The notes under the pieces: generated by a model
What the model saw: the letters and a program-made list of their open reading frames with translations, nothing else
Database searches by the model: none
What the model was told of the DNA's origin: nothing
Origin: Synergistaceae bacterium
GTDB taxonomy: Bacteria; Synergistota; Synergistia; Synergistales; Aminobacteriaceae
Assembly: GCA_031272035.1 (NCBI GenBank)
Contig: JAISUO010000038.1
Span: forward strand, 1 to 61,846
Direction of reading: 5' to 3'
DNA: 61,846 bases
Shown: piece after piece, positions 1-61,846 of the stretch
How the letters are laid out: each line of letters opens with the position of its first letter
How positions within the stretch are numbered: the first letter of the stretch is position 1
Made by a program: the position numbers and the translations under genes

Positions 1-22
1 ACTGGCTTTCCTCTGACCCATA

Positions 23-385
23 TCACTGGCGGACGTAGTCCCGGAGGTTCGAAGCGCCCACATCCTTCACGCCGTTCCGGCGGGGGAAGACCGCGATCCG
101 CGGAACGTCGTCCTCGAATACCATGTCTTCCCTCACCCATATCTTCATATCTCCCGCCTCGACCGCTCTGTATCGGTCGGGTTCCTCCGACGGCAAACCG
201 CTCTGCACGAGAGCGTAGTCGCACCCCCCGACTCAGGTGTAGAAAACCGTGGTGATCCAACAGTCTTTCGCGCCCTGCCCGCGCTCCAGAAGCATATCCC
301 GCGCTTCAGGCGTCACATCCGCGCTGACAACCAGCGCCAGAAGGCAAACCGACAGACAGATCTCCCTCAGGAGCCCACGCGGCAC
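23..385 (-). CDS. Candidate selenoprotein, HesB/IscA-like, with in-frame TGA (or a nonsense-broken gene)
   Basis: Read from a GTG at 385, the frame runs 50 codons, meets TGA at 235-233, then continues 69 codons to a second TGA at 23-25. Codon use looks the same on both sides. A GAAGAGG ribosome site precedes the GTG. The N-terminus resembles a signal peptide (hydrophobic CLSVCLLALVVSA, then DVTPEA). Around the TGA the product would read FYT-U-VGGCDYALV, followed by an acidic turn and MKIWV. This resembles the HesB/IscA pattern in which a metal-ligand Cys precedes GG and a Y/L-x-L strand; HesB-like selenoproteins with Sec at that Cys are known in anaerobes. A hairpin suited to a bacterial SECIS lies just after the TGA. 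The HesB assignment comes from pattern recall and is weak, and an exported HesB would be odd. The alternative is a simple nonsense mutation. The gene overlaps the preceding one by 19 nt and would be last in the pilus operon. Confidence 0.45.
199..215 (-). promoter_or_regulatory. SECIS-like hairpin after the in-frame TGA
   Basis: On the minus strand a perfect 6-bp stem (CGCTCT / AGAGCG) closes a 5-nt loop, CGTGC. The loop begins 23 nt after the TGA at 235-233 and has G as its second base. Bacterial SECIS elements are expected to have a stem-loop whose apical loop lies about 16-37 nt after UGA, with G in one of the first two loop positions. This fits, but so short a hairpin can arise by chance. 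Confidence 0.4.
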
Positions 386-705
386 GAAACAACCTCTTCA
401 TTGTGCTCGTAGAGCTGAACCGTAACGATCCTTTTTTTAAAACGCTCCGCGAACTGCTTCAGGGTCACCGGCCTTTTTTTGTCATCCCAGAATTCGCAGG
501 AATCCGCCAGAACGCCCGACACTTTTTCCCCGTCCACCGTCAGAATGATCGTCGCCGGCTTCGTCGCGTCGTTGATCTCCTCCAGCGTGCCGCTGGCCTC
601 CAGAACCACCAGCTCCATCTTCGCCTCCGTTCCGGCGGGGAACATCGCCGCCCCCAGAAGGAAAACACACACCGTCAGCCCCAAAAACAAAATTCGTTTT
701 TTCAT
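367..705 (-). CDS. Small exported protein of unknown function in the pilus operon
   Basis: 112 residues. The N-terminus is a clear signal peptide (MKKR, then a hydrophobic ILFLGLTVCVFLLGAAMF stretch), with likely cleavage after GTEA. The mature part is about 85 residues, rich in beta-prone and charged residues, with two cysteines (ADSCEF and VSCRV). I do not recognise a family. It starts one base after the pilY1-like stop codon, and its ribosome site (AAGGAG) lies inside the end of that gene, so the two are very likely co-transcribed and translationally coupled. The context suggests an envelope or pilus-associated role, but nothing in the sequence shows it. Confidence 0.75.
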   Translation of the reverse strand: MKKRILFLGLTVCVFLLGAAMFPAGTEAKMELVVLEASGTLEEINDATKPATIILTVDGEKVSGVLADSCEFWDDKKRPVTLKQFAERFKKRIVTVQLYEHNEEVVSCRVGS

Positions 706-706
706 A

Positions 707-3700
707 TCAATAGGTCTCCTTCCAGTATTGGAGGTAAGGAATATCGGGAGAAACCGTAATTACCCTGGTAATGATGTGGCCAACACCCTCTCCCACGGCC
801 AGTTGAGTCTTCTCCCCTTCCTGACTGTAAACATCGTTGAACTCGCCGCTGACGCCCGAACCCGACGTATCCTGGACTGAAAAGAAGATGTTTCCGCCCT
901 TGGCCGTCGCTCCGGAGAGCTTTTTACCCTCCAGAACCACCGCCGGCCGGGTGGGATCGCTGGCATTTCTTCCCGGCCACAGCCCCTTGCCCGTAAAGGG
1001 ACTCAGGGCGTAGACCTTGGCATCCCCCAGCTCGGGGCAAAGATCCCGGCTGGCCATCTCCTCGGGAATCGGCTTGGGAACGAACGTCGCCACGTAGAGC
1101 ACGCCCAGATAGAGGAAGGGGGGCACCGTGACGTATTCAGCCTTCGTCACGTCCGTGGCCGGACGCAGTTTCAGAGCCCAACCGTTCTGCACCTGGGCCA
1201 GAGTCGGCTCGGGTTCGTCTCCCGGATTGATCGCTCCGGGAGGATTTCCGGGCAGCGAGTCCTTCACGTAGGGCCGCTGGTAGAGGTCGGAGGTCACGGT
1301 GCTCCTCGGGGCCGACGTCAGGTTCACTCCAAAAATATACTGCTCCGGGTTCTCCATTTTTCGGGTGTCGGTGTAGTCCGGAACTCTCAGGTCGCAGGTT
1401 CCGCCGAAAATCCATTTTTGATAAGGCGGTTTCGACGTTATTCCATACTCCAGCGCCTGAGCGATGAACACGGGCTTTGAATTGTCCGCGGTTCGCAGCT
1501 GGAAAACGCTTTCCAGTTTCCAGGTGTTCACCGACCCCGTGGTGTCGCAGGAAAGGACGTTCCCCTCGCTGTCGGCGGTGAAGAAGGCCTCTATATTCTT
1601 CAGCTTCTTGTTCCCGTCTTTTGCCGCAACGTAGGAAATCGGAGCGATCATCATCCCCAGAGAACGCCCCGCGGGCGTGATGAAATCGGTGGCGCTCTTC
1701 CCCAGAGGATTGAGAATCTCTCCCGTCAGAGGCTCGAAAACGTAAATCACCTTCCCCTGAGAGTTCGCCCCCAGCTGATACCCCAGCCCGCCGGGCAGAA
1801 CGCCCACGTCTCCGGGAGCCGCTCCTTTGTGGTCGATGGAGAGAATCGCCGGACTTACGATTGTGAGCCCCAGATCTGTGTAATCCGACTTCACGTCCGA
1901 CAGACCCGCCACGCTTCCCCAGCGTCTCAGGCCATCCATAAGAGGGCTGGCCTCCTCGGTGACGCCGTAACGGGCGTTGTCCACGGCCCACAGGAATTTG
2001 GGCTGATTGGCGGGGCTTGTCACGTCCAGAACATAGATACCGTTGCCGCCCCAGCCCAGGTTGCCGAGAAGAGCGGTCTTGTAGTTGTTGCCGTCGCGCA
2101 CTTCCTTCGCGTTGAGGGGACCGTCCAGCAGCACCAGCACCTTCGAGTTGAGGTGGGTCGTTCCGTCGTTCTCCAGATAGTCGTCAGGCGCGGACTTATC
2201 GTATTTCAGATCTTTGAGGCGGCCCTGGAAGATGTTGGGGGGAATGAAGGCCCATTCTTCGTTCCCGGTCAGGTCGTTGACCGCGTGAAGAACGCCCCGG
2301 TTGGTCTGGAGGTACACCCGGACGTCACTGCTTGTGGTTCTGCCGGTGATGCCGGGATATTCGTCCGCGGAGGCGAGGCCCACCACGGCGAATCCTCCGT
2401 GCTCCATATCTCCAAGGACGGTATCGGCCGCCACTTCCAGCCCCTCGCTCATCCGGTGATACCGGTGGAGCCATTTGTTGAATTTGGCGCTGTCCGTGGA
2501 GGGGACTCCGGCAAGGTTCTCCAGCAAAGTCGTGGATACCAGTGACGTCGTCGTCGCCGTGTCCGTCGTGCTGTTGACCGTGTAGATCTGCCTGGCGTCC
2601 AGGTTGCCGGACATGAGCCTGTCGTTGAACTCCCACCGGTTTTTCAGCAGGGTCAGGTCGTCGGAGAGCACTTCATATTTCTGGAACCACCCCTCCCACT
2701 GGTCGAAAACCGCAACCTTGTAAGCGGGAAGATAAAGAGCGTTCATATTGTCCTCCACGTTGCTCTGAAGAACCGGGGCGCTGGAGGCGTATTTGTCGGC
2801 GTTGATGCGCATGAGCACCGATTTCAGACTGGTGAGCAGGCTGGGAACGTCGTTGGCGAAGTAGGGTTTCGATTTGGGGTTGGGCGTTCCGTCGGTGTAG
2901 GGTACGCCGTACTGGGCCATGGCCGTCAGCTCATTCTTCAGCTTCTGGGAACTGGGGTCGGTCTCGTCCACAAATCCCACCACGATCGTCCGCACGCCGT
3001 GGTCCATGGCGAAGGTGTTGTCCTTCCACTTACTGTCCGACCTGTCCCACTTGCGCCCCCTGATGTTCTGGGTGTTGAGGTAGAGTTTCCGGACGGCGTC
3101 GGCCCCCGTGGCCGTCTGCGCGCCGGGATCGCTGTCGTTGCCCGCCGTGAAGACCACCAGCCAGTTGTTCTGGCAGGAGCCGATGACGGGGAAGTAACCC
3201 CGGGTATCGCTCCCTCCTCCACTGTTGAACGCCAGGTTCTGGGACCTGGGGGAGAAGAAGTCGATGACGCTTCCTACCGCGTTCCCCGCCTTCAGGTCCT
3301 CGCCGCTGATGTCGTCGTGGATCAGGAAGTTCTTGAATTTGATATACCCGTACGCGTACATCTGAGTTTCCGGCGAGAGCCCAAAATAAATGGCGGGATG
3401 GATGTACCCGGGGGAACCCGCGTCTCTGGTGGCGGCGCCGTTCAAATGGTCGTCTCTCCCATAGATGGATGTGGCGAGAGGGGTTTTGCCGTCCGCGATG
3501 AACTCGGGGTCCACGTAGCCTTCGTAGGTATTGCCGTCCCCTTTCTCAATCCCGTTGATATAGAGCTGGAATTCGGCCAGGTTGTCCGTGGACACCACCT
3601 CGCCCGTGTCCCGCGTCTTGTAGAGATAATCGAAGGGAAGCTTCAGGAGGGCTCTGTTGACTCCCACCCACTGGGACGAGCCTATCGGGTAGACATAAAA

Positions 3701-4606
3701 GTCACGGATAATCCCCGCGTACACGGAGGAGGAGTTGTTGTAGGGCCCGCTGCCTCCCGACAGGGTTCCAATTCCCGAGGACCAGTCCGGCCCGGCTCCA
3801 TGGGGGAAACTGATGTTGTTTTCACTCGTGTAGGTTCCGCTGTAATCTCCGCTGAGGACGTTGCTGTAAGTCCCCGAATCCCAGGGATCATATTTGTAGA
3901 AATCCGCTCCGTACAAAGTGGGGAAGTTGGTTTCCTGATAGCTGGTCGCCATCCCTATGTGCATCCGGCTCAGAAGGGATTTGCTTTCCTCCCCCAGAAG
4001 ACGCCAGAGAACCAGCTTCATCTGATACATCCGGCTGTCGTTGGGAACCAGATACTGATTCGCCAGGTTCAGGGGCACCGGCTGACCGTTGGTGAGATAG
4101 GGCTGCAGCGCCCCGGGGAAGCCCGCGGGCCAGGGCGTTCCCTCCCTCCACTCCGCAAAGGTTCTGTCCCTGAAGGTCAGATAGTAGGGCCTGTCGGGGT
4201 AAGGGCTGTAGTAGCAGTTGATGTTGCCGATGATATTGTTGCTCGCGTCCAAATCTCTGCCGTAGCGCAAATAGGTGTTGCTCGTCTGCTCCACGCCGTT
4301 GCGGATGACCGGCCTCGTCCCCGTCCCATAGGTGGAATACTGATACATGGCCGCGCGCTCGTTGGGATTGAAGGTCACATCGATCATCGGCATGCGTCCC
4401 TTGGGCGAAAAGGTCATGGGCGACCCCGTATCCAGCAGGAACAGAACGTTGGGATCGATACCCTCCACATAGTTGTCGTCGATAGGGTAATCGGTGGTTT
4501 TCTCGAAGGAGCGCAGAGGAATGAGAGGGGCTCCTTCTCCCGCGAGACTCAGCGAAAATACGCACATACTCAGCAATATCAAAAAGATGACTGCACGTTT
4601 ATTCAT
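707..4606 (-). CDS. pilY1: PilY1-like type IV pilus tip/assembly protein
   Basis: About 1299 residues, with a signal peptide (MNKRAVIFLILLSMCVFS...LAGEG). I start at ATG 4606, behind GGGGAGG, rather than at the ATG 24 nt upstream. The N-terminal half contains a von Willebrand A-like region: NVLFLLDTGSPM resembles a degenerate MIDAS DxSxS motif, and NWLVVFTAGNDSDP and VRTIVVGFVDET look like further strands of that fold. The C-terminal half, from about residue 640, contains the PilY1 beta-propeller signature, with repeated strands such as VYLQTNRGVLHAVNDLTGNEEWAFIP-type elements, GNGIYVLDV and IYVFEPLTGEI. PilY1 proteins sit at the pilus tip and act in adhesion and in control of retraction. The gene follows three prepilin-like genes, the usual pilVWXY1 order. 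The MIDAS is imperfect, so metal binding is uncertain. Confidence 0.85.
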   Translation of the reverse strand: MNKRAVIFLILLSMCVFSLSLAGEGAPLIPLRSFEKTTDYPIDDNYVEGIDPNVLFLLDTGSPMTFSPKGRMPMIDVTFNPNERAAMYQYSTYGTGTRPVIRNGVEQTSNTYLRYGRDLDASNNIIGNINCYYSPYPDRPYYLTFRDRTFAEWREGTPWPAGFPGALQPYLTNGQPVPLNLANQYLVPNDSRMYQMKLVLWRLLGEESKSLLSRMHIGMATSYQETNFPTLYGADFYKYDPWDSGTYSNVLSGDYSGTYTSENNISFPHGAGPDWSSGIGTLSGGSGPYNNSSSVYAGIIRDFYVYPIGSSQWVGVNRALLKLPFDYLYKTRDTGEVVSTDNLAEFQLYINGIEKGDGNTYEGYVDPEFIADGKTPLATSIYGRDDHLNGAATRDAGSPGYIHPAIYFGLSPETQMYAYGYIKFKNFLIHDDISGEDLKAGNAVGSVIDFFSPRSQNLAFNSGGGSDTRGYFPVIGSCQNNWLVVFTAGNDSDPGAQTATGADAVRKLYLNTQNIRGRKWDRSDSKWKDNTFAMDHGVRTIVVGFVDETDPSSQKLKNELTAMAQYGVPYTDGTPNPKSKPYFANDVPSLLTSLKSVLMRINADKYASSAPVLQSNVEDNMNALYLPAYKVAVFDQWEGWFQKYEVLSDDLTLLKNRWEFNDRLMSGNLDARQIYTVNSTTDTATTTSLVSTTLLENLAGVPSTDSAKFNKWLHRYHRMSEGLEVAADTVLGDMEHGGFAVVGLASADEYPGITGRTTSSDVRVYLQTNRGVLHAVNDLTGNEEWAFIPPNIFQGRLKDLKYDKSAPDDYLENDGTTHLNSKVLVLLDGPLNAKEVRDGNNYKTALLGNLGWGGNGIYVLDVTSPANQPKFLWAVDNARYGVTEEASPLMDGLRRWGSVAGLSDVKSDYTDLGLTIVSPAILSIDHKGAAPGDVGVLPGGLGYQLGANSQGKVIYVFEPLTGEILNPLGKSATDFITPAGRSLGMMIAPISYVAAKDGNKKLKNIEAFFTADSEGNVLSCDTTGSVNTWKLESVFQLRTADNSKPVFIAQALEYGITSKPPYQKWIFGGTCDLRVPDYTDTRKMENPEQYIFGVNLTSAPRSTVTSDLYQRPYVKDSLPGNPPGAINPGDEPEPTLAQVQNGWALKLRPATDVTKAEYVTVPPFLYLGVLYVATFVPKPIPEEMASRDLCPELGDAKVYALSPFTGKGLWPGRNASDPTRPAVVLEGKKLSGATAKGGNIFFSVQDTSGSGVSGEFNDVYSQEGEKTQLAVGEGVGHIITRVITVSPDIPYLQYWKETY

Positions 4607-4677
4607 TTTTTCCTCCCCATGGCACGTCAAAAAATGCCTCCATAGTTTTCACCGTTCTTTTGGAAAACGGACGTCCC

Positions 4678-5436
4678 TTACATATCCGCGCTGGACACCT
4701 GGAAAAAGGCCTGATCCACCAGCCGGATACGCTGCCGGGCTCCACCCGAAACGTCGAAGAGCTCGGCTCTCACCAGATAGGCTCCAAATTCCCTCCAGCT
4801 CACGGGGTTGAGAATCGTCTCCTCGTTGATTTTCCAGAAACTCGAAACATCGACGTCTCTTCCGCTTTCCATCAAATATCCCGCGTCCAGGTCCGCGCTG
4901 GACAGCACCACCAGAGGCGCCGGAATCTGCGCCAGCACGTCGGCGGAGATAGGCGTTATTATATTCGCTGCCGTGTAGGTTACATCGTAAACTTTCAGGG
5001 TCAGCAGCTGCTGTCTTTCAGGGATGGAAATATCCCTCCTCAGAGAGTAAGCCGCACTCCCCGGGAACCCGTCGGAGCTGGCGGGCAGCGCGGGAATCTG
5101 AGGGATCAGCAGGTCCTGATCGTTGGAGACGTTCGGGTCATAAGGATGATCGTAGTCGATGGTGGGCCGATGGAGCGCCTCTCCCTTACGATAGTTGTAC
5201 TCGGAAATTCTGCCCTTCACGTCCTCGATCACGTCCGTCATCCGCGTGTGCTCCACGTAGGCCTCCCGCTGCTGAGCGGTCAAATTTATAAACTGCGACG
5301 CGGCGGTGAAGGCAAAGGTAATCAGCGCGGCTCCCACCAGGACGATCACCAGCGCCGTGGGAAGCCCCATGCCCCGCCGTTTTTTCTCCACGAATCGCCT
5401 CATCCGCACAAGAAAGGAACTTTTTATCCCGTTCAA
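4678..5436 (-). CDS. PilX-like minor pilin
   Basis: 252 residues from a TTG start at 5436. A GGAGG lies 8 nt upstream, and the TTGA overlaps the stop codon of the previous gene. After a long basic leader (KKRRG) comes the hydrophobic helix MGLPTALVIVLVGAALITF, as in type IV prepilins cut after Gly. The usual Glu at position 5 of the mature protein is absent (MGLPT), as in several PilX and other minor pilins. The remainder is a soluble domain without a recognised motif. PilX-type minor pilins prime pilus assembly together with PilV, PilW and PilY1, and the gene order here supports that role. Assignment as PilX rests on position and the leader, not on close sequence similarity. Confidence 0.7.
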   Translation of the reverse strand: MNGIKSSFLVRMRRFVEKKRRGMGLPTALVIVLVGAALITFAFTAASQFINLTAQQREAYVEHTRMTDVIEDVKGRISEYNYRKGEALHRPTIDYDHPYDPNVSNDQDLLIPQIPALPASSDGFPGSAAYSLRRDISIPERQQLLTLKVYDVTYTAANIITPISADVLAQIPAPLVVLSSADLDAGYLMESGRDVDVSSFWKINEETILNPVSWREFGAYLVRAELFDVSGGARQRIRLVDQAFFQVSSADM

Positions 5437-6644
5437 TTTCTTATCCTCCAGGTCATACTCTGCGTAATGATACGAAACCTTTTGTCAGCCTCCGAAAAGG
5501 GAGCCGCGAAGGAAGGCCAGGCCGGAGGCGTCCCTCTGGCGGCGGAGTCCAGCTCCTCTCCCCTCATGGCAAGATACATCGTCAAAAGACGATTTCTCAC
5601 GTCAAAACGGAAATACATTCCCGCCACGTTGTAGGCAAGAATGTTGATGCGGCTCGTGTCTCCGTCGGTGAAATCCGACCCGAAAACCTCCTGCACCAGA
5701 CGCCGGTTCTGGTCCACGTAAAGACGGGCAACCCTCACGCCGTAGACTTCCTCGAAGCCGCCCAGAAGACCTTCCAGAGGCATGGCCGTGCTGCTTCCGG
5801 GGGCCATGCGAAGCGCCAGAGTCTGAGTGCCCGTAGAGCCGGGAGAAATCCCCCGCACCAGCATGGGAACGCGCAGGGTGGGGAAAATCACCCAGGAGCG
5901 GACGTCACGGCCGTTCGAAACCTGCAAACTGACGTTTTGTCCGTCCAGCGTGAAGTTCTGAAGCCTCTGGACGGCGTTCGGCAGGGCAAAATGGAACGTC
6001 AGAGAGGGCACTGAATTTCCGTTCCAGTACATGGCGCTGACATCGCCGCTCACGATTCCCTCAATTACCCCAGCCTCCCGGCTGGCATCCGTAATAATCA
6101 CGTCGCTGGAATTCGGATTTCCCACCTTGATGAAGTGCTTTGAGGTCTCCATCGTAAACGGAAACGCCCAGGCGTAATAAAGCTGAGGCCCCACGTAAAC
6201 GTTGCCGCTTGAGTCCAGGTCCAGCCTTGGAGAGTCCACCATGGTGCCGCTCGACGACATGGGCCCCAAAAGCGCCGGGGATCTGGGAGGCGAGACCGGG
6301 TCGAAGGAGGCCAGAGTGATGGGGCCGCCCCAGTCTTCACTGATTTTGCCCATATAGGCCATCACCGGATCGGAACCGCCGATACCCGTGAACGCCTCGG
6401 CGAAGGAACCCTCTCTGCGCCTGTTGTTGGGCATACCCAGAGAGACGTTGGTGATCTCCCGCCCCAGCCACTGGAACACGTATTCGATGTCACCCCGTCC
6501 GCCGGCGTAATCCCGCGTCTGAAAAAACATTCCATAAAAAATATACAGAGAGGTGAGCACCACTGCTCCCAAAATACCCATGATGATCATGGATATCAGC
6601 AGTTCAAGAAATGTAAAGGCGCGCAAACGCCGCAACTTCATCAG
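5433..6644 (-). CDS. PilW-like minor pilin
   Basis: About 403 residues from ATG 6644, which has AAGGGGG just upstream. An alternative ATG at 6707 overlaps the previous stop (TGATG) and would give a 30-residue leader. The N-terminus is a prepilin: MKLRRLRA, then FTFLELLISMIIMGILGAV, with Glu at mature position 5. Cleavage would follow Ala rather than the usual Gly, which some prepilin peptidases accept. The large C-terminal part (about 370 residues) is much longer than a major pilin, as expected for a PilW-type or GspJ-like protein. It lies between the pilV-like and pilX-like genes, overlapping the latter by 4 nt. Confidence 0.75.
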   Translation of the reverse strand: MMKLRRLRAFTFLELLISMIIMGILGAVVLTSLYIFYGMFFQTRDYAGGRGDIEYVFQWLGREITNVSLGMPNNRRREGSFAEAFTGIGGSDPVMAYMGKISEDWGGPITLASFDPVSPPRSPALLGPMSSSGTMVDSPRLDLDSSGNVYVGPQLYYAWAFPFTMETSKHFIKVGNPNSSDVIITDASREAGVIEGIVSGDVSAMYWNGNSVPSLTFHFALPNAVQRLQNFTLDGQNVSLQVSNGRDVRSWVIFPTLRVPMLVRGISPGSTGTQTLALRMAPGSSTAMPLEGLLGGFEEVYGVRVARLYVDQNRRLVQEVFGSDFTDGDTSRINILAYNVAGMYFRFDVRNRLLTMYLAMRGEELDSAARGTPPAWPSFAAPFSEADKRFRIITQSMTWRIRN

Positions 6645-6706
6645 CCCCCTTTTCGATCGATCGTCCGGGATCCCTTCGCCGGGTCGGACACTGGCCTCGC
6701 TCCTCA

Positions 6707-7243
6707 TCAGACATCTCCGCCGTATCGATCGTCCGGAACCGTCTTACTGGATTTTGCGTTGATTCTTTTTTCGATCGTAAAATCCTCAAGTCCGGTGTGC
6801 CTCGTCTTTATTTTCAGTTTGACGGTTCTCACGCCATTCACGGGAGTGGGGCCCATCGTCGTGTTGGTCGCGGGATCGTCCACAATGACCCTGAAGCCCT
6901 GAATAGTGAATCCGTTCGGATTGGTATAACTGCCCGTGGCCGATGGATCCAAAATCTTCGCAACCGTGTTGGTGGCGCTGGCCATTGTAAAAGACAAATC
7001 CTCCGGTTCGGGATCGATGCACTCGAACACCTCGAACCAGCTGGCGGCCAGCATACGCGCGTTCAGGTCGTTTCTCGCGAAGTTGTGCAGCTGAGTCGAC
7101 CATACGGCCGTCGACATGATCGCCCATATCGATATTCCAAGGACGAGCATGAGGATAATGGCTTCCACCATGCTCATTCCTCTGCGTCGTCGGGATCCTC
7201 CTCCCCATCGCACTACAGCCATTCTCAACGCATCGATCGTCAA
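6707..7243 (-). CDS. PilV-like minor pilin
   Basis: 178 residues from TTG 7243, which has GGGAGGG about 11 nt upstream. ATG 7222 is a possible shorter start without a clear ribosome site. The basic leader ends SRRRRG and is followed by MSMVEAIILMLVLGISIWA: a canonical prepilin cleavage site with Glu5 and a hydrophobic assembly helix. The soluble domain carries one notable Cys (FECIDPEPED). This is the first gene of the minor-pilin operon, and its stop overlaps the next gene (TGATG). The function, priming and tip assembly of type IV pili, is inferred from the leader and the operon. Confidence 0.75.
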   Translation of the reverse strand: MTIDALRMAVVRWGGGSRRRRGMSMVEAIILMLVLGISIWAIMSTAVWSTQLHNFARNDLNARMLAASWFEVFECIDPEPEDLSFTMASATNTVAKILDPSATGSYTNPNGFTIQGFRVIVDDPATNTTMGPTPVNGVRTVKLKIKTRHTGLEDFTIEKRINAKSSKTVPDDRYGGDV

Positions 7244-7340
7244 AATTGGGAATCCCTCCCTTATGTCATTTCTCCTGTCTATTTCGACAGATATTTCTCT
7301 GAAAAGATTTTTACCAAATTTTAATTTAGGTACATAAGAA

Positions 7341-7369
7341 AGATTATGTATAAAAAGTCACTTAGTCAA
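7341..7369 (-). promoter_or_regulatory. Possible promoter of the pilus operon
   Basis: On the minus strand TTGACT (7369-7364) is followed after 17 nt by TAATCT, or after 15 nt by CATAAT, about 100 nt upstream of the first pilin start. The -35 is good and the -10 is mediocre. Confidence 0.35.
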
Positions 7370-7484
7370 TAGGTCTTAAGTCGCACAAAGAATAAGCAAA
7401 TAGAATTATAAAAAAAATTTCAGATTTATTTTATTCCTGAACGGACAAAAGCACCGGAAATCACCGATTTTCGCGGCTCCCCGC

Positions 7485-7545
7485 TTTTTCATTCCCGTGT
7501 TTTTCATTCCGAATTTTTCAGTCCGATTTTTTCATTCCTGTTTTT
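7485..7545. repeat. Four imperfect 15-bp tandem repeats, TTTTTCATTCC type
   Basis: Copies begin at about 7485, 7500, 7514 and 7528: TTTTTCATTCCCGTG, TTTTTCATTCCGAAT, TTTTTCAGTCCGAT and TTTTTCATTCCTG. Period is 14-15 bp and no spacers are present, so this is not a CRISPR array. Confidence 0.7.
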
Positions 7546-7604
7546 TATACCCGTGCTCCGTCTCCGCTTCGCGCGGACATTTTCACCGGTGACTGCATGA
7601 AAGT

Positions 7605-7644
7605 CCCATGGACTTTTATGTAATTTTACAAATAAGTCCATGGG
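7605..7644. other. 11-bp perfect inverted repeat
   Basis: CCCATGGACTT (7605-7615) and AAGTCCATGGG (7634-7644) are exact reverse complements with an 18-nt AT-rich loop, followed by TGTTTT on the plus strand. It could be a transcription terminator or an operator. No gene ends nearby on the plus strand, so a regulatory role or a remnant is as likely. Confidence 0.5.
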
Positions 7645-7947
7645 TGTTTTAGGATAATTTTGTTTTGTCCTTTTTTACTGTTCACTCATTACGGAAACAT
7701 CGAAAAAGATTTCATTTTTTCTTCTTCGCTTTATTTCCCGTTTCAGCTTCGATTGACAGGGTCAGGAGAATACTTCGTCGCGTCGTTGCGTTTTAGGGGC
7801 AATCGATTTAAAATACAATAAACGTAAAGGGGTAAACTCTGTTGTGGGGAGTCCCTCTCGTCAACCACAATGCCAGCAACAATAAAGAAGAGCTCCCCCG
7901 TAGCGTCGATGAAGGCGCGGGAAGATCGGATTTAGGAGGAATGCGCG

Positions 7948-9222
7948 ATGGCCGCCTGTCTGGACGTACTGCCTTTCATCAACACGTTGCCGGACTCCGT
8001 GCTGATACTCGGTAAAGAACGGGGAAACATCATTGGAGCCAATGATGTGTTCCTTCGGCATACCGGATTGACCCAGGAGTCCGTTCGTACCTCCAGGCTG
8101 TTGGATCTTCCCTTTTTCTCACGGGTCAACCGGCGTCACCTGCTGCGGATTTACGTCAAGGCCCTGCGAGGCGTCAGTGGACGGGAAACCATGCCCATCC
8201 AGTACGTCACCCCGGGGCAGAACCTCAAAAACGTCATCGCCATGGCAACCCGCTTCGAGTCGGATGGGGAAACGTACGTCACCTTCACTTTCCGGGAACC
8301 TTCGGGCCCGGAAGAAACGGCGGTGGACGCCAACTCCTGGGAGAACTGCCTGAAACTGACCTGCGAGCCCTACATGGAATTTCGTCCCGTCTCTCCCCTC
8401 GTTCCGCCTCTGGAGCTGGAGGACCGGCTTTCGTTTTTGACCATGGCGGGAGATACCCTGCGGGTCAAATACGCCAACGCCGCCGCCGTGGATCTGTTTG
8501 ACCGGGAAAAAGGCACTCTGGCGGACAGAACTTTCATTTCATTTTTCAAAAAAGAAGAAGACGCTCTTCGTTTTCTGGACATGCTTTCCGTGGTGGGCCA
8601 GATGAAGGCCGAGACGATCGTGGCCGTTGGGGCGGATCAGGTCGCGGAGGTGGAGGTCAACTGCGTCGTTCACTTCGACGACAACGGAGGAATTGAGGCG
8701 CTCTACTGCAGCCAGCGGGACCTTTCAAGCGCCAGACGCTACGAGGCCATCATCGGAGGCAGCCGCGTGGAGACGGATTTTACCTTCAACCAGCCTTTCA
8801 TGGGTGTGGCCTACCTTGTTCCCGTGCCCCATCCTCTGGAGCGGCCGAATCCCCAGAACGTGGAGGCCAGCCTTGACGCCATGCTGGATCAGATTTTGAT
8901 TACCCGGGCCAACCACGCCATGATGACGCTTTACGAGTCGGACAGGGCGAAGTTCATGATGAAGCCCATGCGGGAGCTTTTTCCGGATACCGCTCTGGCT
9001 CGAAAGGTGCTGAAGGAGCTTTTCGTCATCCGGACGTCGTCGGCCGCCATCTACGAATCCAACGAACGGGACCTTCGGTACGTCACCGTTTTTCGCGCGA
9101 TTTTCGACGAAGCCGACCGGCTCAACGGCATCATGATGATCGCCTCGAAGTACGAACAGGGCTTCCAGGCCCGCTACAACAACAAACCGGAAACGCATGC
9201 TCCCTCGCTGGATTTGGTGTAA
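7948..9222 (+). CDS. PAS-domain protein without an output domain
   Basis: 424 residues. AGGAGG lies 8 nt before ATG 7948. The N-terminal 115 residues look like a PAS domain (FINTLPDSVLILGKERGNIIGANDVFLRHTG), followed by a second PAS-like segment from about residue 150 (VKYANAAAVDLFDREKGTLADRTFISFF). The C-terminal third (about 280-400) may be a third degenerate PAS fold (ASLDAMLDQILITRANHAMM). No histidine kinase, GGDEF, EAL, HTH or methyl-accepting segment can be seen, and there is no membrane helix. It would be a cytoplasmic sensor or protein-interaction module whose partner is not next to it. The ligand is unknown. The gene stands alone, convergent with the WG-repeat gene. Confidence 0.75.
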   Translation: MAACLDVLPFINTLPDSVLILGKERGNIIGANDVFLRHTGLTQESVRTSRLLDLPFFSRVNRRHLLRIYVKALRGVSGRETMPIQYVTPGQNLKNVIAMATRFESDGETYVTFTFREPSGPEETAVDANSWENCLKLTCEPYMEFRPVSPLVPPLELEDRLSFLTMAGDTLRVKYANAAAVDLFDREKGTLADRTFISFFKKEEDALRFLDMLSVVGQMKAETIVAVGADQVAEVEVNCVVHFDDNGGIEALYCSQRDLSSARRYEAIIGGSRVETDFTFNQPFMGVAYLVPVPHPLERPNPQNVEASLDAMLDQILITRANHAMMTLYESDRAKFMMKPMRELFPDTALARKVLKELFVIRTSSAAIYESNERDLRYVTVFRAIFDEADRLNGIMMIASKYEQGFQARYNNKPETHAPSLDLV

Positions 9223-9241
9223 ATCGAATTTGGTGTAAATC
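9212..9241. repeat. Tandem 14-bp repeat across a stop codon
   Basis: ATTTGGTGTAAATC occurs at 9212-9225 and again at 9228-9241 (period 16). The first copy includes the PAS gene's stop codon. Confidence 0.85.
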
Positions 9242-9250
9242 CAAGCCTGG

Positions 9251-11188
9251 CTATTCGTCCGGACGGGCGATATACCACCAGCGTCCGTCGCGGCTGACGG
9301 CCGTTCTGTTCTCCTGAAAGGGAAGCACCGCGTCGAAGAGCGGAGGGATGAAGATCGTTCCGGTTACGACGTCGAGAAATCCCCAGCCGCCGTTCTCGGA
9401 CCGGAAGGGGACAGGAGCGCCGGGGTTCCCTGAAGACGCGGCGGCCCGAGGCAGCTCTTTTTTATGGAGGAGCTCCAAAAATTTCCCCTCACGGTCGATA
9501 AAGCTCAACCGTCCCTTTTCGGACTCCACCTGGGCCATGCCCGATCGAAAGCGGGGGGCCTCCGTTTTCCAGGGCAGAAATGACGCCCGGATGAGGATTT
9601 TGCCACTGCGATCGATAAACCCCGTACGACCGCCGGTCAAAACCGCCGCCAGCCCTTCGGAAAAGCTCCCGGGCGCTCCGGCCGGGGGAACGTCGAAACG
9701 GGGTTTTATTATGACCCGTCCCTTCGTGTCGATGTATCCAATCTTTTTCCCCGACTGAACGGCTGCCAGCCCTTCGCTGAAAGGCCAGGCGCAGGAGTAG
9801 CTGTTTTTGACGACCCAGTTCCCCTTTTCGTCGATGTAGCCCCACCGATTTTTCAGACGCACCGGGGCCAGGCGTCTCTTTTCTCCCTCTCCTTCGCCTT
9901 CGCTGAAAACCCCGGCGGCTTCGAAGTGAAAAGGAATGCGCAGCTCGCCCTTCCGGTCGATATACCCCCAGCGGTCCCCGGAGGCCACCGGCGCAAGAGC
10001 CCCGGAAAAATCCCCGCCGTCCTGAAACTCTTTCGCAAAAGCCAGACGGCCCGCCAGGTTGATGTAGTACTTTTTGCCCCTGTAACCGACGGCGGCAATT
10101 CCACCAGAAAAGGACCCGGCAGACGAGAATGCCGCGCCGAAAAGCGGCGTCAGCCTCCTCCCCACGTATCCCCACCGCCCGTCGGTTCCCCGGGCCGGCG
10201 CCAGTCCCTCGGAAAAAGGCAGGGCCTCCAGGAACACGGGGGCCATCACCCAAACGCCTCTGCGGTTGATATAGCCCCAGCGGTCCCGAAAGGAGACGCT
10301 CGCCACTCCCTCCGAAAAACTCAGCGCGTCGTCGAAGGCGGCCTCGATTTCCAGTTTTCCGGCAGTGGAAATATACCCCCATTTTTTCCCTCGACGCACG
10401 GCGGCCAGGCCGTGGCTGAAGCTCCATACCCTGTCGTAAACCGGCGGCACGACCCAGCGCCCGTCGCGATCGATAAAGCCCCACTGACTTCCCCTGGCGA
10501 CTCCGGCCAGCCCGTCCGAGTAAACCCGTCCCTGAAAGACGGCGTCGAAACCGGCGGGAATGACCGGCGCGCCGGAGGCATCGAGAAAACCGATCTTTCC
10601 TCCGTTGCGCACGGCGGCACGGTCCTCCGCGAAGGGCCAGGCTCCCTCGTACAGCGGCAGCACCACCCACTGTCCACGGGAATCGATAAAGCCCCATCGT
10701 CCATCCATCGATACGGCCGCGCGATTTTGATAAAATTCTCCCGCCACGTCGAAATCGGCGGAGATGACCCGCTTCCCCAGGGTGTTCACGTATCCCCACC
10801 GGTCCCCCGAGCGCACGGCGGCCAGACCCTCGCTGAAGGGCCCCGCGGCGAGGTAGTCGGGGCTGATGACCATCCGCCCCTTCAAATCCATAAATCCCCA
10901 CTTTCCCTCCACCGACACGGGGGCAAGGCCTTCCTGATGGGGTTTCGCCTCCGACAGACGGGGAGACGCCACCCATCGTCCCCTGGGATCGATATAGCCC
11001 CACCGTCCGCCGGACATGACCGCGGCAAGGCCTTCCGAGAAACGCTCGGCCCGCTCGTAACGGGGGGAAAGCAGCCAGTCCAGCCCCTCGGAATCGCTTT
11101 CCAGGCTCCATCCCCTTTCAGTGAAGGGAAAAAAAAGAAAGGACAGAAATAAAAACAGAAATAACTCGAACTTTTTTATGATTTTCAT
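9251..11188 (-). CDS. WG-repeat surface or periplasmic protein
   Basis: 645 residues with a signal peptide (KKFELFLFLFLSFLFFPF, then ERGWSLE). Almost the whole mature chain is a tandem array of about 13-15 WG repeats of roughly 45 residues. Each has a core like FSEGLAAV..GG.WGYID..G.WV, for example RWGYIDPRGRW, KWGFMDLKGRM, RWGYVNTLGKR and KIGYIDTKGRV. WG-repeat proteins form beta-rich solenoids and are common on the surface of Gram-negative bacteria; their ligands are mostly unknown. It ends 28 nt from the convergent PAS gene and lies downstream of the CapA-like gene on the same strand. Confidence 0.85.
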   Translation of the reverse strand: MKIIKKFELFLFLFLSFLFFPFTERGWSLESDSEGLDWLLSPRYERAERFSEGLAAVMSGGRWGYIDPRGRWVASPRLSEAKPHQEGLAPVSVEGKWGFMDLKGRMVISPDYLAAGPFSEGLAAVRSGDRWGYVNTLGKRVISADFDVAGEFYQNRAAVSMDGRWGFIDSRGQWVVLPLYEGAWPFAEDRAAVRNGGKIGFLDASGAPVIPAGFDAVFQGRVYSDGLAGVARGSQWGFIDRDGRWVVPPVYDRVWSFSHGLAAVRRGKKWGYISTAGKLEIEAAFDDALSFSEGVASVSFRDRWGYINRRGVWVMAPVFLEALPFSEGLAPARGTDGRWGYVGRRLTPLFGAAFSSAGSFSGGIAAVGYRGKKYYINLAGRLAFAKEFQDGGDFSGALAPVASGDRWGYIDRKGELRIPFHFEAAGVFSEGEGEGEKRRLAPVRLKNRWGYIDEKGNWVVKNSYSCAWPFSEGLAAVQSGKKIGYIDTKGRVIIKPRFDVPPAGAPGSFSEGLAAVLTGGRTGFIDRSGKILIRASFLPWKTEAPRFRSGMAQVESEKGRLSFIDREGKFLELLHKKELPRAAASSGNPGAPVPFRSENGGWGFLDVVTGTIFIPPLFDAVLPFQENRTAVSRDGRWWYIARPDE

Positions 11189-11224
11189 GAGGTTTTTATT
11201 TTATGAACCTTTTTTTCACATTTT

Positions 11225-12388
11225 TCACAGGGGAGATTTGATGCGCCCCTTTGGCAAAACGTCCGGTGAACGCAGGTCCCACAGCGTGTAAAAGCCCTCC
11301 TCGTCCGCCTCGCCACTGGCCCCCAGAAAATCCAGAACGGCCCGGCTCGCCTTTCTCAGCAGCTTCAGTTCCGAAGCCGGAAGCCCCGCGTGGTTGAAGC
11401 GGTCGCTCTCCCCTCCGCAGACCACCTCGCACAGGTACCGTCCTTCTCTTCGAGTGACGGAGACCCGTGTGGGAGCGACGGAAACCCGGGAAAGAACCAG
11501 ACCGCCGTCCTGAAGTTTTTCGAAATCCACTGCCAGAACGCAGCTTCGTTCACGGGGCAGGGTCCGCTGGTAGGAGACGAAGTTCCCCAGAGACCAGACG
11601 ACGAGATGTCGTTTGCCGCCGGAGGAGACAATTTCGATGGGCTGCAAAACGTGAGGGTGGGTTCCGATCACGAGGTCTACGCCGTTTTCCACGCAGAGCG
11701 CGGCGATTTCCCTTTGGCTCCGCGTGGGGACATAACGATACTCCTCTCCCCAGTGAAAACAGGCCACCAGAATATCGGGGGACGCCAGACGGGCACGGTC
11801 CAGTCCCCGCTGCACCGCTTCAGCGGAGATCGTGTTCAGACGGACGTCGCCGGAGGCCAGGACGCGGTTGCTGCCATAGCTCCAGGAGGCAAAGGCCCAT
11901 CTCAGCCCGGCGTACTCCAGAACCAGGGGCTCGTCGGGCTCGATTTCCCCTCGGCTCAGCCCCGTCCAAAAGATGTCCGCGCTGTCCAGAACGTCGATGG
12001 TCCGCGAGGCGCCCGTCACTCCCCGGTCCAGAATGTGGTTGTTCGCCAGAGTGAGAACCTTCACCCCCAGATCCGTCAGCGCCTCCGCGAGAGAATCCGG
12101 CGTGTTGAAGGAGGGATAACCGGCAAAACCGCTCTTCTCTCCAGCGAAAACCGTTTCCAGGTTGCCCACCGCCAGAGCATCCGAGAAAAGGGGCTTCACC
12201 CGACGAAACTGCGGTTTGAAGTCCCAGACTCCCTTCCCCCGGCGGGCTCCGTCCAGCTGTTCCCGGTGGGCCATGATGTCTCCCACGAAAACTGCCCGAA
12301 AGCGCGGTTCCGCTCCGGAGGTCAGGGAAGGACACAATATCAGGCCGCACAAAACGACCCAGATCAACGTCAGCCGCATTCTTTTCAT
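11225..12388 (-). CDS. CapA-family (poly-gamma-glutamate capsule type) metallophosphatase-like protein
   Basis: About 387 residues. I choose ATG 12388, with GAGG 8 nt upstream; in-frame ATGs at 12409 and 12418 are possible. A signal peptide (MRLTLIWVVLCGLILCPSLTSGA) is followed by the PGA_cap fold: FVGDIMAH near the N-terminus, VGNLETVFAG, LTLANNHILDRG, VACFHWGEEY and IGTHPHVLQPIE. These hold the Asp, Asn and His residues that bind metal in calcineurin-like enzymes. CapA proteins take part in poly-gamma-glutamate export or anchoring, but many family members have no known substrate and no capBC genes are present here, so a specific role cannot be assigned. Confidence 0.85.
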   Translation of the reverse strand: MKRMRLTLIWVVLCGLILCPSLTSGAEPRFRAVFVGDIMAHREQLDGARRGKGVWDFKPQFRRVKPLFSDALAVGNLETVFAGEKSGFAGYPSFNTPDSLAEALTDLGVKVLTLANNHILDRGVTGASRTIDVLDSADIFWTGLSRGEIEPDEPLVLEYAGLRWAFASWSYGSNRVLASGDVRLNTISAEAVQRGLDRARLASPDILVACFHWGEEYRYVPTRSQREIAALCVENGVDLVIGTHPHVLQPIEIVSSGGKRHLVVWSLGNFVSYQRTLPRERSCVLAVDFEKLQDGGLVLSRVSVAPTRVSVTRREGRYLCEVVCGGESDRFNHAGLPASELKLLRKASRAVLDFLGASGEADEEGFYTLWDLRSPDVLPKGRIKSPL

Positions 12389-12596
12389 CCTTCGGACCTC
12401 TTTCTTCATTCGCCTCACCCGCCGCTCATTCGTACGCTCTCCCGCCGGAGCCGATATTAAAACTTCTTCCGTTTCTCCCGTTTTTCATTATATCTCACAG
12501 AGTTTGAGATTCATGTTGGAATAGCAGATGGACAGTGTCGGTGAAATCGACTAATATAAACAGTATCGAGGTTTTTATATGCGGAGGTGGTTACGC

Positions 12597-13958
12597 ATGG
12601 ACGGACTTTATGAACAGATGGATTTTATTCTCTCCGGCGGAGCCCTGAACCTGCTGGTCGATTTTCTGGCTTCACGGGTAAAGGCCGCGCTGATTCTGGA
12701 ACCCCGGGACGCCGACCTGGAAGTTCTGGACGCGGTGGGTGTTCAAACAAAAGGATTGCTCGTAAAAGAAAAAGCTTCAAAACTGGCTTCGTTTTTTCCC
12801 TCTCACATTCCAGCCGGCAAGTTCGAGACGGACTTTGCCGCGATTGAGGGAGACTGGCCATGGGCCATACGCATTCACGGCATATACTGGACAATTTATG
12901 TCCTGCTGCGGGAAAAACCGGAAGCCTCTCTGCTCTCCGATATGCAGTCCGCGGCCGGTCTGATTTCCCTGTGGCAGACCTTCCAGCACTTCGAGATCAC
13001 GGAAGCGCGCCTTTCCCGTCTGTCCTATATCGTCCTGGCGACCAAAAACACGCTGGCCGCCATCTTCGAACCCATGCCCATCACCTATTACGCCGCCTTT
13101 CTCTCCGACGTTCTGCGCGAGAGCCTTTTCCCCCGCTCCATCTCCATCTTCAAAGACGACGGAGGAACCCTGACCTTCCTCGAAGGCGACGAAATCGAAA
13201 CTCCTGAGCGCAAAGGCATATTCGCGGAGGCATTCACCCCCCCGGTGCCTCGCGTCGTTCAGGCGGACGATCACACCTGGCGGGTCGTCCTGCCCATACC
13301 GGACGAGAATCGGCGTCTCTTCTGCCTGGGGGAGTGGGACCACGCCCTGACGGAGGAAACTCTGAACTTTCTGGAACTGTTCGGCAACCTGGCGGCCCGG
13401 GCCCTGTCCACCAACCGGCTCCAGTTTGAAGGATTGCAGAAGGAAGAGAAAGTTTCCTCGGCCGATTTCGCTATTTTTTCACTGTCAAAGGCTTTGTCGC
13501 TGCTGCAGGAGCAAAAAACGCGGGAATCTCTGCTGAAGCTCTCAGCGGACGTCGTTTCGGAGCTGGTCCCCAAAGGCAGCTGCTTTTTCGCGGCATGGGA
13601 CCAAAAGAGCGGAGCCTATGTCCCGGCGGCCTTTCAAAAAAAGGGCATCGCGACTCCCTTTTCTTCCAGCGCGCTTTCCACTGCTCAGCCTTTTCCCAAA
13701 AATTCCGGGATTTTTTTCGACCTGTCCGACACAAAAACATCCGAACGGCCTCCATACCTGGATGAGGCGCTCTCTCTGTGGCCCGAAATGGAGGGTATGC
13801 GCTACATTTTCCTTTTGCAGGTAAACGACAGGACGGAGGGGTTTATCGCCCTGGAGCCGGGCTCGGAAGCCACCCATCTGCCTCAAAACAGCATTGCCGC
13901 CCTGCAGATCATGGCCCAGTGCCTTGCCCTGGAGCTGAGGCAGTTCGACGACCGCTGA
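12597..13958 (+). CDS. GAF-like sensory protein of unknown function
   Basis: 453 residues. ATG 12597 is preferred over ATG 12579 because GGAGGT lies 8 nt before it. There is no signal peptide or membrane helix. The C-terminal 170 residues resemble a GAF domain (LSLLQEQKTRESLLKLSADVV..., ending in a helix NSIAALQIMAQCLALEL), and the middle part (about 150-290) may be a second degenerate one. No catalytic or DNA-binding domain is visible. Like the PAS gene 3 kb away, it appears to be a stand-alone sensor without an output module. A strong terminator follows. Confidence 0.6.
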   Translation: MDGLYEQMDFILSGGALNLLVDFLASRVKAALILEPRDADLEVLDAVGVQTKGLLVKEKASKLASFFPSHIPAGKFETDFAAIEGDWPWAIRIHGIYWTIYVLLREKPEASLLSDMQSAAGLISLWQTFQHFEITEARLSRLSYIVLATKNTLAAIFEPMPITYYAAFLSDVLRESLFPRSISIFKDDGGTLTFLEGDEIETPERKGIFAEAFTPPVPRVVQADDHTWRVVLPIPDENRRLFCLGEWDHALTEETLNFLELFGNLAARALSTNRLQFEGLQKEEKVSSADFAIFSLSKALSLLQEQKTRESLLKLSADVVSELVPKGSCFFAAWDQKSGAYVPAAFQKKGIATPFSSSALSTAQPFPKNSGIFFDLSDTKTSERPPYLDEALSLWPEMEGMRYIFLLQVNDRTEGFIALEPGSEATHLPQNSIAALQIMAQCLALELRQFDDR

Positions 13959-14006
13959 GTTCGTACGCGCAGGCTCCGCGATGGAGGTCTCTCTCCCCAA
14001 AAAGCA

Positions 14007-14053
14007 ATCGCCGCCGGATTCCTGTTTTGTTTCAGGCCGGCGGCGATTTTTTT
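14007..14053 (+). terminator. Rho-independent terminator of the GAF gene
   Basis: Stem ATCGCCGCCGG / CCGGCGGCGAT with an inner CCTG / CAGG extension, followed by seven T. It lies about 50 nt after the stop at 13958. Confidence 0.9.
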
Positions 14054-14106
14054 GCCAGAGACCCGGATTTCACCGGACCCCCTCTGTTCGCTCTTGTCCG
14101 TTTCCG

Positions 14107-15006
14107 TTATTCTTCCAGCAGACGGGCCTCCAGAATCTGATCCCGCTTAAACCCTTCGAGGCGCAGGTAGAACTCCGCGGCGTCGATCAGGGCCTGCATG
14201 GGGGTGAGGCCGATTACCTCGCTGCCCACCACGTTGATCCCGTAGCGGGCCGCCTCGGATTTCACCGTCTCGAACACCCGGTGCAGCGGAGTGGACGTAT
14301 AATCCGTCATATTGATGGAGACCTGGGAGATCTCCTGGTCGTCCAGAAGCAGCCCGATGGCGCGGCAGTTCACGTACCCTCCCCGGGCCGCCCGGATCGT
14401 CTGGGCGATTTTTTTCGCCAGAGACACGTTGGGCGTGTCCAGGTTGATGTTGAAGGCCACCAGGAACGGACGCGCCCCCACCACCGTGGCTCCCGCCGTG
14501 GGATGCATGGCATGAGGCCCCTCGTCCGGCGCGCGCTCCGGAGTCTTTATGGCCTCCTTCAACCCCTCGTACTCCCCTTTTCTCACGTCGGGAAGCGCCT
14601 TCATCTGAGGACGTTTCGCCGCGGCCTCGTAGAAATAAATCGGAATGGAGAGCTTATCCGCGATTTCCTTCCCCAGGTCGTGAGCCAGGGCGACGCACTC
14701 CTCCATCGTCACGCCCACGACAGGAATGAACGGAATGACGTCCGTGGCGCCAATACGAGGATGGCCGCCTCTGTGCTTTTCCATGTCGATCAGTTCCGCG
14801 GCTTTCGCGCAGCAGTCGAAGGCCGCTTTCTTAACGGCCTGAGGCTCTCCGACAAAAGTAAGAACCGTGCGATTGTGAGCGGGGTCGGACGAATAATCCA
14901 GCACTCTGACCTCCGGAACGGCCCGCGCCGCGTCAACAATGGCGCTGACAACCTCCGGACGCTGTCCCTCGCTGAAGTTGGGGACGCATTCCACTAATTT
15001 AGGCAT
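14107..15006 (-). CDS. ftcD: Glutamate formimidoyltransferase
   Basis: About 299 residues from ATG 15006 (MPKLVECVPNFSEGQ). It transfers the formimino group of N-formiminoglutamate to tetrahydrofolate, the last step of one route of histidine breakdown. The N-terminal hallmark ECVPNFSEG, the active-site region MEKHRGGHPRIGATDVIPFIP with its catalytic His, and MHPTAGATVVGARPFLVAFNINL are all present. Length matches the transferase domain alone, without the cyclodeaminase domain found in the bifunctional animal enzyme. It stands apart from other hut genes in this window. Histidine fermentation is typical of amino-acid-using anaerobes. Confidence 0.95.
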   Translation of the reverse strand: MPKLVECVPNFSEGQRPEVVSAIVDAARAVPEVRVLDYSSDPAHNRTVLTFVGEPQAVKKAAFDCCAKAAELIDMEKHRGGHPRIGATDVIPFIPVVGVTMEECVALAHDLGKEIADKLSIPIYFYEAAAKRPQMKALPDVRKGEYEGLKEAIKTPERAPDEGPHAMHPTAGATVVGARPFLVAFNINLDTPNVSLAKKIAQTIRAARGGYVNCRAIGLLLDDQEISQVSINMTDYTSTPLHRVFETVKSEAARYGINVVGSEVIGLTPMQALIDAAEFYLRLEGFKRDQILEARLLEE

Positions 15007-15090
15007 CTGATAAAACTTCCTTTCCGGAAACACAGCAATTCTTCTGTTTCCTTTGTAACATTACATTATTCTGAAATAAAAACTCGCATG

Positions 15091-16413
15091 TTACCGCCGT
15101 ATCACCTGGCCCACATTGCCCGCTTCGGACAGCGAGCCCGGTCCTCTCACTCCCACGACACCCCCGCTGCTGTTGTGCATGTAGCCAATGACGCTGCCCG
15201 TGTTCTCCCCGCCGGAGAGGGTTCCCCGGTCCAGGTTGCCCACCAGTCCGCCCACGGCCTCACCGCCCTTGATCGTTCCGCTGTTGACGCTGCGATTCAG
15301 GTTTCCGCCATAGACGTAACCCGCAAGACCGCCTACATTGATGCCTCCGTAAATCGAAGCACTGGATTTGCAGGTCTCCATTTGTCCACCGGCGAACTCT
15401 CCCGCGATGCCGCCCGCGTTGAGTTTGCCCTGAACGGAGCCCTCGATATCGCACTGAGACAGAGTTCCATCCATCATGCGCCCCACTGCTCCGCCGACGC
15501 TGACCTCTCCGATAACCTGTCCCTTAAACACCGTGCGGACCACATCTCCGCCGTCCAAAATATTGCCCGCGAGGCCGCCCACGTTCTGCTCGCCCCGGAT
15601 GGTAACGCCCTCCGCGCGGCAATAGATGATGCTGCCCGACAGAATGCCGCCCACGATGCCGCCCACGTCTCCCCGGCCTTCCACCGTGGCTCCATTAAGG
15701 AAGGCGGCGCGCACCGCAGCCTGGTCCATTGTGCCGACCAACCCGCCGGTGGCGGCGTCTCTGCCCTTAACGGTTCCGGAGAAGGAGCAGTTCTCCAGCC
15801 CTCCCGAGAGCGCGCTGCCCGCGATGCCTCCCACCGAGGACACGCCGCTCACCGTGCCGGAAACCGAGCAGTCCTTCAGGAGGGATTTTTTCATAAAGCC
15901 CGCGATGCCTCCCACGTTGGTCTCCCCGGTGACCTCTATGGACTGAAGGCTGAGGCGGACCACCGTGGCCCCTTCAAGAGCGCCGAACAGCCCCACGGAG
16001 GACCTGGCGGCGCCCCCCGCGCGCAAATTCCAGATGGTGTATCCCGCTCCGTCAAAGGTCCCCATGAAGGCCTTTGTTCCACCGCTCCCGGAGGTTCCGA
16101 TGGGAGTCCAGGCCGTTCCGGAGAGGTCGATGTCCCCGGCCAGCTTCACATGTTTGCCCGCGTAGGAATTTCCGTTGTTGACCGCCCGGGCGAAAGCGGC
16201 AAGGTCTGAAGCCGTACGGATCACATAGGGGTTTTTCGCGGCTCCCGAAGCCGTCGCCGAAGACGCTCCGGCTCTTCCCACCCGGCCTTTGACGACCCGC
16301 TTCGTCGCCGCTTCCGCGCCGGCGGGCCATGAAAGGGACCAGGAAAGAGAAATCAGAGACACTGCAAAAATCCCAAGAATCACACCTGCCAACGACCTGT
16401 CCGATTTATTCAC
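15091..16413 (-). CDS. GLUG-motif repeat surface protein
   Basis: About 440 residues from GTG 16413, which has GGGAGAG 9 nt upstream; an ATG at 16515 lacks support. The signal peptide is VILGIFAVSLISLSWSLSWPAGAEA. After a Ser/Gly/Ala linker comes PYVIRTASDLAAFARAVNNG...GKHVKLAGDIDLSGTAWTPIG, the usual N-terminal part of GLUG proteins. About ten glycine-rich repeats of 25-30 residues follow (NVGGIAGFMKKSLLKDCSVSG, VGGLVGNLDRGTLSG types). Such repeats build a beta-helix, and the family includes adhesins and IgA-peptidase-linked modules. No anchor or protease domain is visible. It is upstream of ftcD on the same strand, with an 84-nt gap. Confidence 0.85.
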   Translation of the reverse strand: MNKSDRSLAGVILGIFAVSLISLSWSLSWPAGAEAATKRVVKGRVGRAGASSATASGAAKNPYVIRTASDLAAFARAVNNGNSYAGKHVKLAGDIDLSGTAWTPIGTSGSGGTKAFMGTFDGAGYTIWNLRAGGAARSSVGLFGALEGATVVRLSLQSIEVTGETNVGGIAGFMKKSLLKDCSVSGTVSGVSSVGGIAGSALSGGLENCSFSGTVKGRDAATGGLVGTMDQAAVRAAFLNGATVEGRGDVGGIVGGILSGSIIYCRAEGVTIRGEQNVGGLAGNILDGGDVVRTVFKGQVIGEVSVGGAVGRMMDGTLSQCDIEGSVQGKLNAGGIAGEFAGGQMETCKSSASIYGGINVGGLAGYVYGGNLNRSVNSGTIKGGEAVGGLVGNLDRGTLSGGENTGSVIGYMHNSSGGVVGVRGPGSLSEAGNVGQVIRR

Positions 16414-16587
16414 GTATGTACACTCTCCCTGCACGAAATTTGTACTCTCTCCGAAAAGGCCTGTCTGCCTCACAACCCTGCTCTTATTATCAATACCTTT
16501 CCAATATCTTACCAAATAAAGAGGTCAGAGGAAACTAAATTCCATGATTTTTTTGGAAATTTATTTGTAATTTATTTGCAGAGAAGA

Positions 16588-16617
16588 TAAAAAAGCGGGC
16601 GACCAAATACGCCCGCT
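16588..16617 (-). terminator. Rho-independent terminator downstream of ppdK
   Basis: On the minus strand AGCGGGCG and CGCCCGCT form an 8-bp GC-rich stem with an 8-nt loop, followed by six T. Confidence 0.85.
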
Positions 16618-16694
16618 GTCTGCAAAAAAAGTTTCGAATTGTGCAACCTTTTCGGCAACATCCTGTTTTTATTATTTCAGATTCCACTGTTTCT

Positions 16695-16724
16695 GACTTT
16701 TCTATATTCAGACTTTTCTATATT
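16695..16724. repeat. Tandem 14-bp repeat
   Basis: GACTTTTCTATATT at 16695-16708 and 16711-16724, period 16. Confidence 0.85.
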
Positions 16725-16735
16725 GGAATCCGCCG

Positions 16736-16784
16736 CTTCAAATTCCCCACTTCAAATTCACTGTTTCAAACTCACTATTTCAAT
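16736..16784. repeat. 14-bp-period tandem array at the 3' end of ppdK
   Basis: CTTCAAATTCCCCA, CTTCAAATTCACTG, TTTCAAACTCACTA and a partial TTTCAAT follow one another without gaps. The array covers the ppdK stop codon. Confidence 0.8.
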
Positions 16785-19420
16785 GCCCCCAGCGCCGCGT
16801 GAGCCGCAGCCACACGAGCCACCGGCACCCGGAAGGGAGAGCAGCTCACGTAGTTCATGTCGATGGAGCAGCAGAAGGCCACACTGGAGGGGTTGCCGCC
16901 ATGTTCCCCGCATATTCCCACGGAGAGTCCGGGGTTGACCCCGCGTCCCTTTTCCAGAGCAATGCGCATGAGCGCGCCCACGCCGTCGCGGTCCAGCTCG
17001 CTGAAGGGATTTTCTTTAAAAACGCCCTTTTCCACGTACTGGAACAGGAACTTGCCCTCCGCATCGTCCCGGGAATAGCCGAAGGTGGTCTGGGTCAGGT
17101 CGTTGGTTCCAAAGCTGAAGAACTGGGCGAACTCCGCCAGCTGGTCCGCCACGAGAGCGGCGCGGGGCACCTCGATCATGGTCCCCACCAGGTAGTCGAA
17201 CTTCGTCCCCGATTTTTCCATGACCTCGGCGGCGATTTTGTCCGACATTTCCCGGAAGAACTTCATTTCCGCCTTCGTGCCCACCAGAGGAATCATGACC
17301 TCGGGATGAACCTTCACGCCCTCTTTCTTCAATTCGGCAACGGCCTCGAAAATCGCGTGATTCTGCATCTCGAAAATTTCCGGGTACACCATCCCCAGAC
17401 GGCAGCCCCGGAACCCCAGCATCGGGTTTGACTCGTGGAGCTGACGAACCTTCGCCAAAGTCTTCTGCAGACGAGCGGCCTCGGGAGAATCGCTCTTCCC
17501 CTTCTTTTCCAGCGCGCCCAGCTCCTCCAGAAGGTCGGGCTCCTTCGGCATGAACTCGTGCAGCGGCGGGTCCAGAAGGCGGATGATGACGGGAAGGCCC
17601 TCCATCGCCCTGAAGATTTCAACAAAATCCTGCTTCTGCATCACCTTGAGCCGGTCCAGGGCCACAAGGCGCTCTTCCAGAGTGTCGGCCACGATGAGTT
17701 CCTGCACCACGGGCAGGCGGTCGGTGGCCATGAACATGTGCTCGGTCCGGCACAGGCCGATGCCCTTCGCCCCGAACTCTCTGGCGCGCCGGGCGTCCTC
17801 CGGCGTGTCGGCGTTGGCCCAAACCTCCTGCCGCGCGGCTTCGTCCGCCCAGCTCAGAATCTTTTTGAAGTCGTCCCCGAAGGTGGCGTCCACCAGGGGC
17901 ACCTGTCCCGCCAGAACGGTTCCCGAAGTGCCGTCGATGGTGAGGAAGTCGCCTTTTTTGAAGGTCCGGCCACGGGAGGTCAGGGTCTGGGCATCAAGAT
18001 CGATCACCATTTCCTCACATCCGCAGACGGCGGGTTTGCCCATGCCCCGTGCGACCACGGCCGCGTGGCTGGTCATGCCTCCCCGGCTGGTGACCACGGC
18101 GGCCGACGCGAAAAGCCCGTGGATGTCGTCCGGACAGGTTTCAGGCCGGGCCAGGATGACGGTTTGGCCTTCCTTCGCCCACTCCTCGGCCTCGTCGGCG
18201 TCGAAGACCAGAAGCCCCGCTCCCGCGCCGGGAGAAGCCGGAAGCCCCGCGGCTACCACGTCCTTCTTCGCGTCCTTATCCACCTGACGGTGCAGAAGCT
18301 GCTCCACCTGTTCCGGCGAAATGCGGGTCACAGCCGTCTTTTGATCGATCAGGCCCTCGCTCACCATGTCCGTGGCGATTTTCACCGCCGCGGCGGCCGT
18401 CCGCTTCCCCGTGCGGGTCTGAAGGAGATAGAGCTTCCCCCGTTCGATGGTGAACTCGATGTCCTGCATGTCTCTGTAGGATTTTTCGAGCTGACTCGTG
18501 AGTTTGCAAAGTTCTTTGTAGATGTCCGGCATGACCTTTTCCATCTCGCCGATGTGAATGGGGGTGCGAATCCCCGCCACCACGTCCTCGCCCTGGGCGT
18601 TGATCAGAAACTCGCCGTACAGCTTATGGGTACCGTCGGAAGGGCTGCGCGTAAAGCAGACGCCCGTACCGCAGTCGTCTCCCAGGTTGCCGAAAATCAT
18701 GGAGATAATGTTGACGGCCGTCCCCAGGTCGTCGGAAATCTTGTTGATTTTGCGATAGGTAACGGCCCGGGGGATGTTCCAGCTTTTGAACACCGCCTCG
18801 ATGGCCCGGCGAAGCTGAATCCAGGGGTCATTGGGGAACTCCTGCCCCGTAGATTTTTTATAAATTTTCTTAAACTCAGCAACGATTTTCTCCAGCTCAG
18901 GAGCCGGAATTTCGTTGTCAAAAGAGACCTTCAACGTTTTTTTAGAGCTTTCCAGAATATGTTCAAACTGACTGGAATCCACCTCGTCCACCACGTTGCT
19001 GAACATCTGAATGAAGCGGCGGTAGCTGTCGAAAGCGAACCGACGGTTGCCCGACGCGGCGGCCAGTCCCTCCACCGTCGCATCGTTCAGCCCCAGATTC
19101 AGAATCGTCTCCATCATGCCTGGCATGGAAATCGGCGCGCCCGACCGGACAGAGACCAAAAGCGGGTTTTCTCTGTTGCCGAAGCCCTTGCCCGTTTCCT
19201 TTTCCAGACCCGCCACGGAGGATTTTATTCCATCCCAGATCGTATCTATAATTTTGGGGTCCTTCAGATATTTGAGACAGACTTCCGTAGTGATGATGAA
19301 CCCCGGAGGAACCGGAAGTCCGCTGCGAACCATCTCCGCAAGATTGGCTCCCTTGCCTCCCAGAAGGGCTTTCATTTCGGCGTTGCCTTCATTTAAACCA
19401 TAAATGTACTTCTCAGTCAT
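16775..19420 (-). CDS. ppdK: Pyruvate, phosphate dikinase
   Basis: 881 residues, full length for bacterial PPDK. It interconverts pyruvate, ATP and phosphate with PEP, AMP and pyrophosphate, and in anaerobes often runs in glycolysis or gluconeogenesis. The ATP-grasp domain begins LLGGKGANLAEM and holds NPLLVSVRSGAPISMPGMM. The swivelling domain carries the phosphorylated His in GGMTSHAAVVARG. The C-terminal PEP/pyruvate barrel has GLCRTEHMF, NPMLGFRGCRLG, FGTNDLTQTTFGYSRDD and the catalytic Cys in GICGEHGG. All key residues are present. It is monocistronic or last in its unit, with glyS 222 nt upstream and a terminator downstream. Confidence 0.97.
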   Translation of the reverse strand: MTEKYIYGLNEGNAEMKALLGGKGANLAEMVRSGLPVPPGFIITTEVCLKYLKDPKIIDTIWDGIKSSVAGLEKETGKGFGNRENPLLVSVRSGAPISMPGMMETILNLGLNDATVEGLAAASGNRRFAFDSYRRFIQMFSNVVDEVDSSQFEHILESSKKTLKVSFDNEIPAPELEKIVAEFKKIYKKSTGQEFPNDPWIQLRRAIEAVFKSWNIPRAVTYRKINKISDDLGTAVNIISMIFGNLGDDCGTGVCFTRSPSDGTHKLYGEFLINAQGEDVVAGIRTPIHIGEMEKVMPDIYKELCKLTSQLEKSYRDMQDIEFTIERGKLYLLQTRTGKRTAAAAVKIATDMVSEGLIDQKTAVTRISPEQVEQLLHRQVDKDAKKDVVAAGLPASPGAGAGLLVFDADEAEEWAKEGQTVILARPETCPDDIHGLFASAAVVTSRGGMTSHAAVVARGMGKPAVCGCEEMVIDLDAQTLTSRGRTFKKGDFLTIDGTSGTVLAGQVPLVDATFGDDFKKILSWADEAARQEVWANADTPEDARRAREFGAKGIGLCRTEHMFMATDRLPVVQELIVADTLEERLVALDRLKVMQKQDFVEIFRAMEGLPVIIRLLDPPLHEFMPKEPDLLEELGALEKKGKSDSPEAARLQKTLAKVRQLHESNPMLGFRGCRLGMVYPEIFEMQNHAIFEAVAELKKEGVKVHPEVMIPLVGTKAEMKFFREMSDKIAAEVMEKSGTKFDYLVGTMIEVPRAALVADQLAEFAQFFSFGTNDLTQTTFGYSRDDAEGKFLFQYVEKGVFKENPFSELDRDGVGALMRIALEKGRGVNPGLSVGICGEHGGNPSSVAFCCSIDMNYVSCSPFRVPVARVAAAHAALGALK

Positions 19421-19513
19421 TACTGCAAAACCTCCCTCAATAATTTAGCAGAAACTGTCCTTCAACTGCACATCGTTCATTAACATAAAAGACAACGCAA
19501 AAATTATGCGCAC

Positions 19514-19533
19514 CTTCAAATTCCAATTTGAAG
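19514..19533. promoter_or_regulatory. Perfect 20-bp palindrome upstream of ppdK
   Basis: CTTCAAATT-CC-AATTTGAAG, two 9-bp arms around CC, about 95-113 nt upstream of the ppdK start in an otherwise plain AT-rich 222-bp spacer. The symmetry suits a dimeric regulator. No function is shown. Confidence 0.4.
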
Positions 19534-19642
19534 TAAAAGGCCTAAAGTTAGAATAGCTAAAAGCAATGATATTCAAACATTAGCTTCTTCATTAACACTC
19601 AATTGAAAGCAAATTGGTATAAATCAATTCATCTCAAATTTT

Positions 19643-21730
19643 TTAAATCTTTAAGGTCCCCAGATCTCCCACTTTCCTGAAAAGATCGTCACAGCGTTTC
19701 AGAATGGAGAAACGATTGGCGCGAACTTTGTCGTCGGGGTCCATGACCAGCACATCGTCGAAAAATTTCGTGACAACGGGCGACAGCTCGGCCAGAGATG
19801 CCATCAGGGCCTTCCAGTCGTCTTTTTCCAGAGAGGCCGTCACCAGCGGTTCCAACCGGACGATTTCCTCAAAAAGGGCCTTTTCCGGGGGCAGAACCGC
19901 CAGATTCAGATCCACGTCGTCCGATACCGCCTCCGCCTTTTGCAGGATGTTGCGCACCCGAACCGCCGCCGTCACCAGGGGCGCGAACCAGGGCTCTTCC
20001 CTGACGCTGGTCAAAGCCTCCAGAAGGCGCAGAACCTGAAGGGGCCGCTCCTTCGCCACGGAAATCGCAAGGACGGCCAGCTCATGGTCGTATCCCTTTT
20101 CCCGAATCTGCATCAGGAGCCGCTGCTCCATAAAGGCCAGAATACGGTTCAGGGTTTTTTCGTCCACCTCGTTGGAGGCCGCCGAATTTTGCACGGCCGC
20201 GGCCACGTCCACATCCAGTTCCCGTCCCCAGAGGATTTCGTTGATGCAGCGGGCGGCCCGGCGCAGTCCGTAGGGATCCTGCGAACCCGTGGGCTCCAGG
20301 CCGGCCTTGTGGCAGCTCACCACCACGTGGAGACGCTCGGCGAGCCCCAGAATGGCTCCCACGTTGTCCGTGGGAATGGAGTCGGAGGCGTACCGGGGCA
20401 GGTACTGCTCGTAAAGGGCCAGGGCCACCCGAGGGTCCTCGCCGCTCACCCGGGCGTATTCCCGTCCCATGACGCCCTGAAGCTCCGGAAACTCGTAGAC
20501 CATGTGAGTCACCAGGTCCGCCTTGGAAAGCAGCGCCGCCCGCTCCACCAGGGGAGTCAGCTCGGAGAGCCCCAGCCGGGCGCAAAGCCAGCCCGCCAGT
20601 TCCCGGGTCCGCATCACCTTGTCATAAACGGAACCCAGCTTTTCCTGATAAATAATGGTTTTGAGACGATCCACGCAGGAGGACAGGGGATATTTGAGGT
20701 CTTCCTGCCAGAAAAAGGCGGCGTCCTCCAATCGAGCCCGCAGGACGCGCTCGTTGCCTCCCTGGATGGTCTTCATGTCCACGGCGCGGTTGTTGCTGAC
20801 CCCCACAAAGGAGTTCGTCAGCTTTCCTTCCCTGCGCACCGCGAAATATTTCTGATTTTTCTTCATGGAGGTGATCAGCACCTCCTCGGGGAGCTCCAGA
20901 AAACGCTCGTCGAAGGAGCCCGCGAAGGGAACGGGATACTCCACCAGATAAAGATTTTCCTCGATCAGTTCGGGGTCCAGCTCCACGTCGCCGCCGGACT
21001 CGTGCTCCAGAGCGGCGATTCCCGTCAGCAGCTTCTGCTTCCGCTTCTCCTGGTCCAGGATGACGCTGTTGTCGTAGAGCCGGTCCATGTAGCTCCCCAC
21101 GTCCGGGATTTCGATGGTTTTGTTCCCTCTGAAGCGATGTCCGCTGGAACAGCGTCCGCTTTGAACATCTCCATACCGGAAGGGCACAACCTCGGAACCC
21201 ATCAGCGCCACGATCCAGCGTATGGGACGGGCGAAGCGCACTCCCGGATCGCTCCAGTACATATTTTTTGGAAAAACCAGCTTCCCGATAATGGCGGGCA
21301 GCAGTTCCGGAAGCAGAGAAACCACGGGCCTGCCCGCTTCCCGCACTTCCGCGGCGGCGTAATGCACGCCCTCCACGTCCACTTCCTTCAGGGAAGCCAC
21401 GTCCACCCCTTTGCTTTTGGCGAAGCCCTCCGCAGCGCGAGTTGGGTTTCCCACGGGGTCGAAGGCCACGTTCCAGGCCGGCCCTCTGAAGGTGGCCACA
21501 AGATCGTCCTGTTTTCCGGCGACGCCGCGAACCATGAGGGTCATGCGCCGGGGCGTGCCGTAGACCTCCATATCCCGGAAAGAAATCCTCTGGCCGTTGA
21601 ATTGTTCCAGGGCCTGCTCTCTGAACACCCCCATCATGGAGGCGAAAAAGCGGGAGGGGATTTCCTCCGTTCCGATCTCCAGCAGGACGTCCTCGATTTT
21701 TGTATCCTTCGCGTTGTCTTCGGGTTTCAT
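19643..21730 (-). CDS. glyS: Glycyl-tRNA synthetase beta subunit
   Basis: 695 residues, normal for the beta chain of the bacterial alpha2beta2 enzyme. The N-terminus has the hallmark DVLLEIGTEEIPSRF. The central HD-like region includes LPEEVLITSMKKNQKYFAV and FVGVSNN, and the C-terminal part resembles the anticodon-binding domain (FDDVLVMDPDDKVRANRFSILK). The beta chain recognises tRNA-Gly while alpha carries out glycine activation. The start overlaps the glyQ stop codon (ATG begins at the base where glyQ ends), so the subunits are translationally coupled. Confidence 0.97.
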   Translation of the reverse strand: MKPEDNAKDTKIEDVLLEIGTEEIPSRFFASMMGVFREQALEQFNGQRISFRDMEVYGTPRRMTLMVRGVAGKQDDLVATFRGPAWNVAFDPVGNPTRAAEGFAKSKGVDVASLKEVDVEGVHYAAAEVREAGRPVVSLLPELLPAIIGKLVFPKNMYWSDPGVRFARPIRWIVALMGSEVVPFRYGDVQSGRCSSGHRFRGNKTIEIPDVGSYMDRLYDNSVILDQEKRKQKLLTGIAALEHESGGDVELDPELIEENLYLVEYPVPFAGSFDERFLELPEEVLITSMKKNQKYFAVRREGKLTNSFVGVSNNRAVDMKTIQGGNERVLRARLEDAAFFWQEDLKYPLSSCVDRLKTIIYQEKLGSVYDKVMRTRELAGWLCARLGLSELTPLVERAALLSKADLVTHMVYEFPELQGVMGREYARVSGEDPRVALALYEQYLPRYASDSIPTDNVGAILGLAERLHVVVSCHKAGLEPTGSQDPYGLRRAARCINEILWGRELDVDVAAAVQNSAASNEVDEKTLNRILAFMEQRLLMQIREKGYDHELAVLAISVAKERPLQVLRLLEALTSVREEPWFAPLVTAAVRVRNILQKAEAVSDDVDLNLAVLPPEKALFEEIVRLEPLVTASLEKDDWKALMASLAELSPVVTKFFDDVLVMDPDDKVRANRFSILKRCDDLFRKVGDLGTLKI

Positions 21731-22641
21731 CAGGCATTCCCCCCCTGATCGGCGCTGTCGTCCGGTTCTCCAAATTTCCCCATGAAGGGATACCCCATCT
21801 CCTGACGCTGCTTCACGTAACCTTCACAGCAGCGCCCGGCCAGCGCCCGGATTCTGCCGATGTAGCCGGTGCGCTCCGTGACGCTGATGGCGTTTCGGGC
21901 ATCCAGCAGGTTGAAGGCGTGAGAACATTTCAGAACGTAGTCATAGGCCGGCTGAACGAAACCCGCTTCCAGTATCCGGCCCGCTTCCGCCTCGTACATG
22001 TTGAAAAGCTGAAAAAGCATGACCGTATCCGCGATTTCGAAATTATAATGTGAATACTCGATCTCGCTTTTCAAATGGACGTCTCCGTAAGAGAGTTTCC
22101 CCGTCCAGGTCAGATCGTAGACGTTCTCCACTCCCTGAACGTACATGGCGATGCGCTCCAGGCCGTAGGTGATTTCCGCCGGAACCCGCTCCATGTCGAT
22201 TCCGCCCAGCTGCTGAAAATAGGTGAACTGAGTGATCTCCATCCCGTCCAGCCAAACCTCCCAGCCCAGCCCCCAGGCGCCGATCGTCGGGTTCTCCCAG
22301 TCGTCCTCCACAAAACGAATGTCGTGTTCGGCGGGGTCGATTCCCAGCGACACCAGGCTCTGGATATAAAGATCCAGTATGTTGGCGGGAGCGGGTTTGA
22401 TGATAACCTGATATTGATAATAGTGCTGCAGACGGTTCGGATTTTCGCCGTAGCGTCCGTCCGTGGGCCGACGCGAGGGTTCCACATAGGCCACCCGCCA
22501 GGGTTCGGGGCCCAACACCCGAAGGGCCGTGGCGGGGTTCATGGTTCCCGCCCCCACCTCCATGTCGTAGGGCTGTTGCACGGCGCACCCCTGCTCCGCC
22601 CAAAAACGTTCGAGCCTGAAATAAATATCCTGAAAATTCAA
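21730..22641 (-). CDS. glyQ: Glycyl-tRNA synthetase alpha subunit
   Basis: 303 residues from a TTG start at 22641, with GGGGAGG 8 nt upstream. It holds the class II catalytic core: [69 protein letters not shown] contains motif 2, and the [16 protein letters not shown] segment follows. It activates glycine for tRNA charging. It is cotranscribed with glyS. A TATAAT at roughly 22708-22713 on the minus strand may be its -10, but no good -35 is seen. The long quotation of core residues is continuous in the protein from about residue 2 to 70. Confidence 0.97.
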
Positions 22642-22775
22642 CCTGTATGCCTCCCCTTAAAACTCTGCAAACAAAATAAAACAAAGCAGAACGGATGAAT
22701 GGTTAATTATATCTCAATTTTTCATATATTTTATCCCCGACGGCCCGCCCACAATGCAACAGGGAGTCGTGTCCT

Positions 22776-23528
22776 TCAGATTTCCTCCAAAAGCCCCTCC
22801 AGGCGACGGGCCGCGTCGTCAAAAAGACGCTTCGGAAAGAGGTCCGGTTCCGGAAGGTCGGGTCGGGTCTCCCGGGCAGCCACAACGGCGGAGGCCTTCA
22901 TTCCGGCGATGACCCGCAGGCCGGCCGTCTCCCCGGGGGAAAGCGCCCATCCGCCCTTTTGGGGAGAACAGTCTTCGCAGCGAAGTCCGTCTTCCGTCCA
23001 AAAGGCCGCCTCCAGCTTTTTTCCGCAGCGAACGCAGAGGGTCAGGTCCGGGGCCAGTCCCCAAAGTTTCAGCCAGCGCCACAAAAAATGAAAATTCACC
23101 ACCTGCACGGGAAATTCCCGCCCCTCGAGGAGCTTCATATCCCAGTACAGGGCCGTCAGGAGGTCGTCCGCACCCTCCTCCTCCGGAAGACGGGCGAGCA
23201 GCAGCTTTGCCCATCGCACCCCCGCAAAAAGGGACTCCGCTCTCCCCCGCAGCTTCAGCAGATCGTCGGCGACGTCCGCGTTTTTGAGGCGAAAGTTGCC
23301 GATTCTGTCCCTGTAGAGGCCAAAACTTCCCCACACCAGAGGCTCCGTGCCGCCGCCAAAACGCACCTTCCCCGAGGCCGCCCCTCCGGCGGAGACCCGA
23401 ATCTTCCCCAGCCCTCTCAAAAAAAGCGTGAGCAGCAGATCTCCCTCTCTCACGACGCGACGATGAAGCACCACGCCCGAGGCTGTTTCGAAGCCCTGCC
23501 GGCCCAGGCCGCGTCCTGTTTCAGCCAT
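22776..23528 (-). CDS. recO: DNA repair protein RecO
   Basis: 250 residues. RecO helps load RecA onto SSB-coated single-stranded DNA and anneals strands in recombinational repair. The N-terminal OB-fold starts ETASGVVLHRRVVREGDLLLTLF, followed by a helical domain. Two CxxC pairs, CVRCGKK and CEDCS, form a zinc site as in RecO of Deinococcus and Bacillus. Order era-recO-glyQS is shared with many Firmicutes and Synergistota. The start ATG lies 35 nt after the era stop. Confidence 0.9.
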   Translation of the reverse strand: MAETGRGLGRQGFETASGVVLHRRVVREGDLLLTLFLRGLGKIRVSAGGAASGKVRFGGGTEPLVWGSFGLYRDRIGNFRLKNADVADDLLKLRGRAESLFAGVRWAKLLLARLPEEEGADDLLTALYWDMKLLEGREFPVQVVNFHFLWRWLKLWGLAPDLTLCVRCGKKLEAAFWTEDGLRCEDCSPQKGGWALSPGETAGLRVIAGMKASAVVAARETRPDLPEPDLFPKRLFDDAARRLEGLLEEI

Positions 23529-23563
23529 GCGTTCGGGTCCCTCGACTCAAAAGCGTTTTGTCA

Positions 23564-24463
23564 TCAGGCATAACCCAGCCTTCGGAGCACCAGGTCCGAC
23601 TGACGCCATCCCGGGGAGACCTTCACCCAGATGTCCAGATACACGGGATGTCCTGTGATTTTTTCGAGTTCGAGTCTCGCTCCCCGGCCGATGTTCTTCA
23701 GCATGTTTCCCTTTTCGCCGATGAGGATGGCCTTCTGCCCTCCGGTCTCCACAATGAGGTTCGCCCGAACGTAGAGTTTTTTCCGGTCCGGATATTCCTC
23801 CGGGCTTTTGTATTCCTCGATTTCCACGGCGGTGCAGTGGGGAACTTCGTCCCGAAGAAGAGACAGCAGCTGACCGCGGATGATTTCCCCCGCGAGAAAA
23901 CGCTCCGTGGTGTCCATGAGAATTTCGGGGTCGTACCAGGGTTCCCCCTGGGGCAAAAAAGGCAGGAGACAGTCGATCAGCTCCCTGACGCCGGTTCCGC
24001 GAAGGGCCGACAGGGTCGCCACTCCGGCGAAGGAACGGGTTTTGCCGTAAAGCTCCAGGGCTCGGGACGCATCGCTCAGGTCACACTTGTTGATCACCAG
24101 AATCACCGGTCGGTCCACTTCTTCCAGTATTCTCAGAACTTCCTGGTCTTCGGGGCTCATCTTCCGGTCGGAGGCGTCCACCAGCCAGCAGATCGCGTCG
24201 GCATTTTCCAGCGCGTCGAAAACGGAATCCGCCAGAAACCGCCCCAGTTTATTTTTGGGAATATGAACTCCCGGCGTGTCCGTAAAAACGATCTGAGCCC
24301 TGTCGTCGTTGTAAATGCATCGCACGGCGTTGCGGGTCGTCTGCGGTTTGGGAGAGACGATGGCCACCCGGCTCTTCAGAAGGGCGTTGACAAGGGAGGA
24401 CTTTCCCGCGTTCGGACGGCCCATGAGAGCGACGACGCCGCACCGCATTATTTTTTCAGACAT
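23564..24463 (-). CDS. era: GTPase Era
   Basis: 299 residues, standard length. Era binds the 3' end of 16S rRNA and helps assemble the 30S subunit. G1 is GRPNAGKSS, G3 is DTPG in FTDTPGVHIPK, and G4 is NKCD. The C-terminal KH domain has GEKGNMLKNIGRGARLEL. It follows cdd by 6 nt and precedes recO, in a block of RNA-maturation and repair genes. Confidence 0.97.
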   Translation of the reverse strand: MSEKIMRCGVVALMGRPNAGKSSLVNALLKSRVAIVSPKPQTTRNAVRCIYNDDRAQIVFTDTPGVHIPKNKLGRFLADSVFDALENADAICWLVDASDRKMSPEDQEVLRILEEVDRPVILVINKCDLSDASRALELYGKTRSFAGVATLSALRGTGVRELIDCLLPFLPQGEPWYDPEILMDTTERFLAGEIIRGQLLSLLRDEVPHCTAVEIEEYKSPEEYPDRKKLYVRANLIVETGGQKAILIGEKGNMLKNIGRGARLELEKITGHPVYLDIWVKVSPGWRQSDLVLRRLGYA

Positions 24464-24469
24464 GGGACC

Positions 24470-24916
24470 TCAATTTTTTTTCATCAGGGAAAAGGTCAGA
24501 GGCAAAAGCAGATCCACCCGCAATATGAGAATCTTTTCAGGCGATTCCAGCACCACGCGGAGATCAGGGTTGAACTCCAGCAGCACCTGCCGGCAGGCCC
24601 CGCAGGGAGGGCAGGGTTCGCCGTTCTCGCCTCCCGTTACGGCGATGACCACGGGATCGAGGTGTCCCGCGACGATCATGGCTCCTACGGCGTTACGTTC
24701 AGCGCAGATACTCATTCCATAGGAGGCGTTTTCCACGTTGCAGCCGGAAAAAACAGAGCCGTCCGATGTCATGAGCGCCGCCCCCACGCGAAATCCGGAA
24801 TAGGGAGCATAAGCGTTCTCCGCCGCCGTTCTGGCTTTTTCAAGCAGTTCTTCCGCGCCGACGCCGGACCGGGGCCACTGAAAATTTTCGGCGTCAGATG
24901 TTCTCGTTTCGCTCAT
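24470..24916 (-). CDS. cdd: Cytidine deaminase
   Basis: 148 residues. It deaminates cytidine and deoxycytidine to uridine forms in pyrimidine salvage. The zinc-site residues are all present: CAERNAVGAM with the catalytic Glu, and PCPPCGACRQV with the two further Cys ligands. AYAPYSGFRVGAAL at the N-terminus is the usual substrate-binding stretch. The start overlaps the stop of the upstream membrane-protein gene by 4 nt (ATGA). Confidence 0.96.
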   Translation of the reverse strand: MSETRTSDAENFQWPRSGVGAEELLEKARTAAENAYAPYSGFRVGAALMTSDGSVFSGCNVENASYGMSICAERNAVGAMIVAGHLDPVVIAVTGGENGEPCPPCGACRQVLLEFNPDLRVVLESPEKILILRVDLLLPLTFSLMKKN

Positions 24917-26208
24917 TGATCTTCCCCCGTACTTTTGGGTTTCCTCGTGAGGCGAAGCAGTTTTATGCGGTGCTCTTCGAGGTCCACCACCCGGATGATC
25001 CAGTCTCCATACTCGAATTCGTCGTTGTCCTCGGGAAACTTGCCCGCCAGAGAAAGCACCAGCCCCGCGATGCTCTCGGCGTCCTCGGAGCGGAAAGGAT
25101 AGTTCAGCGCCTCGCTCAGGTCCTCAAGGCTCATGGTCCCCTGCACGAGATAAGAACCGTCCTCATCCTCCAGAAGGTCGGGCGTTTCCTGGTCGTACTC
25201 GTCCTGAATCTCCCCGACGATCTCCTCCAGCAGGTCCTCCATGGTGACGATGCCGGAAATGCCTCCGTACTCGTCCACCGCCACGGCGATGTGAATGTGA
25301 TCCCTCCGCATGGATTCCAGCAGCTCCACCGTACGAATGCTGTCGGGGACAAATTTGGGTTCACGCATCAGGGAACTCACGGGCTGGTCCAGTTCGGAGG
25401 CCAGAAGGAGCTTCAGAGTGTCCTTGACGTAGAGTATCCCCACAATGTTGTCGGAGTTGTCGTTGTACACGGGAAGGCGGGAGTGGCCGTGTTCGATAAA
25501 AACCTTCATGGCGCTGCCGATGGTTTCCGTGTCCTCCACGGCCACCATATCCACCCTGGGAACCATAATTTCGTAGGCGCGGGTGTCCTCGAAGTCGATG
25601 ATGCCGTGAATCATGCGGCGCTCCATGGCCTCCAGAGCCCCGCTTTCCTCGCCGATGTTGACGACCTGCTCGATTTCCTCCCGGGTGACGAAGGGACTCT
25701 GCCGTTTCAGATCGACCTTGAAAAGCCAGCCGATCCAGTGGACGCTGATCTGCATCAGCCAGGTGAAGGGACAGGCCAGAAAACCCAAAATCCGCAAAAC
25801 CGGCGAAAAAATCAGGAGAATTCGTTCTGAATAAATCATGGCGATGCTTTTCGGCAAAATTTCACCAAAAATAACGATGAAAATCGTCAGGACAGGCACG
25901 ACCCAAATCAGCGCCCCCTGCCCGAAGATATGCAGAGCCAGCGTCGTCGCCAGCGCGCTGGCCCCGATGTTGACGATGTTGTTCGCGATCAGGCACAGGG
26001 TCAGAGCCCTCTGCACGTCGTCGATTATCCACTGCAAAAACGACCGGTAAAACGAATGCGTCTCCTGCAGAGCCAGGAGTTTTCCCCGCCCCGTGGTGGT
26101 AATGGCCGTTTCGGCGGCGCTGCAGCAGGCCGACAGAACCAGCAGAATACCCAGCCACAAAAGGCCCTTCAGCGCGGACAGGAGAGCTCCGTTCAGCACG
26201 CCCTCCAT
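24913..26208 (-). CDS. CorC/HlyC-family membrane protein with CBS domains
   Basis: About 431 residues from ATG 26208, which overlaps the ybeY stop (TGATG) and has GGAGG upstream. An N-terminal DUF21 domain has about four membrane helices (GLLWLGILLVLSACCSAAETAI, ALIWVVPVLTIFIVIFGEILPKSIAM). Two CBS domains follow (MVPRVDMVAVEDTETIGSAMKVFIEHGHSRLPVY and VAVDEYGGISGIVTMEDLLEEIVGEI), then a C-terminal CorC_HlyC domain. Relatives are implicated in magnesium/cobalt export or resistance; haemolysin naming is historical. Its place beside ybeY and phoH matches the ybeZ-ybeY-ybeX (CorC) order of many bacteria, although here it carries the full transmembrane part. Confidence 0.92.
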   Translation of the reverse strand: MEGVLNGALLSALKGLLWLGILLVLSACCSAAETAITTTGRGKLLALQETHSFYRSFLQWIIDDVQRALTLCLIANNIVNIGASALATTLALHIFGQGALIWVVPVLTIFIVIFGEILPKSIAMIYSERILLIFSPVLRILGFLACPFTWLMQISVHWIGWLFKVDLKRQSPFVTREEIEQVVNIGEESGALEAMERRMIHGIIDFEDTRAYEIMVPRVDMVAVEDTETIGSAMKVFIEHGHSRLPVYNDNSDNIVGILYVKDTLKLLLASELDQPVSSLMREPKFVPDSIRTVELLESMRRDHIHIAVAVDEYGGISGIVTMEDLLEEIVGEIQDEYDQETPDLLEDEDGSYLVQGTMSLEDLSEALNYPFRSEDAESIAGLVLSLAGKFPEDNDEFEYGDWIIRVVDLEEHRIKLLRLTRKPKSTGEDQ

Positions 26209-26738
26209 CACCGGGCCCCCTCCGCCGTCCTCAAAACGTCCAGAAGCCTGGTTCGAATGCGATCCTGCCATTCCCACATGGCCGCTTCCTTTTCCGGCGT
26301 GTCATGGTCCTGGGCCAGAAGATGCAAAAAACCATGAGCCAGCATCAGGCACAGGCCCCCTGCGGGAGAAAGACCTTCATGGAGCCGGCCCGCTTCTTCG
26401 GGACAAATCACGATGTCCCCCAGGGGAAGCAGCTCGGGGACCTCCGGCGCCGGAACAAAACGGCCGTCCTCCTCCCACAGGGGAAAGGAAAGAACGTCCG
26501 TCGCCTCGTCCATATTCCGGAAATTTTCATTGATTTCCCGCATGTCCGCTTCACTCGAAAAGGACACGGAAATTTCCGCCACGCCATAACGCTCCGCTTC
26601 CGGGCAGAATAACGTCAGTTCTTCTCCGAAAACTTTTCCAAATTCTCCGATCACGTCCGGACTCAGTAAATCCGTCCATTTCCGCCAACTTTGCGGATCG
26701 CCTTCTTCCGTCGCGTCGACATGCAACAACAGCTTCAC
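26208..26738 (-). CDS. ybeY: Endoribonuclease YbeY (rRNA maturation)
   Basis: About 176 residues. GTG 26738 sits 9 nt after GGAG and is preferred over GTG 26744, which is only 3 nt away. YbeY is a zinc-dependent endoribonuclease acting in 16S rRNA 3' processing and ribosome quality control. The family motif HGFLHLLAQDHD carries the three metal-binding His and the conserved Asp, and DVLSFPLWEE matches the conserved VLSFP. It is in the usual cluster with phoH, pgpH and era. Confidence 0.95.
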   Translation of the reverse strand: MKLLLHVDATEEGDPQSWRKWTDLLSPDVIGEFGKVFGEELTLFCPEAERYGVAEISVSFSSEADMREINENFRNMDEATDVLSFPLWEEDGRFVPAPEVPELLPLGDIVICPEEAGRLHEGLSPAGGLCLMLAHGFLHLLAQDHDTPEKEAAMWEWQDRIRTRLLDVLRTAEGAR

Positions 26739-26767
26739 TGCCACTGACTCCTTCCCAAACGGGCCAT

Positions 26768-28912
26768 TCAGGCTTTTCCCGCCTGTTCTTTCCGATTTTC
26801 CTGATTTTCTTTGCTGTCTTTGTTCTCTTTGATTTCTTTGACTCTCCTGGTATGATACATGGATTGAAAAGCTCTGAGAAGAGCCTCTTTTATCCGGGTC
26901 AGCTCCCGAAACGTCAGATTCACGTCGTCGAGCTGCCCCTCCGCCTGCTTGAGGGCGATGACCCGTTCAATAACCTCCTGAATGTCAAGGATGGTCTGAA
27001 TTTTTTTGCCTTCCGCGCGCATGGCGGCCTCCGAGGAATCCAGCAGCATCAGAAGCGCCGTCTCCCGTGACTGGGGTTTGGGCCCCGGATACCGGAACTG
27101 GTCGATGTCCACATTTTCCCCCGCGGCTTTGGCCTTTCTGTAGAAGTAGGCGAGAGACGTGGTGCCGTGATGTTCCGAGATGAACTGTTTCACCTTTTTG
27201 GGCAGCCCGAACTCGGCGGCCATTTCCAGACCGTCCCGAACGTGGGCGATGATGGCCAGCGCCGAAAGCGTGGGAGACAGCGTATCGTGAATATTTTCGC
27301 CGCCCCTCTGGTTCTCCACGAAGAAGCGGGGGTGACGCATTTTTCCGATGTCGTGGTAATAGGCTCCCGTCTTCAGAAGATTTTCATTGATGTGCAGCTC
27401 CTCCGCCACAACCTCCGCCAGAGTCCCGATCATCAGACAATGATGATAGGTACCGGGGGCCTCCACCTGCAGTTTCCGGAGCAGAGGGCTGGAGGGATGA
27501 CTCAGCTCTCTCATTCTCAAAACGGAAAAAACCCCGATGTACCCCTCGATCATGGGCAGGAGAGAAATCGCCAGAAACGTCGTCGCCAGGTCAAACAGAA
27601 GAAACCGTCCGCACATGCGCCAGGTTTCTCCCAGAGGGCTCAGCCGGAGAGTTTCCACGGTGATGGGGTACCCCTGAAGCCACAGGATAGGCACCTTTGC
27701 CAGAGCCAGGAGAAGCGCCAGCAGGAAAACCCTGTACACGAGGTGTTCCCGGGATTCTATTTTGGACAGAGCGTAATATCCCGCCATGGGGGCCAGCAAA
27801 CTGGAGATCACCAGCAACAGGGTACTGTAAACGGACAATCCCGTAATCAGGAACACCCCCGAAGCCGCTCCGGCCATACAGACGTTGAAAGCCATCCGGC
27901 AGGGCATACAAAGATAAGCCATCATCACCGAGGCCAGAATGCCCGCTCCCGGGGTGTTGAGATGGGACGCCGCCGCCTCGCAGACCCACCCCAGGCCGAA
28001 CACGAAGACGATGCAGCCCCAGGAAGGTCTGTCGTAAATCACATCTCCGATGGAAATGTCCAGCCACATGGGCAGGATGAGCAGCAACAGAGCCACTACG
28101 ATCAGCTGGACCACCGGGAAGGCGTCTTCCGTATACCCCTGGAGCCTCAGCAGGATCGCGATCTGAGGCGTGATCATCTGCCCCCGCTCCACGATGACGC
28201 TCCCCACCTCCAGCCGGCGCTCCACGGGGGGCACCGCGCCTCCTACGACGTTTCGCACCATCGTCGTCAGCTGGGAGTCCACCCGGTAATGAAAATCGAG
28301 AATCGTCAGAATTACCTGGTAGAGAAGATTCTGCTCCTCGTCCGACAGTTCGAGTTTGTTGATTTCCGCCCAGAGCTCGGTGGAGTCCTGCCCCGGAACC
28401 GGCATGTCCGCGGAGGCCACCTTCTGAAAATACGTCCGTCCCGTCTGACCGGCGAAATCCAAAAGAATCTCCCGACGTTCCTCGGGAAGCCCACGCAGCG
28501 CCTCCAGCAGCTCCGGGGAAAACGAAGCGTCTTCCTTTTCCTTCTCTTTTTTATTGCCGCTTTTATTGCCGCCGAGAAGGGCGTTCCGGAATTCGTCCAG
28601 CCGTTCGTTCATGCGCTCAAGAACCCCTACGTCCCGAATCACAACCCCTGCCACGGCTTTTTCGGCCGCGCTCTTCAGCGTCCCCGTCATGCCCAGGTCG
28701 GTGTATTTCATCGGGGTGACGACGCTGTAGGTACGGGGAGAGAGTTTTCCCTCCGAAAAACTGTACCGCTCAGAAGCGTAGAGCCACTGCAGCGCCACAA
28801 CAGCTCCTCCCACCAGCAGCAGAAGAAGGACGGGGATGCCGTAGGCCCTGTAGAGTTTACGGATCACCCTCCGCTCCGGGGGACCGGATTTATGACCTGT
28901 GCCGCTGTTCAT
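26768..28912 (-). CDS. pgpH: Seven-transmembrane HD-domain protein, PgpH-type cyclic di-AMP phosphodiesterase
   Basis: About 714 residues from ATG 28912 (an ATG 33 nt upstream is possible). One N-terminal helix (GIPVLLLLLVGGAVVALQ) is followed by an extracytoplasmic 7TMR-HDED region of about 250 residues, then seven membrane helices, then a cytoplasmic HD domain with YHHCLMIGTLAEVV, the HD pair in AYYHDIGKM and ISEHHGTT. In Listeria and relatives PgpH hydrolyses cyclic di-AMP. The C-terminal tail after about residue 690 is low-complexity and charged (KEIKENKDSKENQENRK). The start overlaps the phoH stop by 23 nt. Function is by family; no diadenylate cyclase is in view. Confidence 0.9.
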   Translation of the reverse strand: MNSGTGHKSGPPERRVIRKLYRAYGIPVLLLLLVGGAVVALQWLYASERYSFSEGKLSPRTYSVVTPMKYTDLGMTGTLKSAAEKAVAGVVIRDVGVLERMNERLDEFRNALLGGNKSGNKKEKEKEDASFSPELLEALRGLPEERREILLDFAGQTGRTYFQKVASADMPVPGQDSTELWAEINKLELSDEEQNLLYQVILTILDFHYRVDSQLTTMVRNVVGGAVPPVERRLEVGSVIVERGQMITPQIAILLRLQGYTEDAFPVVQLIVVALLLLILPMWLDISIGDVIYDRPSWGCIVFVFGLGWVCEAAASHLNTPGAGILASVMMAYLCMPCRMAFNVCMAGAASGVFLITGLSVYSTLLLVISSLLAPMAGYYALSKIESREHLVYRVFLLALLLALAKVPILWLQGYPITVETLRLSPLGETWRMCGRFLLFDLATTFLAISLLPMIEGYIGVFSVLRMRELSHPSSPLLRKLQVEAPGTYHHCLMIGTLAEVVAEELHINENLLKTGAYYHDIGKMRHPRFFVENQRGGENIHDTLSPTLSALAIIAHVRDGLEMAAEFGLPKKVKQFISEHHGTTSLAYFYRKAKAAGENVDIDQFRYPGPKPQSRETALLMLLDSSEAAMRAEGKKIQTILDIQEVIERVIALKQAEGQLDDVNLTFRELTRIKEALLRAFQSMYHTRRVKEIKENKDSKENQENRKEQAGKA

Positions 28913-29882
28913 ATCGCTCGTAAGCCTGGACGACTTTCTGCACAATTTCGTGACGCACCACGTCCGCGTGAGTCAGGTCGAAAAAATCGATCCCCGGAAT
29001 GCCCTGCAGAATGGAGCGCACGCAGTTCAGCCCCGATTCCCTGCCCGAGGGAAGGTCGATCTGCGTCACGTCGCCCGTGACCACGGCCTTCGACCCGAAG
29101 CCGAGGCGGGTCAGAAACATCTTCATCTGTTCGGGAGTGGTGTTCTGAGCTTCATCCAGAATAATAAAACTCTCGTTCAGGGTGCGTCCCCGCATATAGG
29201 CCAAAGGAGCGATCTCAATGACTCCCTTGTCCACGTACCGGGCGAACCGCTCAGGGGAAAGAAGCTCGTAGAAGGCGTCGTACAGAGGACGGACGTAAGG
29301 CTCCACTTTCTCCCGAAGGTCCCCCGGAAGGAAGCCCAGGCTCTCCCCGGCCTCCACCGCGGGGCGCACGAGAATCACCCGGGTGACGTTTCCCGATTTC
29401 AGCATCGAAACCGCCTCGCAGACCGCCAGATAGGTTTTTCCCGTCCCCGCCGGTCCCACGGCAAAAAGGATGTCGTTTTCGCGAATGGCCTGCACGTAAG
29501 CACGCTGTCCCGCCGTTTTGGCCCTTATGGGTTTCCCCTTGGCAGTCGTACAGATGACATCCGAGTAAAGGCTTTCCAGGTGCAGTTCACCGCCTTCCGC
29601 CAGTGCGTCCATGGCGTGCCTCACATCCGTGGGATGCACGTCGTATCCCTTCCCGGCCACCGCGGAAAGCTGCCGCAGCAGATTGGAAACGATTTTCACC
29701 GGCTCTTCGTCGGGGCCGTTGATCTGAATGCGACACCCCCGCGCCACAAGATTCACGGGATAGCGCGCTTCGATGGCCTCCAGATTTTCATCGTTGGCCC
29801 CCGAGATACGCAGCATCGCGCCTTCTCCCGTTATTTCCACATTCTCCGACCAGGCGGCCGGCATGGTTTCTCCTGACGCCAT
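28890..29882 (-). CDS. phoH: PhoH-like ATPase
   Basis: 330 residues. N-terminal KH-like region to about residue 115, then the PhoH ATPase core: Walker A GPAGTGKTYLAV, then VILVRPAVEAGESLGFLPGDL, and Walker B FIILDEAQNTTPEQMKMFLTRLG. PhoH proteins (YbeZ in Escherichia coli) are RNA-associated ATPases that work with YbeY in ribosome maturation; the exact reaction is unsettled. The neighbours pgpH and ybeY support this. GAGGAAAGG lies just before the ATG, 16 nt after the carboxyltransferase gene. Confidence 0.95.
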   Translation of the reverse strand: MASGETMPAAWSENVEITGEGAMLRISGANDENLEAIEARYPVNLVARGCRIQINGPDEEPVKIVSNLLRQLSAVAGKGYDVHPTDVRHAMDALAEGGELHLESLYSDVICTTAKGKPIRAKTAGQRAYVQAIRENDILFAVGPAGTGKTYLAVCEAVSMLKSGNVTRVILVRPAVEAGESLGFLPGDLREKVEPYVRPLYDAFYELLSPERFARYVDKGVIEIAPLAYMRGRTLNESFIILDEAQNTTPEQMKMFLTRLGFGSKAVVTGDVTQIDLPSGRESGLNCVRSILQGIPGIDFFDLTHADVVRHEIVQKVVQAYERYEQRHRS

Positions 29883-29898
29883 TCGTTTCCTTTCCTCG

Positions 29899-31413
29899 CT
29901 ATACGGGGTACGCGGCGTCGTCGACCAGCTCGTTCAGACCCACATCCCTTTTCGTGGCGCGCGCGTATTTTTTGGGAAGGAAATCCTTGGCCACCTGCGG
30001 GAACATCAGCCAGGAAAGCGCGTCCTCCGGCTGCAACGACCAGGCCGCGGCGTCTTTCTCGGCCTCCGCCATTTCAGGAGGGATTTTTTCGCCGGGACGG
30101 CAGGTGATGGGGGTCTCGTCCCCTATGGCCAGTTTCTGCACCTCCGGATCCAAAGGCGCCGGGGCGGTGCCGTAATAGCCAAGGAAATACTGCTTCACTT
30201 CCTTGGAAATGAGCTTCCACCGCTCTCCCGACAGAACGTTTCGCGCGGCCTGAGTGCCCACGATCTGACTGGTGGGCGTCACCAGAGGAGGATAACCCAT
30301 GGCCTTCCGCACGACCGGAACCTCTCTCAAAACATCGTCCAGCTTGTCCAGGGCGTTCACTTCCTTGAGCTGGTTGGCCAGGTTGGAGTACATGCCTCCA
30401 GGGATCTGATACCGGAGAATATTGATATTGACGCCTCCAATGTCCGTGATCAGGCTGCTGTACTTCTCCCGAATTTTCTTGAAATATTCCGCCACGGGGA
30501 CGAGGTTTTCCAGGCTGATTCCCGTATCCAGCGGGCCTCCCGCCAGGGACGCCACCAGAGACTCCGTGGGGGGCTGGCTGGTTCCCATGGAAAGCGGGGA
30601 AATCGCCGTATCCACAATGGAAGCCCCCGCCTCCAGGCCGGCGTAATAGGCCATGGACGCCATGCCGCTGGTGTAATGGGAGTGAAGCTGAATGGGCACG
30701 TCGGTCTTCGCCTTGATCGCCTTTACGAGGCTGACGCAGTCCACGGGGTTCAGAAGGCCCGCCATGTCCTTTATGGCGATGGAGTCGGCCCCCATTTGGG
30801 TCATATCGAAGGCCATCTTCGCGAAGGCGTCCAGGGTGTGGACCGGAGACAGGGTGTAGGAAATGCACATCTGCAGGTGCGCCCCTTCCTTTTTCACCTG
30901 ATCCGCCGCGATTTCCACGTTGCGCAGGTCGTTCAGCGCGTCAAAAATGCGGATGATGTCCATACCGTTGCCCACGGTCCGTTTCACGAACTCCCGAACC
31001 GCGTCGTCCGCGTAATGGCGGTATCCCACCAGGTTCTGTCCCCGCAGGAGCATCTGGAGCTTCGTTTTTTTGATGCGCTTCCGGATAGCCCTCAGCCTCT
31101 CCCAGGGGTCTTCGTCCAGAAAGCGCATACAGGTGTCGAAGGTCGCCCCTCCCCACATTTCCAGGGAGTGATAGCCCACCTCGTCCATCGTTTCGAGTAT
31201 CGGAATCATGTCGTCCGTGCGCATTCGCGTGGCGAAAAGCGACTGATGGGCGTCGCGAAGGGCCGTTTCCATGATCATCGCTCTGCGCTGCGGCTGCTTT
31301 TCCTGCTTCTCCTGTTTTTCCCCGCGAGGCTCGCCCGAAGTCGCGCCTTCCGCTTTTTTCTCCACCGTTTCTCCGGAATTATACGCTTTCCCGTTCTTTT
31401 TCTCCTGTGCCAT
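29899..31413 (-). CDS. Pyruvate/oxaloacetate carboxyltransferase subunit without biotin domain
   Basis: About 504 residues. ATG 31413 is 7 nt after AGGAGG; ATG 31416 is also possible. The N-terminal 45 residues are a charged linker, then the HMGL-like TIM barrel: ETALRDAHQSLFATRM with the metal-binding Asp, LEMWGGATFDTCMRFL, SIAIKDMAGLL with the Lys that is carboxylated, and QLHSHYTSGMA with metal-binding His residues. It matches OadA/PycB subunits that transfer carboxyl groups between biotin and pyruvate. The chain ends without the MKM biotin-attachment domain usually fused to OadA, so a separate biotin carrier protein must serve it. None is visible here. The gene sits between mazG and phoH, an unusual place. 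Confidence 0.88.
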   Translation of the reverse strand: MAQEKKNGKAYNSGETVEKKAEGATSGEPRGEKQEKQEKQPQRRAMIMETALRDAHQSLFATRMRTDDMIPILETMDEVGYHSLEMWGGATFDTCMRFLDEDPWERLRAIRKRIKKTKLQMLLRGQNLVGYRHYADDAVREFVKRTVGNGMDIIRIFDALNDLRNVEIAADQVKKEGAHLQMCISYTLSPVHTLDAFAKMAFDMTQMGADSIAIKDMAGLLNPVDCVSLVKAIKAKTDVPIQLHSHYTSGMASMAYYAGLEAGASIVDTAISPLSMGTSQPPTESLVASLAGGPLDTGISLENLVPVAEYFKKIREKYSSLITDIGGVNINILRYQIPGGMYSNLANQLKEVNALDKLDDVLREVPVVRKAMGYPPLVTPTSQIVGTQAARNVLSGERWKLISKEVKQYFLGYYGTAPAPLDPEVQKLAIGDETPITCRPGEKIPPEMAEAEKDAAAWSLQPEDALSWLMFPQVAKDFLPKKYARATKRDVGLNELVDDAAYPV

Positions 31414-31477
31414 CATTGCCCCTCCTCAAAAGAATCCCTGCAGGACTCTCTTCATATCCATTTTTATATTCGTGACC

Positions 31478-31501
31478 TCAGACTTCAGCTTCAGACTTCA
31501 G
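31478..31501. repeat. Tandem 11-bp repeat at the mazG stop codon
   Basis: TCAGACTTCAG at 31478-31488 and 31491-31501, period 13. The second copy includes the mazG stop. Confidence 0.8.
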
Positions 31502-32402
31502 AGCTCGCTTCGTTTTTCTTCGCCCGCCTCCAGAGTTCGTCCAGTTCCTCCGGGGAGCACTCGTTCAGCCGAAGGCCCCGGGCCTCCGCCTCGCCTTCCA
31601 CCTTCCGCAGGCGGGAGGCGAATTTTCCGCAGGCCCGGGAAAGCGCCGCATCCGGATTGACCTTCACGTGCCGGGCCAGGTTCACCGTCATGAACAGCAG
31701 ATCTCCCAGTTCATCCTCCACCCCGTCCGCATCGCCGGAGGCAAGGGCTTCCCGAAGCTCCTGAATCTCTTCCTCCAGCTTCGCGAAAAGCGGCGACGTA
31801 TCCTCACCCTGCCAGTCGAAGCCCACATGGGCCGCCTTTCCCTGCATACGGTACGCCTTCACCAGAGGCGGCAGTCCTTTGGGCACTCCGGCCAGAAGCG
31901 ACGTTTCCTGCTTTTTCTCCCGTCGTTCCTCCTGTTTTATCTGCTCCCAGTTGCGCATGACGTCGTCGCTGTTCTCCACCGCGACATCCCTGAAAACATG
32001 AGGATGCCGCCGTACCAGCTTGTCGCACACCGTACGGACCACGTCTTCGATACCGAACGCCTTTTCTTCCTTCGCCAGAGAAGCGGCAAAAACGATTTGC
32101 AGCAGGAGGTCGCCGGATTCCTCCCGCACGTTGTTCATGTCCCGCTCGGTAATGGCCTCCGCCAGTTCATAGGCCTCTTCCACGATATAGGCGCGCAGGT
32201 CCTCCAGCTTCTGTTCTCTGTCCCAGGGGCATCCCTCCGGACTCCTCAGGAGCTCTGTAATGGAGACAAGCTCGTCGAAAAAATGACGCTCCCTTCGATC
32301 CGTACCGTTTTTTCCGTCGTACAGTTCACCGCTCACTTTGCCGCCCCTGTCGCAGTCCGCCGTCGATCCCACAATAAATATCCGCACCTCCGCGCCGTTC
32401 AT
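31491..32402 (-). CDS. mazG: Nucleoside triphosphate pyrophosphohydrolase MazG
   Basis: 303 residues from ATG 32402. The family start is normally close to the first MazG domain, so GTG 32336, behind AGGGG, may be the real one. MazG hydrolyses non-canonical and regulatory NTPs to NMP and pyrophosphate. The first domain has LLRSPEGCPWDREQKLEDLRAYIVEEAYELAEAI with the EExxE metal site, and the second has GVPKGLPPLVKAYRMQGKAAHVGFDW and EIQELREAL...EDELGDLLF. It has both domains of the full-length enzyme. A TGTATAAT extended -10 lies upstream. Confidence 0.95.
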   Translation of the reverse strand: MNGAEVRIFIVGSTADCDRGGKVSGELYDGKNGTDRRERHFFDELVSITELLRSPEGCPWDREQKLEDLRAYIVEEAYELAEAITERDMNNVREESGDLLLQIVFAASLAKEEKAFGIEDVVRTVCDKLVRRHPHVFRDVAVENSDDVMRNWEQIKQEERREKKQETSLLAGVPKGLPPLVKAYRMQGKAAHVGFDWQGEDTSPLFAKLEEEIQELREALASGDADGVEDELGDLLFMTVNLARHVKVNPDAALSRACGKFASRLRKVEGEAEARGLRLNECSPEELDELWRRAKKNEASSEV

Positions 32403-32423
32403 GCAGACCCATTTTCTGCAGCC

Positions 32424-32453
32424 GCTTTTTTCTCATTGCTTTTTTCTCATTGC
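32424..32453. repeat. Tandem 16-bp repeat (14-bp period) upstream of mazG
   Basis: GCTTTTTTCTCATTGC at 32424-32439 and 32438-32453, overlapping by two bases. Confidence 0.85.
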
Positions 32454-32471
32454 CATCGCATTTTCCATTTA

Positions 32472-32479
32472 ATTATACA
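32472..32479 (-). promoter_or_regulatory. Possible mazG promoter (extended -10)
   Basis: TGTATAAT on the minus strand 70 nt before the mazG start. No good -35 is at the right distance, but a TTGACA stands farther upstream at 32521-32516. The 250-bp spacer also holds TATAAT at 32601-32606 on the plus strand, 47 nt before the amidohydrolase start. Confidence 0.4.
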
Positions 32480-32652
32480 GGGCTTTTCTCCCCACCGTAC
32501 AGCAAAAAATATGTTTGTCAATAATAGCACAAAACCGACGACAAGCCGGAGTCCGCGGGGAAAATTCGTTTCCGGTCTCCGTGAGCGGCATAACCTGCGT
32601 TATAATCACTTCGACAGCGACACCATGACCGCGACAGAGGAGGCGGAAGAGC

Positions 32653-34269
32653 ATGTACAGCAAGACCGTGCTTGTAAACGGACGGATTCACACCCCCCAG
32701 GGGACGGCGGAGGCCCTTTTGATCGAGGGAGGGATGATTTCCAGGACAGGAGGGATCTCCGACATTCTCCCACAAAGGGAGGCCGCGTTTGTAGACCTGA
32801 AAGGACGCGCCGTTTTCCCGGGCTTTGCGGACTCGCACATGCACTTCATGAGCTGGATGCAGTCCCAGGAAACGCTGAAACTCGGCGACTGCAGGTCCAT
32901 TCAGCATTTTTGCGCAGCCCTGGCGGCCTACGTGGAAGAACGGCCCCTGCCCGAGAACGAGTGGTATCGGGGACGGGGCTGGAACCACGCCCGCATGGCC
33001 GACGGCCGTCTGCCCAACCGCCACGATATCGACGGCATCGTTCCCCGCAACCCGGTACTGCTGACCCGCGTGTGCGGACATGTCGCCCTCCTGAACACGG
33101 CGGCCCTCAACGTCCTCGGCGTTACGAGAAACACCCGGGTCGAGGGAGGCTCCTTCGAAACGGATTCCAGCGGGGAGCTCTCCGGCATCGTCACGGAAGG
33201 GGCGATTTCCTGGGTCCAGGCTCGTATGCCCAAACTGCGCGACGACGACGCCTTTCGTCTTCTCGACGAATACAGCCCTCTGGCCGCCAGCTTTGGCCTG
33301 ACTCAGCTGAACACCGACGACATGGGAGCTTTCGACCACGATTTCCGCCGGCTCATCGCCTTTTACACCGGCGCGGAACACGAAGGCCGTCTGCTCTTTC
33401 GCGTGCGTCAGCAGTTTTTGCTGCCCGAACCGGAGGATTTACTGGCCTTTCTTGCGGAGGGACTGCGCACAGGGGACGGAACGCCTCTGTATCAGATCGG
33501 TCCGGTGAAACTTCTGACCGACGGTTCCCTGGGGGGACGCACCGCCTTTTTGCGCAGGGATTACGAGGACACTCCCGGAAAACGGGGAATGCCCCTTTAC
33601 GACCCCCACAAACTGAACGAAATGGTCCGGATCGCTCACTCCTCGGGGATGCAGGTGGCCGCTCACGCCATCGGAGACGGCGCCCTTGATATGTGCCTCG
33701 ACGCCTTCGAAGCGGCTCAGGCGGCCTACCCCAACACCACCCGCCACATCGTCATTCACGCCCAGGTCGCCGACGACCGCCAGCTGGATCGAATGAAAAA
33801 CCTCCACGTGGGAGCGGCCGTTCAGCCCTGCTTCGTACCCTCCGACCGGGAAATGGCCATCGCCGGCCTGGGCGAGGAGAAGGCCATGGCCAGTTATCGA
33901 TGGAAGTCCATGATGAGAAGGGGTATCGTCCTGTCGGGGGGCTCGGATGCCCCCGTGGAGGACCTGCGGCCCCTGACCGGCATTCACGCGGCGATCACGC
34001 GTCAGGACCCGGACGGCGAACCCGAAGGAGGCTGGGTTCCCGACGAAAGGCTGTCCGTGGCGGAGGCCGTCGCCCTTTACACCTGGGGCGGAGCCTGGCA
34101 CGGAGGCAACGAAAGACGGCGGGGGGAGCTCCGGGAAGGTCAGGACGCCGACCTCGTGGTCCTGGACGAGGATCCCTTTTTGGTCAGTCCCGCCGATATT
34201 CGGGATATTACGGTGGCCATGACCATGTGCAGCGGACGGATCACCTGGAGAAGCCCCTCCTTCGAGTGA
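32653..34269 (+). CDS. Amidohydrolase, YtcJ-like
   Basis: 538 residues. GGAGG lies 9-13 nt before ATG. It has a small N-terminal beta domain (TVLVNGRIHTPQGTAEALLIEGGMI), then the metal-dependent hydrolase barrel: FPGFADSHMHF with the paired His ligands, KLLTDGSLGGRTAF, QVAAHAIGDGALDMCLDAF, HIVIHAQVADD, and VLSGGSDAPVEDLRPL with the catalytic Asp. The C-terminal strand returns to the beta domain (GELREGQDADLVVLDEDPF). YtcJ relatives hydrolyse N-acyl or formyl amides, but the substrate of most is unknown. It stands alone, divergent from mazG, with its own terminator. Confidence 0.9.
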   Translation: MYSKTVLVNGRIHTPQGTAEALLIEGGMISRTGGISDILPQREAAFVDLKGRAVFPGFADSHMHFMSWMQSQETLKLGDCRSIQHFCAALAAYVEERPLPENEWYRGRGWNHARMADGRLPNRHDIDGIVPRNPVLLTRVCGHVALLNTAALNVLGVTRNTRVEGGSFETDSSGELSGIVTEGAISWVQARMPKLRDDDAFRLLDEYSPLAASFGLTQLNTDDMGAFDHDFRRLIAFYTGAEHEGRLLFRVRQQFLLPEPEDLLAFLAEGLRTGDGTPLYQIGPVKLLTDGSLGGRTAFLRRDYEDTPGKRGMPLYDPHKLNEMVRIAHSSGMQVAAHAIGDGALDMCLDAFEAAQAAYPNTTRHIVIHAQVADDRQLDRMKNLHVGAAVQPCFVPSDREMAIAGLGEEKAMASYRWKSMMRRGIVLSGGSDAPVEDLRPLTGIHAAITRQDPDGEPEGGWVPDERLSVAEAVALYTWGGAWHGGNERRRGELREGQDADLVVLDEDPFLVSPADIRDITVAMTMCSGRITWRSPSFE

Positions 34270-34288
34270 TACGGACAGGAGAAACAAC

Positions 34289-34326
34289 AAACCCGGCGGG
34301 CCCGAAATTCCGGACTGCCGGGTTTT
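34289..34326 (+). terminator. Rho-independent terminator after the amidohydrolase
   Basis: AAACCCGGC / GCCGGGTTT, 9-bp stem and 19-nt loop, ending TTTTA. It lies between convergent genes and may also slow transcription from rpsD. Confidence 0.85.
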
Positions 34327-34390
34327 ATAAAAGTTTTCAGGAGAGGGCGGGGAAGAAAGCAGAGAAGAAGAAAAAGGAAGCAGGGGCGCT

Positions 34391-34987
34391 CTACTTGGAA
34401 TAGAGCTCAACCGCCAGGATTTCGTTGACCTCAATGGGAAGCTCGCTGCGCTGAGGTTCGCGAATCAGCTTGCCGCTGAACTGGTCCTTATTCTTCTCCA
34501 GATAGGGGACGCTGAAGGAAACCAGCCCCTGGAAGTTGTCCTGCAGCACCTGATTGGTGCGGGATTTTTCCTTCAGGGAAATCACCTGGCTGACCTTCAC
34601 CCCGTAGGAGGGAATGTCCACCTTGGCCCCGTTGACCAAAATATGTCCGTGGGTGACGAGCTGACGGGCCTGACGAATCGATCGGGCAAAACCGATGCGA
34701 TAAACCAGGTTGTCCAGACGGCACTCCAACGCCTTCAGCAGAGCGACGCCGGTCATTTCGGAGCTCTTTTTGGAAATCTCGAAATAACGGGCAAACTGAC
34801 GCTCCAGAATGCCATAATAGGCCTTGATCTTCTGCTTTTCCAAAAGCTGCTGACCGTACTCCGAAACTTTCTGTCCGCTCCGAACGGGTTTTTTGGTGTC
34901 CGTCCGCTTCAGAGCCTTGGGGTGACCGCAGACATTCACTCCCAGATGACGGGAAAGTTTAAAACGTGGTTCTCTCCGCGTTGCCAT
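34391..34987 (-). CDS. rpsD: 30S ribosomal protein S4
   Basis: 198 residues. S4 binds 16S rRNA first during 30S assembly and helps decoding accuracy. The S4 domain is recognisable ([37 protein letters not shown]), as is the N-terminal half (RFKLSRHLG...[34 protein letters not shown]). It carries one Cys (NVCGHPKAL) rather than the four-Cys zinc knuckle, so it is the zinc-free form. Here it stands alone, outside the S13-S11-S4-alpha operon, as in several Clostridia. It has its own strong promoter. Confidence 0.97.
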
Positions 34988-35054
34988 AAGAACGCTCCTT
35001 TACCATAAAAAATTTTACCGGGCGCCTTTACTCGCCCAGCTTACAATCTATCGA

Positions 35055-35083
35055 ATTGTACCATTGTTGCGAAGGGGTGTAAA
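35055..35083 (-). promoter_or_regulatory. rpsD promoter
   Basis: TTTACA (35083-35078), 17-nt spacer, TACAAT (35060-35055) on the minus strand, about 68 nt before the start codon. The leader contains a short GGGCG / CGCCC hairpin (about 35014-35036) followed by a T-rich stretch, which could serve S4 autoregulation, or termination of htrA. Confidence 0.65.
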
Positions 35084-35110
35084 CCATCCTTTTTTTATCC
35101 GTCTTTTTTT

Positions 35111-36520
35111 TCATTTCATTTTTAAAGAGACGAAAAAGGTGCGCCCCTCCCGCTCCACCAGGAGAACGACGGATTTACCCTCTCCCGGGGTTCCTTCGGG
35201 ATAATCGCTTTCTATTTTTTTGCCGTTGACCTCCAGGATCAGGTCCCCTTCCCGCAGCCCCGCGGACTGGGCGGGAGAACCCTCTTCCACCTCCGTGACC
35301 ACCAGGCCCTTTTCCCGCTCTGTTCCGTAGCGGCGGCGCAGGTCGGAGGTCAGCTTCGACAGGGTCAGTCCGGCCTTTTTGAAGACGTCAGAGGACGAAC
35401 GTTTGCCGGAAGACGAGGCGACTCCCCCCTCCGACTCGGGAATTTCGTCGAGCTTTGCCGTTATGAGCGTTGTTTTGCCTCCCCGAAGGACCTTCAGCTT
35501 CAGCTCGGAGCCCGGGGTCTGAGACCGCACCAGGCTGACGAAACCCTGCACGTCGGTCACGGGTTTGCCCTGAGCCTCCACAATGACGTCGCCCCGAAGC
35601 AGCCCCGCCCTCGAAGCGGCGGAGTTCTCGAAAACGTCCCCCACGATGACGCCCTTTTCCGCCTCCACTCCATAGGCCTCGGCGAACTCCTCCGTCAGGT
35701 TCTGCACGGCAATTCCCAGCCAGCCCCTCTTGACCTTGCCGTAGGTCACCAGGTCGTCCATGATCTGCTTCGCCATGTTGACGGGAATCGCGAACCCCAG
35801 CCCCTGGGCGTAAGGAACGATGGCCGTGTTGATTCCGATGACCTCGCCGTCCATGTTCAGCAGGGGGCCGCCGCTGTTTCCCGGATTAATGGCCGCGTCC
35901 GTCTGCAGAAAACCGTCGAAGTTCACCTCTCGGGTGTGGAGGCTGCGGTTTTTTGCGGAAATCACCCCCACCGTCACGGTGTGCTCCAGGCCAAAGGGAT
36001 TTCCGATGGCCACCACCCACTCGCCCACCTCGACGGCGTCCGAATCTCCCAGGGTCAGCACCGGCAAATCCACGTCCGGATGAATGGAAATCACCGCCAG
36101 GTCGAAGGTGGGATCCCGACCCAGCACCGTGGCCACGTAGACCTTTCCGTCCGCCAGCGTCACCGTAATTTTATCCGCGCCTTCCACCACGTGGTTGTTG
36201 GTGACGATCTGACCTTCTTTGGAGACGATGAAGCCCGACCCTCTGCCCTTCATGGGGACAGATCGGGAAAAACGCTTAAAATCATCACCGAAAAATTCTT
36301 TGAAGAAAGGGGCGTCCCGAAAGGGCGAAGGCAGAGAAGAGGATTTGGAAACCGTTTCCACATCGATATTGACAACCGCCGGAGAGTCGTTTTTCACAAT
36401 TTCGACGACCGGATTGTCCGATCGAACGCTTCGAGAAGCGGCGAAAGAGGCCCGCTCCGTCACGAAGAAACACAGGATCAGCACCAGCGCCGTTCCGATT
36501 CCTTTTTTCAAAATTTTCAT
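35111..36520 (-). CDS. HtrA/DegP-type periplasmic serine protease
   Basis: 469 residues with a signal peptide (KKGIGTALVLILCFFVTERASFAA). A trypsin-like domain carries the catalytic triad: His in IVTNNHVVEGAD, Asp in DPTFDLAVI, Ser in INPGNSGGPLLN. Two PDZ domains follow (about 265-360 with KRGWLGIAVQNL, and about 370-465 with EKGLVVTEVEEGSPAQSAGL). This is the DegP/DegQ layout used for periplasmic protein quality control. A good ribosome site (AGGGAGGTG) precedes the ATG. It lies downstream of the lgt-like gene and upstream of rpsD, and it is the only protease of this kind in the window. Confidence 0.95.
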   Translation of the reverse strand: MKILKKGIGTALVLILCFFVTERASFAASRSVRSDNPVVEIVKNDSPAVVNIDVETVSKSSSLPSPFRDAPFFKEFFGDDFKRFSRSVPMKGRGSGFIVSKEGQIVTNNHVVEGADKITVTLADGKVYVATVLGRDPTFDLAVISIHPDVDLPVLTLGDSDAVEVGEWVVAIGNPFGLEHTVTVGVISAKNRSLHTREVNFDGFLQTDAAINPGNSGGPLLNMDGEVIGINTAIVPYAQGLGFAIPVNMAKQIMDDLVTYGKVKRGWLGIAVQNLTEEFAEAYGVEAEKGVIVGDVFENSAASRAGLLRGDVIVEAQGKPVTDVQGFVSLVRSQTPGSELKLKVLRGGKTTLITAKLDEIPESEGGVASSSGKRSSSDVFKKAGLTLSKLTSDLRRRYGTEREKGLVVTEVEEGSPAQSAGLREGDLILEVNGKKIESDYPEGTPGEGKSVVLLVEREGRTFFVSLKMK

Positions 36521-36595
36521 ATATCACACCTCCCTGACAAAAAAACTTTACGATTTTACGACATCGAGGTTCAGCAGGAGCGCGTTTTTCTTTTC

Positions 36596-36625
36596 ATTCT
36601 TTCATTGCTTATTCTTTCATTGCTT
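36596..36625. repeat. Exact 15-bp tandem repeat over the lgt-like stop codon
   Basis: ATTCTTTCATTGCTT at 36596-36610 and 36611-36625. On the minus strand it duplicates the end of the gene (AMKE, stop, AMKE, stop). Confidence 0.9.
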
Positions 36626-37361
36626 TCATTAGCCAGACGGCTTCGAGGGGCATCGTCGCCAGCAAGATCCAATGGGAAAGCACGAGTCCCTCCGACCCGC
36701 TTTCCGTCCTCAGGGGGTCCACCGAAAGCCGCATCAGCGAATAAAGAAGAAGCCCCGCCGGCGCCACAGGAGACCGACTCGGGGCGATTTTCCGCCGAAA
36801 GGCTTTCCGTTCCAGCCACAGAAGCCCCATCAGAATGGCGAAGGAGAAAAAAGAATAGTAGAGCTGAGTTGCGTGACGCAGGACGTGGGCTGAGTCATAG
36901 GGAAAATGGACCGCAAAGGGCAGAGAGCTTACTTTGCCCACGCAGCATCCGGCGAAAAAACATCCCCAACGCCCCACCGCCATCGTGGAAATCGCCGGAA
37001 GGGAGACCACCGAACACAGCCGTCCCATGGAAATTTTCGGGTTGTTCCGGCACAGAAGCAACGCCGTGAGAAAAGCGCCGCAAAAAGCGCCCACCTCCGA
37101 CAGCCCCCCCCGGTCCATGTCGAGGAACAGAGACGGCGTCTTCCAATAGGCGGAAAAGTTCCAGATATATTCAAAAGCCCGCGCTCCGAAGAGCATACCG
37201 AGAAACGCCCAGCCAATCACGCGTCTCCCCTCGTCCTCGTCCACGCCATAGAGCCTGAAACGACGGACGCTCCACATCATCGCAAGGGACAGAGCGATAA
37301 ACCAGATCACGTAATACGTTTGAATCTGAATACTCCCCGCGCTGAAAAGAACCGGATACAT
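36609..37361 (-). CDS. Lgt-like membrane protein (prolipoprotein diacylglyceryl transferase family, divergent)
   Basis: About 250 residues. ATG 37361 is chosen because AGGAGG lies 5 nt upstream. Six to seven membrane helices. The layout fits Lgt: an N-terminal strand (VLFSAGSIQIQTYYV), the loop RGGLSEVGAFCGA, then the signature region. Lgt normally has GRxGNFxNGE there; this protein has GRWGCFFAGCCVG, with the Arg kept but the Asn and Glu replaced and three Cys added. The C-terminal segment LLLYSLMRLSVDPLRTE replaces the usual RFxxEFxRxP. It may be a lipoprotein transferase with altered residues or a related enzyme with another substrate. The start overlaps the khpB end. Confidence 0.7.
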   Translation of the reverse strand: MYPVLFSAGSIQIQTYYVIWFIALSLAMMWSVRRFRLYGVDEDEGRRVIGWAFLGMLFGARAFEYIWNFSAYWKTPSLFLDMDRGGLSEVGAFCGAFLTALLLCRNNPKISMGRLCSVVSLPAISTMAVGRWGCFFAGCCVGKVSSLPFAVHFPYDSAHVLRHATQLYYSFFSFAILMGLLWLERKAFRRKIAPSRSPVAPAGLLLYSLMRLSVDPLRTESGSEGLVLSHWILLATMPLEAVWLMKAMKE

Positions 37362-37363
37362 GG

Positions 37364-38071
37364 TCACCTCCTGTAATGCGTTCTGCGAAGACCGCTTTTC
37401 CCGGCGGGACGGGTGCTTTCTCTGCGCTCGGCGGCGCCCAGTTTCGGAATGACGACCACCTTCCGCTCCGGAGACTCTCCGACGGACTGAGTTTCCACGT
37501 CGTCACGATCCTTGAGAGTCGTGTGAATGACCCATCGTTCCCAGCTCAGCATCGGTTCGAGACGAAGCGGCGCTCCCCGCTGGACAACTCTGCGGGCCGT
37601 CGCCTCGGCCAGGCGTTCCAGGCTCTTTCTGCGACGGTCCCGATATCCTCCGGAATCAAGGCGGACTCTCGGCTCCTCCCCGGGGGAACGGAGAGCAAGA
37701 TTGAGCAAATATTCCATAGCTTTCAGGCCATCCCCGTGACGTCCCACGAGAATGTCCGCGTCCTGTCCTTCTATTCCGATCATGTTTTCTTCTTCGCAGA
37801 ACTCCGGTTCAGCGCACAGCTCCATATGGGCCAGAAGATCGGAAAGAAACGCGCTGCTTTTCAGCAACAGCAAAGATTTTACAGGTTCGATCCGTACCTT
37901 CAGCTTCCTGCCGAAGAGACCGAAAAAAGTTTTTTCTTCGCCGACGACCTCCGCCCTCAGACTTCCTGCCGGCACGTTCCAGCGCCTCGACGCCTCTTCC
38001 AGCGCCTCTTCGAGAGAGGGGGCCTCGATGATGAGATGCGTATCCTGCTCCACGATACTACCTTCTTTCAT
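37364..38071 (-). CDS. khpB: RNA-binding protein KhpB (Jag/EloR)
   Basis: 235 residues. Jag_N domain at 10-60 (HLIIEAPSLEEALEEASRRWNVPAGSLRAEVVGEEKTFFGLFGRKLKVRI is one continuous stretch in the protein), a KH domain around 90-140 (ILVGRHGDGLKAMEYLLN with GxxGxxL), and a C-terminal R3H domain (RLEPMLSWERWVIHTTLKD). KhpB with KhpA binds RNA and affects cell elongation in Gram-positive bacteria. The order rpmH-rnpA-yidD-yidC-khpB is a conserved chromosomal block. The stop codon overlaps the beginning of the lgt-like gene region (AGGAGGTGACCATG). Confidence 0.93.
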   Translation of the reverse strand: MKEGSIVEQDTHLIIEAPSLEEALEEASRRWNVPAGSLRAEVVGEEKTFFGLFGRKLKVRIEPVKSLLLLKSSAFLSDLLAHMELCAEPEFCEEENMIGIEGQDADILVGRHGDGLKAMEYLLNLALRSPGEEPRVRLDSGGYRDRRRKSLERLAEATARRVVQRGAPLRLEPMLSWERWVIHTTLKDRDDVETQSVGESPERKVVVIPKLGAAERRESTRPAGKSGLRRTHYRR

Positions 38072-38090
38072 AACCTTCTCTCAGAATCCT

Positions 38091-38114
38091 CTCCCGGAGT
38101 CACCTCCCGGAGTC
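38091..38114. repeat. Tandem 11-bp repeat between khpB and yidC
   Basis: CTCCCGGAGTC at 38091-38101 and 38104-38114, period 13, in the 120-bp gap between yidC and khpB. Confidence 0.8.
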
Positions 38115-38191
38115 TCTCCTCATATCCACTCCTCTGCAAAATCCACTGCCTCGCCAGGTCACTCCGCGCTCCAGCCCCGAACAGGAAGACC

Positions 38192-39007
38192 TCACTCGTC
38201 CTTATGAGCGGGTTTTTCCTGCAGCAGAACGGGTTTTTCCTGCATCTCCAGGCTGGTCCGCCGCATGACGAAAAGCTGATGCACCACGCCCATGAGAGAA
38301 GAAACTCCCCAGTAGAGCAGCACGCCGCCCGGCAGAGAGAGGCAGATCCACGTCAGGAAAATGGGCATGAACCAGTTCATCATGGCCATCTGAGGGTTGC
38401 CCGAAGCGGAAAGATGCTGCTGGTACCAGGTCAGAAAAGCGATGGTCAGAAGCAGAACCGTATTGGGCAGCCAGACTCCCAGATTGGTCAGCAGCAACGA
38501 GGGATTGCTCATGGCCGAGAGAACCACCATGACCACCCCCAGCGCCTCCTTCGCCACGGGCTCTCCCGCTTCGTTCACCAGACGAATGGCGTCGGCGACC
38601 GTCGAAAGCGCCGAACCGTCCAGGTGAATCCACAGAAAACTGGCTCCGGCGAAGCCGTGCCGGGTCAGTGCGCCATAGAGCAAAATAAAAATAGGAAGCT
38701 GGATCAGCAGGGGCAGACACCCCGCCGCCGGATTGACCTTGTTCTCCCGATACAGCGCCATGACTTCCCTGTTCAGAGTTTCCTTGTCGTCCGCGTATTT
38801 GTCCTGAAGCACTTTCAGCCGCGGCTGCAGCTTCTGCATCCTCTGCATGCTGACCATCTGTTTTTGCGTCAGAGGATGCATCGCAAACCTGACCAAAAGC
38901 GTCAGCAAAATAATCGACCAGCCCCACGAGTTTGTCACCGCGTACAAACTCTGCAGGAGCCACATCATAAAATCTCCGGCCCGCGTCCACAGATATCCCA
39001 AATCCAA
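38192..39007 (-). CDS. yidC: Membrane protein insertase YidC, short form
   Basis: 271 residues from TTG 39007 (AGGA 7 nt upstream). YidC inserts proteins into the inner membrane with or without SecYEG. It has the five-helix Oxa1 core: GWSIILLTLLVRFAMHPLTQKQM with the conserved cytoplasm-facing Arg, VNPAAGCLPLLIQLPIFILLYGAL, and NWFMPIFLTWICLSLPGGVLLYW. The large periplasmic P1 domain of proteobacterial YidC is absent, and there is no lipoprotein Cys of the Bacillus type. The C-terminal tail has a curious near-repeat, EKPVLLQEKPAHK. Confidence 0.95.
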   Translation of the reverse strand: MDLGYLWTRAGDFMMWLLQSLYAVTNSWGWSIILLTLLVRFAMHPLTQKQMVSMQRMQKLQPRLKVLQDKYADDKETLNREVMALYRENKVNPAAGCLPLLIQLPIFILLYGALTRHGFAGASFLWIHLDGSALSTVADAIRLVNEAGEPVAKEALGVVMVVLSAMSNPSLLLTNLGVWLPNTVLLLTIAFLTWYQQHLSASGNPQMAMMNWFMPIFLTWICLSLPGGVLLYWGVSSLMGVVHQLFVMRRTSLEMQEKPVLLQEKPAHKDE

Positions 39008-39059
39008 GTCACCGTCCTACAGAATTGTCCTCAAATATTGATCGTTCGCAAAATTCGCC

Positions 39060-39296
39060 TCACTGCGGGGAACATCGCCGGGGAGGTGGATCGTAGCCCC
39101 CTTCATGCCAGGGACCGCACTTCAGGAGACGTTTCACCGTCAACCCGAGGCCTCTGAAAAAACCCCATTCCGTTATAACCTGCGCCGCGTATTCCGAGCA
39201 GCTGGGATAAAAACGACAGTGACGCCCCAGCAGCGGAGAAAGGCATTTTTGATAAACACGTATCAGCCCCACCGCCAGGCGCACGACAACGTTCAT
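39060..39296 (-). CDS. yidD: Membrane protein insertion efficiency factor YidD
   Basis: 78 residues. It has the family's conserved RVYQKCLSPLLGRHCRFYPSCSEYA core with three Cys, and the GPWHEGGYDP tail. YidD is a small amphipathic membrane-associated protein that improves YidC-dependent insertion. The start overlaps the rnpA stop (ATGA), and yidC follows 52 nt later. Confidence 0.96.
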   Translation of the reverse strand: MNVVVRLAVGLIRVYQKCLSPLLGRHCRFYPSCSEYAAQVITEWGFFRGLGLTVKRLLKCGPWHEGGYDPPPRRCSPQ

Positions 39297-39700
39297 TTTT
39301 CATTTCCCGACGTTCTGCCGACGCGGTTCCAGTCCGCTCCGGGCCAGTCCGTCACAAAAAGCCCGTTCCTGCCCAGCAGTTTCGCCATGTCGCGGTAAAT
39401 CTCCACCGCTCCCGCCCCCAGCGCCCTGTCCCTGAGAGAGAGAACGAGATCGACGTCCGGAACGACCCAGGGGCGAAGCCTGCGAAACGCCTCCCGGAGA
39501 ATCCTTCGTCCCCTGTTGCGCACGTGAGCCCTGCCCTGGCGTTTTCCCACGGCATAGCCCGCCCGGGCGCACAGTCGCGACGGAGCCCCCGAGCCTCTCA
39601 AAAACAACAACCGCACCAGTTCTCCCTGTATCCGAAGACCGGTGCGGAAAATGAGATCAAACTCCCATCCTTTTTTGATCGTCAGGCCGTTGTCAGGCAC
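39293..39700 (-). CDS. rnpA: Ribonuclease P protein component
   Basis: 135 residues from GTG 39700, so the start lies inside rpmH by 19 nt. AAGGG sits 7 nt upstream. It is the protein cofactor that helps the RNase P RNA bind pre-tRNA leaders. The basic RNR motif is [21 protein letters not shown]. The F-rich N-terminal substrate site is [13 protein letters not shown]. The protein is a little longer than usual, with an extended C-terminus ([20 protein letters not shown]). The RNA subunit gene is not in the window. Confidence 0.95.
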
Positions 39701-39822
39701 TTACGACCCTTGCGCCTTCTGTTGCGCAAAACGGCACGGCCCGTCGGAGAAGAGGAACGCGCGAGAAAACCGATTTTTCTCTTGCGCGGTTTGCGGTGGG
39801 GTTGATAGGTACCTTTTTTCAC
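39682..39822 (-). CDS. rpmH: 50S ribosomal protein L34
   Basis: 46 residues from GTG 39822, with GGGAGG about 10 nt upstream. The sequence [18 protein letters not shown], then [22 protein letters not shown], is the L34 family pattern with a slightly divergent middle (most have GFRARMSTPAGR). It begins the rpmH-rnpA-yidD-yidC-khpB cluster that is usually near oriC, although no dnaA is seen here. Confidence 0.96.
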
Positions 39823-40180
39823 GAAACATACGCCTCCCTGATCCAAAAATACAAGCATCCAGACAGCCACGGCAGTATAACACATTCGAGGCCTCAGAGA
39901 CAATAGCTCCCGCGAGAATTGCGAGAATCTCCCCATCGAGCCTCATCGAGCGGACCGGATCGACAGGAACAACGCCGGAGGGCAGCCGCGCAGCAAAATG
40001 CGTGTAAAAATTTCGGGACACACAAAATCCATAAAATAAACACATAAAACTCATAAAATGAAAACTCTTGTAGATATAATAGTCTTATCGATCCGCTTAT
40101 TAATCTGTGTATGGATACGTATAAAATGAAAAGATCGACAAGGCTTTTTTTGATCATAATTTTAAGGACGGTCAAACGCA
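39823..40180. other. 358-bp divergent spacer between rpmH and the efflux operon
   Basis: No gene seen. It holds the rpmH promoter at its left end. The right half (39990-40150) is AT-rich, with ATAAAA-type direct repeats (CATAAAAT, CATAAAAC, TATAAAAT) and a TATAAT at 40075-40080 that may be the -10 for the pump operon. I looked for DnaA boxes because rpmH is often near oriC and found no cluster. Confidence 0.6.
39874..39903 (-). promoter_or_regulatory. rpmH promoter
   Basis: TTGTCT (39903-39898), 18-nt spacer, TATACT (39879-39874) on the minus strand, about 52 nt before the rpmH start. Confidence 0.6.
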
Positions 40181-43100
40181 ATGAAAATTATCGACACTTC
40201 GCTGAAGCGCCCTGTAACGGTTCTGATCCTGACGATCGCTGTTCTCATCGTCGGTTTTTATTCCTACGCGAATATGGGCGTCGAACGAATGCCGAACATC
40301 GACTTCCCCATCGTCGTCGTGCGGACGACAATGGAAGGCGCGGCTCCGGCCATCATGGACAACGACGTGACGGACGTGCTGGAAGCCCGCATCAACACCA
40401 TCGAAGGCATAAAAAACATCTCCTCCAGCAGCTACGAAGGACGTTCCGTGATCGTCATCGAATTTGACCTGGACAGGAACATCGACTTCGCGGCGGCCGA
40501 CGTTCGGGGCAAGGTCAGCATGGCCAGAGGGCGGCTTCCCGACGACTGCGAAGAACCCCAGATCGATAAATACGACCCCTCCGACAGACCGATCATCAAC
40601 ATCGCCGTGGAGTCCGACGGGCGGACGGACATGCGGTCCGTGGCGCGCTACGTGGACAACGTGGTTTCCGAACGCCTTCAGACCGTCACGGGCGTCGGCA
40701 GCGTGCAGCTGGCCGGGTTCCGGGACCGGGAAATAAGAGTCTGGCTCAACACCGACAGCATGGAAGCCTACGGCGTTACGACGAAGGACATTAAAACCGC
40801 CATTTACAACCGGCACGTGGAGCTTCCCGCGGGACGAATAGAAACCGGAACCCGGGAGTACGGCATCCGGCTCAACGGTGAATACCGCTCCGTCTCCGAG
40901 CTGGCCTCCGTGCCCGTCACCTTCCGAAACGGGGCGATCATACGCCTCAACGACCTGGCCCGCATCGAGGACGATTTCGAGGACAGGCGCAGCCAGTCCC
41001 TGTACGAAAACAAACCCACCATCATGGTGCAGGTGCGGAAACAGAAGGGCGCCAACGAGGTCGCGCTCTCCCGGGGCGTGCGTCAGCGTCTTGAGGAACT
41101 CAACAAAATCGCCCCCCGGGGAACGAAACTCGTGATCGTCTCCGACACATCCCGCTTTATCCTCCGCTCCATGAACGGCGTCCGCGGCGACATCATCCTG
41201 GCGATCTGCCTCACCTCCATCATCATGTTCGTGTTTCTGCGCACCCTTCGGGCGACGATCATCGCGGTCATCACCATTCCGGTCTGCCTCCTGGGAAGCA
41301 TCGCGGTGCTTTACTGGATGGGGATCACCATCAACAACATCTCCATGATGGGCCTGTCGCTGGCGGTGGGCATGGTCGTCGACGCCACCAGCGTCGTCAT
41401 GGAAAACATATCGCGCCACAAGGCCATGGGCAAAACCACCATGCGCGCGGCCAGAGAGGGCGCGGGAGAGGTGGGGTTCGCCGTCATCGCCGGAGCCGCC
41501 ACCACTCTGGCGGTTTTCCTCCCCATCGCCTTCATGGGCGGCATGATGGGCAAAATATTCAACGCCTTCGGCATCACGGTGGCCATGACCATCAGCATCT
41601 CCCTTCTGCTTTCCCTCACCCTCACGCCTTTCCTGTGCTCGCGGATTCTGAGCAGGGAGCGTCAGGGACTCCTGCAGAGGATTCTGGAGGCGCCGTTCAT
41701 CCTTCTGGAGCGAGGGTACAAAATCGCGCTGGCGTCGGCGATTCGCCACCGATACACCACCGTCCTCATCGCCCTTGCCGTGTTCATGGGGGGGCTCTTT
41801 CTGGCGACGAAGCTGGGCTCTGAATTTCAGCCCACCGAGGACCAGGGATTTCTGCGCCTCAACATGGAGCTTCCCGCCGAAACCGCCCTTGAGGTCACGG
41901 AGCGCGTCATGGGCGAGATGATCAAAGTCATCGAGGAGGAGCCCAGCGTCGCGTACACCTACGGCGTGGCCGGCAGCGGACAGGGAGAGGAAGTCTACAA
42001 GGGCACGCTCACGATAGAACTCATCCCCAGAGATCAGCGCCCGCCCTCCAGCGTCATCATGTCCACCCTGCGCCGAAAACTCGCCGCGTTCCGGGACGTG
42101 GACATCAAAATGGGCAACTGGGGCGGTTCCGACCTCACGCTGGTGGTTCGGGGACCCACCAGCGAGGCCCTCGCCGAAATCGGCGACCGGATCAAGGCCG
42201 ACCTCGCCAAAAATCCCCGGGGCCTCGTGGACATCATGACCGACCTGCAGATGAACAAGCCGCGCATCAACCTGGAGCTGAACCGGGCTCTGGCCGACGA
42301 CCTGGGCGTGAACATCCGGGACCTCTCCGACGAGCTGGACGCCTGGTTCGGGGGAGACGACAGCGGCTCGACCTTCAGCGAGGGGGGCTACCGGTACAAC
42401 ATTAAAATTCGGGCTGAAAACAACCTCCGCGACGACCCGAACCGGGTGTTCAACACCCTCGTGAGGACGGAGGGAGGAAAGGTCATCCGGGCCGAGGGGC
42501 TCGTGACCAGCAGCATCGGCGTTTCTCCCAACGTCATCAAGCGATACAACAGGCAGCGTTCGATTCAGATCAGCGCCAACGTGGAGGGAATCTCTCCCGG
42601 CGAGGGCATAACGATCATGGAGGACGAGTTCCGCAAATTCGCCCCTCAGGACGGGACCTACGACATGGTTCCCACCGGAGACTCCGAGCGGATGAAGGAC
42701 ACGTTTTCCGCCATGACCATCGCCCTCGTGTTCGCCATTCTGCTGGTTTACATCGTGATGGCCATCCAGTTCGAGTCGTTTCTGCATCCCTTCACGGTCA
42801 TGTTCTCCCTGCCCCTGATGACGGCGGGCTCCTTCGGCCTGATGTACCTCTTCCGGCTTCGCATCAGCGTCATGAGTTTCATGGGGATCATCCTGCTCGT
42901 GGGAGTGGTGGTCAACAACGCGATTCTGCTGGTGGACTTCATCAATCAGCTTCGGGCCGGCGGAATGAAGAAGCTGGACGCGGTGCTCGCCAGCGGGCCT
43001 CTGCGTCTGCGGGCGATACTGATGACCACGGTATCCACCATCGTGGGGAACCTGCCGGTGGCCCTCGCCCTCAGCGAAGGCGGCGAAATGCGCCAGCCCA

Positions 43101-44593
43101 TGTCCGTGGCGGTAACCGGCGGTCTGTTTACGTCCACCCTTCTCACGCTTTTCGTCATACCGGTCGTCTACCTCATCTTCGATGACATGAAAGACAGAGT
43201 CGTGGCCCGCATTCGCCGTTTCAACGCCTGGCGGCGCCTGCGCGAACAGCGGTCCCGTAAGAATCCCGACGCCGGCAGTTCCGAAATCGGGACGTCCGCG
43301 GCAATTTTTCTGATGACGGGGATTCTGCTTCTGACGCCCCTTTCCCCCGCCGAGGCGGACACAAAAACCCCGCTGAACATCAGAGAGGCGGTGGAGCTGA
43401 CCCTCGCCCGCAATTCAACGCTTCTCTCGCTTCGGGAGGAAGCTCTGAAGGCTTACGCGTTCAAACTTCAGGCGGACGGAACCATGACTCCTCAGGTTTC
43501 CATCAGCGGCAGCGCCAACCTTCAAAAGGAAACTCAGACCTCCGACGGCTCCGACCGCAAAGACTCCAGAGCCGTCACCGCCGCCCTGTCCCAGACGCTT
43601 TACTCCGGGGGCAGAAATTCGGCGCTGCGCCGTCAGTCGTCACAGGTCCGGTCCATCGCCGAACTCAATCTGGCGGATGCGGAAAATCGAGCGATTGGAG
43701 AGCTTTTTGCCCGTTTCTACAACGTTCTGCTGCAGGAACGACGGGTGGAAACCGAACGATCGGCCATCGTGGCAGGGGAACTGCACCTGCGGGAGGTGAC
43801 GCGCATGAACGAGCTGGGCCTGTCGAACCGGCTGGAGGTGATCCGCGCCTCCCAGCAGCTGGCGGCCAGCCGGGCGGATTTCGCGTCGGCCGAGGGGCTC
43901 CGGGACGCGGCGCAAATCTCCCTTATGAACTTCCTTGCCGTTCCGCCGGAGGAGCGCCGGCCGGTGGACGGAAAGCTGGCGCCCATGGAAATTTCGGGAA
44001 ACAGGCAGGAATCTCTGGCGGCCGCGATGAGCAACCGGGCGGACCTTGCCGCTCTCAAACAGCAGATCGAATATCAGAGCAACCAGATAGAAATCGAACG
44101 CAGCGCCCTGCGCCCACAGCTCGGTCTCACCGCCTCCACGGGGCTGTCGGACCCGTACAACCGCGAGGACCGTGGAGGGGACACCTGGAGGGCCGACCTG
44201 ACGCTCACTCTTCCCATTTTCGACCGCGGCGTCTCACGGGGAAACGTCATCAAAGCTCAGGCCGTGATGAAGCAGAACGAAATTGCCCGGGCGCAAAAAG
44301 AGCTGGATGTAAAATCGGAAACGGAGACGGCGTGGACCGAACTGGAAACGGCCAGGGAAAATCTGGAGTCCACGGCGCAGGCCCTGGAACTTGCCGAGGA
44401 GACGCTGAGGCTGGCGGAAGTCGGTTTTCAGGAGGGAGTGACGCCTCAGCTCGACCTGCTCTCGGCCCAAACTTCTCTCACGGAAAGCCGGCTTGAACAT
44501 CTTCGTTCACTGTATAATAATCTTCTCGCGATTGTCGCGCTCAAAGTGACTGAGGGGAATATCGCGGACTGGGTTGAAGGGATGACATTCTGA
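40181..44593 (+). CDS. RND efflux pump fused to a TolC-like outer-membrane channel
   Basis: 1470 residues in one uninterrupted frame. Residues 1-1025 form a complete HAE-type RND pump: MKIIDTSLKRPVTVLILTIAVL at the start, two periplasmic loops, and VGMVVDATSVVMENISRH in helix 4 with the proton-relay Asp. The last helix is TLLTLFVIPVVYLIFDD. After a basic linker (about 1025-1035) comes a signal-peptide-like segment, IFLMTGILLLTPLSPAEA, with a good AEA/D cleavage site at 1059/1060. Residues 1060-1470 are a TolC-type channel: LNIREAVELTLARNSTLLSLREEALKA, two repeats of helix-strand elements, LTLPIFDRGVSRGNV and a final coiled-coil helix. The pump extrudes substrates that the adaptor gene product links to the channel. 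A fusion of pump and channel needs either cleavage or internal initiation (ATG 43313) to work. Codon use is uniform across the join. Confidence 0.9.
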   Translation: MKIIDTSLKRPVTVLILTIAVLIVGFYSYANMGVERMPNIDFPIVVVRTTMEGAAPAIMDNDVTDVLEARINTIEGIKNISSSSYEGRSVIVIEFDLDRNIDFAAADVRGKVSMARGRLPDDCEEPQIDKYDPSDRPIINIAVESDGRTDMRSVARYVDNVVSERLQTVTGVGSVQLAGFRDREIRVWLNTDSMEAYGVTTKDIKTAIYNRHVELPAGRIETGTREYGIRLNGEYRSVSELASVPVTFRNGAIIRLNDLARIEDDFEDRRSQSLYENKPTIMVQVRKQKGANEVALSRGVRQRLEELNKIAPRGTKLVIVSDTSRFILRSMNGVRGDIILAICLTSIIMFVFLRTLRATIIAVITIPVCLLGSIAVLYWMGITINNISMMGLSLAVGMVVDATSVVMENISRHKAMGKTTMRAAREGAGEVGFAVIAGAATTLAVFLPIAFMGGMMGKIFNAFGITVAMTISISLLLSLTLTPFLCSRILSRERQGLLQRILEAPFILLERGYKIALASAIRHRYTTVLIALAVFMGGLFLATKLGSEFQPTEDQGFLRLNMELPAETALEVTERVMGEMIKVIEEEPSVAYTYGVAGSGQGEEVYKGTLTIELIPRDQRPPSSVIMSTLRRKLAAFRDVDIKMGNWGGSDLTLVVRGPTSEALAEIGDRIKADLAKNPRGLVDIMTDLQMNKPRINLELNRALADDLGVNIRDLSDELDAWFGGDDSGSTFSEGGYRYNIKIRAENNLRDDPNRVFNTLVRTEGGKVIRAEGLVTSSIGVSPNVIKRYNRQRSIQISANVEGISPGEGITIMEDEFRKFAPQDGTYDMVPTGDSERMKDTFSAMTIALVFAILLVYIVMAIQFESFLHPFTVMFSLPLMTAGSFGLMYLFRLRISVMSFMGIILLVGVVVNNAILLVDFINQLRAGGMKKLDAVLASGPLRLRAILMTTVSTIVGNLPVALALSEGGEMRQPMSVAVTGGLFTSTLLTLFVIPVVYLIFDDMKDRVVARIRRFNAWRRLREQRSRKNPDAGSSEIGTSAAIFLMTGILLLTPLSPAEADTKTPLNIREAVELTLARNSTLLSLREEALKAYAFKLQADGTMTPQVSISGSANLQKETQTSDGSDRKDSRAVTAALSQTLYSGGRNSALRRQSSQVRSIAELNLADAENRAIGELFARFYNVLLQERRVETERSAIVAGELHLREVTRMNELGLSNRLEVIRASQQLAASRADFASAEGLRDAAQISLMNFLAVPPEERRPVDGKLAPMEISGNRQESLAAAMSNRADLAALKQQIEYQSNQIEIERSALRPQLGLTASTGLSDPYNREDRGGDTWRADLTLTLPIFDRGVSRGNVIKAQAVMKQNEIARAQKELDVKSETETAWTELETARENLESTAQALELAEETLRLAEVGFQEGVTPQLDLLSAQTSLTESRLEHLRSLYNNLLAIVALKVTEGNIADWVEGMTF

Positions 44594-45798
44594 TGATTGC
44601 GATGAAGTTGGAAAAATGGAAAAAAAGGACTGGCGGGACCCGCGCGGTGACAGTAGTGCTCTTTCTCGCGCTTTTTGCGGGAGCGGCGTGGTATTTTCTG
44701 ATCTTCAGGGGGGCGAAGGCGTCCTCTCAGGAGCTGAAACCGGCGGAACCCGCGGCCTCAGTTCAGGCGGCTTACGTTCGGGTGGAAATCGCCTCGGGCA
44801 ACGGGGTTGTGCGCGAAAGCATCGACCAGAACATGTCCATTGAGGCGATAAACAGAGTGCAGATGCTGCCACGGGTCACAGGCAGACTTGAAAAACTTCA
44901 CGTGAGGCCCGGCGATATTGTGACAAAAGGTCAGCTCATCGCCACTCTGGAGCACGAGCAGCAGAACGCCCTCATCGGCTCCACCGAGGCGCAGGTGGCC
45001 TCCGCCAGAGCCGACACGGAGCGGGCACGGGCCGAGATGATGAACGCCAAAACCAACCTCGACCGCTACCAGAGGCTTCTCAAAGAGGGGTTCAGCACGC
45101 AGCAGCAGTACGACTCCATCGCCACGTCCTACGCCAGCGCGAGGGCGAGCTACAACGCCGCCCAGGCCAAAGAAAAACAGGCCGCTGCCGAGCTTGGCCG
45201 GGTGAAATCCACCCAGCAGGATTACATCATGTACTCCCCTCTGGACGGAACCGTTCTGTCCGACTACTCCCTCACCGCCGGCGCGATGATCTCCCCTTCC
45301 TCGCCCATCGTGGACATCGCCGATCTTAGGAGGCTCAAGGCGACGGTTCGGGTTCCGGAGGTCAAAATTTTCATCGTCCACCCGGGCATGGACGTCATCA
45401 TGAGGTTCGACGCTCTGGAGGGCAGGGAATTTCACGGCCACGTGACCCGCATCGAGCCCTACGTCGATCCCGCGACCCGCACCAGCGTCGTCGAAATGGA
45501 GATCGACAACGAAGCCCTTGGAAACCTTCTGCGACCGGGCATGTTCGGCAGGGCGTCCATCGTGGAGAAAGAGTTTCGGGATGTGGTTCTCGTTCCCGAA
45601 AGCGCCATTCAGAGCGGTTCCGAGGGGCAGTTCGTCTTTTTCGAAAATGACGGCGCGGCGCGTCTGCAAAAAGTCAAAACCGGTTTGAGGCAGGGCAATT
45701 ATCTTCAGGTGACGGAGGGAGTCGTCTCCGGCGACCGCGTCATCGTCTTCGGGGGCGCCAGCCTCAACGACGGCGACAGGGTGACCATTCAGCAATAA
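44593..45798 (+). CDS. Periplasmic adaptor (membrane fusion protein) of the RND system
   Basis: 401 residues. The start overlaps the fused pump's stop codon (TGATG). ATG 44602 is an alternative. It has one N-terminal membrane anchor (AVTVVLFLALFAGAAWYFLIF), a lipoyl half-motif (QMLPRVTGRLEKLHVRPGDIVTKGQLIATLE), a helical hairpin with about 90 residues (NALIGSTEAQVASARADTERARAEMM onwards), the second lipoyl half (DYIMYSPLDGTVLSDYSLTAGAMISPSSPI) and beta-barrel and membrane-proximal domains. It bridges pump and outer-membrane channel. No lipobox Cys is present. With the fused gene it makes a full tripartite system in only two genes. Confidence 0.93.
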   Translation: MIAMKLEKWKKRTGGTRAVTVVLFLALFAGAAWYFLIFRGAKASSQELKPAEPAASVQAAYVRVEIASGNGVVRESIDQNMSIEAINRVQMLPRVTGRLEKLHVRPGDIVTKGQLIATLEHEQQNALIGSTEAQVASARADTERARAEMMNAKTNLDRYQRLLKEGFSTQQQYDSIATSYASARASYNAAQAKEKQAAAELGRVKSTQQDYIMYSPLDGTVLSDYSLTAGAMISPSSPIVDIADLRRLKATVRVPEVKIFIVHPGMDVIMRFDALEGREFHGHVTRIEPYVDPATRTSVVEMEIDNEALGNLLRPGMFGRASIVEKEFRDVVLVPESAIQSGSEGQFVFFENDGAARLQKVKTGLRQGNYLQVTEGVVSGDRVIVFGGASLNDGDRVTIQQ

Positions 45799-45827
45799 GA
45801 TAATAAGGGAAAGGCTCCATCACCGGT

Positions 45828-47186
45828 TCATTCATCGATACCGAGGGCGATGGTGACCACCAGACCGCCTCCCGGCGCGTTTGCCGCGAAGACATTTCCC
45901 CCGTGGCTTTCGACGATGCGTCTCGTGATGGACAGGCCCAGCCCCACCCCTCCCTGGGACCGCTCCCGGGCCTTGTCGGTTCGATAATAGGGCAGAAAGA
46001 TTTTTTCCAGCTCCTCCTCGGCGACGCCGTATCCGTGGTCGCGAACGGTGAGAACGGCGCGTTTCGCCCTGTTTCCCTCTTCCTGTCTCTCTTTCTGGCC
46101 ATCTTCCTGACGCAGGTCGATTTCAACGACGCTTTCCGGGTCGATGTAGCGAAGGGCGTTTTGAATGACGTTGTACAGCGCCCGTTTCAGCAGGAGCGCG
46201 TCGCCGCGGACGGCGAGCTTCGGGGCGTTCAGGATCACGATCGTTTTTCCGGAGGTGTTCGCGAAGGCGGCATCCTCCACCGCGGAGCGAAGAACCTCGT
46301 CCAGCGCCACCCGTTCGGAGTGGGTCAGAGAGCCCTCCTCCACCCGGGTCAGGGTCAGAAGCTCCTCCACCATGTCGTCGATACATTTCACTTCCAGCTC
46401 GATGCGTTCCAGATATTTATTTTCGAGCTCCGACGCGGGCTGGAGGTTCTTTCGCAAAAGCGCCGCGGCCAGGTCCATGCGCTGCAGAGGAGAGCGTATT
46501 TCGTGAGAGATGTCCCGCAGAAGCCGTTTTTGGGAGGAGACGAGGTTTTCCACGCACTCGGCCATCTTATTGAAACTTTTACCCAGAGCGGCGATTTCGT
46601 CGCCCCGACCTGTGACGCTGGGGTCCACCCTCACCGAAAAAACGCCTCCCGCCAGTTTTTGAGTAATATCCTGAAGTTTCGACAGGGGCGTCATGAAGTT
46701 TTTCACCAGCATAAAACTGAAGAACACGGACAGAACGGCCACCGCCATGGGAATTTTGATAAAATCCAAAAAATTCGCCGGCCCCTGGTGCCGCAGGGCG
46801 GCGACAACCCGCGTGCGCCCCGATGGAGACAGGAAAGTCTCGAAAAAACGAAAGGGAGTTTCTTCCGCCTGGGCGTCAAGACGCTCCGCGCCTTCCGTGA
46901 AAAAACTTTCCCCGTCCCGTTCCACACGAATCTCCAGGTCGCTGGAAGCCCTGACGGCTTCGATCCAGGGCAGCAGCTCCTCCCGCGGGATCGAATCCGC
47001 CTGTCGGGCCAGTTCGGAGACGTGCCATTCCAGATGTTTGAAAATTTTCAGCGGCTCCCGGTCCTCCCGATCCTGAAGCACCCGGGCGAGATGGGTCAGA
47101 TGAATGATGATCATGGGCAGAAAAAGCACCAGAAGCAGAGTGAGGTAGATTTTCCAGAAAAGCGAGGGAAAGACGAGGCGTTTCAT
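45828..47186 (-). CDS. Sensor histidine kinase, CpxA-like
   Basis: 452 residues. Two membrane helices (about 8-30 and 145-165) bracket a periplasmic sensor of about 110 residues. A HAMP linker (SKLQDITQKLAGGVFSVRVDPSVTGRGDEIAALGKSFN is continuous) leads to the phosphoacceptor His in LLRDISHEIRSPLQRM. The ATPase domain has N box NVIQNALRYI, G1 DHGYGV and G2 GVGLGLSITRRI. The chain ends in the Bergerat fold. A low-complexity QEDGQKERQEEG insert sits before G1. The start overlaps the response-regulator stop (ATGA), so the two form an operon. It is convergent with the efflux operon, 29 nt apart; a control link is possible but not shown. Confidence 0.93.
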   Translation of the reverse strand: MKRLVFPSLFWKIYLTLLLVLFLPMIIIHLTHLARVLQDREDREPLKIFKHLEWHVSELARQADSIPREELLPWIEAVRASSDLEIRVERDGESFFTEGAERLDAQAEETPFRFFETFLSPSGRTRVVAALRHQGPANFLDFIKIPMAVAVLSVFFSFMLVKNFMTPLSKLQDITQKLAGGVFSVRVDPSVTGRGDEIAALGKSFNKMAECVENLVSSQKRLLRDISHEIRSPLQRMDLAAALLRKNLQPASELENKYLERIELEVKCIDDMVEELLTLTRVEEGSLTHSERVALDEVLRSAVEDAAFANTSGKTIVILNAPKLAVRGDALLLKRALYNVIQNALRYIDPESVVEIDLRQEDGQKERQEEGNRAKRAVLTVRDHGYGVAEEELEKIFLPYYRTDKARERSQGGVGLGLSITRRIVESHGGNVFAANAPGGGLVVTIALGIDE

Positions 47187-47911
47187 GGCTGGTCCTCCGA
47201 AAAATCGTTTTTGGGGTAGACGTACATATACCCCTCATTTCTCAGGGTCCGGATGCGCTCTCTGCCGTCGGGATAAGGCCCGATTTTGCGCCTCAGACGG
47301 CTGATGTGGACGCTCAGGCTTCTGTCAAAGACGGTGTAATCCCGACCCAGAACGCTCAGGGAAAGCTGTTCCGCGGATATTTTTTTCCCCGCGCAGGAGA
47401 TCAGCGAGTCCAGCAGACTGAACTCGATATTGGTCAGGGAAATCTCCTTCGCCCCGACTTTGACGGAGCGGGCGCTTCGGCGCATTTCCAGGTCGACCAG
47501 GACGACTTTATCATGCCCCGGCCTTTCGGAAAGATCGCCGGACCGGCGCAGCACGGCCTTCAGTCGGGCCAGCAGCTCGCGCGCGTCGAAGGGTTTGCAG
47601 ATGTAATCGTCCGCGCCGATTTCCAGCCCAACGACTTTATCAATCTGATCGCCTCTGGCGGACAGCATGACCACCGGTACGTTCGAGATGTTGCGAATTT
47701 TCCTCAGAACGTCGAAGCCATCCTGTTCCGGCAGCATGATGTCCAAAATGACGATGTCATACGAATGATCGTCCAAAAGTTTCAATCCGGCGTTTCCGGA
47801 GTGGGCGCAGGCAAATTCAAAACCCTCCGATTGCAGGTAGTCCCTGAGCAGCGCACAAAGGTCCACGTCATCGTCGATCACAAGAACATGTTTGATTTTC
47901 TGAACCTCCAT
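47183..47911 (-). CDS. OmpR/PhoB-type response regulator
   Basis: 242 residues. Receiver domain: acidic pair VIDDDVDLC, phosphorylated Asp in VILDIMLPEQDGF, Ser in VVMLSARG, Lys in DDYICKPFDARELLARLKAVLRR. C-terminal winged helix: AKEISLTNIEFSLLDSLISCAGKKISAEQLSLSVLGRD, with the RSLSVHISRLRRKIGPYPDG recognition helix region. It partners the downstream kinase. CpxR and related regulators govern envelope stress and efflux genes, which suits the neighbouring pump. Confidence 0.95.
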   Translation of the reverse strand: MEVQKIKHVLVIDDDVDLCALLRDYLQSEGFEFACAHSGNAGLKLLDDHSYDIVILDIMLPEQDGFDVLRKIRNISNVPVVMLSARGDQIDKVVGLEIGADDYICKPFDARELLARLKAVLRRSGDLSERPGHDKVVLVDLEMRRSARSVKVGAKEISLTNIEFSLLDSLISCAGKKISAEQLSLSVLGRDYTVFDRSLSVHISRLRRKIGPYPDGRERIRTLRNEGYMYVYPKNDFSEDQP

Positions 47912-47997
47912 TATTTTCGATTATGACTATCAAGTTGTTTCAGATCAGGCCGAGCGGGTACTTCCCCCCACCGCGCCAAATCTTCCCCGAGATTACG

Positions 47998-49176
47998 TCA
48001 GAAGCGCGGGCGCGGGCCGCCGCCGGGGCCTCCTCCTCCGGAGCCAAAGGTGTCTCCAATGTTGAACTCTCCGACCGTCCCTGAAAGGATGAAGTCTTCT
48101 TCTTCGCCGCCTGACTGGCTCGAATAAGTCTCCTTCGAGCCTCCGGTGTAAGAGGCTTCCGTGTCGTACAGGCCGTCGCGCTCAGTTCCGTCAGACGTCC
48201 CTCCCGTGTAGACGTTGTACGCGACGCCGCTCTGCAGGCTCGGGCTGCTGAAAATAAATCCGCGGCAGTCTCGGCCCGTTTTATACGTGACGAGCGCCGC
48301 CCCCTGTTTGTCCGCGATGTGGATTGTCGTGCCTGACGGCTGCGCGGCGCCGAAATTCAGCGATAAGACCTTCTGGGCGGACGACTCGTCCGCTCTGGCG
48401 TTGTTATCCCCCGTGCCGATCACAAGACCGCCGTTGATCAACAGCCTGAAGCCGTCTCCGGCGTCCAATCCGCCGTTGTCGGGGCCTCCCATCGCGATGA
48501 CGGTTCCGCCGTTTATCGTGAGGTTCGCGTTGGAGTCGATCCCGTCTCCAATGGCGTCCACATAGAGGTAGCCTCCGTCGATGACGATGCCCTCTCCGGC
48601 GTTAAGGCCGTCGTCAACCGCGGATACTCGGATGTCGCCTCCGCTGATGGTGAGGGTCGAGTCGCTCGCGATCCCCTCCTGACAGTTTCCGACTGCGACG
48701 AGGGAACCGCCGCCCCCGATTTCAAGAGGCACGGAACTAAATATGGCGGCGTCGCGATCCGCGTCCGCCCCACCGTCAGAAACGGCGTTGACGGTTCCTT
48801 CGGACAGAATCAGCCTCACCAGGGACGCCGATTTCGCAAAGATTGCCGGGCCGCTGGAATTGGCGATCGTCACGCCGGAAAGGTTGACGTTGACCTCCTG
48901 ACTGGAGGTGTCTATGACGAGGCAGCCATCGCTCAGCACACCGGAGACGTCGTAATCCCCCGCTTCGGTGAGGATGACTTCGCCATCGGCCAGCGAATGC
49001 CCCGGCCCCTTCACGATTAACCCGGACGTGTCCGGAGCACCCGACATCCCGTCGTTGACGGCGTTTGAGCCTCCGCCGCAGCCCCCTGAGCACGTCATGA
49101 GGAACAGCGACATAAACAGGAGCAGAAAAAAACTTACGACGCTGCGAACGCTTGAATGAATAAAATGTTTTCTCAC
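47998..49176 (-). CDS. Lipoprotein with carbohydrate-binding beta-helix repeats (Cthe_2159-type)
   Basis: About 392 residues from GTG 49176, which has GAGGTG 6 nt upstream. An earlier ATG at 49302 would place a basic stretch before the signal and is not supported. The signal peptide ends in a lipobox, LFLMTC, so Cys is lipidated. The mature part has parallel beta-helix repeats with many Gly and Asp: TLTISGGDIRVSAVDDGLNAGEGIVIDGG, YLYVDAIGDGIDSNANLTINGGT and GGLDAGDGFRLLINGGLVIGTG. These resemble the calcium-dependent polysaccharide-binding Cthe_2159 family. The tail is Gly-rich (FGSGGGGPGGGPRPRF). The substrate is not known. Confidence 0.8.
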   Translation of the reverse strand: MRKHFIHSSVRSVVSFFLLLFMSLFLMTCSGGCGGGSNAVNDGMSGAPDTSGLIVKGPGHSLADGEVILTEAGDYDVSGVLSDGCLVIDTSSQEVNVNLSGVTIANSSGPAIFAKSASLVRLILSEGTVNAVSDGGADADRDAAIFSSVPLEIGGGGSLVAVGNCQEGIASDSTLTISGGDIRVSAVDDGLNAGEGIVIDGGYLYVDAIGDGIDSNANLTINGGTVIAMGGPDNGGLDAGDGFRLLINGGLVIGTGDNNARADESSAQKVLSLNFGAAQPSGTTIHIADKQGAALVTYKTGRDCRGFIFSSPSLQSGVAYNVYTGGTSDGTERDGLYDTEASYTGGSKETYSSQSGGEEEDFILSGTVGEFNIGDTFGSGGGGPGGGPRPRF

Positions 49177-49449
49177 TTTTTTCACCTCACTTTTGGAGAA
49201 TACCGATAAAAACCGACGACGCCTGCCGCCTGTGAGCAGTATATGCGCCTGCACAAAAGAATAAGCACAAAGTTTTCGTTGTTTTCGTCTCTGCCCCTTC
49301 ATGCCTGATTTTACACCTTTTGCGCGTCTGGGTTGGGGGTTTTAATTTTCTTTACAATTCGTTACATTATTTTGCGTTCCTTTTGCCGCACCTTTGCTCA
49401 TCAGGACTATACTTTATTAAAATTTAAGTTCTGCAAAGGGGGAACAGGA

Positions 49450-50592
49450 ATGAATGTCGGTTCTGTATCGAGCGCCAGCGCGGCATTGGAAGAATATCTC
49501 GAAAAATTGAGAGAAAAAAAGAACCAACAGAGCGCGCCCAGCACGACCTCGAATCAAAGCACGCAAATCAGTATCAATATTGAGGAGATTATCGCCCAGC
49601 TTCAGGAACTGGAAGACGACCCCGAAGCTCTGAAAGCCAAGGCGGCGGAGTTGGCCGCCTCAGTCTCGAAAGCCGCTGAAGAAGAGGCCGGCAAGAAGGC
49701 GGAAATGCTTCAGGAGGTGGCGGCCGATCTTGACAGCGTGGCGAAAAGCGGGAACCTGTCCGTCATCACGGATAAGCTTCAGTCCCGCAGACCGCCCGCC
49801 GGCGGTGGAATGAACGGCCTCAGCGGACTGAGCGGAGCCAGCGAGGCGTCCATGAAGTGGCTGGAAGCCCTCCTGGCAGAAGAAGACGACGATGAAAGCA
49901 GTGAAACAGCTTCCACGGAAAGCGTCACTGAGGCCGCGGCAGAAGCGGCTGAAGCTACGGAAGCGGTTGCGAAAGCGGTAGCGGAAGCCGCGGAAAAATT
50001 GGAAGAATATCTTGAAAAATTGAGAGAAGCAAAGAACCAACAGAGCGACTCCAGCACGGCCTCGACTCAAAGCACGCAAACCAGGATCAATATTGAAGAA
50101 ATTATCGCCCAGCTTCAGGAACTGGAAGACGACCCCGAAGCCCTGAAAGCCAAGGCGGCGGAGTTGGCTGCCTCAGTCTCAAAAGTCGCTGCAGAAGAGG
50201 CCGGAAAGAGGGCGGAAATACTTCAGGAGATAGCGACCGACCTTGACAGCGTGGCGAAAAGCGGGGATCTGTCCGTCATCACGGATAAGCTTCAGTCCCG
50301 CAAACTGCTTGCCGGCGGCAGGATGAACGCTCTCAGCGGACTGAGCGGAGCCAGCGATGCATCCATGAAGTGGCTGGAGGCCCTCCTGACGGAAGAAGAT
50401 AACGCTGTGAGCAGTGAAACAGCCTCCACGGAAAGTGTCACAGAAATCGCGACAGAAGCAGCGGAAGAAGCCGCAGAAAAAGAAGAAGATCTGGAAAATC
50501 TTCTGATAACCGCAAAACTCAATCTGATGAATCAGCTGAGTGCGATGCTCAATCAAAAGACCAACTCCTTCTACAACTACTTCGCAGCGTAG
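49450..50592 (+). CDS. Unknown helical protein built of two 171-residue tandem copies
   Basis: About 380 residues from ATG 49450. The two copies (residues 13-183 and 184-354, nt offset 513) are very similar in protein and in DNA, so the duplication is recent or kept similar by gene conversion. Each has LEEYLEKLREKKNQQS, a Ser/Thr/Gln linker, INIEEIIAQLQELEDDPEALKAKAAELAASVSK, a second helix with LDSVAKSGNLSVITDKLQSR, a Gly-rich GLSGLSGAS(E/D)ASMKWLEALL motif and a Glu/Ala coil. The tail is KLNLMNQLSAMLNQKTNSFYNYFAA. No signal peptide or membrane helix. Mostly coiled coil, no Cys. I recognise no family. It lies beside fliD. The residues MNVGSVSSASAA at the N-terminus resemble those of flagellar or secreted proteins, but this is only a hint. 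Confidence 0.7.
   Translation: MNVGSVSSASAALEEYLEKLREKKNQQSAPSTTSNQSTQISINIEEIIAQLQELEDDPEALKAKAAELAASVSKAAEEEAGKKAEMLQEVAADLDSVAKSGNLSVITDKLQSRRPPAGGGMNGLSGLSGASEASMKWLEALLAEEDDDESSETASTESVTEAAAEAAEATEAVAKAVAEAAEKLEEYLEKLREAKNQQSDSSTASTQSTQTRINIEEIIAQLQELEDDPEALKAKAAELAASVSKVAAEEAGKRAEILQEIATDLDSVAKSGDLSVITDKLQSRKLLAGGRMNALSGLSGASDASMKWLEALLTEEDNAVSSETASTESVTEIATEAAEEAAEKEEDLENLLITAKLNLMNQLSAMLNQKTNSFYNYFAA
49486..50511. repeat. 513-bp intragenic tandem duplication
   Basis: Copy A 49486-49998 and copy B 49999-50511 (171 codons each). Long exact stretches remain, for example around 49588 and 50101. Differences are scattered single bases. Confidence 0.9.
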
Positions 50593-50617
50593 TGATTTCC
50601 CTCTGCACGGAAAGGAG

Positions 50618-50651
50618 AAAGGCCCCGTTAAACATCTGCGGGGCTTTTCTT
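50618..50651 (+). terminator. Rho-independent terminator after the duplicated-repeat gene
   Basis: GCCCCG / CGGGGC stem with an 11-nt loop, then TTTTC. 30 nt after the stop. Confidence 0.8.
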
Positions 50652-50695
50652 CATTTTTTCACCTTATAAAACGACGGTGTCATCTAAAATTGAAA

Positions 50696-50968
50696 TCAAA
50701 GGCCTCGATCTCGATAATGACTTCCGCACTGGGCTATTTCAATGCAACCGTCCTCGATTCTGTACACAAGGCGGTTCGCTTCATCAATTCTCCTGCTCCA
50801 CCAACCGGAGAGATCGCCTTTCAAAGGCTCTGGTTTTCCCAATCCTTCATACTCATTGCGGTCTATATCCTTCAAAAGTTGATTGATGCGTTTGATCATC
50901 TTTTTGTTCTCTGCCTGCCAGTATAGATAATCTTCCCATGCGGTTTGTTTAAAAATGAGGTCACGCAT
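50696..50968 (-). CDS. yoeB: Toxin YoeB/Txe family (ribosome-dependent mRNA interferase)
   Basis: 90 residues from ATG 50968, overlapping the antitoxin stop by 8 nt. YoeB toxins cleave mRNA at the ribosomal A site when not bound by the antitoxin. RDLIFKQTAWEDYLYWQAENKKMIKRINQLLKDI matches the N-terminus, and GWWSRRIDEANRLVYRIEDG and QCGSHYRD carry the conserved Arg and His residues. Unlike the second copy 4 kb away, the frame is intact. It forms an operon with the antitoxin upstream. The system is type II. Confidence 0.92.
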   Translation of the reverse strand: MRDLIFKQTAWEDYLYWQAENKKMIKRINQLLKDIDRNEYEGLGKPEPLKGDLSGWWSRRIDEANRLVYRIEDGCIEIAQCGSHYRDRGL

Positions 50969-51236
50969 TCTCCATAGTCTCCAGCTCCTCCATCGTCTTT
51001 CTGACAATACCCTGCCCTGCCTTTAATCCTTTGACAGCTTCACGAAGCCTGGCCTGATTGGCTTCACTGTAAAAAGGATCGGCTGCAACCTCGAAGGGAA
51101 TTTTGCCCTGCCGGACAACGGCCTTTGTGAAAATGGTAAACGCAGTGGTCATATTCAAACCCATATCCTCAAAAAGCGTTTCCGCCTGCTTCTTGAGATT
51201 CTCGTCCATGCGGATGGTAACGCTCGTGGTAGCCAT
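50961..51236 (-). CDS. Antitoxin, RelB/DinJ family
   Basis: 91 residues. The N-terminus (TTSVTIRMDENLKKQAETLFEDMGLNMTTAFTIFTKAVV) is a ribbon-helix-helix DNA-binding domain. The C-terminal half, DPFYSEANQARLREAVKGLKAG, would wrap the toxin. It would repress its own promoter and neutralise the YoeB toxin encoded next. Its ribosome site (AGGAGG) is good. DinJ-type antitoxins are usually paired with YafQ or YoeB-like toxins. Confidence 0.93.
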   Translation of the reverse strand: MATTSVTIRMDENLKKQAETLFEDMGLNMTTAFTIFTKAVVRQGKIPFEVAADPFYSEANQARLREAVKGLKAGQGIVRKTMEELETMENA

Positions 51237-51260
51237 ATCGTCTCGCCTCCTTTCACAACA

Positions 51261-51289
51261 AAAATACAGTTATTCGCTTACACTGTCAA
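51261..51289 (-). promoter_or_regulatory. Promoter of the first toxin-antitoxin operon
   Basis: TTGACA (51289-51284), 17-nt spacer, TATTTT (51266-51261) on the minus strand, 25 nt before the antitoxin start. ACAGT/ACTGT arms flank the spacer and may belong to the operator. Confidence 0.65.
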
Positions 51290-51380
51290 TACAAAATATA
51301 AATATTGTCCATTGTTCCCGGTGTTACGCATCTTTTGTCAGTACGTGATTACGCAATCCACAATAGCGTTTAAAGTCAAA

Positions 51381-51415
51381 AAAACCGGACCCTGCGGCCC
51401 GGTTTTCGTTTTTCT
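51381..51415. terminator. Bidirectional rho-independent terminator downstream of fliD
   Basis: AAAACCGG / CCGGTTTT stem with A-rich left and T-rich right flanks. It serves fliD (minus, seven T) and blocks plus-strand transcription (TTTTCGTTTTT). Confidence 0.85.
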
Positions 51416-51452
51416 GTTCTGTTCTTTTTCTCCGCTTTTTTTCGAAGATCCC

Positions 51453-54296
51453 TTAGCTCGAACTTGAATTTGACGCCGTATTCGCCGACAACTGAGAGGT
51501 GACACTGGCAAGCCAGCTCGCCTGCTGCATCAGTTTCGCAAGGTTGGTTTCCGCCGCCGCGAACTGCGTCTGCAGAGCCGTCTGCTTCGCCAGGAGGCGT
51601 TCCGTAAACTTCTCCAGGTATTCGTCGATGGAGGCGATTTCGGTGTCGATTGCGTTCATTTCCCGAACCACCGCGCCCTGGGCTGTGGTCACTCCGGTAG
51701 TGACTTCTTTCTGGGAGGATTTGATCATATCATCCAGCCAGGTCTGCATCGTCTCCGCAAAGTTGGTCATCAGCATCGCAACGTCCTCGGAGTTGTCCTC
51801 CAGGGCCGCCATGAAAACGCTGGTGTCAAAGTCCAGAGCGCCGCTCTTTGACTGGTCGCTCATCTGCCCCGTGGAGGCGTATTTGATTCCCACCTGCGAA
51901 AGCGCCGAGTATTCATATCCGATCCCCAGCGTGTTCAGCAGCGTGGAACTGCCTCCCAGCGTAACCTCTCGTTCCGTCCCCGCGCTGATCACCAGCCGGT
52001 TGTCCACGACCTCGGCCTTCGCGAAGGGAATGGGGTATTCCCGGCCCTCGGCATCGTAAAACAAAGGGTTGTTCTGGCCGTTGATCTGGGGACTGTTGAT
52101 CTTAGCCGCTATGCTCTGAAGGGTATCCCCCGGCTCCACGGTGATGCTCGCCGTGCGGGCTCCCACGGTGACGGTCATAATCGAGCTTCCGCTGAATCCG
52201 TTCTGGGCCATGGTGCCGTAGACCGCGTTGCGGGCGGTGCGCGTCGTGAAGGGCGATGCGTAGATGTTGGAGGTGATCCTTCTCATGCTGTCCTTGGAGC
52301 TCCGCAGCAGAGAGTTTCCATTCAGAAGCCCCCACTTCAGGCGAAAGTCGTCGCTGTCCACCGTGGCTTTTTTGGTTTCGTCCAGCTCTTTTTCCGTCAT
52401 GCGCGTATCGATCCAGCTCAGGGTTTCGTTATAGGCCGTGAGGAAACTCTGTATCGCGGTAACCGCGGTCTCCGCATCCTGAGAGACGTCGAGGTAGACC
52501 TCTCCCACGCCCTTCAGCTGCAAAGTCATTCCCTTGATCAGCTCGTTGCCGTAGCTCTCGCCGATCTGGTTGGACGATCGGGTGACCCTCTCTCCGTCCA
52601 CGACCAGCACCGCGTCCACAGCCGCCGTGTAGTGATCTTCATCCGTCTTGTCCAGCCCCATGGCGGAAAGGAATCCGTTGCCGTCGTCGGTGAGCGTGAA
52701 GGTGTTGGTGTTGGACGTGACGCTGACCGTATAGGTGGAATTCAGTGCGGGAGTCGCCTTTGCGTGGGCCGTCGGCGTCCCCGTGGGAGTGTTCCAGTTG
52801 ATCTCAAGCGTTTTTCCACCGGAACCGGCGGTGGGAGTAAAATCCGCGTGGGTCCAGATCGTTTGCGTCGTTCCATCGAAGGAATAGGAAATCTGATGGG
52901 TTCCGTTCGCGACGAGTATTTCGCCGCCGTTGGGAATGTCGGCCACGTCTTTGGTGTCTCGCACGCCGGCAGCGGTGAGGGTTGTTCCCGTAGTCGAATC
53001 CTTGTAACTGAACGTGTAGGAGCCTCCCGCCACGGGGGAAGTTTCAGCGCCGCCCTCGTACCACCGAACGACGACCTCGCCCAGAGAGGACTGGACAACG
53101 TCGAAGTCAATGCCTTCCTTCCAGGTGGTGGTTCCATCGGTGACGACGCCGGAGCCCGCCGTATAATCGCTGAAATTTACCGAACTGATCGTGTCCCGGT
53201 TGTTCCGAGTGATGTCCATGGTGATCTGTTCGCCGCCGGCGGCCACGTAGGTGACCTCGTATTCCTCGCCCGCGTCCGGCCGGATCGCGACAAAATCATC
53301 GCTGTTCCACCGGATCGAACCGTCGGCTCCAACCTTGTAATCCACGCCCTGCGTGTAGGTGATGGCGCCTCCCTGGGAGGTGATGGTGACCGAGTAGCCC
53401 GGCACCGTCGTAAAGGGCAGAACGTCGCTGTCCACGTAACCGCTGTCCGAACGCGTCGCCGTCACTTTGTACGTGTCGCCCGCGAAGGCCGTGTAGGTGT
53501 CCTGGTAGGTGGCGCCCGGCGGAGGAACCAGAGAGTCGTTCTGCCTCCAGCGTATCTGGCTTCCGTTGACGATGTCGAAGTCCACGCCCTGGGTCCAGGT
53601 GTTGCCGTTGCCGTCACTGATGACCACCGCAGCGCCGTCGGAGATGGTGTATCCCAGGCTGTCTTTGCTGCCGGCCGTGCGGGTTACGGTCACGTCCTGG
53701 GTGGTGGTTCCCAGTCCGGTCTGATCGCTCTTCAGAATAAGCCGGCCGTCCACCACGGAGGCGGTCACTCCAATGGCCGGACTCTGAGTCTTGAGCTGAG
53801 TGTTGATCCTGCTCGCCACGTCCTCCAGATTGGTGTCCGACGAGGAAACGTCGATCCGTATCTTTTTACCTCCGGCGTTGATGTAAAAATAGCTGTCAGA
53901 GACGCCCATGCTGCTCAGGGCCTGGGCCACCGTCTTTTGGTCGGAACGGGTGATCTGAGCTTTGGCCAGACGCTCGACGATTATATTGTGCACGTTGATT
54001 TCGGCGTCCGAATTGACCACGGCGGTCAGGACGCCTTTGTAGCTGGCGTTGCTGTCGAGGCGCTCTATCTCCACCATTTTCGCCTTGAACGTCGAGGCCA
54101 GTTTCAGAGGGGACAGGGCGCTCTGCACCGCCTGCAGAGAAACGAGAAATTCCTCGAAAAGGCTCTTTTTGAGCTCCAGCGTGTCCCGTTTCTCCTGCTG
54201 AACAAGAGCCGGTTTACTGGCGTTCTCAATCAGTTTCTCAACAATACTGTCCCAGTCTATTCCGGAAGCCACTCCGGAAACGGCCATATCAGCCAT
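51453..54296 (-). CDS. fliD: Flagellar hook-associated protein 2 (filament cap), FliD
   Basis: About 947 residues from ATG 54296, with GGAGGT 8 nt upstream. FliD caps the growing filament and folds incoming flagellin. The N-terminus, AVSGVASGIDWDSIVEKLIENASKPALVQQEKRDTL, is the FliD_N family, and the C-terminal FliD_C region ends with a coiled coil (LEKFTERLLAKQTALQTQFAAAETNLAKLMQQASWLASVTSQL). It is about twice the usual 450-residue length. The middle (about 210-500) contains repeated modules with W-x-x-G-(V/I)-D-(F/Y) then a short linker and (I/V)RW, at TWTQGVDFDIVNGSQIRW, TYTQGVDYKVGADGSIRW and TWKEGIDFDV. These look like inserted beta domains that would project from the cap. No fliC or fliS is adjacent. 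Confidence 0.9.
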   Translation of the reverse strand: MADMAVSGVASGIDWDSIVEKLIENASKPALVQQEKRDTLELKKSLFEEFLVSLQAVQSALSPLKLASTFKAKMVEIERLDSNASYKGVLTAVVNSDAEINVHNIIVERLAKAQITRSDQKTVAQALSSMGVSDSYFYINAGGKKIRIDVSSSDTNLEDVASRINTQLKTQSPAIGVTASVVDGRLILKSDQTGLGTTTQDVTVTRTAGSKDSLGYTISDGAAVVISDGNGNTWTQGVDFDIVNGSQIRWRQNDSLVPPPGATYQDTYTAFAGDTYKVTATRSDSGYVDSDVLPFTTVPGYSVTITSQGGAITYTQGVDYKVGADGSIRWNSDDFVAIRPDAGEEYEVTYVAAGGEQITMDITRNNRDTISSVNFSDYTAGSGVVTDGTTTWKEGIDFDVVQSSLGEVVVRWYEGGAETSPVAGGSYTFSYKDSTTGTTLTAAGVRDTKDVADIPNGGEILVANGTHQISYSFDGTTQTIWTHADFTPTAGSGGKTLEINWNTPTGTPTAHAKATPALNSTYTVSVTSNTNTFTLTDDGNGFLSAMGLDKTDEDHYTAAVDAVLVVDGERVTRSSNQIGESYGNELIKGMTLQLKGVGEVYLDVSQDAETAVTAIQSFLTAYNETLSWIDTRMTEKELDETKKATVDSDDFRLKWGLLNGNSLLRSSKDSMRRITSNIYASPFTTRTARNAVYGTMAQNGFSGSSIMTVTVGARTASITVEPGDTLQSIAAKINSPQINGQNNPLFYDAEGREYPIPFAKAEVVDNRLVISAGTEREVTLGGSSTLLNTLGIGYEYSALSQVGIKYASTGQMSDQSKSGALDFDTSVFMAALEDNSEDVAMLMTNFAETMQTWLDDMIKSSQKEVTTGVTTAQGAVVREMNAIDTEIASIDEYLEKFTERLLAKQTALQTQFAAAETNLAKLMQQASWLASVTSQLSANTASNSSSS

Positions 54297-54409
54297 TTTA
54301 TGCACCTCCAGTGCTTCAATTCAAACCTGTTAAAATCCCGTTTATTTAAATCTCACCAAAATCCCATCGCTTCGGAACCGTCAAAAAGATAAAAGTCTCC
54401 TGCTTTCGT

Positions 54410-54435
54410 GTTTCGGAAATTTCTCACCGAACTTA
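54410..54435 (-). promoter_or_regulatory. Weak FliA-like promoter upstream of fliD
   Basis: TAAG (54435-54432), 14-nt spacer, TCCGAAAC (54417-54410). The flagellar sigma factor usually sees TAAA, 15 nt, GCCGATAA. It matches at several positions but not the most conserved ones. Confidence 0.25.
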
Positions 54436-54484
54436 AGCCCTTCGAAGAAAAAAATCTAAGAAAAAATAATTTTAACTGAAAAAG

Positions 54485-54759
54485 TTATTTATCGCGGTAG
54501 TGCGAACCGCATTGTGAGATTTCAAGAATCTGGTCGTCGCCTTCGCAGGAAATTTTGAAAACAATACGGTTTTTCTCGTCGATTTTGACGGACCACCATC
54601 CGGCGAGGGCGTCTTTTAAAGGCTCCGGTTTACCAATGCTGTGGTATCCATTGCGCTCGATATCCTGTATCAGCCGATTGATTCTCTTCAGCGTTTTTTA
54701 TCCTGCCCCTGCCAATACAGATAATCTGCCCATGCCTCGTCGAACCACATTTTTCGCAT
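54485..54759 (-). pseudogene. YoeB-family toxin with a frameshift
   Basis: Starting at ATG 54759, the frame gives RKMWFDEAWADYLYWQGQDKKR and stops at TGA. One extra base in the A6 run (54699-54694) would restore a normal toxin: DKKTLKRINRLIQDI, then GWWSVKIDEKNRIVFKI and QCGSHYRDK, ending at 54485. Total length is one base short of 92 codons. The shift is more probably a mutation or sequencing error in a homopolymer than programmed frameshifting, because the restored frame needs a -1 slip on T AAA AAA C, a poor slippery site. It follows its antitoxin. Confidence 0.85.
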
Positions 54760-54777
54760 CACATCAGCCAATCTCTG

Positions 54778-55044
54778 TCAATCGATCTCTGTCAGATCAT
54801 GTTCATGCCAGTTGCGCCCGACTTCAAGATCGGCAATCGCCCGGAGCAGCCTTTTTTGGTTTGCTTCGCTGAAAAAAGGGTCTTCCTCCGCGGTGATTTC
54901 AAAAGGAATCGCCTTCCGCCGCGCAACGGTTCTGGCGAATACATTGAACGCCGCTGTCATCGTCAGCCCGAGATCATTGCAAACGGCGTCAAAATCGCGC
55001 TTGAGATCTTCATCGATACGAATGTTGATGTTTGTCTGAGCCAT
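54778..55044 (-). CDS. Antitoxin, RelB/DinJ family (second copy)
   Basis: 88 residues. The ribbon-helix-helix N-terminus (TNINIRIDEDLKRDFDAVCNDLGLTMTAAFNVFARTVARRK) and the toxin-binding region (DPFFSEANQKRLLRAIADLEVG) parallel those of the first antitoxin but are clearly diverged. It remains intact although its toxin is broken, as often happens because an antitoxin alone is harmless and can still neutralise related toxins. The promoter and an inverted repeat lie upstream. Confidence 0.9.
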   Translation of the reverse strand: MAQTNINIRIDEDLKRDFDAVCNDLGLTMTAAFNVFARTVARRKAIPFEITAEEDPFFSEANQKRLLRAIADLEVGRNWHEHDLTEID

Positions 55045-55073
55045 CGTTCCACATCCTCTCTATAAACGTAAAC

Positions 55074-55104
55074 ATTGTAAATAAATTTATTGACAAAAGT
55101 CAAT
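55074..55104 (-). promoter_or_regulatory. Promoter and operator of the second toxin-antitoxin operon
   Basis: TTGACT (55103-55098), 18-nt spacer, TACAAT (55079-55074). A perfect inverted repeat, ATTGAC-AAAA-GTCAAT (55089-55104), covers the -35 and is a plausible antitoxin operator. Confidence 0.55.
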
Positions 55105-55292
55105 CCGACTGTTACACCTCAACTGCAACGGTAAATTCACGATCCTGGATTTAAAATTTCATTACCTTTTACGTACGCCGGTCGGTGGACGTCGCTCCGC
55201 CTCTTTCACCGTGACGTCTGTGTTAAAATAAGTTTCTGTTATACCCGTGAAAAGTGCAATTTCTGTGTTTTGAGGAAATGGAGGTTTCAGAT

Positions 55293-55886
55293 ATGAAAAT
55301 ATATATCGACGACCAGGAACGTCCCGATCTCGCCGAGGCCCCCGATTCCGGCGCGGTGTTGGCCGGAGTGAAGACGCACCTGTTGGAAAAGGGTCGCGTC
55401 ATTATGGAGATCCAGGTGGACGGCGTTCCCATGGACGAAAAAGCTTTCGTGAACATCACCGGCAATCCGGAAGCGCGTTTCACCTCCGGCTCCGTGCGCT
55501 CTCTGGTCTGCGAGTCTCTGGACGAGGCCGTGAACTACATTCCCCGTCTGACAGGGGGCATGGAAAAAATCGCCTCCGCCTTCGAAACAGGGGAGATCTC
55601 CCGGGGACAGAGCACCCTGGCCAGCGCGGCGGAGGGGCTGGACTGGCTGATCTCCGTCTTTCAGCAATGCTCCACGCTGCTTGCCGTGGACCTTGAAACC
55701 GAGGCCGCGGGGCTGAACGCGCTGCAAAAATCCCTCGTTGCGGGAATCAACGATCTGGCCTCCCTCCACGAAGATAAAAAATACTCCGAAATGGCCTCCT
55801 GCATTCGCGGGTCACTGATACCGGAAATCGATCGATTTTCCCTTTATATACGCCATCTCCGCGAACTCTGCGGCTCCACTCAATGA
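55293..55886 (+). CDS. Protein of unknown function near fliD
   Basis: 197 residues from ATG 55293, with GGAGG 8 nt upstream. No signal peptide or membrane helix. The N-terminal 80 residues are beta-rich (MKIYIDDQERPDLAEAP...IMEIQVDGVPMDEKAFVNI) and the rest is helical (LDEAVNYIPRLTGGMEKIASAFETGEISRGQSTLASAAEGLDWLISVFQQCSTLLA). The two-part layout, strands then a helical bundle, is all that can be said. The stop overlaps the start of the methyltransferase-like gene (ATGA), so they are coupled. I know of no named family for it. Flagellar or chaperone ideas are not supported by a motif. Confidence 0.7.
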   Translation: MKIYIDDQERPDLAEAPDSGAVLAGVKTHLLEKGRVIMEIQVDGVPMDEKAFVNITGNPEARFTSGSVRSLVCESLDEAVNYIPRLTGGMEKIASAFETGEISRGQSTLASAAEGLDWLISVFQQCSTLLAVDLETEAAGLNALQKSLVAGINDLASLHEDKKYSEMASCIRGSLIPEIDRFSLYIRHLRELCGSTQ

Positions 55887-56458
55887 TTTCAGAAGACCTT
55901 CGGCGACGGATTCGTGAAAAGGCCTTCCAGCTACGGGGAGGGATCTGGACTCTGCTTTTCGCGGTGATTATCGTTTTCGCCCATCCCACCCGCCGGTCCT
56001 TCCTGCTGGGGCTTATCCCCGTTCTGGCGGGGCAGGCGCTGCGGTTCTGGGCCGTGGGCTGCATCGGGCGTTACCGGGGCGAGCGCGTCGACGCCAGGGC
56101 CCTGACCACCTGGGGACCCTACGCCTTCATTCGAAATCCCCTGTACGCCGGCAACGGTCTGATCGGGTTGGGATGGGGTCTCATGGCCGGCCCCTGGCCG
56201 ACGGTGTTTTTTGCCCTCACGTTTATCGTGCTGTATGCCGTTCTCATCGTTCCCCACGAGGAGGCGTTCCTTGCGGAAAAATTCGGCTCGCCCTACGAAC
56301 GCTACAAAGAGACCACGGGGCGATTCTTTCCGAAGGGCTGGCCGAAGGAAAACATCTCCGGCCCTTTCGACCGGCGGGTTCTCTGGGTCAGCGAGCGCCA
56401 TTCTCTCCTGACCACCGTCGTGGGAACCCTTCTCATTCTGGCCAAAAGATTCATCTGA
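55883..56458 (+). CDS. Isoprenylcysteine carboxyl methyltransferase-like (ICMT/PEMT) membrane protein
   Basis: 191 residues with about four membrane helices (WTLLFAVIIVFAH, LLGLIPVLAGQALRFWAVGCI, GLIGLGWGLMAG and TVFFALTFIVLYAVLIV). The conserved methyltransferase segment GPYAFIRNPLYAGN is present, followed by PHEEAFLAEKFGSPYERYKE, with the usual Glu, Phe and Tyr residues of the AdoMet site. The family methylates lipids or small molecules such as phosphatidylethanolamine or prenylated Cys; the substrate here is unknown. It is coupled to the unknown gene upstream. The C-terminal helix (LLTTVVGTLLILAKRF) is an extra anchor. Confidence 0.85.
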   Translation: MISEDLRRRIREKAFQLRGGIWTLLFAVIIVFAHPTRRSFLLGLIPVLAGQALRFWAVGCIGRYRGERVDARALTTWGPYAFIRNPLYAGNGLIGLGWGLMAGPWPTVFFALTFIVLYAVLIVPHEEAFLAEKFGSPYERYKETTGRFFPKGWPKENISGPFDRRVLWVSERHSLLTTVVGTLLILAKRFI

Positions 56459-56599
56459 AATTTACCTCCTTTTGCGTCTCCCACTGAATGCAATATCACG
56501 AAAAATTGCGGGCGGAGAATCCCCGGAGAAAGTATGCTATACTTGCCTGAGTTTGGGAGCGACGAGTTCGAGAATACGGGACAGAAAAGGAGGCGCCTG

Positions 56600-57217
56600 T
56601 TGGAAATGATGAACCACGACAAAAAACATACGGAAAAAGACCTCACCGTAAGGAGCCTGCTCTCTGCTATTTCTGAGACGGAATATCCTCAGTATATTCT
56701 TGATGCCATCACAAAAATACAGAACTGGATGCTGAATACCGTGAACGCGCCGGCCGAGCAGGGCATGGATCCCATTACGGCCATGTTCGAAGACGGCGGC
56801 GATATGGACATGGATCGTCTTTTCGAAGATCTGGAAAGCCTCGAGCGCTACGTCGATCTCATCCCCAACACCCGGCGGCCGGAGGGCCGCGCCGACGTTC
56901 TCGTGGTCAGCGTCAATCCCCCGGACTACGAAAGCGGCGTGCGCACCGCCATCGACTACGCGGCTCTCTTCAACCGTCAGAACTGCAAACGGGTCTGGGT
57001 CATCAGCGACAGCTTCATCTTCGGCGACAATATGCGTTACGCGGCTCATGTCAACGCCCTCGCGGAGCAGGGCATTATTTTGCGGTTTATCCTCATTACC
57101 CCCTGGGGCTGGGTAGAAATCCCGCTCAGCGGCGAAATAGCATCCAGCCAGCAGTTTCTCTGGCACAATACCCTGAAGGGGGCCGAAAACAACCGACCGG
57201 ACTTTCCAAAGAAATAA
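56600..57217 (+). CDS. Protein of unknown function
   Basis: 205 residues from TTG 56600, with AGGAGG 6 nt upstream; ATG 56606 is equally plausible. No signal peptide or membrane helix. The first 90 residues are helical and acidic (MEDGGDMDMDRLFEDLESL-type pattern), and the second half looks like a Rossmann-like alpha/beta fold (RADVLVVSVNPPDYESGVRTAIDYAALF, KRVWVISDSFIFGDNMRYAAHVNALAEQGIILRFILIT). No catalytic motif is recognised. The pattern of strands ending in SVNPPD and SDSF hints at a small-molecule or nucleotide-binding fold, but this is conjecture. It has its own terminator. Confidence 0.65.
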   Translation: MEMMNHDKKHTEKDLTVRSLLSAISETEYPQYILDAITKIQNWMLNTVNAPAEQGMDPITAMFEDGGDMDMDRLFEDLESLERYVDLIPNTRRPEGRADVLVVSVNPPDYESGVRTAIDYAALFNRQNCKRVWVISDSFIFGDNMRYAAHVNALAEQGIILRFILITPWGWVEIPLSGEIASSQQFLWHNTLKGAENNRPDFPKK

Positions 57218-57247
57218 ACTCTCCGGTACATCAAAAGACCGAACGAG

Positions 57248-57288
57248 ACGCCTTCACCCCCAACGCCGAGGAGTGAAGGCGTTATTAT
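57248..57288 (+). terminator. Rho-independent terminator
   Basis: ACGCCTTCAC / GTGAAGGCGT, 10-bp stem, 15-nt loop, then TATTATTC. It ends the unknown gene at 57217. Confidence 0.8.
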
Positions 57289-57381
57289 TCATACAGGACG
57301 TTTCGAGTTTTGCGGGAGATTTTGTTTGGGGAAAGCATTTTCACTGTTTCATCAAAAAATCCTACCGGGAGGTGCAGTGCT

Positions 57382-58392
57382 GTGAATTGTTGCGGAGTGA
57401 AAAAGAGCGTAAGGACGTATTTTGTACTGGCAATGTGTTTTGCAGTGGCAGTAAGTTTTGTATTGTTCTCCGGAACGGCGTCGGCGGACGTCAACCTGAA
57501 GCTGGGACACGCGATCAACGAAAAGGACGTTTTCCACGAAGCCGCACTGAAATTTAAGGAGCTGGTCGAAGCTCAAACTAAGGGCGAGGTCACGGTCACC
57601 ATTTATCCCAACGCAAAGCTGGGAGACGAGCGCAACCTTCTCGAAAGCCTGAGAATGGGCACCGTCGACATGGGAATCATCACGGGCGGCCCGGTCATCA
57701 ACTTCCTCCCCTCCTTTGGCGTCCTGGATCTTCCCTTCCTGTTCAGCACCCCGGAGCACGCCTATAAGGTTCTGGACGGCCCCGTGGGACAGGGCTTCTT
57801 CAAAGAGATGGAAAAACTGGGCTGGAAAGGCCTGGCCTACGGTGAACGGGGATTTCGCAACCTGACCAACAGCAAAAAACCCGTCAACGTCCCCGAAGAC
57901 GTGAAGGGCCTCAAGATCCGCGTCATGCAGAACCCCATCTACATCGACGCGTTCACGGCTCTGGGAGCCAACGCCGTTCCCATGGCCTGGACGGAGGCTC
58001 TGACCGCCCTGCAGCAGGGAACCATCGACGGGCAGGAAAACCCGCTGAACGTTATCGCCGCCTACAACATCAACGAATCGAACAAATATCTTTCCATCAC
58101 GAGACACGCCTACGCCCCCAACGTCATTCTGATGAGCATGAGGACCTGGAACAAACTTCCGGCCGACCAGCAGAAGATCGTGCAGGAAGCCGCACTGGCC
58201 GCCGCCCTTCACAATCGGGAAATCGACAACAAAATGGAGGCGGGCTGGCTTCAGGAGCTGAAGGACAAGGGGATGCAGGTGGTGGAAAATCCCGATCTCG
58301 GTCTTTTCCGTGAGGCGGTAAAGAGCGTCTACGAAAAATACGAGCCCCAGTACGGGAAAGAATTGATTCAGTCCATCATCGACACGAAATAA
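57382..58392 (+). CDS. dctP: TRAP transporter substrate-binding protein, DctP type
   Basis: About 336 residues from GTG 57382, with GGGAGG 9 nt upstream. The signal peptide is VKKSVRTYFVLAMCFAVAVSFVLFSGTASA, cleaved before DVNLKLGHA. The mature protein is a DctP-family periplasmic receptor: KLGHAINEKDVFHEAALKFKELVEAQTKG, the carboxylate-binding Arg in KGLKIRVMQNP, and PMAWTEALTALQQGTIDGQENPL. It delivers an organic acid (C4-dicarboxylate, sugar acid or similar) to the DctQM permease. The ligand cannot be told from sequence alone. It is followed by dctQ, dctM and ilvD. Confidence 0.95.
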   Translation: MNCCGVKKSVRTYFVLAMCFAVAVSFVLFSGTASADVNLKLGHAINEKDVFHEAALKFKELVEAQTKGEVTVTIYPNAKLGDERNLLESLRMGTVDMGIITGGPVINFLPSFGVLDLPFLFSTPEHAYKVLDGPVGQGFFKEMEKLGWKGLAYGERGFRNLTNSKKPVNVPEDVKGLKIRVMQNPIYIDAFTALGANAVPMAWTEALTALQQGTIDGQENPLNVIAAYNINESNKYLSITRHAYAPNVILMSMRTWNKLPADQQKIVQEAALAAALHNREIDNKMEAGWLQELKDKGMQVVENPDLGLFREAVKSVYEKYEPQYGKELIQSIIDTK

Positions 58393-58408
58393 AGCCGCGA
58401 CTCTCGTC

Positions 58409-58909
58409 ATGGAAGAACGTCGAGAAACCGCTCCGGCCTCGTTTCTGAAAACCTGGAGCGATCGCGTCAACACCTGTTGCGAAATGCTTCTGTTCGTGAC
58501 GCTGATCGCCATGACCGTCGTCACGATGTTGCAGATCGTCTTTCGTCTGTGGTTTCGGGCCCTCACCTGGTCCGAAGAACTGACCTGTTTTCTGTTGGTG
58601 GCCGCCTCCTTTCTCGGCACGGCGGTGGCCTTCAAACGGGGCGCTCACATCGCGGTGGGATTTCTGCTGAATCTCCTGCCCAAACCCCTGATGAAACTCT
58701 GCATGATCGGCATTGCCTGCGTGGGGACGGCGTTTTTTGCCGTCGTCGCCTGGTACGGAGCCGTTCTTTGCTGGCAGGAACGGGCCCAGACGGCCACAGC
58801 CATAACGATTTCCATGGGGTGGATCTACCTTATCTTTCCCCTGACCGGACTGATCGTCATCCTGCATCTGGCCGCCCGAATCGAAGAACTGCTGAGGGGA
58901 GGCGAGTAA
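58409..58909 (+). CDS. dctQ: TRAP transporter small permease, DctQ
   Basis: 166 residues with four membrane helices (MLLFVTLIAMTVVTMLQIVFR, LTCFLLVAASFLGTAVAFKR, LCMIGIACVGTAFFAVVAWYGAVLC and WIYLIFPLTGLIVILHLAARI). The DctQ pattern WSEELTCFLLVAASFLGTAVAFKRGAHIAV is typical. It stabilises the large permease. It lies 16 nt after dctP, without a strong ribosome site, and is followed immediately by dctM. Confidence 0.95.
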   Translation: MEERRETAPASFLKTWSDRVNTCCEMLLFVTLIAMTVVTMLQIVFRLWFRALTWSEELTCFLLVAASFLGTAVAFKRGAHIAVGFLLNLLPKPLMKLCMIGIACVGTAFFAVVAWYGAVLCWQERAQTATAITISMGWIYLIFPLTGLIVILHLAARIEELLRGGE

Positions 58910-58910
58910 C

Positions 58911-60194
58911 GTGGGTACGCTCCTGATCGTTTCATTTCTGGCGCTGCTGCTGCTGGGCGTTCCCATCGCCCTCGCCATTGGCGCGGCGGCCACGCTGGTG
59001 ATGGTTCTTTCCGAAATGCCTCTGGAGGCTCTGCCTCAGACGCTTTTTGCCGGAGTAAACTCCTTCGCTCTGGTGGCCGTACCGTTTTTTGTCCTCGCCG
59101 GAGACCTTCTGGCGAGAGGGGGAATTTCCGAGCGGATCGTCGCCTTCGCGGAGGCCACGCTGGGACGCATTCGAGGCGGTCTTTCCATCGTCTCGGTGGT
59201 GGCCTCCATGTTCATCGCCGCCATATCGGGCAGCGGCGCTGCGACCACGGCGGCCGTGGGATCGGCCCTGCTGCCCCAGCTCAGGGAAAAGGGCTACGAC
59301 CTGGACTTCTCCGCGGCCCTCATCGCGGCGGCAGGAACCATTGGCGTCGTCATTCCGCCCAGCGTTCCCATGGTCCTCTATGCCGTCATCGTCGGCGTTC
59401 CCGTGAGCAAACTCTTCATGGCGGGCTTCATTCCTGGGGCTTTTATGGGCGGCGCCCTGATCGTCTACGCTCTCCACATCGCCCGCAAACGGGGGTATCC
59501 CGCCAGTGAAAAGGTGAGCGGCAGAGTCAAATTCAAACTCTTCATCGAAGCTCTGTGGGGTCTGATGACTCCCATTCTGATTCTGGGAGGCATTTTTTCG
59601 GGGTTCTTCACGCCCTCCGAGGCGGCGGCCGTGGCCGTGGCCTATTCCCTTTTCGTCGCCCTGTTCGTCTACAAAACTCTCGACCTGAAACAGGTCTATC
59701 GGCTGGTGGTCAACGCCGGAGTCACCTCGGCTCTGATCATGTTCATCATCGCCACGGCGAAAATCTTCGGCTGGGAGCTGGCCTTCTACGAAATTCCGGA
59801 CAAAATCGCCAGGTTCATGCTGGGAATCGCCGGAAACACGTCCTTCACGGTGTATCTGATGATCGTGGTCATGCTTCTGATCGCGGGGATGTTCATGGAG
59901 ACGGCCTCGGCCCTGATTATACTGACGCCGATCTTTCTGCCGACCATCATGGGGCTCGGCGGCGATTTGATTCACTTCGGGCTGATTCTGGTCGTGGGGC
60001 TGGCTATCGGCATGGCCACGCCTCCCGTCGCTATCGACATCTACGTCGCCAGCGCCATCACCGGCCTCTCTCTCGAAGAAATCAGCCGCACCATCGTACC
60101 CATGGTCGCGGCGCTGATTCTGGTTCTGCTGCTTATCACCTGGATTCCATGGATATCACTGGTTTTACCGCGCCTCGTGTACGGGTCGCTGTGA
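58911..60194 (+). CDS. dctM: TRAP transporter large permease, DctM
   Basis: 427 residues from GTG 58911, with GGGGAGG 8 nt upstream. About 12 membrane helices. It carries the DctM family signatures: ALVAVPFFVLAGDLLARGGI near the N-terminus, SMFIAAISGSGAATTAAVGSALLPQ, IPPSVPMVLYAVIVGVPVSKLFMAGFIPG, and EAAAVAVAYSLFVALFVYK. It is the ion-coupled, usually sodium-driven, transport channel of the TRAP system. Stop codon and ilvD are 24 nt apart. Confidence 0.96.
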   Translation: MGTLLIVSFLALLLLGVPIALAIGAAATLVMVLSEMPLEALPQTLFAGVNSFALVAVPFFVLAGDLLARGGISERIVAFAEATLGRIRGGLSIVSVVASMFIAAISGSGAATTAAVGSALLPQLREKGYDLDFSAALIAAAGTIGVVIPPSVPMVLYAVIVGVPVSKLFMAGFIPGAFMGGALIVYALHIARKRGYPASEKVSGRVKFKLFIEALWGLMTPILILGGIFSGFFTPSEAAAVAVAYSLFVALFVYKTLDLKQVYRLVVNAGVTSALIMFIIATAKIFGWELAFYEIPDKIARFMLGIAGNTSFTVYLMIVVMLLIAGMFMETASALIILTPIFLPTIMGLGGDLIHFGLILVVGLAIGMATPPVAIDIYVASAITGLSLEEISRTIVPMVAALILVLLLITWIPWISLVLPRLVYGSL

Positions 60195-60218
60195 GGTCAA
60201 AACAGGAGGGGACAGAAA

Positions 60219-61846
60219 ATGAGTTCTGCAATGAAAAGCGATTCAGCAAAGAAGGGAATTCAGCGGGCGCCGCACCGCTCGCTGATGTACGCCAACGGTT
60301 ATACCGACTGGGAAATCGACCGGCCCTGGGTGGGCGTGGTCAACGCCTACAACGCGATTACGCCGGGGCACATCCACCTGAACCGTCTGGCCGCCGCCGC
60401 GAAGGCGGGCATTTACGCATTCGGCGGCCTGCCTCTGGAATTTCCGTCCATCGGAGTCTGTGACGGCATCGCCATGAACCACGAAGGGATGAAGTATTCG
60501 CTCCCCAGCCGGGAGCTGATCATGGATTCCATTGAGGTGATGACGAAAGCTCACGCACTGGACGCGCTGGTGCTGGTCACGAACTGCGACAAGATCGTTC
60601 CGGGCATGACCATGGCCATCCTGAGGCTGAACATTCCCGCCATCATCGTCAGCGGCGGCCCCATGATCCCTGGGCGGCTGCACGGAGGTCCCATCGACCT
60701 TTCCGGGGTATTTGAGGCCGTGGGTAAACGCGTGGCCGACCAGATCGACGACGAGGAACTCGACCGGGTGGAACGTGAAGTCTGCCCCACCTGCGGGTCC
60801 TGCGCCGGAATGTTTACCGCCAACACCATGAACTGCGTCATCGAAGCCCTGGGGCTGGCTCTGCCCGGAAACGGCACGATCCCCGCGGTCTACTCCGAGC
60901 GCGAGCGGCTGGCCAAGGAGACGGGGCGCATGATCATGACCCTGATTCAGCGCAACATCCGACCGCGGGACATCGTCACCCAAACGGCCATCGACAACGC
61001 ACTGGCCGTGGACATGGCCCTTGGAGGGTCCACCAATACCTGTCTTCACATTCCCGCCATCGCCCACGCGGCGGGCATGAAAGTTCCTCTGGAGCACATC
61101 GACGAGGTCAGCCGGCGCACGCCTCACCTGTGCAGCATGAGTCCCGGGGGCAAATATTACATGTACGACCTTTACCTGGCCGGAGGGGTGCAGGCCGTGA
61201 TGAAGCGTCTGGCCGAAGCGAAGCTCCTGGACGCCTCCGCTCTGACCGTGACGGGCGACACCGTCGCCGAAAACCTGAAAAAAGCCGTCATCGCCGATGA
61301 AGAGGTCATTCGCCCCGTAAACAACCCCGTTCATAAGGAGGGGGGCATCGCGATTCTGAGGGGAAATCTGGCCCCTCTGGGCTGTGTGGTCAAACAGGGG
61401 GCCGTGCTGCCGGAAATGATGAAGCACAGCGGACCCGCACGGGTTTTTGACAGCGAGGAAGGCGCCACCACCGCCATCATGGGAAAGAAAATCGCCCCCG
61501 GCGACGTGATCGTCATTCGTTATGAAGGCCCCCGGGGCGGCCCGGGAATGCGGGAAAAACTGGGTCCCACCTCGCTCCTGGCGGGTATGGGCCTCGACAA
61601 AAGCGTCGCTCTGATCACCGACGGGCGATTCTCCGGAGCCTCCAGAGGCGCATCCATCGGGCACGTCTCCCCGGAGGCGGCTTTAGGCGGCAATATCGCT
61701 CTGGTTCGTGAAGGGGACATCATTGAGATCGACATCCCGGCCCGAAAAATCTCCGTCAATATCGACGAGGCCGAGATGGAAAAACGCCGGGCCTCCTGGA
61801 AAGCGCCGGAAAAGCCCCTCGACAGCTCCTTCCTGAAGCGTTACCG
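60219..61846 (+). CDS. ilvD: Dihydroxy-acid dehydratase (runs off the right edge)
   Basis: 542 residues in view of about 555, from ATG 60219 with AGGAGGGG upstream. It makes 2-oxo acids from 2,3-dihydroxy acids in valine and isoleucine synthesis. The iron-sulfur ligands are in [39 protein letters not shown] and [24 protein letters not shown]. The conserved [21 protein letters not shown] end is present. It has the features of true DHAD rather than of a gluconate or xylonate dehydratase, but its place behind a TRAP transporter leaves a sugar-acid role open. The end of the gene lies beyond the window. Confidence 0.93.

Follow-up and report, generated by a model that had tools for sequence, protein, structure and literature searches.

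A pump-channel fusion gene of the RND type in a Synergistaceae bacterium: a likely polyprotein with a predicted internal signal peptide at the joint

The window, i.e. the whole stretch of DNA that was analysed (61,846 nucleotides), contains an operon in which an RND-type pump and a TolC-type outer membrane factor (OMF) are encoded in a single reading frame. The genes and features of the locus, in window positions, are as follows:

40181-44593, forward strand: pump-channel fusion gene, 1470 amino acids, with ATG start and TGA stop and without internal stop
40181-43183, forward strand: RND permease part (residues 1-1001), HAE-type with 12 expected transmembrane helices; Pfam ACR_tran
43184-43297, forward strand: charged cytoplasmic tail or linker (residues about 1002-1039); hydropathy and composition
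43298-43357, forward strand: predicted internal signal peptide (residues 1040-1059, AAIFLMTGILLLTPLSPAEA), inferred from hydropathy and from its position relative to unfused OMFs
43358-44593, forward strand: mature part of the TolC-type OMF (residues 1060-1470 and the stop codon); two Pfam OEP matches and AlphaFold model
44593-45798, forward strand: periplasmic adaptor (HlyD/RND_mfp), a separate gene overlapping the fusion gene by one base
45828-47186, reverse strand: sensor kinase (Pfam), convergent neighbour of the pump operon
47183-47911, reverse strand: OmpR-type response regulator (Pfam), convergent neighbour of the pump operon

An earlier note on this DNA had described a complete pump (to residue 1025) running into a complete TolC-like channel (from 1060), with the adaptor as a separate, translationally coupled gene. 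Both parts of this description were borne out. ACR_tran (PF00873) covers residues 3-1000 of the fusion (E 7e-264), the match extending over positions 1-1020 of the 1021 in the profile and scoring 879 bits against a cut-off of 28, and the best solved relative of the pump half is MdtB (E 5e-142). By simple hydropathy 11 of the 12 transmembrane helices were recognized in the window pump, and all 12 in that of G027 (see below) and in several others. The channel half contains two OEP repeats (PF02321; E 1e-44), which end at residue 1455. It is complete, since residues 985-1470 as modelled by AlphaFold (mean pLDDT 79) are matched in Foldseek by TolC, CusC and OprN, with E down to 3e-20 and TM-scores of 0.67-0.74. 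The adaptor, which scores above the RND_mfp cut-off, begins on the last base of the fusion stop codon (TGATG). The boundaries needed a small correction: the channel proper begins at about 1060, the last pump helix ends near residue 1000, the pump comprises about 1-1003, and what follows is the charged tail of the pump (about 1002-1039) and the putative signal peptide (about 1040-1059). Pairwise dN/dS values against relatives were 0.08-0.13 for the pump and 0.12-0.15 for the channel, within the range found among unfused relatives; by this measure purifying selection acts on the two halves alike. Because both halves align over their full length to genuine relatives and evolve under such constraint, a chance open frame is excluded.

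The best profile for the window pump was RND_permease_2; the pump scores below all NCBIfam subfamily cut-offs. TIGR00914, which describes the CusA/CzcA (HME) pumps, gave 374 bits against a cut-off of 701, and judged by its profile matches the pump is of the HAE kind. From the AcrB-type proton relay (D407, D408, K940) the first aspartate alone is kept, D408 being replaced by alanine and K940 by asparagine. The corresponding motifs, VDAT and NNAI, are at pump residues 400-405 and 912-919 (window 41378-41395 and 42914-42937). Since replacements of this type are conserved, with small variations, across 57 Synergistota relatives, they are a trait of the clade and not a sign of decay in the fusion; pumps with VDAT and NNAI possibly use a different proton-coupling scheme.

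The operon lies in a stretch of about 11.5 kb (window 40100-51450) between rpmH and a FliD-like gene, beside the rpmH-rnpA-yidC cluster. In the congener G001 the stretch is missing and rpmH adjoins the FliD-like gene directly. A contaminant contig was rejected, as the best match of the window YidC is in its own genus (80%). In contrast, the window pump nests among genomes of another family, f4 (81-82% identity), for which YidC identity is only about 52-55%. Taken together, the placement of the pump, that of YidC and the missing stretch in G001 point to horizontal gain of the operon as the most likely origin, probably from another Synergistota family. No tRNA was found within the window. Besides the operon, the stretch contains the two-component system, whose sensor kinase and response regulator are possible regulators of the pump operon; no close homologues of them were found beside the unfused operons examined. 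Next to it is a 434-amino-acid protein (window 47998-49302) that combines a carbohydrate-binding domain of the Cthe_2159 type with a glycine-rich C-terminus (GGGGPGGGPRPRF), followed by a 419-amino-acid open reading frame (window 49333-50592) without Pfam match, located in a stretch of lower GC content (50%). The latter is internally duplicated, with two copies of a unit of ~180 amino acids that starts with LEEYLEKLRE.KNQQS.

To place the fusion among its relatives, 188 Synergistota genomes were searched and the DNA of the matches was read. The gene order pump - OMF - adaptor is conserved across the matches, but in nearly all of them pump and OMF are encoded separately, commonly with an overlap of 1-11 bp or a short gap, and the unfused OMFs carry their own N-terminal signal peptide. 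Only 2 of the 57 representative pump-OMF pairs are fused, the window and G027, the one other Synergistota genome in which the search suggested by the earlier note found the same fusion. The protein of G027, a member of another family, is a 1503-amino-acid pump-OMF chain (54% identity to the window fusion). On a maximum-likelihood tree of the pumps, where G027 is a long branch of unsure exact placement, the two fall into different well-supported clades and two fusion origins are needed, so that, by this tree, the G027 fusion is a second, independent one. Several further matches with long open frames, such as those in G153, G126, G136, G066, G054, G193 and G037, were also inspected as candidates; in all of them the pump either is separated from the OMF by a stop codon or has no OMF beside it. 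At four loci, L057 (G066 C77), L058 (G054 C9), L069 (G153 C94) and L066 (G136 C10), pump and OMF are in the same frame with a single stop codon between them; as read from the DNA, these loci are one substitution short of fusion.

Similar genes exist outside the phylum. A search of a plasmid collection with the window protein led to a gene of Pontibacter kalidii (WP_137761640.1; 1462 amino acids, ACR_tran and OEP), which is annotated as a CusA/CzcA transporter and is followed by an adaptor gene of its own. With this protein as query, 37 plasmid records were obtained in which one place covered at least 80% of it, the matches listed being from Bacteroidota. Plasmid matches to Acinetobacter AdeFGH (93% coverage) proved to be separate genes read through by tblastn. 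Eight Bacteroidota genes were examined; each is a single CDS for 1436-1482 amino acids with an adjoining adaptor gene. Their RefSeq name is 'CusA/CzcA family heavy metal efflux RND transporter', and the opinion of the earlier note that there is no standard annotation for such a fusion therefore does not hold: the same architecture is annotated as single CDSs in Bacteroidota. It also means that outer-membrane channels are hidden by annotation pipelines inside genes labelled as pumps only.

The joint between pump and channel was analysed on the basis of hydropathy and motifs. Residues 999-1039, the pump tail, contain 11 K/R and 6 D/E, and are followed by a hydrophobic stretch (mean hydropathy 1.87 over 1036-1054). 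The segment AAIFLMTGILLLTPLSPAEA sits where unfused OMFs carry their N-terminal signal peptides. RND pumps, with their even number of helices, have both ends in the cytoplasm, thus a signal peptide placed after the pump would run in-to-out and its cut site would be periplasmic. Residues 1002-1059 have the features expected of a signal peptidase I substrate, namely a basic n-region, a hydrophobic h-region, an A-x-A site and Nin-Cout topology, and cleavage is predicted at A1059|D1060, although prolines 1053 and 1056, close to the end of the hydrophobic stretch, count against the signal-peptide reading. The same succession of basic tail, hydrophobic stretch, small-x-small site and channel was found in all ten fused proteins (two from Synergistota, eight from Bacteroidota), with the cut-site triplets AEA, CLA, AQA, SRA, GKA, MNS, THA, VQA, LNA and TKA. 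Across the ten, the match to the signal peptidase motif looks good but not perfect, the -3 residues G, T, S, L, M and C being less typical than alanine.

Could the single frame be an error of sequencing or assembly, the true genome having two overlapping genes like its relatives? The gene comes from a draft assembly in 122 contigs; furthermore, in the close relatives (pump identity 74-82%) pump and OMF are two genes that often differ in frame, so that a single indel could fuse them. This was also the objection foreseen by the earlier note, and it nearly applies, since the close relatives do have two genes. However, G027 is fused independently, many Bacteroidota records are fused, and the two other frames of the window contain no ATG, GTG or TTG with which the channel could start between 43188 and 43313. 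The sole in-frame ATG near the channel, at 43313 (M1045), is within the hydrophobic core and is not preceded by a Shine-Dalgarno sequence. With no usable OMF start near the joint, a normal second gene would not reappear on correction of a single indel. No break in codon-position composition was found across the joint, and purifying selection acts on both halves. An error of sequencing or assembly is thus considered improbable, and the joint is probably genuine.

If the frame is genuine, the mature protein could still be one chain, as the single open frame would suggest, with the hydrophobic segment serving as a true thirteenth transmembrane helix and a tethered channel spanning to the outer membrane. 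We regard this as very improbable. The first channel helix follows the hydrophobic segment after only about 12 residues, whereas the corresponding region of solved TolC-type channels is located at a large distance above the inner membrane; a channel still tethered to the pump could therefore not be inserted into the outer membrane. Moreover, nearly all fusions, though of independent origin, have retained the cut-site motif. The lasting fusion across two membranes implied by the earlier note is accordingly unlikely, given an intact internal signal peptide exactly at the joint. It is also very improbable that the gene yields both the fusion and a separate channel by an internal start or re-initiation: G027 does have two internal ATGs before its signal peptide, and translation from the second would produce a signal peptide of normal type, about 30 residues long, but M1045 of the window would yield a 15-residue leader devoid of a basic n-region, and several Bacteroidota fusions have no start codon ahead of the h-region.

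The joint anatomy common to the fusions, the in-to-out topology and the presence of one signal peptidase I and one Omp85 in G000 make it likely that the gene encodes a pump-channel polyprotein, which is cut by signal peptidase I to release the channel to the outer membrane. A single ribosome would translate the 12-helix pump, both ends of which are cytoplasmic, and continue via the basic tail into what was once the channel's own N-terminal signal peptide, now acting as a thirteenth, in-to-out hydrophobic segment. The channel part would be exported by Sec, cleaved off after A1059 by signal peptidase I, assembled into the outer membrane by BAM and docked to the pump through the separately made adaptor. 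Such a gene would have originated when two neighbouring genes that overlapped lost the stop and start between them. It would plausibly be of benefit in giving equal amounts of pump and channel, which are 3:3 in the trimeric complex, the adaptor (6 per complex) staying separate; that equal dosage of the two trimeric parts, with the hexameric adaptor apart, was the gain of fusion is conjecture. Considering that just 2 of the 57 representative pairs from the phylum are fused, the fusion could be recent or near-neutral.

On balance, we favour the view that these fusions form a class of bacterial polyproteins, in which one product would serve two membranes through a signal-peptidase cut at a 1:1 ratio of pump to channel, and which would have evolved at least three times, twice with Synergistota HAE pumps and also with Bacteroidota metal pumps. 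Trans-envelope machines are usually put together from subunits that are synthesized independently and have to meet afterwards. A polyprotein feeding both membranes, if true, would tie pump and channel in amount, perhaps in place, and would make the stoichiometry and co-assembly of tripartite pumps directly testable. The pump-OMF architecture as such is already present in the databases, in another phylum and another RND branch and not named as a fusion; there seems to be no earlier description of the HAE version, of the independent origins or of the internal signal peptide that the fusions share. The open-access full-text literature yielded no account of an RND-OMF fusion or polyprotein, and none is mentioned in the accessible part of the tripartite-pump review PMC8277102.

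The closest known systems include the unfused operons of G154, G161 and Synergistaceae MAGs such as L081 and L094, the latter being the nearest named relatives. They have the same gene order (pump 81-82%, OMF 66-68%, adaptor 72-73% identical), but in place of the fusion there are two genes, which usually overlap or have a few bases between them. The G027 fusion shares the single chain, the internal signal peptide and the separate adaptor, and differs in keeping internal ATGs before the signal peptide. The Bacteroidota CusA/CzcA-OMF fusions have the same succession of pump and OMF, with an internal signal peptide at the joint and a separate adaptor downstream, but belong to the heavy-metal (HME) branch, in contrast to the HAE-type pump of the window (about 24% identity), and to another phylum; the window fusion arose separately from them. 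MdtB/AcrB and TolC/OprM have the folds and roles of the two halves, encoded there by separate genes. The FbcH cytochrome b/c1 precursor of Bradyrhizobium is a bacterial polyprotein whose second protein is likewise freed at an internal signal peptide; its products, which are unrelated to RND pumps and OMFs, both remain in or at the inner membrane.
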